Shown here in pieces: positions 1 through 38,092 of a stretch of 38,092 nucleotides of DNA (within the stretch, counting starts at the first letter, position 1; the number at the start of each line of letters is the position of its first letter). Position numbers and translations under genes: made by a program. The notes under the pieces are model-generated. The model saw nothing but the letters and a program-made list of their open reading frames with translations. It made no database searches and was not told where the DNA came from. Source of the DNA: Phormidium tanganyikae FI6-MK23 (GTDB lineage: Bacteria; Cyanobacteriota; Cyanobacteriia; Leptolyngbyales; Leptolyngbyaceae); NCBI GenBank assembly GCA_019359175.1, contig JAHHHU010000030.1, forward strand, positions 1-38,092, written 5' to 3'.

Positions 1-184
1 AGTGCATCAACGGGTCGCCATCAAATCCCCCATCGACCCAAATCGTATGTAATCGAGACACGGCGTTTCCCATGCGGTGAACTCTTTGAAGGACTTGTCT
101 GCCGCCCTCACGTTCTGGGACACTCGCTGCCATGACTTTTTTGCACTCCACTGAAGGTGGCAACACAACATATCCACCGGAAGA
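1..184 (-). pseudogene. IS5-type transposase fragment (runs off left edge)
   Basis: On the minus strand an open stretch follows a TAA at 185-187 and continues past the window edge. It reads like the catalytic middle of IS5-family DDE transposases: an ASVPEREGGRQVLQ block, then HTIWVDGGFDGDPLM, in which the D of WVDGGF is one of the acidic catalytic positions. No start codon or N-terminal part is present and the frame is stopped immediately upstream, so this is a 5'-truncated remnant. It abuts a decayed toxin gene on the same strand, which suggests that insertion or deletion by this element destroyed that gene. Confidence 0.7.
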
Positions 185-212
185 TTATCAATTTGCTTGC
201 GCGGGAACTCAA

Positions 213-388
213 CTAGAATGCAACTTGAGCGTCAGTAGAGTTTGCCCTAGCAGCATAACTCAGCCCGCCGCAAGCTTGGATCATCGTTGCAATTTCAGAT
301 GGCTCAATTCTAGAAAGCCTCGCAAATAATGGTTCAGCCGTTAATCCACCACGAGTTAAGATGCTGAGGTGATCCGTGTCCAAAACAT
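213..388 (-). pseudogene. Decayed PIN-domain (VapC-type) toxin
   Basis: The minus strand encodes LDTDHLSIL, the N-terminal signature of PIN-domain VapC RNases (first acidic residue in DTD). It is followed by LFARLSRIEPSEIATMI, as in the cyanobacterial VapC group. The probable ATG at 386-388 is out of frame by one base (ATGTTTTGGAC where the family suggests one more T), and the frame ends at a TAG (213-215) long before a full PIN domain of about 130 residues. The internal Glu/Asp cluster is missing. It is a dead toxin gene, 7 bp downstream of its probable partner. Confidence 0.6.
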
Positions 389-395
389 CTCACCC

Positions 396-611
396 TTAAT
401 CTATCTGGGTTTGGCTTGCAGGACGTAGAGATTCTTGATACTCTCGTCCAAGCCGCATCACTTCGTCAAACCCCTCGCTTTCTGCAAAAGTTCCAGCAAC
501 TTTCTCCCATCAAGGCGTTGTTTGAGATGGCTTTACTGGAAGTTCGGCTTTGAGCCGCTGAACCTCTAGCTCTAACGCTGCTACTCTGTCTTCGATTTTA
601 GGCTGTGACAT
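396..611 (-). pseudogene. Decayed small antitoxin-like gene upstream of PIN toxin
   Basis: An ATG at 609-611 opens a 72-codon frame interrupted by one in-frame TGA at 510-512. The first part is a charged coiled-coil (EDRVAALELEVQRLKAEL). The part after the stop (WEKVAGTFAESEGFDEVMRLGREYQESLRP) resembles the short proteins usually encoded just upstream of PIN toxins in cyanobacteria, where they act as the antitoxin. The gene order (this, then the PIN remnant) fits a type II toxin-antitoxin operon. With the internal stop and the frameshifted toxin, the pair is most likely inactive. Confidence 0.5.
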
Positions 612-710
612 TCTAACTTCGCTCCGATCGAACTTCTCCACTGTATTAAAGCGATCGACGTTTAAAACTTCTATCCAACTTCAGAACGCGCCTGCAATCA
701 GAAAAGGCAA

Positions 711-741
711 TAAAAAAGGTAGGCAAAATAAAATGCCTACC
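711..741 (-). terminator. Rho-independent terminator of recA
   Basis: A perfect 8-bp inverted repeat, GGTAGGCA and TGCCTACC (718-725 and 734-741), encloses an 8-nt loop. On the minus strand the stem is followed by six T residues (complement of 712-717) and further T/A-rich sequence. It lies about 30 bp past the recA stop codon, the right place and orientation to end the recA transcript. Confidence 0.85.
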
Positions 742-769
742 TGAAGAATCAAGCGATCGCACTCAATTC

Positions 770-1849
770 TTATTCTTCGTCCAACGCTTCCTCATCGTCG
801 GTGTCGTGTTCATCCACTTGACCAACCGAGTTCGCTGAAACCTGTGCACCCATTTCCAGCTTCTCGCGCACTAGCACTTCAAGCTCCTTCGCGAGTTCTG
901 GACGCTCTTCTACATACTTGATCGCATTATCGCGACCTTGGCTGATATTTTCGCCCTTGTAGCTGTACCAAGCACCTTTGCGAACGATCACATTCGTTTC
1001 TTCTGCCAGGTCAACCAGACATCCAAGCGTCGAGATTCCCTTACCGAAAATGATGTCGAATTCTGCGATTCGGAATGGAGGCGCAACTTTGTTCTTCGCA
1101 ACCTTCACCTTCGCGCGAGTTCCAAACTCTTCGGTTCCCTTCTTCAGCGTTTGAATCCGGCGAATGTCGAGTCGCACTGAAGCGTAATACTTCAGCGCTT
1201 GTCCGCCTGTCGTCGTTTCTGGGCTACCGTAAGTCACGCCGATCTTCTGCCGCAACTGGTTGATGAAGACTACAGTACAGCCGGATTTGCCGATGTTTCC
1301 GGTGATCTTCCGGAGTGCTTGGCTCATCAGTCGAGCTTGCAGACCCATGTGCGAGTCGCCCATTTCCCCTTCGATTTCTGCGCGGGGAACGAGTGCGGCT
1401 ACAGAGTCAATGACTACGATATCAACGGCAGTCGATCTCACTAATTGATCCACGATTTCCAGCGCCGATTCTCCGGTATCCGGTTGCGAAATCAGCAAAT
1501 TCGCAATGTCTACACCCAAAGCAGCCGAGTAGCTCGGATCGAGTGCGTGTTCTGCATCGACATAAGCCGCAATCCCGCCGCTCTTTTGCACTTCTGCGAC
1601 CGCATGAAGCGCCAAAGTCGTCTTACCCGAACTTTCAGGACCGTAGATTTCGATGACTCGACCTTTCGGCAATCCGCCACCTAACGCCAAATCCAGCGTC
1701 AAGGCTCCAGTCGAAATCGTCTCGACCTTCATTCGGGTGGCATCGCCCAGGCGCATGATGCTGCCTTTCCCGAAATTGCGCTCGATCTGAGTCAGAACGA
1801 GATTTAGGGCTTTTTGCTTATCAGTCGTTTCTGTTGTTTTAGTTGCCAT
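770..1849 (-). CDS. recA: Recombinase RecA
   Basis: RecA binds single-stranded DNA, catalyses ATP-dependent homologous pairing and strand exchange, and serves as co-protease in the SOS response. The 359-residue protein has the Walker A loop GPESSGKTT (70-78), Walker B with [11 protein letters not shown] (145-155), the DNA-binding loop region around [10 protein letters not shown] (160-169), [11 protein letters not shown] (195-205) and the usual acidic tail (DDEEALDEE). The frame is open for 33 codons further upstream, but the ATG at 1849 starts the conserved MATK...KQKAL sequence and has a GAGG ribosome-binding site just before it. It is divergent from xseA and ends at a strong terminator. Confidence 0.98.
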
Positions 1850-2026
1850 TAGCGCCTCAGAAAGTTGTGTAAAAAAGAGAGTGGAGGGCAGAACGGGATG
1901 CGATCGTGCAGAACGGCATTGTAGCCGAGGTGCGATCAAACCTAACACCTACATTGCCAATCTTTGTAGCATGGAGAGGATACTGCTCTCAGCACGGGTT
2001 GTATTTCTTCTTCTAGGGTAACGAGA

Positions 2027-3277
2027 ATGACCTCGAAACTGCCGAATTTGTTGGTGCCGGATACCGCCCTGACCGTGGCGGGTCTTACGGCTTACATTCA
2101 GTCGCTGATCGAGCAGGATGATCAACTGCGCCAAGTTTGGCTCACCGGAGAAGTGTCGAGTGCAACGCGATATCGCAGCGGGCTGTTTTTCACGCTGCAA
2201 GATCCCGCTGCCAAGGCTGCAATCCAATGTGTGGTCTGGAATAGTCAGTTGCATAAGTTGACGACGTTACCCGCTCCAGGTGAACAGTTGATTTTGCTCG
2301 GTCGTGTCCATGTACAGCCGCATCGAGGCAGCTATCAGTTGATTGTCTGGCAAGCGCTTCCAGCGGGGGAAGGCTTACGCGCTTTGCGATCGCGTCAGTT
2401 AAAAGATCGCCTCGAAGCCGAGGGACTGTTTGACCCAGATCGCAAACGCGCTCTACCGACTCATCCGCAAACCGTGGCGGTCGTAACTTCGCCGCAAGCC
2501 GCCGCTTGGGGGGACATTCAAAGAACGCTGAAGCGACGTTATCCGGGTTTGTGGGTGCTGTTTTCGCCTGCATTGGTGCAGGGTGATCAAGCACCTGCGT
2601 CGATCGTGGCTGCGATCGAACGAGTCGAGCAGGATGGCAGAGCGGATGTACTAATTCTATCACGCGGAGGCGGTGCGATCGAAGATATGGTCTGTTTTAA
2701 TGATGAAATTGTCGTCAGAGCGATCGCGAATTGCTCAATTCCGATTATTGCGGGGATTGGGCACCAGCGAGATGAGTCGCTTTCTGATTTGGCGGCGGAT
2801 GTGGTGGCGCATACTCCGACGGCAGCGGCAGAACAGGCGGTTCCATGTTTAGCGGATTTGTATGAGCTTCATGTCGATCGCGTTCAGTCGCTCAATTTAG
2901 CGGTGTTGCAGTATATGACAGTTGAACACGATCGTTTAGCGGGATTGCGCGATCGTATCTCTCGGCTAAAGCTCGATCGAGCTTTAAAACAAGAAGCACA
3001 GGTCGTTTCTTGGCTGAGACAGCGGTTGATTCAATCGACTCAAAGGCGCTTTCAGACGGCAATGCAGCACTGTCAAATGCTTCAGGAGAAATTGACCACG
3101 CTTGATCCGCAAGCTGTTCTGCAACGTGGGTATGCAGTAGTCCGGGCAGAGTCGGGAATTGTACGATCGGCTGAGAATATCACCGTTGGCGAAGATTTAA
3201 CAATTCGGCTGGCACAAGGGCAGATCGGCGTTACAGTGACCAACGTATCGAGCGTATCAGCCCAGGCTGAGAATTAG
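2027..3277 (+). CDS. xseA: Exodeoxyribonuclease VII large subunit
   Basis: This is the catalytic subunit of exonuclease VII, which degrades single-stranded DNA from both ends to oligonucleotides during repair. The 416-residue protein has the N-terminal OB-fold DNA-binding domain (about 10-110, with VWLTGEVSS and FFTLQDPAA), a central catalytic region ([43 protein letters not shown]) and a long coiled-coil C-terminal region. The length is normal for the family. It is divergent from recA across about 180 bp and lies 35 bp upstream of xseB, so the two subunits are probably co-transcribed. Confidence 0.96.
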
Positions 3278-3312
3278 ACACTATAACTAAGTTATCGATC
3301 GACATACTGCCG

Positions 3313-3567
3313 ATGAATCCCTCCTCTCAAACGAAGTCTGAAAAATTGCCTCGTCTTTCTGCTGAATCCTGGAATTACGAGGACACAGTGGCTCGTGTCG
3401 AGAGAATTTTGACGCGAATTGAATCGGGCGAATTGGAATTAGCGGATGTTTTTGAGGAGTTTTCTGCTGCGGTTGAGCATTTGCGCCAGTGTGAAGCGTT
3501 TTTAGCAGAGCGACAAAAGCAGGTTGATTTGTTGATTGAAACCCTGATAGATGAATCAGAATTTTAG
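3313..3567 (+). CDS. xseB: Exodeoxyribonuclease VII small subunit
   Basis: This 84-residue helical protein is the partner of XseA in exonuclease VII. After a cyanobacterial-type N-terminal extension, the family core is visible: [29 protein letters not shown], then an amphipathic helix ending in LIETL. The position 35 bp downstream of xseA on the same strand supports the call. The last 12 bp overlap the 3' end of the convergent gene on the other strand. Confidence 0.92.
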
Positions 3568-4164
3568 CGATCGAGCCATATAAACTAAAATTCCTAAAAT
3601 CTGATTGATATCTGAAATGTAATGTTCGCTTAGGTCAATCGAGATTGTTTTCCCATCTAGCTCTAGAAATCTCCAGATCGTCCCAATCGTGACAACACCG
3701 TAAATTTTCTCGATCGGGTTATTTTCTTGTTTGTTAAAAATTTGAGCCGCAACCATTTCTGCAATACATTGGGCAAAACCTGATTTCAGGTTCTCGTTTT
3801 TTGCTTCTACGATCGTAATCACAGGTGCAAGAATCAGAAGTTGTTCTGACGATTGACTAATCACAAAATCACAAATTCCGTTTAGTCCTCTGTCGCTATC
3901 TACGGTGAAATCAACACCAGAAAATAGGCTGATTTGATTTTGTAGAATTCGTCTAACTTCAAGCAAAATTGGCGCAATAATCAATTCCGATCGCGCTTTT
4001 TCAGTATTAATCGCAACCGCTAATTCAACATTTTGATCAAGCGTAAATTCTAAATACTCACTGCAAGTTGAGCTTGAAACAGATGCAAAGATATCTGATT
4101 TCTCACGAAGCGTTAGATTAAATGTTTTAAGTAGCTCGTTGAGCTTGAAATCGCTATATGCCAT
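3556..4164 (-). CDS. PD-(D/E)XK-like hypothetical protein
   Basis: A 202-residue protein not recognised by name. The pattern GICDFVIS (D99), [14 protein letters not shown] (E120-A-K122) and a following helix with Q132 matches the order D, ExK, Q of PD-(D/E)XK nuclease-fold domains such as the N-terminal domain of type I restriction subunits. An upstream Glu (E69) could complete the site. Similar proteins are common as single genes in cyanobacteria with no assigned role. The gene ends inside xseB (12-bp convergent overlap) and its start lies 3 bp after the stop of the DUF29 gene. Nuclease activity is inference from the motif. Confidence 0.75.
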
Positions 4165-4167
4165 ATT

Positions 4168-4626
4168 CTATTCAAAACTGGATAAATCGGCTTCTAAAAC
4201 TTCAGCGATCGAGTAAGGACATTCTTTAGGAAACTCTCCGATCGGTAATTCTGTCTCAGCGCTTGCTTGCTGAACTGCACTTTCGTAACACTCTTCAAGA
4301 ACCTCTTCAAGATATCGCTTGAGGCTGGGCGAGTCTCTTAGTGCTTTTCTGATCCGTCTGCGATGTTCAATAATGCTGCCTGACCAACTTCCTGAGCGCT
4401 GGCTAAACTGATATTGCCACTTCAAAAGATGCAGTAGAACAACAACTAAATTGCTTTCTAAACTACGGCGCTCGCGTTTTGGCATATCCTCAATTTCATC
4501 GAGCAAATTTTCCCAATCGACCTGCTCATAATTCTGATGTTTTAGCTTCTCGATCGTGTCTTGAAGCCACAAGTAATAATCAGCTTCATACAGATCGAAT
4601 TGGCTGATTTTAAGTTCCGTATTCAT
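4168..4626 (-). CDS. DUF29 family protein (copy A)
   Basis: A 152-residue protein with the DUF29 signature: YEADYYLWLQDTIEKLK near the start, VDWENLLDEIEDM, then the helical LLHLLKWQYQ. DUF29 proteins are multiplied in cyanobacterial genomes and have no established function. The frame is open 11 codons further upstream, but the ATG at 4626 is preceded by a good GGAGG site and aligns with the start of copy B. Copies A and B share most residues in their first 60 positions and have diverged more in the C-terminal half, so this looks like a tandem duplication. Confidence 0.85.
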   Translation of the reverse strand: MNTELKISQFDLYEADYYLWLQDTIEKLKHQNYEQVDWENLLDEIEDMPKRERRSLESNLVVVLLHLLKWQYQFSQRSGSWSGSIIEHRRRIRKALRDSPSLKRYLEEVLEECYESAVQQASAETELPIGEFPKECPYSIAEVLEADLSSFE

Positions 4627-4662
4627 TTGAACCTCCAGCAATCTGATAATGAATCGCAAATT

Positions 4663-5124
4663 TTAACGATTAAAGGCTGACAAATCACTCTCTAACACTT
4701 CAGCGATCGAGTAAGGACATTCGCTCGGAAACTCTCCAATCGGTAGTCCGGTTTCTGCACTTGCAAGTCGAGCAGATTTTCGATACTGCTTCTCAAGATT
4801 TTCTGCCAAAAATCCTTTAAGACTTGGAGAATCTTCTAGCGCTTCTTCGATTCGTATCTGATGCTTGACAATGCTTAATCTCCAACTCTCCGAACGACGA
4901 TCGCGTTGATATTGCCACTTCAATAAATGCAATAAAATGATCACTAAATTACTCGATAGGCTTCTACGTTCGCTTTTTCCCATGTCCTCGATCTCGTCAA
5001 GCAAATTCTTCCAATCGACCTGTTCATAATTTTGATGTTTTAGCTTTTCAAGGGTTTCTTGAATCCATAAGTAATAATCAGCTTCATACAGATCCGGTTG
5101 GCTGATTTTAAGTTCTGTATTCAT
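4663..5124 (-). CDS. DUF29 family protein (copy B)
   Basis: A 153-residue paralogue directly upstream of copy A on the same strand. It has the same framework: YEADYYLWIQETLEKLK, VDWKNLLDEIEDM, LLHLLKWQYQ, and the ending PIGEF-ECPYSIAEVLE-DLS. A GAGAGG ribosome-binding site precedes the ATG. Copy B stops about 37 bp before the start of copy A, and the PD-(D/E)XK-like gene follows copy A, so the three probably form one transcription unit. Function unknown. Confidence 0.85.
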   Translation of the reverse strand: MNTELKISQPDLYEADYYLWIQETLEKLKHQNYEQVDWKNLLDEIEDMGKSERRSLSSNLVIILLHLLKWQYQRDRRSESWRLSIVKHQIRIEEALEDSPSLKGFLAENLEKQYRKSARLASAETGLPIGEFPSECPYSIAEVLESDLSAFNR

Positions 5125-5156
5125 GTGAACCTCTCAGCGTTGTGATTCTCTTAATT

Positions 5157-6338
5157 CTAGGCAATGCTGCCGCGTTTTCGAGCTTCTTTGTAAGATGTCC
5201 CGACATTTCGTAAGCCTGCTTTGATCATCTGTTGTTCGAGCAGAGCAAAAAACCGAGCGCGATCGCCTCCTCTCACTACTGCCTGATTGTGCGCCTCTGC
5301 TAACGCAACTGGATACCCGTATCCTTTCTGTACCTGAGCCAGTACCAAACTCAATGCAGAATTCAACATTGCTGGATTCTTCGCAACCCAAGCCGGGACT
5401 TCAACTCGTGCGATCTCGCTTCCTACATTTACATAGCAAAAATGAATTGCATGATCGCCATAAAACTCTTGAATCCGTGCCGAACTCCGCCACAACGGAC
5501 TGCGCTGACCCGGCTCTAACAACATTCCCCAGATCGCCGCATCTTTGAGCGGATCTAATACTTGGCAAGGCGCTCGATCGACAACTTCACTACAATGTGT
5601 CGCACAATCGGGAGCGAGATAAGCACAACTCTGGAGCCGTAAGAAGTTCATTGCCTCCCCGCTTCTCGATGCGCTGATATAGCCGACTAACGGAACCTCG
5701 ATCGCTTTTAATTGATCCCAAGCGGCAAGAATTGGTGTAAGAATGCGATCGCGGGCTTCAGTTGGCAATTGTTCCAAAAACCAATAAATCAATGATCCAT
5801 CGACCATCGCGATCGTCGGCGCGTTCATTTTATCGCTCAACGCCTGACCCAGTTCTGCAAGCATCTGAACTTCTAACGCTGTTCTCTGATAGCCCATCCA
5901 TTCCTCAGTCCGAATGCCCCACTGCCGCGAAACATACAAATCTTCAGGACGATAGAACACTTCCGGCAAGCTATCCAACAACGGCAATTTGCTTTGTCCG
6001 TAGTGCAGAATGATTCGACCGACGTTGATCAAATAGCAATAGGCAATTTCGTGATGGCTCGGTGCGATTTGAGATCCATCCGTTGCAATCACTGTATGAG
6101 CGGCGGGAGCAGCATCGATCTCGATTCGAGTGTCTAAAGGTTCGATCGGGATCGCTGCGGTAAAACTTAGACGATCGCGCCACAATTCCTGCATCTCGAC
6201 GAGATCGGTTTGTCGATCGTGTGCTTGTGCCATGAGCAATCTTGCTCGATCGAGTCGCTGTCGGGTTGCCGTTGCTTCTAATGTCAACTGTTGGCTAATA
6301 CCCTGCATCTGTTGAGCAAGTTTCGTCAGATCTAGCAT
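5157..6338 (-). CDS. NurA domain-containing nuclease
   Basis: NurA proteins are Mn-dependent 5'-3' nucleases that in archaea work with the HerA helicase in double-strand-break end resection. This 393-residue protein carries the two characteristic acidic motifs, VIATDGSQIAPS (D87) and TIAMVDGSLIYW (D180). It has an N-terminal helical region (1-60) and a C-terminal LALAEAHNQAVV segment with the conserved His. Bacterial NurA proteins of this length are widespread in cyanobacteria. Closeness to recA and xseAB suits a repair role. The partner ATPase is not in this window, but a HAS-barrel protein lies at 19254. Confidence 0.88.
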   Translation of the reverse strand: MLDLTKLAQQMQGISQQLTLEATATRQRLDRARLLMAQAHDRQTDLVEMQELWRDRLSFTAAIPIEPLDTRIEIDAAPAAHTVIATDGSQIAPSHHEIAYCYLINVGRIILHYGQSKLPLLDSLPEVFYRPEDLYVSRQWGIRTEEWMGYQRTALEVQMLAELGQALSDKMNAPTIAMVDGSLIYWFLEQLPTEARDRILTPILAAWDQLKAIEVPLVGYISASRSGEAMNFLRLQSCAYLAPDCATHCSEVVDRAPCQVLDPLKDAAIWGMLLEPGQRSPLWRSSARIQEFYGDHAIHFCYVNVGSEIARVEVPAWVAKNPAMLNSALSLVLAQVQKGYGYPVALAEAHNQAVVRGGDRARFFALLEQQMIKAGLRNVGTSYKEARKRGSIA

Positions 6339-6387
6339 GAGAAAGCAGTAATTGTGAACTACCCCTAATCCTAGAGCGAATTCGCAA

Positions 6388-7740
6388 TTAAGTAGAAAGT
6401 TTCAGCACATTTAAGCTAAAAGTGATCAGCGTGAGGAAAGTAATAAAGCCGATCGTATCTAGCAATGTTGTCACTAACGGGCCGCTAATCAGCGCGGGAT
6501 CGAGCTTTAATCGCTTCAAACCCATTGGAAGCAATGTTCCTAGCGTGACTGCAACAATGCTATTCGATGCCATCACCAGTCCAGCCACGACTCCAACCCA
6601 GCGTTCTTCTGGCTTTGTCCAAATCAGCGACAAAATAAACATCGTCAATCCTAATGCCAAAGCAGTTCCGAGTCCTGCTAGAAGTTCTTTTTTCAAGATC
6701 CTCATCGTGTCCTGGGAGGTCACTTCTCCAATACCGAGAGATCGAATCGTCACCGTCAGCGATTGAATACCCACAGTTCCACCAGTGTTAGAGAACAAGG
6801 GCATGATCACAGCCAATACGGGAATGGCTGAAATCGTCGATTGAAAGGGTGAAATCGCGCTAGAGGCTCCGATATAAAGCGCCATAATTCCTAGTAACCA
6901 CGGCAAGCGATTTCGGATTTTCTCGATCGGGGTTGAAAGCGCTGATTCGTCACCACCGCCACCCGCTAGTTTTTGAATGTCTTCGGTCGCTTCTTGTTCG
7001 AGAATATCGACCACATCATCGACGGTAATAATTCCAACGAGGCGATCTTCTCGATCGACAACCGGAACCGCGAGTAGGTCATAGCGCTTCATCAGTTGCG
7101 CCACTTCTTCTTGCTGCATTTCAGTTCGCGCTCTGATCACCCGATCGCTCCCGATATCCTCAATTTTGGCATCGGGAATCGAAAAGACTAACTGCCGCAA
7201 AGACACAACCTGCTTAAGTTTGCGGTTGTTGTCCGTGACATAAGCGTAGTAAACCGTTTCTTTGTCGCGGTCAGCTAGTCGAATCTTACTCAGTGCTTCA
7301 CCGACCGTTAATCCTTCTCGCAGTCGAACATACTCGGTCGTCATCACCCGACCTGCGGTTCCTTCTGCGTAACCGAGAATTGTCGCGGTCGCTTGCCGCT
7401 CTTCAGGGCTGAGTTGTTGAACTAAGCGCTTAACGATTCCGGCTGGCAATTCATCAAACAGTTCTGCTCGATCGTCCGGGCGCATCGATTCAACGATGTG
7501 ACAAACTTGAATATTGTGCAGCGAACCTAGTAGCGACTCTCTAACTTCGGGCGGCAAATACTCAAAGACATCCGTTGCTTGCGTTTTGTTGAGTAACCGG
7601 AAGGTGAGTGCCCGCTGTTCGGGTTCAAGTCCGGTAATGTAGTCGCCTACATCGATCGCAGGCAGTTCATTAAGTTCTAGCTTCAGGCGGTTTAGGTCCG
7701 AGATACCCGCGAGCGTTGCTCGACTGTCTTGAGTCAGCAT
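6388..7740 (-). CDS. mgtE: Magnesium transporter MgtE
   Basis: MgtE is a dimeric Mg2+ channel of the cytoplasmic membrane, gated by its own Mg-sensing cytosolic domains. The 450-residue protein shows the three expected parts: an N-terminal superhelical MgtE_N domain (about 20-135), two CBS domains (about 140-260, with LAVPVVDREDRLVGIITVDD) and five membrane helices (about 275-450). The pore-region sequence NTGGTVGIQSLT matches the conserved GG(N/T)xGxQS motif. It stands alone, with no obvious Mg riboswitch in the 60 bp upstream. Confidence 0.95.
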   Translation of the reverse strand: MLTQDSRATLAGISDLNRLKLELNELPAIDVGDYITGLEPEQRALTFRLLNKTQATDVFEYLPPEVRESLLGSLHNIQVCHIVESMRPDDRAELFDELPAGIVKRLVQQLSPEERQATATILGYAEGTAGRVMTTEYVRLREGLTVGEALSKIRLADRDKETVYYAYVTDNNRKLKQVVSLRQLVFSIPDAKIEDIGSDRVIRARTEMQQEEVAQLMKRYDLLAVPVVDREDRLVGIITVDDVVDILEQEATEDIQKLAGGGGDESALSTPIEKIRNRLPWLLGIMALYIGASSAISPFQSTISAIPVLAVIMPLFSNTGGTVGIQSLTVTIRSLGIGEVTSQDTMRILKKELLAGLGTALALGLTMFILSLIWTKPEERWVGVVAGLVMASNSIVAVTLGTLLPMGLKRLKLDPALISGPLVTTLLDTIGFITFLTLITFSLNVLKLST

Positions 7741-7800
7741 TTAACTTTTTCCTCATCGATCTTCCTCGCTCTGGAAGACCAAGGGCAACCAGGCTAGGAA

Positions 7801-8031
7801 ATGTTTGCTGTGTTGGATAAATGGACTTCGTCCATGAACTTTCAAGAAATCAACATCAATACCCCCTACGGGCATCGCTATGTTTATGCTACCCCTGAAA
7901 CTGTATTTCTACAATGGTTGGGTGAACACCGAGAGCAAAATCCCGTCTCTAGGTGCAAGCTAACACGATCGATGGTCTACCCTAGTTGGTATAGTTCCTC
8001 TTTCTATGTACGGATATCAAAAACAGGATAA
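7801..8031 (+). CDS. Small hypothetical protein (doubtful)
   Basis: An open frame of 76 codons starting right after the divergent mgtE leader. The middle part (INTPYGHRYVYATPETVFLQWLGEH) looks protein-like, while the C-terminal third is basic and Ser/Tyr-rich without a recognisable pattern. There is only a weak ribosome-binding site (TAGGAA). It ends 12 bp before the lipoprotein gene on the same strand. It may be a small real gene, a real gene with a decayed end, or chance. Confidence 0.3.
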   Translation: MFAVLDKWTSSMNFQEININTPYGHRYVYATPETVFLQWLGEHREQNPVSRCKLTRSMVYPSWYSSSFYVRISKTG

Positions 8032-8043
8032 GTTGCAACACAA

Positions 8044-8526
8044 ATGATTCGAGGGTTTATTGTTTTCAATTTGGTACTTTTTATACTGAGCGGATGTCGA
8101 TCGTCAGAATCGCCCTCGATCGCAGTTTCACCCTCTGCGATCGCATCGATTTCGCCGTCTCCTAAACCCAGTGGTAAGACGATCTCAGTGAATATTTTTC
8201 AATTAGATAATCAGTGCAATAAATTCGTTGCGACAAAAGAAGCGATCGCGGCAAATCAGCCTGTGACGCAAGCGATCGCGAAAACGCTAGAGAAAGCAAA
8301 TAGTGAAAGCTTAGATGTAGCGGGTTATCGAGTGAAAGTTAAATCTGGAGTGGCAACGATCGACTTTCGTCCGATTCCGAATGCACGTCGATCTCTGACA
8401 ACCCTAGCAAATTGTGAACAGTTGGCCCTGTTTGGAAGTGTGCGGCGGACGTTGACCCAGAATACAGCGTTGAAAATTAAATCGGTGCGATTTACTGATC
8501 GAGGACAACTGATCAAACCTCAATGA
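8044..8526 (+). CDS. Lipoprotein with GerMN-like domain
   Basis: A 160-residue secreted protein. The hydrophobic N-terminus ending in LSGC (C18) is a lipoprotein signal with lipobox. A Ser/Pro-rich linker (20-55) leads to a domain with VNIFQLDNQCNKFV, AIAKTLEKAN, VKSGVATIDFRP and ALFGSVRRTLTQN, which follows the GerMN domain pattern known from the spore-germination protein GerM and from many non-sporulating bacteria. A role in the cell envelope is inferred. The exact ligand or function is unknown. Confidence 0.75.
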   Translation: MIRGFIVFNLVLFILSGCRSSESPSIAVSPSAIASISPSPKPSGKTISVNIFQLDNQCNKFVATKEAIAANQPVTQAIAKTLEKANSESLDVAGYRVKVKSGVATIDFRPIPNARRSLTTLANCEQLALFGSVRRTLTQNTALKIKSVRFTDRGQLIKPQ

Positions 8527-8705
8527 GATATGACCCAGGGGATTGTTCAGCGACAAAAAGCAGCGATTTCTACCTCTGGGAGAATCTAAGATCAATCTGT
8601 GATTTCTTAAGATGGTAGCGATCGCGCCTTAGGATTACTCAAGATTCAATTCCAAGAATCTTGTTCTTGTACACTTGATAAAAAGGATTTAAAGGTTTCA
8701 GCGAT

Positions 8706-8828
8706 ATGGACGTAAAACTCGTCTTACTGGTACTTTCTGGCTTTTTCACCGTCGCCTGTCTCTTCTTTGGAACGCGCAACGGCTATTATGATACAGATAA
8801 CTACCATGGAAATGGTTCAGCACATTAG
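8706..8828 (+). CDS. ndhP: Probable NDH-1 subunit NdhP
   Basis: A 40-codon gene with one N-terminal membrane helix (VKLVLLVLSGFFTVACLFFG) and a short hydrophilic tail, GYYDTDNYHGNGSAH. The size and this tail fit my memory of NdhP, the small single-helix subunit that stabilises the large cyanobacterial NDH-1 complex in cyclic electron flow and respiration. An AAGG-type site (AAAGG, 8690-8694) lies upstream of the ATG. That it is a conserved cyanobacterial single-helix protein is more certain than the exact subunit name. Confidence 0.6.
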   Translation: MDVKLVLLVLSGFFTVACLFFGTRNGYYDTDNYHGNGSAH

Positions 8829-8923
8829 AGCAGAACATCGAAAACGGAAGGCGGAGTAATAGAATCCATCTCCAAATTCCGAATTCTAGAGGTATGAATT
8901 CTGAGTTTCTCTAGGGTGGATTC

Positions 8924-10579
8924 GTGACGCAATTGGACTGTTTTCCCTACGGTGCGGGGCATGGCGAAGAAGGAGTCTGTCTTCTCGTTCGCATGGGTCC
9001 TTATCGAATTTTGCTAGACTGCGGGCTGGCAGATATCTCTGCGCTTGCTGATTCAACCGCGATCGAACATTTAAGCGATCGCGCTCCCGCTGATGTGGTG
9101 TTGTGCAGTCACGCCCACTCGGATCATGCTCAAGGATTGCTTAGTCTGCATCGCGCTTTTCCCCAGTTGCCAATCTATGCGAGTGAAGCAACGACGCAGC
9201 TTTTACCGCTGAATTGGCTGGATGAACCGGGGCGCGTTCCTCAATTTGTTCATGCGCTTCCTTGGCGATCGCCTGTTGAGTTTCAGGATGGATTGACCGC
9301 CGAACTTTTTCCCGCTGGACACCTTCCAGGAGCAGCGGCAATCTTGCTGACTTATACACCTCCTGATGGTCGATCGCATTCGATCTTATATACAGGCGAT
9401 TTCTTTTTATCAAATTCTCGATTGGTGGAAGGCTTGCGCTTAGAGGAATTGCGGGGACTGCGCCCGGATGTCGTGATTGTTGAAGGAACGTATGGAACGG
9501 CACGATTTCCACATCGACGACAACAAGAGAATCTGATTGCAGAAAGAATTAGTCAAGCGTTGAACGATCGACATTCTGTTCTCTTGCCACTGCCGATGGT
9601 CGGACTCGGACAGGAATTGTTGATGCTGCTGAGAAGTCATCACTTATTCACTGGACGGGATTTAGATATTTGGGTCGATGGTACGGTGGCATCTGGGTGC
9701 GATGCGTATTTGGAACTGTTACTGCACTTGCCCGCATCGGTTCAGAATTTCGCCAAACATCAGTCGCTTTTTTGGGACGATCGAGTCCGTCCACGGGTTC
9801 GGAGATTGCACCCAGAACAGCGATCGTTAGTTAGTGAATCGCCTTGTATTGTACTGACGGATTTCTCGATCGATTGGCAAGAGTTCTGCGAAGACACGCC
9901 GGAACGCTGGTTAATTTTACAGCCGCATCATTTAGAGGGAGAATCGATCGATGTCCCGCCAGAATATGCGATCGAAACTTATTTACTGGCTCAACATTGC
10001 GACGGAGCCAGCACTACACAGTTTATTCACAACTTGCGCCCACAGCACGTCATCTTCGTCCACGGTGATCCGAACTATCTATCGGACTTGACCGGACTCG
10101 ATGAATTGCACAATCGCTATCATCTGCATTCTCCAGCATCGGGAAGTTTAGTAGAGTTACCGATCGGGGAAACGTTCCTCCAGCCTGCACCCCCGGAGAC
10201 GACTTACGAAGGGGAGCTTGCAGAGTTTGGAACGGTTGTGACGATTACCCTGCCCGATGCGATTACGAATGATTCGAGATGGCGATCGCTGTCTGATACG
10301 GGACTCGTCGAAGCGCGTTGGCAAGGTCAAGACCTGATTTTACGGGGCTTGACTCAGCGCGAATTAATGACTCAGAACAATGAGCGATCGTCTTCTTGGG
10401 ACAGCGCAGAAAAAAACTGTTGTTTTCGTTGTCGGCACTATCGTGGACAACGCTGCTGGAATCCAGCTTCTCCGTTATTTAACTTCAAAGTGACATCGGA
10501 TGGGTACTGTCCAGCGTTTGAGTCGGCTCAGAGCGAGGTCGAGCCGACTCGTGAAGATGTGGATCAAGCTCCGGGATAG
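8924..10579 (+). CDS. MBL-fold metallo-hydrolase, CPSF/RNase J-like
   Basis: A 551-residue metallo-beta-lactamase-fold protein. The zinc site is visible as SHAHSDH (62-68), with further ligands expected in [10 protein letters not shown] and ILYTGDF. The segment [15 protein letters not shown] resembles the beta-CASP insertion of the CPSF73/Ysh1 RNA-processing group, and HVIFVHGDP near residue 380 supplies a late His. The C-terminal Cys cluster ([16 protein letters not shown]...GYCP, about 495-530) may bind a metal. A nuclease acting on RNA is the likeliest role; this is inference. The start is a GTG at 8924 after a GGTGG sequence. The 3' end overlaps msrA by 16 bp convergently. Confidence 0.85.
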
Positions 10580-11208
10580 CAGACTTTCGTGCCGCCTAAA
10601 CCACAGTAGCCATTCAGATTTTTAGCAAGATACTGCTGGTGGTAGTCTTCAGCATAGTAGAACTCAGGCGCGTCTAGGATTTCGGTCGAAATCTCTTTGT
10701 AGCCTGCTTTCGCAAGTTCTTCTTGGTAGGTCTTCAAGGATGCTTCGGCGGCTTTGTGCTGCTCATCGTTGTAGACATAAATGCCCGATCGATACTGCGT
10801 TCCGACATCGTTTCCTTGTCGCATTCCTTGAGTCGGATTGTGGCTTTCCCAAAATACTTTCAAGAGTTGCTCATAGCTGACCACTTTTGGATCGTAAGCA
10901 ACGAGAACGACTTCATTGTGTCCGGTCATGCCAGAGCAAACTTCTTGGTAAGTCGGATTTGGGGTGCTGCCTGCGGCATATCCAACGGCGGTTGTGTACA
11001 CGCCTTCTTGCTGCCAAAATTTACGCTCTGCGCCCCAGAAGCAACCCAGACCAAACACCGCAGTTTCGATTCCAGCAGGAAATGGAGGTTGCAGGGGATG
11101 ACCATTGACGAAATGCTTCGCGGGAACAGGCATTTTTGTCGATCGACCTTTCAGCGCTTCATCCGATGAAGGAACGGTGAGCTTTTTGCCAAATCCAAAT
11201 AACACCAT
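10564..11208 (-). CDS. msrA: Peptide methionine sulfoxide reductase MsrA
   Basis: MsrA reduces the S form of methionine sulfoxide in proteins, repairing oxidative damage. The 214-residue protein has the catalytic motif GCFWGAER (C56), [26 protein letters not shown] and the ending [18 protein letters not shown] with possible resolving Cys residues. A cyanobacterial N-terminal extension of about 45 residues precedes the core. It is a single gene, convergent and overlapping by 16 bp with the MBL-fold gene. Confidence 0.96.
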
Positions 11209-11324
11209 TTGCTTTTACTCTCATGTTCATACTTCTTAATTTTAGCGTGAACTTCGATCGAGCTTGGTAGGGGTATCCGGTGTGAGGTTCTTGCAGTTGT
11301 GTTTTGGGCAGATCGCCCGAACGA

Positions 11325-12428
11325 TTACTTACACTTCAGTTTGGCTGAGTTGATCTGAAATTGAATTGTAGAGATTCGACTTTTTCCTGATAATTCTTGT
11401 GCGCCAAATAGGTAGCCATCTTCTTTCAATTCATCTACTGTGCGCCAGAAGATCTGATTATTTCGGGAAGAGTTGCTGCCGAATAGATCGAGGTTTTTGA
11501 ATAAGTATTGCTTCGAGACAGAGATGAATTGTCCATCGGTTAGATTGTCCCATTTCAGCCGACTAGCTAAGTAGATCAAGAGCTTCGTTTTATAATCGCA
11601 TTTTGCATTACTTCCAAGTCGCTGAGTAATGTCGAACTGATTTGGAAAAAGAACATAATCTCCATTTCGAGAACTGTCGAAAAATTCTAGAGAAATTGTA
11701 TAAGAATCAGCCAATTCGTAAGTGTAATCTGCGGCTTTTGTAATATCGAAATCTCTCGGAGCGCTATCTACTTCGTAATCTTTGATCCGTAGAATGCTTT
11801 TAATCATGACCTTTGCGCCACGATTTTGATTCATTTTCTTGAACGATTGAGCTAACACTAATTCAGTTCGATGAAGCGCGACTAAATCTCGATTGAGTTG
11901 CGATCGCAGTTTCGACGCAAATCCCCCATCTTTCGTCCGCGTATAGCCCAAGGTCTCTAATAAATCATTCGATCGAAACGTTACTGTCCCACCATTTTGC
12001 TGTTGTGCAGCGAGTTTATAAAGGTAAAGCACGATCGAGATTTGGCGCGGATTGAGAAACGTCATCAACGCCATGAACATTCTTTGAATACGTCGATCGT
12101 GGACTTTTTCTAATCCATTGCTCACCCCTTTCTGCACACAAGCCGCCCAATCGAGCTTGGCATATTCGGTTTTCAATTCTGCTAATTCTTCTTCGGTCAA
12201 ATTCTCTAGCGGCACTCGTCGAATCACAGAAAATTCGCTTTCGTCGCGAACATCCGCTTCGACCCGCATTTCCAAGTAATACCCATCCACATCCGATCTC
12301 AAAATCGGCAATCGCACATCTGGATTTCGTACCGATGCCCCAGCTCTGGGCAATACCATCAAGAGTTGGCTATCGACTGGAAAGGCTGCTTCTAGTTGTT
12401 TCATCGCTGGTGAGATTGTGAACCCCAC
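11325..12428 (-). CDS. Putative winged-helix replication-associated protein
   Basis: A 367-residue protein without a confident family name. The pattern is that of plasmid initiator-like proteins with winged-helix DNA-binding regions: PRQISIVLYLYKLAAQ followed by VTFRSNDLLETLGYTRTKDGGFASKLRSQLNRDLVALHRTELV (about 140-205). A second similar region holds CDYKTKLLIYLASRLKW, ISVSKQYLF and WRTVDELKEDGYL (about 280-350). It is divergent from the large Rep protein across the repeat-bearing region 12429-13070, an arrangement expected for a replication initiator or its regulator. Those roles are inference from motif and position. Confidence 0.6.
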   Translation of the reverse strand: MGFTISPAMKQLEAAFPVDSQLLMVLPRAGASVRNPDVRLPILRSDVDGYYLEMRVEADVRDESEFSVIRRVPLENLTEEELAELKTEYAKLDWAACVQKGVSNGLEKVHDRRIQRMFMALMTFLNPRQISIVLYLYKLAAQQQNGGTVTFRSNDLLETLGYTRTKDGGFASKLRSQLNRDLVALHRTELVLAQSFKKMNQNRGAKVMIKSILRIKDYEVDSAPRDFDITKAADYTYELADSYTISLEFFDSSRNGDYVLFPNQFDITQRLGSNAKCDYKTKLLIYLASRLKWDNLTDGQFISVSKQYLFKNLDLFGSNSSRNNQIFWRTVDELKEDGYLFGAQELSGKSRISTIQFQINSAKLKCK

Positions 12429-12539
12429 ATATAGTGCCCTACCCTCGGAGATTTGTCTAGAGGTAAAACGCTATATCTGGGGGCCTAGTGTCTGAGCGAT
12501 TCGATCTGACCCTATTGGTAGTAGTAAGTTTACGGAGTC

Positions 12540-12728
12540 CTGTAACGCTTGCGTCTGAATTCGATCGCGTTTTCTGTAACTTTCGCGTCGATGATCCAGG
12601 TGATTTGCGCTCCTTATTTTATGCGATCGATCCACCCGAAAATCCTAAACTTTGCGCCGCTTTGCCTATTCCTCCGCCGTTCTGTTTTCCTGCTAACACG
12701 CCCGTATAAATCGCCTGTAACTCTAGCG
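12540..12728 (+). repeat. Three iteron-like 14-bp direct repeats
   Basis: CTGTAACGCTTGCG at 12540-12553, CTGTAACTTTCGCG at 12574-12587 and CTGTAACTCTAGCG at 12715-12728 share CTGTAAC plus GCG at fixed spacing. The starts are 34 and 141 bp apart. All are on the same strand between the two divergent rep-type genes, where initiator-binding iterons would be expected. The middle four positions vary. Confidence 0.55.
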
Positions 12729-12963
12729 GATCCCTGATCCACTCCCTCTTGAGCCTTTGATGGATCGGTGTTAATCTGCTTCTCACGTCGGAGATGTCTA
12801 CCACCATTGTCTGACGGAACCTTGTTTGTCTCGAATCAGATTAGTGCGATTTTGGGCGACTACCACCGCTACAAGTCCGCCAATCAGATTTTTTTCAAAT
12901 CCAAAAGCAAAACCCCTCAAGCTTCCCTACCACAGTCAGCCAAAGGGGTTGATAACCTTGTTT

Positions 12964-12981
12964 GCCCAAAAAAGATTGGGC
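12964..12981 (+). other. Small hairpin GCCCAA-AAAAGA-TTGGGC in rep leader
   Basis: A perfect 6-bp stem with a 6-nt A-rich loop lies 90 bp upstream of the Rep start codon, next to the AACCCCT/AGGGGTT inverted repeat. There is no T tract, so it is not a standard terminator. It could be part of a leader controlling rep expression, or chance. Confidence 0.3.
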
Positions 12982-13070
12982 TTGATTTCTATGTTGAAAC
13001 ATTGTATCAGGTGCAGCAATTCTGCGCTAGGTTTGCGTGCGAATTTATTGATTCAGAAGGAGCAGGGCTG

Positions 13071-16000
13071 ATGGTAACTTCCCTCAGAGTTGCTTCTTCT
13101 GGAGCGGCAAAACCGATCGAGGGCGATCTCGCTCCCGATCACGAACAGGAATGGTTGATGAGCGGAGTCGATCCGGAGATTATTCGCCGGAATGTACGAT
13201 CGCTGCAAGATACCGACTTTGATCCGTTTACACACGAAGCGAATTATCCGATCGCGGAGTTGCTGAATTGGAAAGTGACGCGATTTGGACAACAGGCGCG
13301 GGAATCGGTTCGAGGCTGGTGGGTGAGCGGAGTCGATCCGCTGAACAATTGGCAGCGAATGGATTGGGGACGGTTTAAGCCGGATACGCCGATCGTCGAT
13401 CGTCAGAAAAACAGGTCTGCAAAATATCTGAGTCCCAGTCTCGGTAAAGGGTCTAGCCGATTCATTCTGCTCGATGTGCCGATGCGGATTTGGATGAAAG
13501 TTTCCGCACGATTTGAGGTCGAAATTGCTGGAGCGACGAACTTTTGGGAATGGGCTTGGCGAAATAATTTGCCGATCGTACTTACCGAAGGAGAGAAGAA
13601 AGCGGGCTGTTTGTTGAGTTTGGGCTATCCAGCGATCGCGCTTCCGGGAATCTTCAGCGGTTACCGACGCGAGACTCGGCAACTGATCGCAGAATTGGCG
13701 CATTTCGCGACGGCACAGCGATCGATTCACATCTGTTTCGATTATGAAACGAAGCCGAGAACCTTACAAAATATCTTTCTTGCTACTTCTCGTTTAGGGC
13801 AACTGTTAAACCATGCTGGCTGTCAAGTTAAAGTTATTGCATTGCCGGGTGCTGAAAAGGGCGTTGATGATTTCGTTGTCGCTCGTGGTCATGATGCGTT
13901 TACACGACTATATGAATCAGCGGTCGAGCTTGAGTTCTGGCAAGCATCACAATTATGGTCATTAACCTATACACCTTCACTTACACTAAATCAGCCGTAT
14001 TTGGAAAATCTTCCTTATCCGGAGTCTGGATTGGCTTGTATTAAAAGTGCCAAAGGAACTGGAAAAACAACGGCATTGCAAGGATTGATCAAGAACTCCG
14101 TTGCCCCTGGCACAGCGGAAGCTGACCGAAAAGTTCTTGTGATTACACATCGAATTCAACTCGGTAAAGCGATTTGCCATAGTATCGGAATTGATTGGAT
14201 CACCGATGCGCTGAATTCTGAAAATTCGAATAGCTATGGCTTGTGTGTCGATTCGCTGCATCCAAACTCGAAAGCGCGTTTTAATCCAGCGGAATGGGAA
14301 GGCGCGATCGTCATTCTCGATGAAGTGGAGCAAGTGTTGTGGCACGCGCTCAATAGTGCAACTTGCTATCATCAGCGCGTCAGAATCTTAGAAACATTGC
14401 GCGAACTGATCGAAATTGTTCTCGAAACGGGTGGATTAGTTGTTGCACAAGACGCGGATTTATCTGATGTCAGCATCGACTATCTGCGCGGATTAGCGGA
14501 AACTCCCGTTACACCTTGGGTTGTGGTGAATCAGTGGAAGCCCGAAATTGCTTGGGATGTCTCGATGTACGACACGAAAAATCCTGCACCGTTAATCGAT
14601 CGGATGGAAACCGTTCTGAAAACTGGAGCCGTTTTCGTCTGCGTCGATTCTCAGAAAGTTCGCGGTCGTTGGAGTTCCAAGAACTTAGAAACGTATCTGC
14701 GATTGCAATTTCCTGAAAAGCGGATTCTCCGAATCGATAGTGAAAGCGTTTCTGATCCTGATCACGCGGCTTATCACATTGCTGAACGCATTAACGATGT
14801 AGTTGGCGATTACGATATTGTTTTGGCGACACCGACGATCGGAACTGGAGTCTCGATCGACATTCGCAATCATTTCAAAGGCGTATTCGGAATTTTCCAA
14901 GGTGTCACACCAGATTCTGAATCGCGGCAAGCATTAGCGAGAGTTCGCGAACCAATTCCCCGATATGTTTGGGCGGCGCATTTTGGCCCTGGAAAAGTGG
15001 GGAATGGAAGCTGTAACTATCGAGATGTCGCGCAATCGATCACGAAATCGGTTCGATATAACATTGCATTGCTCAAAGATATCGATTTTGATTTGGATGA
15101 GCAGAGTAACCCGATTGCGCTTCGGACTTGGGCAAAGATGGCGGCGCGGGTAAATGCGTCTCTATGGCGTTACCGTCGCGAGTTTCGGAATGGTTTATTG
15201 CTCGAAGGTCATACCGTGACACTGGTTACAGACGATCTCACTAAGATCTTCGGACAGTTACCGATTACTGATCAAATGCACCATGAACTGAAAACGGGCG
15301 TTTTGAACATTCCAGGATTTGAATTTTTGGAAGTGCAGCACGATTTGAAAGTGTGCGATCGCATTGCTCAAGTGATTTCTGCGATTCGTACCCGCAATCA
15401 AACCGCAGAAGCGATCGCAGTTTCCGATTCTCCAGAAATCACACCTGAAGAATATTACGAACTCAAAGAACAAGCGAATCAAACCATTCAGAAACGCCAC
15501 AGCAAACACAAACACGAACTGAAGCGGAAATACAACGTCGAAACCATCACGCCAGAGATCAAACTCAAAGATGATGATGGTTGGTATACACAACTGCGAT
15601 TGTATTACTATCTCACTCGCAATCCAGAATATGTTCGCCTTCATGATATGCAAGAGCTTGAAGACCATCTAGAGCGCGGAGATGGAAAGATTTCTGTTCA
15701 AGATGTCAAGCTGTTAACAGCGCAAGTTGAGGCATTACGATCACTAAAAATTCTAGAGTTTCTTAAACCCGGAGAAAAAATTCTCGCCACCGATGATCTC
15801 GTTCAATTCGTTGCCACCACTGCGCTAGAGTGTCGCGACGATATGAAAGCATTGTTTAGCTTCACCGTAACCGAGAAACTTGCGCCGATCGCGATCGTTC
15901 AAACATTGCTCGGCAAAATCGGAGTGAAACTTACTTGTACAGGTCGTGCGGTTGCGCCCGATGGACGACGCGGCGGATTGCGAATCTATAAGTACTTTCC

Positions 16001-16133
16001 ACCAGAAGACGATCGAACAACCATCTTGGCGGAATGGGAAAAGCAGGATCTCGCCATGCTGCAAACGCTGATGGAAGTGACGGGCTGTAATGATTTCTCG
16101 GAAATGGATGAATGGATTGAGCGATCGGCTTAA
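13071..16133 (+). CDS. CyRepA1-type plasmid replication protein (DUF3854 and helicase)
   Basis: This 1020-residue protein resembles the large cyanobacterial plasmid Rep proteins (CyRepA1 family). An N-terminal region with HEQEWLMSGVDPEIIRRNV leads to a Toprim-like DUF3854 domain with VLTEGEKKAGCLLSLGYPAIALPG (E at about 173) and HICFDYETK, consistent with a primase-type centre. A helicase-like half follows: Walker A KGTGKTT (about 329-335), DEVE box VILDEVEQVLWH (about 417) and LATPTIGTGVSID (about 585), then a long charged C-terminal region. The ATG at 13071 is chosen because AGAAGGAG precedes it and the frame upstream is not protein-like. Such genes normally sit on plasmids; here it lies among chromosomal genes. 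Confidence 0.8.
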   Translation: MVTSLRVASSGAAKPIEGDLAPDHEQEWLMSGVDPEIIRRNVRSLQDTDFDPFTHEANYPIAELLNWKVTRFGQQARESVRGWWVSGVDPLNNWQRMDWGRFKPDTPIVDRQKNRSAKYLSPSLGKGSSRFILLDVPMRIWMKVSARFEVEIAGATNFWEWAWRNNLPIVLTEGEKKAGCLLSLGYPAIALPGIFSGYRRETRQLIAELAHFATAQRSIHICFDYETKPRTLQNIFLATSRLGQLLNHAGCQVKVIALPGAEKGVDDFVVARGHDAFTRLYESAVELEFWQASQLWSLTYTPSLTLNQPYLENLPYPESGLACIKSAKGTGKTTALQGLIKNSVAPGTAEADRKVLVITHRIQLGKAICHSIGIDWITDALNSENSNSYGLCVDSLHPNSKARFNPAEWEGAIVILDEVEQVLWHALNSATCYHQRVRILETLRELIEIVLETGGLVVAQDADLSDVSIDYLRGLAETPVTPWVVVNQWKPEIAWDVSMYDTKNPAPLIDRMETVLKTGAVFVCVDSQKVRGRWSSKNLETYLRLQFPEKRILRIDSESVSDPDHAAYHIAERINDVVGDYDIVLATPTIGTGVSIDIRNHFKGVFGIFQGVTPDSESRQALARVREPIPRYVWAAHFGPGKVGNGSCNYRDVAQSITKSVRYNIALLKDIDFDLDEQSNPIALRTWAKMAARVNASLWRYRREFRNGLLLEGHTVTLVTDDLTKIFGQLPITDQMHHELKTGVLNIPGFEFLEVQHDLKVCDRIAQVISAIRTRNQTAEAIAVSDSPEITPEEYYELKEQANQTIQKRHSKHKHELKRKYNVETITPEIKLKDDDGWYTQLRLYYYLTRNPEYVRLHDMQELEDHLERGDGKISVQDVKLLTAQVEALRSLKILEFLKPGEKILATDDLVQFVATTALECRDDMKALFSFTVTEKLAPIAIVQTLLGKIGVKLTCTGRAVAPDGRRGGLRIYKYFPPEDDRTTILAEWEKQDLAMLQTLMEVTGCNDFSEMDEWIERSA

Positions 16134-16168
16134 GAGGGTGGTTTAGAGGTCGATCATTCATTGCATTA

Positions 16169-16195
16169 CCCGCCCCGGATTGAAATCGGGGCGGG
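16169..16195. terminator. GC-rich stem-loop between convergent genes
   Basis: A perfect 9-bp inverted repeat CCCGCCCCG/CGGGGCGGG encloses a 9-nt loop, between the end of the Rep gene (16133) and the end of the convergent methyltransferase gene (16229). Position and stability fit a bidirectional terminator, but neither side has a clear T tract. Confidence 0.5.
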
Positions 16196-16228
16196 ACTGA
16201 ATCGGAGTGGAGAGACTTTTCGTACTTC

Positions 16229-17044
16229 CTATCGACTAAATTCAAAATTTTCAGCAATCTTACGAGCGACAACATAATAAATAAGTTCCTCATGCCAAAC
16301 ACCCCGATCTCTTTCCAAAGCCGCGATCGCATCATCGTAACTCGCTTTGATCTGCCGAATTTTTTCCGGCTCTAACTCCAACAGCGGATTATTTTGATGC
16401 AGCCAGAACTGTCCATTCCAGCGGCTTGTAGCTTCCTCTAACGTGAGGTAAGTTCCCAACTGGCGTGGATGAATCTCGATTTGACTGAAGTTAGCCTGAG
16501 TTAATAAATGCTGAATTCGAGTTGGCGTTCCTAATGGTTCGTGCAAATTGGGAAGTGTGATCCCGTGTTTCGCGCAGGCTTCTACGATCGACAATGCAAA
16601 ATAAGAGTTCTCAGACGAGCAGGTAAATGCAACGAATCCATCCGGTTTGAGAAAGCGATACCACTTGTGCAAAATTGCGGAAATGTCGGGGAAAAGCACG
16701 ATCGCATAAGAACAATAAATCGCATCAAACTGATTTGAAGCTTCATACACTTCTGCACCTACTTCAATCAACTGAACATTCGATAAGTTTTCGTTTTGGA
16801 TTTTCTGCTGAGCAATCTTGAGTAGTTCTGTTGCGATGTCGATTCCAATCACAAAACCATTTGCGCCAACTCTTTTTGCGGCTCCGATCGCTATATTTCC
16901 GGTTCCCGCCGCAACATCTAAAACGGATTGTCCAGGCTGTGCACTCGTGTAATCAAAAAGTGCGATCGCTCGGTTCCGAGTCACATCATTATCATAATTC
17001 GTTCTAGCATTGTAAAAATCAATAACTTGCTGTTTATAGTTCAT
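16229..17044 (-). CDS. Class I SAM-dependent methyltransferase
   Basis: A 271-residue methyltransferase with a Rossmann-fold SAM-binding motif, SVLDVAAGTGNIAIG (40-54). Next come the acidic end of strand 2 (VIGIDIATELL), VQLIEVGAEVYEASNQFDAIYCSYAIVLFPD (motifs II-III) and RFLKPDGFVAFT. This is the UbiE/Methyltransf_11 type; the substrate cannot be told. Its ATG overlaps the TGA of the upstream DUF4279 gene by 4 bp (ATGA), so translation is probably coupled. Confidence 0.88.
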   Translation of the reverse strand: MNYKQQVIDFYNARTNYDNDVTRNRAIALFDYTSAQPGQSVLDVAAGTGNIAIGAAKRVGANGFVIGIDIATELLKIAQQKIQNENLSNVQLIEVGAEVYEASNQFDAIYCSYAIVLFPDISAILHKWYRFLKPDGFVAFTCSSENSYFALSIVEACAKHGITLPNLHEPLGTPTRIQHLLTQANFSQIEIHPRQLGTYLTLEEATSRWNGQFWLHQNNPLLELEPEKIRQIKASYDDAIAALERDRGVWHEELIYYVVARKIAENFEFSR

Positions 17045-17442
17045 TCAGGTGGCAGCACGTAAAGATCAACACCAATTTCTGCATTCAGTTGTAAAACAGC
17101 CTTGAGAATGTCTCGATCGAAGTGAATTGCAGGACGATCTCCTGACGTATAAATTACACCGCAAAATTCAGCTTCGTAGATCGAACAAAGTTCTATTAGA
17201 GGTTGCCAACCTTGTTTCAGTTGCTCCAAGACAACCTGAAAATGCTCTCCCAAATCATCTGAGGCTTCTAAGCGCGATCGTAATTTCCAACCATTCTGCT
17301 GATAACGAATCCGCGCTTTAGGAGAAATCAATTCATCTTTGAACCATGTTTTTGTCGGCTGAACTCCCACTTTCGATGTGACATCTTCGGGGTTCAAGTC
17401 GATTCCCGTTAAACTAAATTCTGCATAAACTTCAGAGTTCAT
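17041..17442 (-). CDS. DUF4279 domain protein, possible immunity protein
   Basis: A protein of about 133 residues that fits the DUF4279 family: EVYAEFSLTGIDLNPEDVTSKVGVQPTKTWFKDE at the start and IELCSIYEAEFCGVIY in the core. The ATG at 17442 (MNSEVY) is preferred over the in-frame one 24 bp upstream because it fits the family start. DUF4279 genes often lie near polymorphic-toxin loci, and here the gene directly follows a toxin type 33-like domain (25 bp gap). An immunity role is inference. It is coupled to the methyltransferase by a 4-bp overlap. Confidence 0.7.
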   Translation of the reverse strand: MNSEVYAEFSLTGIDLNPEDVTSKVGVQPTKTWFKDELISPKARIRYQQNGWKLRSRLEASDDLGEHFQVVLEQLKQGWQPLIELCSIYEAEFCGVIYTSGDRPAIHFDRDILKAVLQLNAEIGVDLYVLPPE

Positions 17443-17466
17443 CTTGTTTGCTCCAAACGAAAGCAA

Positions 17467-17682
17467 TCAGAAATCATTAATATTCAGTCCTGTTGGCTCA
17501 CCTGCACCGTTTCCACCTTTAGGTTTGATGTAGATATTACCAACTTCATCTTTGTAGAGGTCAAGCCTACTTGCACCTTGTCCACCTTTGAGACTATGAA
17601 CATCGATTCCTGACTGCTTTAGTTTAGCAATCTCGCCACCGCTCAACAGCTTATCCTGCTGCCAGTCGCGCTCGGTTTCCAC
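17467..17682 (-). CDS. Orphan polymorphic toxin type 33-like domain
   Basis: A 71-residue protein whose layout, LSGGEIAKLKQSGIDVHSLKGG, then DLYKDEVGNIYIKPKGG and GAGEPTGLNIND, matches the C-terminal type 33 domain of polymorphic toxins. Those are normally the last module of a very large secreted protein. Here only the domain is present, with no secretion or repeat region. The GTG start shares one base with the leuC stop (TAGTG), and a TGA four codons upstream in frame excludes a longer form. It may be a displaced orphan toxin tip or a domesticated protein. The next gene encodes a DUF4279 protein. Confidence 0.65.
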   Translation of the reverse strand: METERDWQQDKLLSGGEIAKLKQSGIDVHSLKGGQGASRLDLYKDEVGNIYIKPKGGNGAGEPTGLNINDF

Positions 17683-19085
17683 TACATCAACTCACGCACG
17701 TCCGTCACTTTCCCAGTGATTGCCGCTGCAACGACCATCGCCGGACTCATCAACAACGTGCGTCCCGATGACGATCCCTGCCGTCCTTTAAAGTTTCGAT
17801 TCGACGAAGACGCGCTGATTTGCCGTCCCTGCAACTTATCCGGATTCATCGCCAAACACATCGAGCAACCCGGTTCGCGCCACTCAAATCCCGCTTCTAC
17901 GAAAATACGATCGAGTCCTTCTTGTTCGGCTTGGTACTTTACCCGCTCCGATCCCGGCACAACAAACGCTTTTACACCTTCTGCAACCTGCCGCCCTTGA
18001 GCCACTCGCGCCGCTTCCCGCAGATCAGAAATTCGCCCATTCGTACAACTTCCGATAAAGCAGACATCGATCCGCGTACCCTTCAAGGGTTTTCCGGGCT
18101 GCAAATCCATGTATTGATACGCTTCGAGTGCGATCGCTCTTTCATCTTCTGGCATCACATCCGGAGTTGGAACCATTTCGGTTACACCAATTCCCTGCCC
18201 TGGGGTAATACCCCAAGTCACAGTCGGAGTAATATCCGCCGCATCATAAACGATCACATCATCGTAAACGGCATCAGCATCACTGCGGAGATTATTCCAC
18301 CATGCGATCGCTTTTTCCCATTCTTCGCCTTTCGGTGCGAAATCTCGCCCTTTCAGATAGTCGTAAGTGATCTGATCGGGATTAACATATCCGCAGCGTG
18401 CGCCACCTTCGATCGACATATTACAAACGGTCATGCGTTCTTCCATGCTCATTTGTTCAAACGTTGTTCCGGCAAACTCGTAAGCGTACCCGACTCCACC
18501 TTTGACACCGAGTTTCCGAATGATGTGGAGAATGACATCTTTCGCGTACACGCCAGTGTTTAACTTTCCGTTAACTTCAACTTTTCTGACTTTTAATTTT
18601 GAGAGTGCTAAAGTCTGAGAAGCGAGAACATCGCGGACTTGACTGGTTCCGATGCCAAATGCGATCGCGCCGAATGCGCCATGAGTTGAAGTGTGGCTAT
18701 CTCCGCAAGCGATCGTCATTCCGGGCTGTGTCAGTCCTTGTTCGGGTGCAATCACATGGACAATTCCCTGACTGCCAGAGCCGACCGGATAAAAGCGAAT
18801 ATTGTTCGACTCGGTGTTTTTCTCAAGTTCTTGCAGCATTTCTTCTGCCATCGAATCGACAAAGGGACGGGCTTGATTGTCGGTCGGAATGATGTGATCA
18901 ACGGTTGCAACAGTGCGATCGGGAAATAAAACACTGAGTCCGCGTTCTCGCAGCATCGAAAAAGCCTGTGGACTCGTGACTTCATGGATGAGATGGAGTC
19001 CGATGAATAGTTGAGTCTGTCCCGATGGCAGAATTCCGACGGTGTGCAAGTCCCAAACTTTATCGAACAGTGTCCCGGTACTCAT
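17682..19085 (-). CDS. leuC: 3-isopropylmalate dehydratase large subunit
   Basis: LeuC, with LeuD, isomerises 2- to 3-isopropylmalate in leucine synthesis and carries a [4Fe-4S] cluster. The 467-residue protein has [22 protein letters not shown] (127-148) and the cluster ligands C347 (IGSCTNGR), C407 and C410 (GCSMC). It is full length, ending at TDVRELM. The small subunit gene leuD, often next in line in cyanobacteria, is not here; instead the toxin-like gene begins on the last base of the leuC stop codon. Confidence 0.97.
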
Positions 19086-19168
19086 GGCTGTGTTGTGGTG
19101 GCGTATACAAGCAAAGAATCATCTTATCGTACAGAGGTGGAGACGAACGCGATCGCGCCTTGTGCAAA

Positions 19169-19198
19169 ATGATCAAAATTTGAATGATCAAAATTTGA
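19169..19198 (+). repeat. Tandem 15-bp repeat in the leuC / HAS-barrel intergenic region
   Basis: ATGATCAAAATTTGA occurs twice in direct succession (19169-19183 and 19184-19198), each copy containing the palindrome-like TGATCA and AAATTT. It lies about 85 bp upstream of leuC and 55 bp upstream of the HAS-barrel gene, where it could act as an operator for either promoter. Confidence 0.5.
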
Positions 19199-19253
19199 TA
19201 GTACAAAAACTCACTCCGCTGTAGAATGCGTGTGAATGAGCGGAGGAGAGTTC

Positions 19254-19853
19254 ATGCGGTTAGGAAAAGTGGTGAAATCGAATTCTCACTGTGATTATGT
19301 GGTGCAAGTCGATGACGTGATGGATTTCGCTGAGGCTCCATTGCCTGATGATTATGGCTTCGGAACTTTTGTGAAGCTCGAAGACAATCGCCATTGGGCA
19401 GTGGGGATTGTTTACAATTCGCAGCTACTTAATCCGCTGTTTCTCAATTCTGGGATTCGGTTAACCAGTGAACCTGACCCGTTATTTACTCCAGATCAGG
19501 TTCAAGAAGTTCGCACATTGCTTTGGACAGTGTTAGTCGGAGAGCTAGACACGCACAATGGTAAGCCTTACGGCGTTCAGGGAATTCCGCGCGTGGTGGT
19601 TCCGGTGAATACTCCTGTACAGAGAATGACTTGGGAAGAGATCTATCATTTTCATCTTAATAAAATGGGTCGATCGCAGTTTTGCTATTACAGTCATTTG
19701 CTGCACTGTGGCGGGACATTTTCGGTACAGTTAACCCATCAAGTTCTAGAGGAACTGATTGAGTCGAAACTATTCCAGGGAGCCGAAGAACGGGCTTTGA
19801 TTGTGTTGTGCAAAGAGCTTGCTTGGAAGAACACAATGGGCGCGATGAAATAG
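19254..19853 (+). CDS. HAS-barrel domain protein
   Basis: A 199-residue protein whose N-terminal half (MRLGKVVKSNSHCDYVVQV, FGTFVKLEDNRHWAVGIVYNSQLLNP) looks like the HAS barrel, the beta-barrel shared by HerA helicases and ATP synthase subunits. The C-terminal half is helical and contains FCYYSHLLHCGG. No ATPase domain is present. The ATG at 19254 is chosen because GGAGGAG lies just before it; an in-frame ATG 18 bp upstream would include that ribosome-binding site. Similar stand-alone HAS-barrel proteins occur across cyanobacteria. A link to the NurA protein at 5157-6338 is possible but unproven. Confidence 0.75.
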   Translation: MRLGKVVKSNSHCDYVVQVDDVMDFAEAPLPDDYGFGTFVKLEDNRHWAVGIVYNSQLLNPLFLNSGIRLTSEPDPLFTPDQVQEVRTLLWTVLVGELDTHNGKPYGVQGIPRVVVPVNTPVQRMTWEEIYHFHLNKMGRSQFCYYSHLLHCGGTFSVQLTHQVLEELIESKLFQGAEERALIVLCKELAWKNTMGAMK

Positions 19854-19854
19854 T

Positions 19855-22071
19855 TCAATAAACGACAACTGGAACGCGCTTGTAAGCTGGAGTTCCCGAT
19901 CGAGGATCAACCTTCGCTTTAAAAATCGCATTCACTTCGGGGTAAAACATCATCGCAGCACCGGATCGAATCGTGCCATAGATGATCTCGACTTGTTCGA
20001 GCTTGCCTGCATCGCCTTGAACTGTAACGCGCTGATGTTCTTGGAATCCTGCCCGTTCCGCATCTTCTGAATTCATCCAAATACAATGTCGATGCGGCAT
20101 AGCTCGATACTTATCTCCAGGTTTGTACACTACAGTATTGTGCTGTGCATAGCTCCGTCCTGTGCCTAGGATTAGTACAATTCCGGGTGTTGAATCAGAT
20201 AGCCCAAAGTCTTGTTTGGTGGGCGTTGTTAGTTCCGGTAAAGGTGTGACGAACATTGCAGCCTTTCCGGTTGAAGTTGGAAACTTGGGCGTTGTGAAAA
20301 CGCGATCTGCGATCGTAAATTCTTCTTCTGTTTCGTCGATCGAGCTAATCTTTTCGTAACCTGGAATTGTTTGAGCGATCAACTGCCGCACATACTTTGT
20401 ATCTTGGAGTTTGCGCCACTGGACTGGAGAATTTTCTAGAATGCGATCGGCAATTTCAGTCAAAAACTCAACCTCAGAAATTAGCTCTGCGTTTTTCAAA
20501 TGGGTTTGACCTTCATCATTGAGTCGCACAAAGTTATTGCCGGATTCAGCCGTGGTTTTGTGCGGATTCTCGAATCGGGCTAACACTGGAATAACGATCG
20601 TATTTTGACTAGCAAGCCCGTGGAAATGTCCTAAGTTTGGCTTGGTTGCAACATAAAAGATAGTTTCGATGTTACCCAATGCGCGTTTTGCTTGAGTGAG
20701 ATCAGGATTTGCTGCATAGAGATTGCCACCTAAGCAAATCAAAGTATCGACTTGATTTGTATCCGCTGCTTCGATCAATGCGCGAGTATCATAGCCTGGA
20801 ACACGACTTAAAGGCTTTTGTAATAGTTGTTCTAAAGCTTGTTGAATCTCTTTTTTCAAGCGAATGGTAACGCCCATCGAACCAAAGCCTTGCACGTTCG
20901 AGTGCCCCCGAATCGGCATTGTTCCGGCTCCTTCTTTCCCAACGTTGCCACTGAGCAAAGCTGTATTTGCAATGCTATAGATGTTATCCACACCATTCTC
21001 TTGCTGAGTCACACCCATCGCCCAAGCAAACACGACTCCATTTGAAGTTCCAATCAGATTCGCAGCAACATCAATTTCAGGCTTGGAAACCCCGCAAGTT
21101 TCTGTGATCACTTCCCACGATGTTGCTTTGGCATGATCAATCACTGCTTGCGATTGTTCGGTATGCGCTTCGAGAAAGTCTTGCTGAACTAAATTCTGCT
21201 CAATCAATGATTTCTGCAATCCGACGAACAATGCAACATCGCTTCCTGGAATGGGTTGTAGATACAGTGAAGAAATGTCAGAACCGCCACTCAGCATTGA
21301 TTTAATCGGAAATGCAGGCGAACCGAATTTGACTAATCCAACCTCGATCGCTGGATTAACTACAATTACTTTGCCGCCTCGATCGCGCAACTGAATCAAT
21401 TCGTTCATCAATCGCGGATGGTTTGCAGGCGCATTCGATCCGATCAGCACCACACAATCCGCTTGTTTCAGGCTCTCTAAGCTCACCATTGATGTTCCTG
21501 AACCGAACATATCTTTCAGCCCAACAGTCGAAGCCGAATGGCACAAATCCGAGCAGTCCGCTAAATTATTCGATCCCAATGCCCGCATCATCAACTGTAA
21601 TAAATACGCCGCTTCATTCGACGAACGCCCCGAACTATAAGATGCCACTCGTTCCGGTACTTTCTGAAATGCTGTTTCTGCAATCTGATACACTTCATTC
21701 CAACTGATTCGCTCATAGCGGTTACTACCTTTTCTCAAAATCAGCGGATGACTTAAACGCCCTAGATTGTTGGCTTCTTGAGAAGTCAAGGCTTGCAATT
21801 GAGCGATCGTATATTCTTGCTCAAACGTCGTTGCGGGTTGAAGCTCCGATGCGATCGCTTCGACACTTTTCGCGCATCGCTGCAACACTTCCCCATCTTC
21901 GTTAACAAAGCCGCCTTTCTGTCCGCCAGTTCCCCAGGCACAGGACAAACACGCGCTTTTGTGAAACAGGGTTTGCCAAATTTTGACTCCATCAGGCGAC
22001 AAGGTTTGTTCCGCCCAGTATTGCACCACTGCTACTCCACCGCCTGACTGAGGAAGTTTATCTTGCGCCAT
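19855..22071 (-). CDS. FdhF/YdeP-family molybdopterin oxidoreductase
   Basis: A 738-residue molybdopterin-dependent oxidoreductase of the FdhF/YdeP group. Seen are CLSCAWGTGGQKGGF (C41, C44), RISWNEVYQIAE, SSGRSSNEAAYLLQLMMRALG, LADCSDLCHSAS and MPIRGHSNVQGFGSMG. The C-terminal molydopterin dinucleotide-binding part has LILGTGRSYAQHNT and MNSEDAERAGF. YdeP of E. coli is linked to acid resistance; the substrate here is unknown. The frame extends 20 codons upstream, but the ATG at 22071 begins the family-like sequence MAQDKLPQSGGG. Confidence 0.85.
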   Translation of the reverse strand: MAQDKLPQSGGGVAVVQYWAEQTLSPDGVKIWQTLFHKSACLSCAWGTGGQKGGFVNEDGEVLQRCAKSVEAIASELQPATTFEQEYTIAQLQALTSQEANNLGRLSHPLILRKGSNRYERISWNEVYQIAETAFQKVPERVASYSSGRSSNEAAYLLQLMMRALGSNNLADCSDLCHSASTVGLKDMFGSGTSMVSLESLKQADCVVLIGSNAPANHPRLMNELIQLRDRGGKVIVVNPAIEVGLVKFGSPAFPIKSMLSGGSDISSLYLQPIPGSDVALFVGLQKSLIEQNLVQQDFLEAHTEQSQAVIDHAKATSWEVITETCGVSKPEIDVAANLIGTSNGVVFAWAMGVTQQENGVDNIYSIANTALLSGNVGKEGAGTMPIRGHSNVQGFGSMGVTIRLKKEIQQALEQLLQKPLSRVPGYDTRALIEAADTNQVDTLICLGGNLYAANPDLTQAKRALGNIETIFYVATKPNLGHFHGLASQNTIVIPVLARFENPHKTTAESGNNFVRLNDEGQTHLKNAELISEVEFLTEIADRILENSPVQWRKLQDTKYVRQLIAQTIPGYEKISSIDETEEEFTIADRVFTTPKFPTSTGKAAMFVTPLPELTTPTKQDFGLSDSTPGIVLILGTGRSYAQHNTVVYKPGDKYRAMPHRHCIWMNSEDAERAGFQEHQRVTVQGDAGKLEQVEIIYGTIRSGAAMMFYPEVNAIFKAKVDPRSGTPAYKRVPVVVY

Positions 22072-22186
22072 GATGTATAGTTTCATCAAAATTGAATTGT
22101 GTACTGTCGATCGTAGCGCGGTCACGCTCACGTGTGCTAGCCGTTCTAAAGCAAGTATGATGAAGAATACCTGCGCTTAGGATGCT

Positions 22187-22975
22187 ATGGTTCTCCAAAC
22201 TCCTCCACAACCGATTGTTACCTGGGAGCCGCTTCCCGACGATTATCCGCTCCCCGATGACCCCGTGGAAAACCTTCAACAACCCTCTCTTGCTGCCGCC
22301 TTGACCGATGCGTTAGGAGCCAACGATCGCATTCGATCAGAAATGCTAATCGGCTCTAATTTTGGTATTGTTGCTACGGTTCGTAAAAGGATTGTGGTCA
22401 AAGCGCCCGACTGGTTTTACGTCCCACAAGTTCAGCCTGTTGCAGAAGATGTGATCCGACGCAGCTACACGCCGAATGCAGAGGGTGCGCCTGTTGCGAT
22501 CGTCATGGAGTTTCTTTCAAATGAAGACGGCGGCGAATTATCGATTCGATCGACTCCTCCTTACGGCAAACTGCATTACTACGAACAAATTCTCCAAGTC
22601 CCGACCTATGTGACTTACGACCCGTATGAGTTGAGTTTAGAGGTGCGCTGTCTTCAAGATCAGCATTATCAAATTCAATCCGCGAATTCAGATGGACGAT
22701 TCTGGATTCCAGAACTTCAGCTATTTCTAGGAATGTGGTACGGGGAGCGGTTGTGTCAGCGATCGTACTGGCTGCGCTGGTGGGATAGTGAGGGAAATTT
22801 GCTGTTGTGGAGTTTGGAACAGGCGGAAAGAGAGCGGCAACGAGCAGATCAGGAGCGCCAGCGGGCAGATCAGGAACGTCAACGAGCAGACCAGGAACGT
22901 CAACGATCGCAAATTCTCGCCGCGAAGTTGAGAGAACTTGGAATCGGTCCAGAAACCCTTACGGAAGAGTCTTAG
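22187..22975 (+). CDS. Uma2 family (DUF820) endonuclease-like protein
   Basis: A 262-residue member of the Uma2/DUF820 family, a PD-(D/E)XK nuclease-fold group greatly expanded in cyanobacteria and of unknown role. Family features are VVKAPDWFYV, AIVMEFLS (acidic position), YYEQILQVPTYVTYDP and IPELQLFLGMW. The C-terminus is a Gln/Arg/Glu coiled coil made of ERQRADQ heptads. The last 4 bp overlap the convergent cold-shock/DUF1294 gene. Confidence 0.9.
   Translation: MVLQTPPQPIVTWEPLPDDYPLPDDPVENLQQPSLAAALTDALGANDRIRSEMLIGSNFGIVATVRKRIVVKAPDWFYVPQVQPVAEDVIRRSYTPNAEGAPVAIVMEFLSNEDGGELSIRSTPPYGKLHYYEQILQVPTYVTYDPYELSLEVRCLQDQHYQIQSANSDGRFWIPELQLFLGMWYGERLCQRSYWLRWWDSEGNLLLWSLEQAERERQRADQERQRADQERQRADQERQRSQILAAKLRELGIGPETLTEES
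22832..22915 (+). repeat. 21-bp tandem repeats encoding ERQRADQ
   Basis: Four 21-bp units (22832, 22853, 22874, 22895; the last only partly conserved) encode the heptad ERQRADQ of the coiled-coil tail of the Uma2 protein. The units differ by a few silent changes, so the array is not very recent. Copy number may vary between strains. Confidence 0.8.
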
Positions 22976-23595
22976 AGAAATCTTCCCTTTAAGAAAAACC
23001 AAGTCAGCCAGCCAACGAGATGAGCAGTGACGATCGCGAAAAACTCACGTTGGTAGGAAGTCTTGCTGCTTTTGTGGCGCAAAAGACGTTGAGCGACATA
23101 AGCTCCTAACCATCCACCGCACAGTTCGCACAGATGCAGCGTGTTTTCTGGAATGCGCCACCTACGACCCTGTGCGCGAGACTTGTCATCGTGATAGAGA
23201 ACAAAAGTAATTCCACTCATCGCTGGATACAGAAACAATGGGGTCGGATTGGCTTGAGTGAATGCGAAATGAATCGAACCGAGGATTGGTAAAAGCGCCA
23301 ATAATCCAACTTCTAAAACTAATGTTGCCGAAACTGACTCAAATCGCAGTGAACAGCTTTCAGCTTTCAGTGCTGTTGCTCCTTGAATCATGGCAGAACA
23401 GGCACGAGATTTCCCGTTCTTACGAGTGATTGTTCGGTAGTGAATGATGTCACCCACTCGCGGTCGGCGGATTGGGCGAGCGATACCTGAAATGTGCAGA
23501 AAAACTTCTTGACTCTGATCGTTCGGTTGGATGAATCCAAATCCTCGATCGTCGTTCCATTTCACCAGTTTTCCACGTTGCAAAACAGGCTTCAT
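22972..23595 (-). CDS. Cold-shock domain plus DUF1294 membrane protein
   Basis: A 207-residue fusion. The N-terminal cold-shock domain (about 5-70) has the RNA-binding motifs GKLVKWNDDRGFGFIQP and EVFLHIS. The C-terminal part is a DUF1294 region with hydrophobic helices (VGLLALLPILGSIHFAF; LVGWLTWFFL) and WRIPENTLHLCELCGGWLGA, which is typical of that family. This fusion is known in many bacteria and its function is not established. The 3' end overlaps the Uma2 gene by 4 bp. Confidence 0.88.
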   Translation of the reverse strand: MKPVLQRGKLVKWNDDRGFGFIQPNDQSQEVFLHISGIARPIRRPRVGDIIHYRTITRKNGKSRACSAMIQGATALKAESCSLRFESVSATLVLEVGLLALLPILGSIHFAFTQANPTPLFLYPAMSGITFVLYHDDKSRAQGRRWRIPENTLHLCELCGGWLGAYVAQRLLRHKSSKTSYQREFFAIVTAHLVGWLTWFFLKGRFL

Positions 23596-23644
23596 CCCAG
23601 CACCTTCGCTCTTAAGTCTGCTTTAGGGTGCCCAAGCGATGAAA

Positions 23645-24565
23645 CTACGATCGCTTTTTCAATACCTCTAACAATGTTGTGAAATAAGGGGGAACAGGCG
23701 CGATCGCTTCGATCCATTCTTCAGTTACGGGATGAATTAATCGCAGTCGCCAAGCATGAAGCGCTTGTCCTGGAAGATTCACACCAATAGATCGACCGGA
23801 ACTATAAACCGGATCTCCGACGACGGGATGACCGATAAAGGCGCTGTGAACTCGAATTTGATGTGTTCTTCCGGTTTCTAGCTCGAATTGCAATAGCGTG
23901 TAATTTCCCAATCGCTCTTTGATTTGCCAATGGGTGATTGCTCGTCTGCCGCCTTTTTCTTCGAGTACGATCGCTTGTTTTTGTCGATCGACAGGATGCC
24001 GTCCAATCGGTTGATCGATCGTGCCGTTCTCTTGTTTTGGTGCACCGTAAACGATCGCGTAATAATCCCGCCTTGCTGTTTTGGTGCGGAATTGTTCTTG
24101 CAAATGGTGAAAGGCTTGCTCGGTTTTTGCAGCTACGATCGCGCCTGTTGTATCTTTGTCCAATCGGTGAACAATTCCAGGACGCTGTACACCGTTGATT
24201 CCCGGCAGTGTTTCACAATGTGCTAACAAGGCATTCACTAAAGTTCCTGATTCGTGTCCGGCGGAGGGATGTACGACCATTCCAGCAGACTTATTGACGA
24301 TAATCAGCGATTCATCTTCGTAGAGAATGTCTAACGGAATTGCTTCGGGTTTCAGTTCAAGCGGTTGGGCTTCTGGCAGTTCTATTTGGATGAGATCGCC
24401 ATCTTCGACTTCTGCTTTTTTCGATTTGCACAGTTCGCCATTAACTTGAACGTGACCGAGTTCGATTAATTTTTGAATGCGCGATCGAGACAAATCAGGA
24501 AGCTGATCCGCGAGATATCGATCGATGCGAACATCCTCGCTTTCCTCTACATATAACTCAAGCAA
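23645..24565 (-). CDS. RluD-type 23S rRNA pseudouridine synthase
   Basis: A 306-residue RluA/RluD-family enzyme that isomerises uridine to pseudouridine in rRNA. An N-terminal S4 RNA-binding domain (about 12-60: RIDRYLADQLPDLSRSRIQKLIELGHVQVNG) is followed by the catalytic domain with HRLDKDTTGAIV (nucleophile D136) and RTHQIRVH. The S4 domain and size favour the RluD-like group over RluA or RluC, but the exact target uridines cannot be told. Confidence 0.93.
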   Translation of the reverse strand: MLELYVEESEDVRIDRYLADQLPDLSRSRIQKLIELGHVQVNGELCKSKKAEVEDGDLIQIELPEAQPLELKPEAIPLDILYEDESLIIVNKSAGMVVHPSAGHESGTLVNALLAHCETLPGINGVQRPGIVHRLDKDTTGAIVAAKTEQAFHHLQEQFRTKTARRDYYAIVYGAPKQENGTIDQPIGRHPVDRQKQAIVLEEKGGRRAITHWQIKERLGNYTLLQFELETGRTHQIRVHSAFIGHPVVGDPVYSSGRSIGVNLPGQALHAWRLRLIHPVTEEWIEAIAPVPPYFTTLLEVLKKRS

Positions 24566-24641
24566 CTTGAACTCTCTTTCGACTTGTTTTGACTGACTTT
24601 ATATCTTAGCAAGTCCCTAGCAGCTACAGTTGGCGGATGAT

Positions 24642-25442
24642 TCAGCTATCACTCTTCACCACATTCGGGCATTGTGGGCGGCACTGGGACAAAATCTCAT
24701 GTAAGTTCACCACGTTACCGATGACTGCGATCGCTGGCGCACCGAAATTCGCAGCTTCCATTTGAGCGGGCATCGTTGCAAGCGTTCCAACCAGTTCTTC
24801 TTGCTCTGGACGAGTTCCCCAGCGCACCATCGCGATCGGGGTTTCTAAACTCATCCCTGCTTCGTGTAGCTTCTCGATAATCACAGGCAAGCTGTGAACA
24901 CCCATGTAAATCACGATCGTTTCTGAGCCATGTGCGATCGCGCCCCAGTTCACTGCAGGACGATACTTTCCAGCTTCTTCGTGTCCGGTGACAAACGTGA
25001 CGGATGAACTATACGATCGATGCGTCAAAGGAATGCCCGCATACGCTGGAGCCGCAATCCCAGAGGTAATTCCCGGAACCATTTCTACAGAAACACCTGC
25101 TGCAATCAAATCCATCATTTCCTCACCACCGCGCCCGAAGATGAAGGGATCGCCGCCCTTGAGTCGAACCACGATCGCGGCTTCGTGTGCTTTCTCAATC
25201 AATAGCTGTGTAATTTCATCTTGTGCCATCGAATGCCGTCCGCGTCGTTTTCCCGCATCGATCTTTTGTGCGATCGGGTTAATCATCGCCAAAATTGGTT
25301 CACTCACCAAGGCATCGTAAACCACGACATCGGCACATTCGAGCAAAGCTTTTCCTTTGAGAGTCATCAAACCGGGATCACCAGGGCCCGCACCTACTAA
25401 ATAGACTTTACCGATGCAAGCTGTCTCTGCTGTATTCATCAT
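24642..25442 (-). CDS. cobA: Uroporphyrinogen-III C-methyltransferase
   Basis: CobA transfers two methyl groups from SAM to uroporphyrinogen III, giving precorrin-2, the branch point to siroheme and cobalamin. The 266-residue protein has VYLVGAGPGDPGLMTLKG (15-32), VVRLKGGDPFIFGRGGEE, PGITSGIAAPAYAGIPLTHR and IVIYMGV, all characteristic of SUMT. It is the monofunctional form, without the CysG oxidase/chelatase half. A chelatase gene follows the same strand upstream, so the two fit one siroheme branch. Confidence 0.95.
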   Translation of the reverse strand: MMNTAETACIGKVYLVGAGPGDPGLMTLKGKALLECADVVVYDALVSEPILAMINPIAQKIDAGKRRGRHSMAQDEITQLLIEKAHEAAIVVRLKGGDPFIFGRGGEEMMDLIAAGVSVEMVPGITSGIAAPAYAGIPLTHRSYSSSVTFVTGHEEAGKYRPAVNWGAIAHGSETIVIYMGVHSLPVIIEKLHEAGMSLETPIAMVRWGTRPEQEELVGTLATMPAQMEAANFGAPAIAVIGNVVNLHEILSQCRPQCPNVVKSDS

Positions 25443-25578
25443 GAAGGGAGGAATGAGGGAAACGGGTAAAAACTGAGTATCTCAGGGTAATCAGTCTTAC
25501 CGCTCGGTTTTGCTAATTTTGATACATGACGGTTGAAAAAAGAGTGAAATCAGTCATATTTGGCTTCAAGATATGCGT

Positions 25579-26307
25579 TTATTTGCTCGATCGCGTTAGC
25601 AATTCGGCTGAAGTTTGGACTGTAATAAAGTCAATAATCAAGCGCACTAAATCTTCGCAAAGATCAAATGGGGTTAACCAGCGCAACGCGAGGTTTGAAT
25701 GTTGCTCAGAAAGCTCTTGAATCGATTGTGCGATCGCGTCGGTAATTCCGCCTGAGAAGAGAAAGTATGGCAAAATCACGATCGTTTGATGTCCCTGTTG
25801 TTTCAATTCTAGGATGCGGCTGGGCAACTTTGGCTCAACTGACCAATATGCAGAAACAGCATCAATCTGGGTCGCGATTTTCTCGATCGCAGCATTTCCG
25901 CCCGATCGACGACTGCCATGAGACATCAGAATTCGGGACTCTGCGGGAACTTGAGCAATTCTTGAAGCGAGAACTTCCACCATTCCAAGATGGCTACCCA
26001 GATGCGGTAGAACTGTGAGCTTGGTACCGATGTGGGACTGCGCGATCTCGATTTGCTCTGGGATGTCCTCCATTACATGAACACCTGGAAGCAAAAATAG
26101 CGGCACGATGTAGATTTGCGAAAGGTTTGGATGCTGACGGCTAAACTCCTCGATCTGTTCGTGCAGCGGAGTTGGAGCGCATTCTAAAACGGCTGCTCCG
26201 ACTGGAATAGACAACCGCTGCTCAATGCGATCGCGTAGCTGATCGATCGCGATCTGCGGACGAATATCCCGACTTCCATGCGTGACGAGGAGGTAAGCAG
26301 TACGCAA
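25579..26307 (-). CDS. Sirohydrochlorin chelatase (CbiX/SirB type)
   Basis: A 242-residue chelatase that inserts Fe2+ (or Co2+) into sirohydrochlorin. It has two CbiX-like halves: LLVTHGSRDIRPQ with the active-site His in the first, YIVPLFLLPGVHVMEDIPEQI, and LMSHGSRRSGGNA with ILPYFLFSGGITDAI in the second. It lies 136 bp upstream of cobA on the same strand, which favours siroheme synthesis for nitrite and sulfite reductases. Fe versus Co specificity cannot be told. Confidence 0.9.
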   Translation of the reverse strand: MRTAYLLVTHGSRDIRPQIAIDQLRDRIEQRLSIPVGAAVLECAPTPLHEQIEEFSRQHPNLSQIYIVPLFLLPGVHVMEDIPEQIEIAQSHIGTKLTVLPHLGSHLGMVEVLASRIAQVPAESRILMSHGSRRSGGNAAIEKIATQIDAVSAYWSVEPKLPSRILELKQQGHQTIVILPYFLFSGGITDAIAQSIQELSEQHSNLALRWLTPFDLCEDLVRLIIDFITVQTSAELLTRSSK

Positions 26308-26495
26308 AACGTAAACCTCAAATGAATAATTGTGAAGATAGGTAACATTCTAACGGAACTGCTGCAAACCTAACCGCCGATCGAAAAGATTTTCGGAGAT
26401 CGAACCGACTGTTTTCTTGAAGAAGTGATCGCATTCGCTGATGTATTGACAGTGCGGAGCTATTGGATTTCAGCGGGCTGGCATCCACCCGAACT

Positions 26496-26866
26496 TTAAG
26501 AGTAATTGACCAGTTTCCAGGTTCGGATTTCAGCTAACGTGAGCAGCGATCGCTGCGCCAAAGGCAACGCAGCCTCTTCAGTGACGCTTGGTAATCGCTT
26601 CGTAACGTATTTTTCATCTAAACCTGTGACTTGGCTAAATTCTTCCTTGATGCCATCGAGAAGCTGAGGCGCGACCCTTGCGGTATCTGCGAAGCAGCGC
26701 GTATAATCCGCCAGTCTCGCTCCCGGAAAATGCGATCGGCGAGATCTTCGATAATTTCTTCCCGTAAATCGAACTTGGTGGAGTAATCGCTAAAATCTGC
26801 CTCTTCAACCGGAGGCTCCCAACGTGAACGCACAAACGCTTCAAAAGCTTGTATCGAAAATATCTA
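26496..26866 (-). pseudogene. Frameshifted unidentified gene remnant
   Basis: Two protein-like segments lie in order but in different minus-strand frames. The first reads IQAFEAFVRSRWEPPVEEAD and FDLREEIIEDLADRI (about 26860-26735). The second reads FPGARLADYTRCFADTARV, LLDGIKEEFSQVTGLDEKYV and LTLAEIRTWKLVNYS, ending at a TAA at 26496-26498. The join near 26735 needs a frameshift, so this is probably one gene of about 120 codons that has decayed. I do not recognise the family. It lies between the sirB-like gene and the truncated caspase gene. Confidence 0.45.
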
Positions 26867-26946
26867 ATAAAAATCTTTTGTTTCCGTGAATGCCCAAGCT
26901 GACAGCATTATTGTAGTTGATGCCCTCAACTAGAGGAAACCTTGTC

Positions 26947-27282
26947 ATGCTCCAAACCTTCGCCCACGGTTACGCTCTCCTTATCGGGGTTGGACAATGC
27001 GCTGATCCCCGCTTATCATTACCCGTAACGGTCAGAGATATTCAAGTTCTGCGACAAGCCTTGGTTAACCCTAAGTTGTGTGGCTATCTAGATGCAAATC
27101 TGCGATCGCTCCACGACCAAAACGCTACAAAGCAACAAGTTCTGAATGGATTAGACTGGCTAAAAGCCCAAGCTACGGCTGATCCAGAAGCCACCGTTAT
27201 CGTCTATTACTCTGGGCATGGCTGGCTAGACACCGCTAATCAAAGCTACAGTACAGAAGAATTACCAAGCGATCGATCATAA
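26947..27282 (+). pseudogene. Truncated metacaspase (caspase-like p20) fragment
   Basis: The first 100 residues match the p20 domain of bacterial metacaspases (peptidase C14): GYALLIGVGQCADPRLSLPVTVRDIQVLRQAL at the start and VIVYYSGHGWLD with catalytic His91. After about residue 101 the family pattern (YYLIPHD and the strand carrying the catalytic Cys) is replaced by a short unrelated tail and a stop. Without the Cys it cannot act as a protease. The ATG at 26947 has AGAGGAAA upstream. It is a 3'-truncated gene. Confidence 0.7.
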
Positions 27283-27315
27283 TCAAATTGCAAACATAAT
27301 CATCGAGATTGAGCC

Positions 27316-27741
27316 ATGACTGAAGCGAATTCTGATCAAATTTTCGGCACAATTACGATCGCAGTTCACTCGCAAGACAACGGGCAGTATGTTTGTCAGA
27401 TTTCACCGTCGCTCAATGACCAATGTAGGGATGAGATTCGTTGCTATGGTCAAACGAAAGAACACGCTCTGGTGATCGCGTTAGAACAGTTAGCTGACGA
27501 TTATCGCCGGATCGCTGAGGAGTGTCAAAATTTAGATTGGGATGCGGTAGAGCGATCGGAAACTGGATCGCCAATTCAGAAGCATTACCACGTAGTTTTG
27601 CATTACGAACGACTTGCTGAAGCAGAGTCTAAGTTTGAGGCAATGCACGACACGATCATGGGCAACACTGTGGTTGAAAATTCCAAAATTACAGTCATTG
27701 AAATTGCAAGCGATCTACAAATTAAGCCGTTAGCGCAATAG
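27316..27741 (+). CDS. Hypothetical protein
   Basis: A 141-residue acidic soluble protein that I do not recognise. The N-terminal part looks like beta strands (GTITIAVHSQDNGQYVCQISPS), followed by a helix with HALVIALEQLADDYRRIAEECQNLDWDAV. It lies 33 bp downstream of the truncated caspase gene on the same strand. It has no signal peptide or membrane segment and shows no sign of decay. Confidence 0.6.
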   Translation: MTEANSDQIFGTITIAVHSQDNGQYVCQISPSLNDQCRDEIRCYGQTKEHALVIALEQLADDYRRIAEECQNLDWDAVERSETGSPIQKHYHVVLHYERLAEAESKFEAMHDTIMGNTVVENSKITVIEIASDLQIKPLAQ

Positions 27742-27861
27742 TTTTGTTACACGGTTACGTGTTCGTGGAGCTAATGGTACAGTCGCAATTGGCTGCGTTA
27801 AGCCGTAAGTAGAAAATTTCACAGGCTGCTTCGCTGTGTCGATCGACGAATTGTCCTAGCT

Positions 27862-29119
27862 TTAATTACGAGTGTTGCTTATTCTCGCTCCAGCCGCATC
27901 GCTGCAAAATGCTCCTGCAACAAACGATGAATAAATCGGTAACGTCCACAATCCTAATCCTAAACCGATCGCCATCCCAAAACTGATGCCAACAATCAAG
28001 TTTGGAATAACGCCATCCAGTGAATGAAGTCGTAATACTGGAATTAATCCCAAAAAAAGTCCAACAGTAGCTCCCCAAATTGACATAAAGGTAAATAAGT
28101 TAGTTGCAGTTCTACGAATCCCCTGGTTCGGCACTAATTTTTCCTCAATGTCTGAACTTTCCACAATTCCATTCATTAAGCCACACCAGATTCCGCTTCC
28201 AGTCCCAAAAAATAGCCCTAAAATTAGAAAGATTATTCCCAGCACTCCTTTTTCATTAAGAAGGTATTGAATCCTATAGCCAACTCTTCCAGAGTTAGAA
28301 GAGTAGCAATTGAAGCTACGAATTTGTGCAAGATATTCTGCAAATGCTAATCCAGAAAGCATTCCTTCTCTGAATCCTTTGCCAAACGATCGCCAAGACC
28401 ATTTAAGAGTTTCAACAGTTTTAATCTTTGTGTTAGATTTTGTCGCTATTCCTAAGCACAATCCTATTAAAGCAGTAATAATCGAAGCTAAAGTTCCAAA
28501 AGTTAAATATAGAGGTATTGCAGAGCTCAATGCTAAAGCTATTCCAATCAACAGACGGTTGAAAACTTTGTAAATGAAATACCAAAATGGGCGATTTGTT
28601 AGCCAAGATGGTTGTATTGCTTCAATTAAAAACTCGGTTTCGGACTCACTTTGCATCTGCTGTGACAAGCGAACTAGATACGAAATAGTTTGCTTGTCAG
28701 TTGGTAATGACGTTTGCTTATAGATGTTGCGCGGTAGTTCTCGCTTTAGCATCCGACGAATATAGGCATTTAACAGAGCATGAAACCGCGCCTCGGTTGT
28801 AAGATGTCGCCAATCTAAAATCTTTAGTTCCTGCTCTGCCAAGATAACAATGCTGAGCCAAAATGGAGTTCTCACTAATTCCAGCAGAATCGAATCTCCC
28901 TGAAAAATTTTCCACAGATCCTGGCGCTGCAATCGTATTAGGTGATTTTGAATCTGCTGATCTTTGAGAGGCTTAACATAGATCGCTCCATTCAGTTGAA
29001 ATTGGGTTTTGCGACTGCGGTACTCCTCATCTCGGCTGCATACTACTAAATCTTGCGGACGGTATTCGCTTTCTAGTAATTGATTAATTGTTTGGATACA
29101 AGACCCTTGAAGCGAACTT
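27862..29119 (-). pseudogene. NACHT-type NTPase with membrane domain, 5' end removed by IS
   Basis: The frame continues from the IS left end with GSCIQTINQLLESEYRPQDLVVCSRDEEYR, which matches the segment just after Walker B in cyanobacterial NACHT NTPases. It then has KDQQIQNHLIRLQ, LVRTPFWLSIVILA, the NACHT C-terminal helical part (ARFHALLNAYIRRML) and a membrane domain with several Gly-rich helices (about residues 115-345 of the internal Met frame). The Walker A part and the N-terminus are absent, and no continuation is seen beyond the IS. NACHT proteins of this type are STAND ATPases, some of them antiviral. This one is broken. Confidence 0.75.
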
Positions 29120-30121
29120 TTCGAAAGTGTCAGAATTAAGACTTAGATGTCGAGCGAAATTCACTGTCTCTGATGCTTTATGGACTGACCTAAAACTGAA
29201 TCCCCATTCTGCTTTGATGAACTGCCCCCATTGTCATTTCTCGCTCACCACTCAACTGAAACGCACCACCAGCCTCGGCTATCAGACCTTCTACTGTCGA
29301 GAGTGTCTATCAAGCTTCAATGAACGTACCGGCAAGCGGTTCAACTTTCTAGAAGTGCCAACCGATATCGTATTTCAGGTGTTGATCTGTCGGTTGCGCT
29401 ACAAGATGAGTTTGCGGGACGTGGCGGAATTCTTTCTGCTGCGCGGATTTGAGTTCACGCATGAAACGGTGCGGCATTGGGAAGAACGGTTTGCGCCTCT
29501 GGTCGCCGAGCAACTGCGGACAAAGCGTGCGGGGACGATGGGGAGAACCTGGCACGTGGACGAAACTTACATCCGAGTCAAGGGGAGGTGGTGTTACCGG
29601 TATCGGGCGATGGATGAAGACGGCAATTTAGTGGACTCGCTGCTGCGGGAAAAGCGAGACATGGCATCAGCACAAGCGTTTTTCGAGCAAGCGTTAGAGG
29701 TGGCGCAAACGCCGCCGAATCGAGTGGTAACGGATGGATTGGCATCCTACCCCCGCGCCGTTTCAGAGGTTCTGGGTGAAGCGGTCATTCATGAACCGGG
29801 GAGTTGTTTGGACAACCCCATTGAGCAAGACCATCGCGGGATCAAGCACCGTTACTATCCGATGCTGGGGTTTGGGGCGTTTGATTCAGCAAAACGATTC
29901 TGCGCGGCATTTGAGGAAGTGCGACAGTATTTGCGACCCCGTTCACAAATGAGAGAATTCGTGTCCCTATCTGTGCGACGAACTTTGTTTGTTGAGCGAC
30001 TACAGGCGTTAGAAGTGATGTTTCAATCTGCTTAATCGAAATACTGTAGAAAGCATTCCTTTTCTCGTCAACATAGCCTTGGTTTTAGACCTTTTGAAGC
30101 TTCAATTCTGACACTTTCGAA
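29120..30121 (+). mobile_element. IS6-family insertion sequence, about 1.0 kb
   Basis: Perfect 18-bp terminal inverted repeats, TTCGAAAGTGTCAGAATT at 29120-29137 and its complement at 30104-30121, flank one transposase gene. The element has cut a NACHT-type gene. The 8 bp on each side (GCGAACTT and CAGATTAC) are not duplicates, although IS6-family insertion usually makes an 8-bp duplication. An adjacent deletion or recombination after insertion would explain both this and the missing 5' part of the NACHT gene. Confidence 0.85.
29217..30035 (+). CDS. IS6-family transposase
   Basis: A 272-residue DDE transposase. An N-terminal zinc ribbon (CPHCHFSL and YCRECLSSF) and a helix-turn-helix region (KMSLRDVAEFFLLRGFEFTHETVRHW) precede the catalytic core. 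The DDE triad is seen in HVDETYIRVKG, VVTDGLASYP and NPIEQDHRGIKHRYYPMLGF. The ATG at 29217 starts the zinc ribbon; the frame upstream runs into the left inverted repeat. The gene appears intact, so the element may be active. Confidence 0.92.
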   Translation: MNCPHCHFSLTTQLKRTTSLGYQTFYCRECLSSFNERTGKRFNFLEVPTDIVFQVLICRLRYKMSLRDVAEFFLLRGFEFTHETVRHWEERFAPLVAEQLRTKRAGTMGRTWHVDETYIRVKGRWCYRYRAMDEDGNLVDSLLREKRDMASAQAFFEQALEVAQTPPNRVVTDGLASYPRAVSEVLGEAVIHEPGSCLDNPIEQDHRGIKHRYYPMLGFGAFDSAKRFCAAFEEVRQYLRPRSQMREFVSLSVRRTLFVERLQALEVMFQSA

Positions 30122-30236
30122 CAGATTACTCGATTGGTTCAGCCGTCTATTCCAGTTATTTTGCGATTCTGATGAGTGTGGATCGTTGAAGCGCTCGCTC
30201 TCAAAGCAAGATCTATAGCAATAGAAGTTTAGTGAC

Positions 30237-30758
30237 TTAAATCTCAGACTCAAATAGATCTTCGCTATCATACCATAGCTCCTTATGCGAATCAGCAGAT
30301 TCTCTCTCCATAACAGTTGATTCTGGCTGCAAACTGCCTGAACTGATCGTCAATCCAGATGAAATTGCAGAAGATTGAACCAAACCGTCCACCTCTGCTG
30401 ATTGATGAGAAGCAAGCAGAGAAAAGAATTGTTGGGCAAGCTGTGGTGAAAGCGCTTCCTCTGTTGATGAAGGTTGCTCAATGCCAAACGTCGATCGCAA
30501 GTAGGCAATCTGCTGTCGTAATTGATAAATCGCATCTTGAGCCATTCGCTTCAGTTGTGCCTCAGTCAGTGATTGCTCCCCTTGTTCGCGACGAAGCTGA
30601 TATGCGATCGGCATCCAATATGCTCGCAGTGCCCACAACAGCATCTCTTTATGCGAGTACGATCGATGGCGTTCGTTCTTGAGAAAATCGAGCAGAATTC
30701 CATCTGGGCTTTCTGCTGCAACTTGAACTCTGACGCGGTAATCAAACTTTCTTGTCAT
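30237..30758 (-). CDS. ParR-like partition adaptor (putative)
   Basis: A 173-residue protein encoded 11 bp after the ParM-like gene on the same strand. The N-terminal third (VRVQVAAESPDGILLDFL, YSHKEMLLWALRAYWMPIAYQL) could form a ribbon-helix-helix DNA-binding unit, and the C-terminal half is low-complexity and acidic (ending EDLFESEI), as in ParR adaptors that contact the filament by their tail. Position and size support the call more than sequence does. ParR would bind the centromere-like site, for which 31940-32300 is the candidate. Confidence 0.6.
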   Translation of the reverse strand: MTRKFDYRVRVQVAAESPDGILLDFLKNERHRSYSHKEMLLWALRAYWMPIAYQLRREQGEQSLTEAQLKRMAQDAIYQLRQQIAYLRSTFGIEQPSSTEEALSPQLAQQFFSLLASHQSAEVDGLVQSSAISSGLTISSGSLQPESTVMERESADSHKELWYDSEDLFESEI

Positions 30759-30769
30759 TTACCCAACCC

Positions 30770-31939
30770 TCAACGTGTGGTAGTCCCGCTCCACGAAGCG
30801 TTTGCAAGCCCTTCCGCCAGTCTACTGACTTTGCCACCCAATAGCTTGAAGACACCAAACGCATCTGAAACTCGGCAAGCAAGAACCGGATCGATCGTAG
30901 TCGTTAGAGATCGATGAATTTGATCTTGTAAATTCATCGCCCACGATACTTCTAAGTCATATTGAGCGAAAAAGTCTTCTAATTCATCTTTGAAATACAG
31001 TGCTGTGCCTCCAGAAGCAATCACTTCGTCAAACTCATAGAGGTCTTGCCCTAGCATTGATTTCATCCAGTCAAATAGGTCGCGGAGATATCGATTTCGG
31101 GACTGCGCGATCGCGTCTTGAAGCTGGTCCACTTTACGATCGACTTCTGCTTCGGTCACAACCATTCGAGCAATGCGGTCTAATCGTTTGGAATTCTGTT
31201 GTGCCTCAAAAATGTACTCGGTTAATCGTCCAGCATCTTTCGCATCGAGATTTAGAGAAGCACGAGCGACGATCGCATCAATCAATTGCTCAAATCCTAA
31301 TCGAATGCCGTGACCACTCTGTGGTGTGCCTTGTTTGAATGGCAACAATGACGCATCCCGCTGACCAATCATCGTGACCAGAATATTTTTCTGATTGAAC
31401 GACTGAGGTGCATCGTTACGACGACTTTGGGCAAGTCCAGCTCCTTCAGGCTTCACTTCTAGCACCAGCGGCGAAACAAAGTAGCGCCGACCTCGAAAAT
31501 TAAAGCCAGCAAGATTATGCTCCAACAGATCATGGAAAGCTTTGCGGTCTTGATATTCCTTGTAAGGCAACAGAGCCGAAAGTGCGATCGTGAATTGTTC
31601 GGGTAAGTTCGCGGTTTCTGCGATCGCGCCGATAATTGCCAAAGCTTTGTAAGCCGCAAATTCGTACTTACTCAATCCGGGGGGCACTTTCCCGCGCATT
31701 TGCTGTGCCTTCATGCCCAAAACATAAATCCTGCCGTTGAAAAGCTCAATGAAGGCATCGTTTTCTGGTCTGCCTCCAGAAAGTCCGGTATCGATCAAAT
31801 CGTCGGGAGAAATTTCTAGAAACTCTGAACCCATCAATAGAAGCTCAGTGTTGCCCTGCGACCAGCGTTTCCAGAACACTTTACTTTGAGAGGTTCCGGT
31901 GTCGATCGTCAAAATGATATCTGGCTGTGAATCAATCAT
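30770..31939 (-). CDS. ParM/StbA-type actin-like partition ATPase
   Basis: A 389-residue actin/Hsp70-fold protein. The phosphate-1 loop is ILTIDTGTSQSKVFW (D13), the central region has KNILVTMIGQRDAS (phosphate 2-like), and the adenosine motif is EVIASGGTALYFKDEL (about 310-325). Such ParM-like ATPases polymerise and push plasmid copies apart. The small downstream gene is the likely ParR. This is a plasmid function in a chromosomal context. Confidence 0.82.
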   Translation of the reverse strand: MIDSQPDIILTIDTGTSQSKVFWKRWSQGNTELLLMGSEFLEISPDDLIDTGLSGGRPENDAFIELFNGRIYVLGMKAQQMRGKVPPGLSKYEFAAYKALAIIGAIAETANLPEQFTIALSALLPYKEYQDRKAFHDLLEHNLAGFNFRGRRYFVSPLVLEVKPEGAGLAQSRRNDAPQSFNQKNILVTMIGQRDASLLPFKQGTPQSGHGIRLGFEQLIDAIVARASLNLDAKDAGRLTEYIFEAQQNSKRLDRIARMVVTEAEVDRKVDQLQDAIAQSRNRYLRDLFDWMKSMLGQDLYEFDEVIASGGTALYFKDELEDFFAQYDLEVSWAMNLQDQIHRSLTTTIDPVLACRVSDAFGVFKLLGGKVSRLAEGLANASWSGTTTR

Positions 31940-32092
31940 CGTCTTTTCCTTAGATTAAATCTGCTATGGTAGATAGCTCAATTTTCCTTCTCAATGATGA
32001 GTGAGATGAATCGTCGGTTGTAGATTGGTGGATTGAAGTTAAATGTTGCTCTCTAGAAGGTGAAACGAAGGTAGTAGATGCCTTGTAAAAGG

Positions 32093-32137
32093 GTGCAATC
32101 GCCAAATTGCTACTGATTCAGAATCTATCGATTGCAC
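32093..32137. repeat. 9-bp inverted repeat GTGCAATCG/CGATTGCAC
   Basis: A perfect inverted repeat with a 27-nt spacer, upstream of the parM-like gene and next to the AGGTACT repeats. It may be an operator or part of a partition site. Confidence 0.5.
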
Positions 32138-32534
32138 TTCCAAAGGTACTTAGTAGGTCATTGAAGGCAAAAAGTAGGCAACTAAAGAGCAAAGAAAGGT
32201 ACTGCACGGTTAATCTGGAGAGATCGAATCGCTAGAACTACTTCTGCATCTTCTTTCTGCTGATCAACGAAAACAAGCATAGGTACTTAATCTGACGAGG
32301 ATATGGCGAGACTCCGATCGCTTATGACGCTTCATAGGTTTCGCTTTGCCATAAAAGTCGATCGCTTTGCAATATCCCTGTCAGATTTACTGTGTAGGTT
32401 GCGAACACACCCGCGAGAACAGCATTTCAGAACGCCGCATCCGGCATTGTCCTCTTCGTCCAACCACAACGACGGGTGGGCTGTTCCCTGTCGGCAACAC
32501 AAACCACAAGCCCTCGCGTCACACCTAACGCCAA

Positions 32535-32549
32535 GTGTGGAAACCACAC
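32535..32549 (+). other. GTGTGG-AAA-CCACAC hairpin, oriT-like
   Basis: A perfect 6-bp stem with a 3-nt loop, within a run of CCACAA/CCACAC motifs, about 65 bp upstream of the relaxosome-type gene and 625 bp upstream of the MobF relaxase. MobF relaxases recognise a short hairpin next to the nick site, so this is a candidate. No nick sequence can be assigned. Confidence 0.4.
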
Positions 32550-32614
32550 AAGCCACACAGCCCGCAAATTGCTCACACCCTCCACAAACTGCCCACAATC
32601 GATCCATCAATTCT

Positions 32615-33172
32615 ATGCCCAGCAACGGTTCCAAAAAATTCCACATCACGCTCCCATTTGTGGAGGGCAATGCGATCGAGGAAATCGCAACCGAACGGGG
32701 AGTTTCTGCTGCCCAAATCATTCGAGAGCGATTGAGCGAATGGCAACCACAAGCATCCACAAAGGAGGAACCCGCCCACACAATTCCACAATCTGACCTA
32801 TCCGAGTTCACCACCCAATTGCAACGGTTAGTTGAGCAGATGAATTTGATGGAGCAAGCAGTTCAACAATTGGCAGAGCGATCGACAAGTTCCAATCAAC
32901 CTGATCCACAAATTCGTGCCGCGCTTCAACCCGTTCACACTCGCTTGCAACAACTAGAAACACAAGTCGGAGTGATGGGGAATTTAATTCAACAGATTGT
33001 GCAGCAAATCGGCAAAGATCAATTGCGGCTAGAAGCTTGGTTAGAAGCGGTCTACGTGATCGTGCAACCGTTACTCATAGACAACCAACCGGAAGATATC
33101 CAGAAAAGGCGGCAGGAGTGGATCAAAGAACTTCAGCAACGCTTAGAACACCATTTAGAAACCTACAAATAA
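32615..33172 (+). CDS. Relaxosome accessory / MobC-like protein
   Basis: A protein of about 185 residues. The N-terminal segment (KKFHITLPFVEGNAIEEIATERGVSAAQIIRERLSEW) looks like a ribbon-helix-helix DNA-binding unit as in relaxosome accessory proteins. The rest is a long coiled coil with heptads (LQRLVEQMNLMEQAVQQLAER, LQQLETQVGVMGNLIQQIVQQI). The ATG at 32615 is preferred since the Pro/His-rich translation upstream is probably non-coding; no good ribosome-binding site is seen, so the start is uncertain. The stop is 2 bp before the relaxase ATG, which supports co-translation and a joint role. Confidence 0.65.
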   Translation: MPSNGSKKFHITLPFVEGNAIEEIATERGVSAAQIIRERLSEWQPQASTKEEPAHTIPQSDLSEFTTQLQRLVEQMNLMEQAVQQLAERSTSSNQPDPQIRAALQPVHTRLQQLETQVGVMGNLIQQIVQQIGKDQLRLEAWLEAVYVIVQPLLIDNQPEDIQKRRQEWIKELQQRLEHHLETYK

Positions 33173-33174
33173 CG

Positions 33175-34737
33175 ATGATTCTCTCGATCTCAAATATTTC
33201 TCCCACACATGGCAGCTACTACTACACGAAGGAAGGAAATTACCTAGATTTGTACGATTGCTCGAACTGGCATGGCAAGTTGATACAAACTCTGGATCTA
33301 CCGGAATCTGTAGAATCGCACCCTCTTGCTTGTTTGTTGCGTGGGCGATCGCCAACAGGAGAAACGCTGATTGATAAGTCGCGGTTGCATTCTCGATCGA
33401 CTCAGGATCAAATTAAAGAACGAGCAGGAATTGACCTAACGACCAGTGCGCCCAAATCTGTCTCGATTCAGGCGCTAGTCTTTGGCGATCGCAAACTAGA
33501 AGATGCTCACCAAACCGCCACAATCCGAATGCTGAATGTTTTAGAAGAACGGTATGCAATTACACGCCAGATGCAGAATGGTAAACGACAGAAAGTAATC
33601 ACAGGGCAACTTGCGATCGCACAATTTCACCACGACACCAGCCGCGAACTCGATCCACAACTCCATACTCACAACATCATCCTTAACCTTCAACGACTCC
33701 CAAGTGGACAGTGGCGCAGTTTAGATAATGCCGCGATTTATCAGACCAAGATGCTGTTAGGGCAAATCTACCGAAATGAACTGGCGCAAGAAGTTCAGCG
33801 ACTAGGCTATGAGATTCAGGTCACGAACTACCGTCTAGGATTGTGGGAATTGAAAGGATACTCCAGCCAACAACTCAAAGCATTCAGCAAACGGAGTCAG
33901 CAGATTCAGCAACAAGCTGGAGACGATGCAAGTAGCGAACACAAAGCCTGGATTGCCATTTCATCAGGACGAAAGACAAAACAGCAAGTGACTAGGCAGG
34001 AACTAGAAGCACTGTGGAAGGAGGATGCGATCTCAGTCGGGCTGCATCCTATCGTTGCTCAAGCACCTAGAGAAACAGCGAGATCGGGACTAACTCAAGC
34101 CATCACCTACGCCACGATCGATTACTTGTCTCAACACTCCACAGTTTTTCCACGAGAAGAAATTGAACGAATCGCACTGACTCAAATTGGGCAAATCAGT
34201 TTTGCTGCATTGCGAACCGCGATCGACCAGCACCCAAATCTAACGATTCATCTGAACGAGAAAGGGCAGCAACAATGTACCTATCAGAATCTAGAAATCT
34301 CTCATGACTCAACCTCGCATGATATTTGGGGACTTGCCCAGCAAGATTGTGCCGACTCGACTCCAAGGGTACGCTCAGACCGTTCCGAGTCAGCCGAAGC
34401 CCTCGAACAATTCCGCCAAGACCTCCGCACCCTTGCCGCCACCTGCCCAGGTATCTCAACTGAACGAAGCCGATTGGCAGGGGTGGAACCATTCGATTCC
34501 AGCGACTGCCGAGCAACTGGAGCGCCTGCAACAATGGCTGAAACCGCTTCCGATGACGCTGATTCAACTGAAACAACTGCTAGAAAATCATCAGAGGTCG
34601 ATCAGTCATGTAAACATGGTGGTCAGCAATCTGACGACGCTATACCAGGAGGAATTGACCGCGCCACTGGCAACGGGAATGAACAGCCCAACCCAAAGAC
34701 GGAGGAGCCTGAATTGGAGCGCGATCGCCATCATTAG
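33175..34737 (+). CDS. MobF-family relaxase (TrwC/TraI-like), no helicase
   Basis: Relaxases nick plasmid DNA at oriT and lead it into the recipient cell. The N-terminal 300 residues are a MobF domain: catalytic tyrosines in SYYYTKEGNYL (15-17), DLTTSAPKSVSIQAL (88-101) and the metal-binding HHDTSRELDPQLHTH (His152, His153, His164, His166). MobF relaxases usually continue into a large SF1 helicase; here the protein stops at 520 residues. Past about residue 385 the sequence is low-complexity and shares its DNA with the next gene in another frame, so the true C-terminus may be shorter. The ATG at 33175 starts the conserved MILSISNIS. Confidence 0.88.
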   Translation: MILSISNISPTHGSYYYTKEGNYLDLYDCSNWHGKLIQTLDLPESVESHPLACLLRGRSPTGETLIDKSRLHSRSTQDQIKERAGIDLTTSAPKSVSIQALVFGDRKLEDAHQTATIRMLNVLEERYAITRQMQNGKRQKVITGQLAIAQFHHDTSRELDPQLHTHNIILNLQRLPSGQWRSLDNAAIYQTKMLLGQIYRNELAQEVQRLGYEIQVTNYRLGLWELKGYSSQQLKAFSKRSQQIQQQAGDDASSEHKAWIAISSGRKTKQQVTRQELEALWKEDAISVGLHPIVAQAPRETARSGLTQAITYATIDYLSQHSTVFPREEIERIALTQIGQISFAALRTAIDQHPNLTIHLNEKGQQQCTYQNLEISHDSTSHDIWGLAQQDCADSTPRVRSDRSESAEALEQFRQDLRTLAATCPGISTERSRLAGVEPFDSSDCRATGAPATMAETASDDADSTETTARKSSEVDQSCKHGGQQSDDAIPGGIDRATGNGNEQPNPKTEEPELERDRHH

Positions 34738-34855
34738 TAGTTCAGCTCTGCTTACAATTGCTCTGATAGCTGGATTAATCCCCCTAAATGCCAAAGTGGA
34801 TAATTTGCTTGCTCGGACTTCTCGACTAGAGCAATTAGTGAGAAGAAAACAGTAA
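34304..34855 (+). CDS. Membrane-anchored coiled-coil protein
   Basis: A 183-residue protein with a Pro/Ser-rich stretch (25-55), helical coiled-coil (65-120), one strong membrane helix (WSAIAIISSSALLTIALIAGLIPL, about 140-162) and a C-terminal heptad segment (VDNLLARTSRLEQLVRRK). Not recognised. The first 434 bp overlap the 3' part of the relaxase in another frame. The stop codon shares one base with the next start (TAATG), so translation is likely coupled. It may be a small component of the mobilisation apparatus. Confidence 0.6.
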   Translation: MTQPRMIFGDLPSKIVPTRLQGYAQTVPSQPKPSNNSAKTSAPLPPPAQVSQLNEADWQGWNHSIPATAEQLERLQQWLKPLPMTLIQLKQLLENHQRSISHVNMVVSNLTTLYQEELTAPLATGMNSPTQRRRSLNWSAIAIISSSALLTIALIAGLIPLNAKVDNLLARTSRLEQLVRRKQ

Positions 34856-35937
34856 TGACAGACGTTGACCCTTGGCAGGAGCAGGAACGTCGTGCCGCAG
34901 AAATTCTTCCCATCTTGGAACAAACCTTGGTCATTGCCCAAAACCAGAATCTGCTTGAGCAAATGAACCAAGGCTGGTGCTATGAAGGCAATGAACACGC
35001 TCTCATTTATGATCCTGAGTCTGAGCAGTTATCAATCGCAGCAAACGATCATTCCTGGCAACTAAATTGGCACGAAGGCTTGTTTGTCCGGTCGGCAGAA
35101 ACTCACATTACCGACGAGCATCTGACCGAATTTCGAGAACTTGCAAAGTGGCTCGAAATGCTAGACGACGATCGCTCCCATGAGTCACAAACTGAGCTAT
35201 CTGAACCACAGGCAGAAACCCTACTTTCCAATGCGGCTGGCTTGTTTGAGTACTATGCAAGCCAGGGAGACACTGCTTTCAAGTTCTCGCCCAACAGTAC
35301 CGAACACTTCTACCGTGTGCTAATTGATAATGAGGTTTATCTGATTAGTCGAGATGACGAGATTGGGGTTTATTCTCTGCAACGTGAGAATGGAGATCCC
35401 TTGAGCGTCACTGATAGCGAATCCTGGAAACAGATGGAAAGTTGGCTCCAGCATTTGGCAGAACAACCCTCAATGCAAGCGCCTCATGCTGCCGCTCCTT
35501 ATTGGGAACAGCAAACCATTCAGGCAAATGCACTGTTGCTCGATGCTCAAGCTCTGTTTACCTTCCATCAACAAATGGGAACAATCGAGTACGATCCGGT
35601 ACGGAAGAGTCATACTGCCACGATCGAGAATTACACGATCGGATACAGCCCACAATCTGATGTGTTTTGGTTGGAGCGAAACGATGAACGTCTTGCGTCT
35701 GCAACTCACTATCAGCAACACCGGAATAGTTCGCAGTCTCATTGGCATCTCAATGAGCTACATGACCTGGGCAACATTTCTCATGAAGACGTGCGGCGAT
35801 TAAGAGAATGGCGTAGCTGGCTGATGGTTCAAAGCAATTTAGATCAGAATCAGGCACAGCAGCCGACTCCTGATGTATCTCATGAACAATTAAGCTCTTC
35901 TAGCGAGAGACGATCGGACTACGACCTCGATCGCTAA
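34855..35937 (+). CDS. Acidic protein with three diverged repeats
   Basis: A 360-residue soluble protein, not recognised. It seems to be built of three repeats of about 90-105 residues: 12-105 (helix with ILEQTLVIAQNQ, then HALIYDPESEQLSIA and FRELAKWLEML); 112-205 (ETLLSNAAGLFEYYASQ, FYRVLIDNEVYLISR, WKQMESWLQHL); and 220-320 (ANALLLDAQALFTFHQQ, TATIENYTIGYSPQSDVFWLER, VRRLREWRSWL). Each runs helix, strands, and an ending W-containing helix. The C-terminal 40 residues are disordered-looking. The start is coupled to the previous gene by TAATG. It is part of the operon behind the relaxase. Confidence 0.7.
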   Translation: MTDVDPWQEQERRAAEILPILEQTLVIAQNQNLLEQMNQGWCYEGNEHALIYDPESEQLSIAANDHSWQLNWHEGLFVRSAETHITDEHLTEFRELAKWLEMLDDDRSHESQTELSEPQAETLLSNAAGLFEYYASQGDTAFKFSPNSTEHFYRVLIDNEVYLISRDDEIGVYSLQRENGDPLSVTDSESWKQMESWLQHLAEQPSMQAPHAAAPYWEQQTIQANALLLDAQALFTFHQQMGTIEYDPVRKSHTATIENYTIGYSPQSDVFWLERNDERLASATHYQQHRNSSQSHWHLNELHDLGNISHEDVRRLREWRSWLMVQSNLDQNQAQQPTPDVSHEQLSSSSERRSDYDLDR

Positions 35938-36017
35938 CAGAAAATATTTGTCCACTGCCATACGACTGTCAGATCCGAAATTTACGCTGTGCCTGTCAAT
36001 TCTGATGGAGAACCAAT

Positions 36018-37103
36018 ATGACCCATTCCCCCTCGATCGAGGATTTATTAAATGCTTTACTAGTTGAGGCATCGTTTGCTCAAGATCTCACAGACGACGA
36101 CAAAGCAACGATTCGCACAATGGTTCAAGCTATGACAGGAGATTTACAGGAAGAACTGCATACCGCCTTTCAATCTCCGAATGGAGGAACTTTGCAAAAT
36201 GCTTCTACCGTAGAAGGTCTGACAGCAGAACTTGATTCCTTTCTGTCCGAACTAGGTGATATGCCATTGACACAAGCGACAGTAGAGCCACTCAACAAAC
36301 AAACCGATTCAGCGTTAGTTGAAGTGCTGGGTAGTCACGTTGAGAGTGCAGGGGGTGTGGTCGAAGTGCTATCAACGCGAACGGTGTCGCAACAGGCTTT
36401 GAACGCACTGCGTTGTGTGGAACTACAGTTAACGGCACTTACGATCGGAGTCAGTGATTTACGCCAAGCCCTAGAGCAAAATCTTCGCCCGCAGTCTCGT
36501 CGCTTCTGGAGACGATCGATCACGGCATTGCTCCGCCGAATTCAATTTCGTCAACACTCTAATGCGGCAATCGTGAAGCCTCAGCACATCGCCCTGTTTG
36601 CGCTGATGATTTGCATTCCTCTGGGATTGAAGTTAGGTGTTCCGACATTACTTCATCAAGCAGAACGAGCTAGATGGTTTGAACAATTGCGATCGCAGAA
36701 TTCATCCTTCAACACTGTCGAATCGATTCAAAATGGTATCTTGCTCATTAAAACGCCTGCTGGAGAAACGTTGCGCGTGAAATTAGCAGGGCTAGATTTG
36801 GATACACAGTGGCAAGCTCAGGCAGAAGGAATCATGGCAATGCTGTTACAGCCAGCACAAACAAAGGTAATGCTAAGTCACACGCAGATGACCCAAAACG
36901 GCGTTACAACCTCGATCGTATCCTTGCCAAATGGAACCTCTCTGCAAGAAATTCTCCTATCTGACGGACTGGCAAAGCTGAATTTGGGCGACCTCAATCC
37001 GCTGCCTGAACCTCTGGTACTCAAGCTGAAGCAGGCAGAAACAAAAGCTAAACTCCAACACAAAAATGTCTGGGGTGATTCTCACAATGCCTCGCCTCAC
37101 TGA
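36018..37103 (+). CDS. Membrane protein with SNase-like domain
   Basis: A 361-residue protein. The N-terminal 150 residues are helical and soluble, followed by a basic segment (RRFWRRSITALLRRIQF), one membrane helix (HIALFALMICIPLGLKLGV, about 195-213) and a C-terminal domain like staphylococcal nuclease (GILLIKTPAGETLRVKLAGLDLD, LQEILLSDGLAKLN, LKQAETKAKLQHKNVWG). The key Arg of V-R-L-x-G-I-D is Lys here (VKLAGLD), and the acidic residues after it are not in the usual places, so nuclease activity is doubtful. An SNase-like binding fold outside the membrane is a possibility. GGAG precedes the ATG. Confidence 0.7.
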   Translation: MTHSPSIEDLLNALLVEASFAQDLTDDDKATIRTMVQAMTGDLQEELHTAFQSPNGGTLQNASTVEGLTAELDSFLSELGDMPLTQATVEPLNKQTDSALVEVLGSHVESAGGVVEVLSTRTVSQQALNALRCVELQLTALTIGVSDLRQALEQNLRPQSRRFWRRSITALLRRIQFRQHSNAAIVKPQHIALFALMICIPLGLKLGVPTLLHQAERARWFEQLRSQNSSFNTVESIQNGILLIKTPAGETLRVKLAGLDLDTQWQAQAEGIMAMLLQPAQTKVMLSHTQMTQNGVTTSIVSLPNGTSLQEILLSDGLAKLNLGDLNPLPEPLVLKLKQAETKAKLQHKNVWGDSHNASPH

Positions 37104-37308
37104 TCAAGACCTAAAAGCGATTCAGGATGTTCTCGCATGGATGATGACAGGGATTTTGCTACCGATCGGTTTATCTGGTCTCGGCGACGATTGGCTGACT
37201 GGACTGAGCTACATCGTCATCGCTGTCATTCTTTGTCCGCTGACTGTGGGAGCGCGTTGGCTCAAAATCACGATCTCATTCATTATTTTCTTCATCGTTC
37301 AACTCTGA
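37087..37308 (+). CDS. Small membrane protein, two helices
   Basis: A protein of 73 residues with two hydrophobic segments (MMTGILLPIGLSGLG and LSYIVIAVILCPLTV) plus a third at the end (ITISFIIFFIVQL). The ATG at 37087 (MPRLTDQD) is preferred over the in-frame ATG at 37066. It overlaps the end of the SNase-like gene by 17 bp and stops 3 bp before lepB. Unknown function, part of the same operon. Confidence 0.65.
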   Translation: MPRLTDQDLKAIQDVLAWMMTGILLPIGLSGLGDDWLTGLSYIVIAVILCPLTVGARWLKITISFIIFFIVQL

Positions 37309-37311
37309 ATC

Positions 37312-37863
37312 ATGACAACCTTGGAACCTACAACCCGCAGAAATGAATGGTGGGAAGCAACAAAAACAGCCATTTGTGGATTAGCGATCGCAGCAGGCTT
37401 CCATGCCTTCGTCGCTGAAGTCCGTTACATCCCTTCTGAATCGATGACCCCGACGCTTCAGGTGGGCGATCGCATCGTCATCGAAAAACTGAGTTATCGA
37501 TTGCGATCACCTCAGCGTGGAGATATTGTCGTTTTCAGAGCAACACCAGAATTGCGATCGCAAAATTTGAACGATGACCTGATTAAACGGATCATCGGGC
37601 TGCCAGGGGATATGATCGCGGTTCAGTCTGGCAAGTTATCGATCAATGACAAGCAAGTGGCTGAATCTTATCTTCAAGCTGCGCCCGACTACAACTATGG
37701 ACCCGTAACAGTTCCTCAAAATCAGTATTTCGTGTTAGGAGACAATCGGAACCACAGTTATGACAGTCATTTATGGGGATTTCTGCCCAAACAAAACATC
37801 ATGGGTCACATGGCTTTTCGCTTTCATCCTTTGAGCCGCGTCAATATGTTTTCTCTCGATTAA
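37312..37863 (+). CDS. lepB: Signal peptidase I
   Basis: A type I signal peptidase that cleaves signal peptides of exported proteins at the outer face of the cytoplasmic membrane. The 183-residue protein has a membrane helix (about 18-36), catalytic Ser44 in PSESMTPTL, Lys92 in DLIKRIIGLPGD and the box GDNRNHSYDSHLWG. Cyanobacteria have several such genes. Here it closes an operon of plasmid mobilisation genes, so it may process proteins of that system, as TraF-like peptidases do for pilins; that link is inference. Confidence 0.93.
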   Translation: MTTLEPTTRRNEWWEATKTAICGLAIAAGFHAFVAEVRYIPSESMTPTLQVGDRIVIEKLSYRLRSPQRGDIVVFRATPELRSQNLNDDLIKRIIGLPGDMIAVQSGKLSINDKQVAESYLQAAPDYNYGPVTVPQNQYFVLGDNRNHSYDSHLWGFLPKQNIMGHMAFRFHPLSRVNMFSLD

Positions 37864-38034
37864 TGGCTGAATCGTCCTATCTTGCATAGGGTAACTCTGG
37901 CTTAGAGTGGCTGAGGTAATTTCTTGCAGCAGTATAAGAAAACTATAGTAATGTTGGAGTAGTTCCTCATACCAAATTGAAGAAAGGGAGTGACAAATGA
38001 GATACTGAGTTCTACCGTGTGGAGAAAAACAGCA

Positions 38035-38092
38035 ATGGTCGGTGTCACCCGGATCAAAATTGAAGAAACAGCATCAGAACTGGAAGCGCTGA
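38035..38092 (+). CDS. Start of a probable IS630-type transposase (runs off right edge)
   Basis: An ATG at 38035 opens 19 codons to the window end: MVGVTRIKIEETASELEAL. This is like the opening of the helix-turn-helix ORF of cyanobacterial IS630-type transposases. Only the first codons are visible, so the identification is weak. Confidence 0.4.
   Translation, partial: MVGVTRIKIEETASELEAL

Follow-up and report, generated by a model that had tools for sequence, protein, structure and literature searches.

Some cyanobacteria replicate their chromosome without DnaA, and how they begin doing so is an open question; the passage of PMC7198777 on DnaA-independent chromosome replication in Synechocystis 6803 and Nostoc 7120 calls its mechanism unknown. 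The stretch of DNA analysed here (the window; 38,092 nucleotides, the entire contig C26 of a 77-contig draft assembly) holds what an earlier note described as a plasmid-type replication module in a chromosomal gene context. Does such a module take part in copying the chromosome, or is it there for another reason? We conclude that it is very probably an iteron-type initiation module, and that the fuller account, a chromosomally resident iteron replicon using the initiation mechanism proposed below, has about an even chance of being right. The module is a concrete candidate origin with a predicted initiator, of an unnamed family, on the main chromosome, and may provide an extra way to begin chromosome copying or a barrier to related plasmids.

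Chromosomal setting and conservation

The module consists of two divergent genes, for a putative initiator and a large Rep, with a 666-bp gap between them (Table 1). The open frame of the Rep spans 12768-16133, and the ATG at 13071 is common to all eight rows of the genus alignment. The protein matches the NCBIfam CyRepA1 model NF042913 with 430.1 bits over model positions 2-594 of 595, well past the curated cut-off of 200 bits, and Pfam DUF3854 with 143 bits; searching PDB by sequence gave nothing convincing. GTGKT (Walker A) and ILDEVE motifs were found, and the earlier description of a CyRepA1-like protein with these motifs, uninterrupted over 1020 codons, holds.

Table 1. Coordinates of the module's features in the window.
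Feature	Position	Strand	Basis
Putative initiator, 359 aa, RctB/RepE/pi fold by model	11325-12404	-	ORF, upstream stops, predicted model, fold matches, dN/dS
Putative origin region, 666 bp, in the gap separating the two genes	12405-13070		Alignment over 8 genus genomes, motif matrix
Iteron ACGCAAGCGTTACAGG	12539-12554	-	20.6 bits motif matrix; 12.5 bits plasmid-only matrix
Iteron ACGCGAAAGTTACAGA, 34 bp from iteron 12539-12554	12573-12588	-	21.6 bits motif matrix; only 6.5 bits plasmid-only matrix
Weak iteron ACGGCGGAGGAATAGG	12665-12680	-	13.3 bits motif matrix; 7.3 bits plasmid-only matrix
Iteron CCGCTAGAGTTACAGG, 49 bp (24+25) from weak iteron 12665-12680	12714-12729	-	20.0 bits motif matrix; 12.5 bits plasmid-only matrix
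CTACCAC repeat, three copies	12798-12804, 12860-12866, 12927-12933	+ (copy 1)	CyRepA1-type region count
Conserved stem-loop, loop core CCCTACCACAGTCAGC	12909-12956	+	Covariance model, 66.9 bits; window row part of model
CyRepA1-family Rep, 1020 aa, DUF3854 and helicase motifs	13071-16133	+	ORF, profile matches, genus alignment, dN/dS

A gene scan of the window found recA, xseA, leuC and an RluA-family gene, with recA/xseA/NurA on one side of the module and leuC on the other. In the sister genomes G001, G003 and G006 the pair lies on a contig of 5.7-6.3 Mb that also bears dnaA and dnaN. The chromosomal context is thereby confirmed, and a separate plasmid or chromid was not seen in the genus where assembly is near closed. 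In lineages outside the genus the module is often on a contig other than that of dnaN (11/12 genomes).

All eight genus genomes carry the pair. The msrA and MBL-fold neighbours are common to the window, G002, G003, G005, G006 and G007, and the MBL-fold gene adjoining the module is also near it in two Phormidesmis genomes. The module has a different neighbourhood in G001 and G004 and is absent from 9/35 family genomes, and is thus not essential to the family. In 15 pairs per gene from six of the eight genus genomes, omega spans 0.043-0.083 (Rep) and 0.023-0.053 (initiator), compared with 0.029-0.080 for msrA (10 pairs, five genomes) and 0.044-0.056 for the MBL gene (six pairs, four genomes); dS reaches up to 2, so that dN/dS is partly saturated. 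Both frames are open throughout the genus, and the view that the Rep is under selection and not a dead relic is upheld, with no decay in these sister strains. Broken copies do occur: frame splits interrupt the Rep in G014 and the initiator in G016, 3/76 initiator stretches have internal stops, and a few class genomes have fragments, which may reflect decay or assembly error.

These data bear directly on whether the module is a recently integrated plasmid or a decaying relic. CyRepA1 is a plasmid Rep family, and according to the relevant section of PMC9978351 pSYSA integrates when slr7037 is deleted. However, the pair's presence in 8/8 genus genomes, omega values below 0.1, a conserved intergenic region and the MBL neighbour shared with Phormidesmis rule out such an origin as a working account, and we consider it very improbable indeed. 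The earlier proposal of an integrated plasmid with a live origin therefore keeps its plasmid-type module in the chromosome, but not a recent integration. Entry into the chromosome probably dates back at least as far as the ancestor shared by Leptolyngbya and Phormidesmis, and the replicon would descend from a plasmid type that still exists and be maintained by selection.

Alternatively, the module could be a mobile or excisable element that replicates only as a circle and is seen here integrated, and there are several reasons to consider this: sister modules reside on plasmids, in some other genera genes grouping with annotated ParA/ParB are found close by, the window has a TrwC relaxase and an IS6 transposase at a distance of 13-19 kb from the module, and the neighbourhood differs in G001 and G004. 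Yet no integrase or partition gene was found among the 25 distinct window ORFs scanned (a part of the window's ORFs), and no tRNA gene was found in the window. The relaxase is without a match at E 1e-20 in 3/8 genus genomes and distant from the module in the other four sisters, and the msrA and MBL neighbours are shared across six of the eight genus genomes, which makes an excisable element rather improbable.

A predicted initiator and its iterons

The longest initiator frame runs from a GTG at 12428 (11325-12428, 367 aa), and we take the ATG at 12404 as the start because G002 and G004 have in-frame stops just upstream. The protein has no Pfam or NCBIfam match, no convincing PHROG match, and nothing convincing in PDB by sequence or profile; for 72 members of its family, searched against Pfam at E≤1, none of the 13 families listed is of Rep type. 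The family is present in 90/388 class genomes at E≤1e-20. Its alignment (A3) comprises 71/80 loci plus the window, leaving out L152, L161, L162 and L164, three loci with internal stops (L156, L165 and L166), and L121 and L124 by choice.

The predicted structural model has a pLDDT of 87.8 and a pTM of 0.90, and Foldseek returned 687 matches at E≤10, only six of them at E≤0.001; these six are either RctB domains 2-3 (two chains) or the RepE54 crystal series (four chains, of which 9z08 has an entry title without a protein name). VIA Z-scores are 12.7 for RctB (5tbf), 11.5 for RepE (1rep) and 10.2 for pi (2nra), with the top 45 rows at Z 10.0-12.7 and the first non-initiator row at rank 46 with Z 7.0. 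Foldseek TM-scores by query length are only 0.33-0.43 with an rmsd of 6.8-8.6, and identity to solved initiators is 10-14%. By this model the protein has the paired winged-helix fold of RepE/pi/RctB-type iteron initiators, so that its earlier label of 'winged-helix-type' was right.

The intergenic region, previously described as repeat-bearing, contains in the window three direct copies of 14 nt by repeat finder and four iterons by motif matrix, all on the - strand, and the description proves accurate. The iteron core is ACGCCGGAGTTACAGG, its copies lying on one strand with recurring spacings; those of the window (49, 92, 34) are also present in G002, G003 and G006. We compared 82 regions (71 of 80 loci, the window, six plasmid loci and four genus loci), and a matrix fitted on these same regions finds at least three copies in 79/82, with 630/630 matches on one strand (2.7 expected by shuffling) and 48 matches in 2.0 Mb of chromosome samples. 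In a held-out test, a plasmid-only matrix from L010-L012 (L013 gave no site and was also excluded from the held-out set) finds at least three copies in 70/78 other regions at threshold 6, the loosest, and in 61 at 8 and 10; at threshold 6, 536/538 matches are on one strand, and 0/5300 background windows have at least three copies. Plasmids and genome loci repeatedly show spacings close to 24-25-31/32-25-73-25-31/32-25-34, the final spacing being 34 in 60/79 arrays. The motif matrix found no iterons at L129 nor at two distant plasmids, L086 and L087. Judged on sequence, the region has the make-up of an iteron-type origin, with direct repeats on one strand next to the initiator gene in excess of chance.

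The genus arrays are short, with 3-5 matches in eight regions versus a median of nine in the 74 others (15 of which have five or fewer), and just two window iterons pass the stricter held-out thresholds. An incompatibility device would fit this pattern, in which the initiator and iterons rarely or no longer start replication and instead keep out incoming plasmids of like type by titrating or handcuffing their iterons. The array is partly degenerate as well as short, yet its remaining spacings are shared; the same iterons are on four plasmids of other cyanobacteria; and the source genome has seven additional DUF3854 proteins on other contigs versus a single initiator. However, the large partner, which iteron-only exclusion does not need, is under similarly strong purifying selection, and we regard the device as unlikely.

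There is no clear AT-rich unwinding element around the arrays (mean AT 0.48-0.60), and sigma-70 sites did not turn up in a simple promoter scan. DnaA boxes are not enriched (2 exact versus 1.1 expected; 27 with at most one mismatch versus 39.2 expected), so that DnaA is probably dispensable at the module. AT-rich unwinding elements and DnaA boxes are common, though not universal, in iteron-type origins. RepE, pi and RctB bind iterons, open DNA and repress their own promoters; given its predicted fold and the repeats, the initiator would do likewise with the same-strand iterons described here.

The module thus resembles by model the systems of RctB/ori2 of Vibrio chromosome 2, RepE of F and pi of R6K, which likewise have head-to-tail iterons beside the initiator gene, and RctB/ori2 is likewise a plasmid-type replicon placed among essential DNA. 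It differs in lying inside a main chromosome that also bears dnaA and not on a second chromosome, in having an initiator without a PDB profile match, and in adding a divergent primase/helicase candidate. In contrast to the module with its unenriched DnaA boxes, ori2 is stated in a passage of PMC6090056 to need one.

Partner proteins of the initiator

Of 80 initiator loci, 74 have a divergent ORF 200 aa or longer, the other six having no upstream ORF of that length. These partners are PrimPol-like (42), CyRepA1 (19), DUF3987 (8) or other (5), and at least six partner changes are needed on the initiator tree (shuffled mean 28.2). The PrimPol-like alignment (A4) includes 20 of the 42 proteins, and nothing convincing was found in PDB by sequence for the PrimPol-like partner. 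These comparisons indicate that the small putative initiator and its iterons are the constant part and that the large Rep is an exchangeable partner. At a second step the CyRepA1 protein, as a candidate primase/helicase, would receive the opened DNA from the initiator, load or replace the host helicase and prime synthesis.

Could both genes have been repurposed, so that the initiator now regulates transcription of its partner, which in turn serves repair or fork restart? RctB is reported to repress its own gene (PMC6090056), and the module lies between recA/xseA/NurA and leuC. Such a change of function sits poorly with an array spacing shared with plasmids, and with a constant initiator and iterons whose partner changes between three likely replication enzyme types; we hold it to be decidedly improbable.

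Chromosomal CyRepA homologues are already in print: Ohdate et al. 2024 report them in 80/145 cyanobacteria and call for functional tests (PMC10899382). The initiator fold, the iterons and the partner exchange go beyond earlier observation, and no description of the initiator or its iterons was found in the open-licence PMC literature. The large protein shares its family with CyRepA1 of Synechocystis pSYSA (Slr7037), being past the NF042913 cut-off, although here it is chromosomal and goes with an iteron initiator. Both remaining partner types resemble replication proteins known from mobile elements, PrimPol (AEP) and DUF3987 (PMC5862659), but here they are divergent partners of one same iteron initiator. 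A constant initiator with an exchangeable primase/helicase would serve the study of helicase-loading rewiring and vector design.

Replication start and the conserved stem-loop

If the module is an iteron-type initiation module, does it replace the usual origin? DnaA loss where the module is present was rejected, since dnaA was found in 58/58 genomes searched. In the family, dnaA and dnaN are within 15 kb of each other in 10/26 genomes with the initiator versus 2/9 without, although fragmented assemblies make unlinked cases uncertain and G008 has no dnaN match; broken linkage that goes with the module is therefore unsupported, and having the module is not associated with losing the usual origin locus.

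The earlier note had also proposed GC skew as a check on whether replication starts here. Whole, fourfold-site and intergenic skew were computed in chunks sampled from G003 (40) and from G006, G031 and the module-free G020 (20 for each of these three), and none of them gave a significant two-arm signal. Permutations did as well as the G003 data in 63, 16 and 18 of 100 cases (26, 6 and 14 of 100 with every second chunk only), and in 16-95 of 100 for the other three. In simulations on G003 noise a skew of ±0.03 was detected in 25/25 and of ±0.02 in 21/25. GC skew is uninformative here on whether replication starts at the module; Synechocystis 6803 and Nostoc 7120 likewise have no regular GC skew. 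The earlier suggestion of a Rep taken over for chromosome replication is a possible reading that dnaA retention, dnaA-dnaN linkage and GC skew do not single out.

We put the chance that the module starts chromosome replication, at least under some conditions, a little short of even. A broader proposal is doubtful: that it is a working DnaA-free chromosomal origin, among the devices behind DnaA-independent multi-origin replication of polyploid cyanobacteria, with initiator and iterons as a chassis that swaps CyRepA1, PrimPol-like and DUF3987 partners.

A conserved stem-loop precedes the partner gene and adds a covariation-supported element without an Rfam match (nothing at E≤1 across 11200-13400). 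In the wider set 6/9 pairs have double changes, as counted in the gap-poor alignment A6, where some stems are shifted by 1-2 columns, lowering the paired share; RNAalifold on the genus alone found no double changes in the stem-loop region, which hardly varies there. The hairpin core is present at up to three mismatches in 34/82 regions (shuffles 2/82), and by partner type in 17/25 CyRepA1, 17/46 PrimPol/other and 0/11 DUF3987 regions. A short T run comes after the stem in - strand orientation. For pSYSA, PMC9978351 describes an antisense RNA just ahead of the CyRepA1 gene, and the terminator-like hairpin here is in about the corresponding place. As a third and more tentative step, the stem-loop might hold down expression of the partner or priming, either by terminating a counter-transcript or as a structured site. 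A covariance search of 83 sources gave 32 strong matches, 30 of them model rows and two new (L119 and L167). In 25 CyRepA1-type regions, eight of which are from this genus, the CTACCAC repeat occurs 50 times on the partner strand and never on the opposite strand.

A replication module in the main chromosome

The module, comprising the initiator gene, an array of iterons (same-strand direct repeats) and the divergent Rep gene, is an iteron replicon retained within the main chromosome, and its initiators form a family without a name. The source genome comprises 5.74 Mb in 77 contigs, and the gene content of the window (contig C26) looks chromosomal, with recA, xseA, msrA, leuC, an RluA-family gene and genes for NurA, MgtE and an MBL-fold protein. 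Rep is assigned to the CyRepA1 family by an NCBIfam profile match. Its frame, described in the earlier note as uninterrupted with Walker A and DEVE motifs, is indeed open throughout, and both GTGKT and ILDEVE are kept.

Features of the window and divergent neighbors of the initiator on plasmids
Feature	Position	Strand	Basis or neighbor
Initiator gene	11325-12404	-	ORF
Rep open frame	12768-16133	+	ATG at 13071, conserved in genus alignment
Stem-loop, 48 nt	12909-12956	+ (partner strand)	covariance search
11-nt direct repeat	12818-12828, 12954-12964		exact copies
MBL-fold protein	8924-10579		
IS6 transposase	29088-30035		
TrwC relaxase	33037-34737		
Plasmids L010, L011			DUF3987
Plasmid L012			PrimPol-cluster ORF
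Plasmid L013			CyRepA1-cluster protein
Distant plasmid L086			DUF3854 protein, one other ORF intervening
Distant plasmid L087			DUF3987 protein, one other ORF intervening

The transposase and relaxase lie near the right end, the rest of the contig being housekeeping. The best sister match of the relaxase (73%) is remote from the module, on G002:C75, and three of the eight genus genomes have no match at E 1e-20. Seven more DUF3854 (CyRepA-like) proteins are encoded in the source genome (contigs C1, C12, C19, C34, C43, C51 and C57), so several plasmids may be present; none adjoins an initiator, since the initiator has one match in this genome.

The initiator is present in 27 of 58 related genomes, including 26/35 in the family and 8/8 in the genus (89–94% identity in the other seven), and all eight carry the divergent pair with a close Rep (85–92%). 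In G001, G003 and G006 the pair is on contigs of 5.7–6.3 Mb together with dnaA and dnaN, and the single contig of G031 likewise carries initiator, dnaA and dnaN, with a PrimPol-like partner (the ORF divergent to the initiator). A class-wide draw found the initiator in 90 of 388 genomes. Among 12 other genomes checked (2–50 contigs each), initiator and best dnaN match share a contig in G349 and are on different contigs in 11 (G018, G066, G143, G164, G182, G205, G247, G276, G306, G329 and G332); in other lineages the initiator may therefore often be plasmid-borne. PLSDB plasmids carry the initiator at 60–69% (four) and 28–31% identity (two).

Two initiator loci per genome occur in Microcoleus FACHB-1515 (L131/L149), Drouetiella (L112/L151) and Nodosilinea LEGE 06152 (L121/L155). 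At several loci from other genera (L096, L097, L098, L101, L110, L115, L117, L127, L145 and L146, the last a 7.7 Mb Adonisia contig), the module has nearby genes that share a cluster with ParA or ParB as annotated at plasmid locus L011. Rep in G014 (L093) and the initiator in G016 (G016:C308) are split between frames, through decay or assembly error.

The MBL gene, whose best NCBIfam matches are beta-CASP nucleases below cut-off, has a single match in each genus genome. It is beside the module or <5 kb away in the window, G002, G003, G005, G006 and G007, 1.6 Mb away in G001, and on a separate contig in G004; in both Phormidesmis genomes (G011, G027) it is ∼2 kb or less from Rep, on the opposite side. 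Because of this proximity in both groups, we read the module as resident since before the Leptolyngbya–Phormidesmis split and moved later in some lineages, although independent insertions near the same gene could also account for it.

Selection and possible function

Both initiator and Rep genes are under strong purifying selection (dN/dS), in line with the earlier note, to which Rep looked under selection, and both proteins are thus in use. DnaA boxes are not enriched in module regions, and dnaA was found in every genome searched. The skew check proposed earlier revealed no regular two-arm GC skew in the chromosomes sampled, as in most cyanobacteria according to PMC7198777; this is uninformative about the module because module-free G020 shows the same absence. 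From these observations an extra or conditional origin of replication fits best, the main rival being plasmid exclusion by the module. Chromosomal CyRepA homologues, with function untested, have already been published (PMC10899382); searches of open-licence PMC literature found no description of the initiator, its iterons or the partner swap.

The initiator and its exchangeable partners

The initiator has no family by sequence in Pfam, NCBIfam, PHROGs or PDB sequence searches. Its AlphaFold2 model (pLDDT 87.8, pTM 0.90) matches exclusively RctB domains 2–3 and the RepE54 series in Foldseek at E≤0.001 (TM-score by query length 0.33–0.43), and a second structure comparison gave Z 12.7 for RctB, 11.5 for RepE (1rep) and 10.2 for pi.

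At 74 of 80 named loci the initiator has a divergent neighboring ORF of ≥200 aa, and 69 of these ORFs fall into three clusters: PrimPol-like (42), CyRepA1 (19) and DUF3987 (8); a second method detected an additional DUF3987-cluster ORF at L139. The PrimPol label is based on DxD and SGGxHxY motifs (motif I and the motif II His are described in PMC5862659) and weak matches: 3/20 members matched Prim-Pol (best 5.7e-4), two primase PHROGs were each matched by a single member, and PDB sequences gave LigD polymerase (E 0.14). On a quick-method initiator tree (81 rows, 73 labeled) the partner label needs at least six changes; Leptolyngbya, Myxacorys and Phormidesmis form one group, with CyRepA1 throughout.

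Iterons and a conserved stem-loop

Repeats in nine regions pointed to a single common iteron motif. A matrix fitted on the same 82 initiator–partner regions that it scored found at least three iterons in 79, the others being L129 and distant plasmids L086 and L087; all 630 matches share the strand of the initiator, against an expectation of 2.7, and sampling 2.0 Mb of chromosome gave 48 matches. Because of that fitting, the matrix was rebuilt from plasmid copies alone, whereupon 70 of 78 held-out regions had at least three iterons at threshold 6 (61 at 8 and 10) and 0/5300 background windows reached three. With this matrix the window has four matches at threshold 6 and only two at 8 and 10. 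The spacing 24-25-31/32-25-73-25-31/32-25-34 recurs, whole or in part, in many arrays, the last being 34 in 60/79. Genus arrays have 3–5 copies versus a median of nine elsewhere, with a last spacing of 34 in 8/8 and a first of 49 or 24 in 7/8.

In the stem-loop, the loop hardly varies, whereas the stem changes in a compensatory way, with double changes in 6/9 pairs (18 cells versus 8.3 in shuffles); 0/500 shuffles matched the covariation score, which is not a probability as the rows are related. The covariance search found one copy in each of 32/83 sources (30 being rows of the model), all on the partner strand between initiator and partner; seven of nine weak matches (<23 bits) are the same sites on the opposite strand. 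It occurs with CyRepA1 and PrimPol-like partners, and in 0/11 DUF3987 regions. On the initiator strand it is terminator-like; a putative counter-transcript is proposed in analogy to asRNA1 of pSYSA (PMC9978351). The 11-nt repeat, AACCTTGTTTG, has its copies 136 bp apart and is conserved in the genus alignment.
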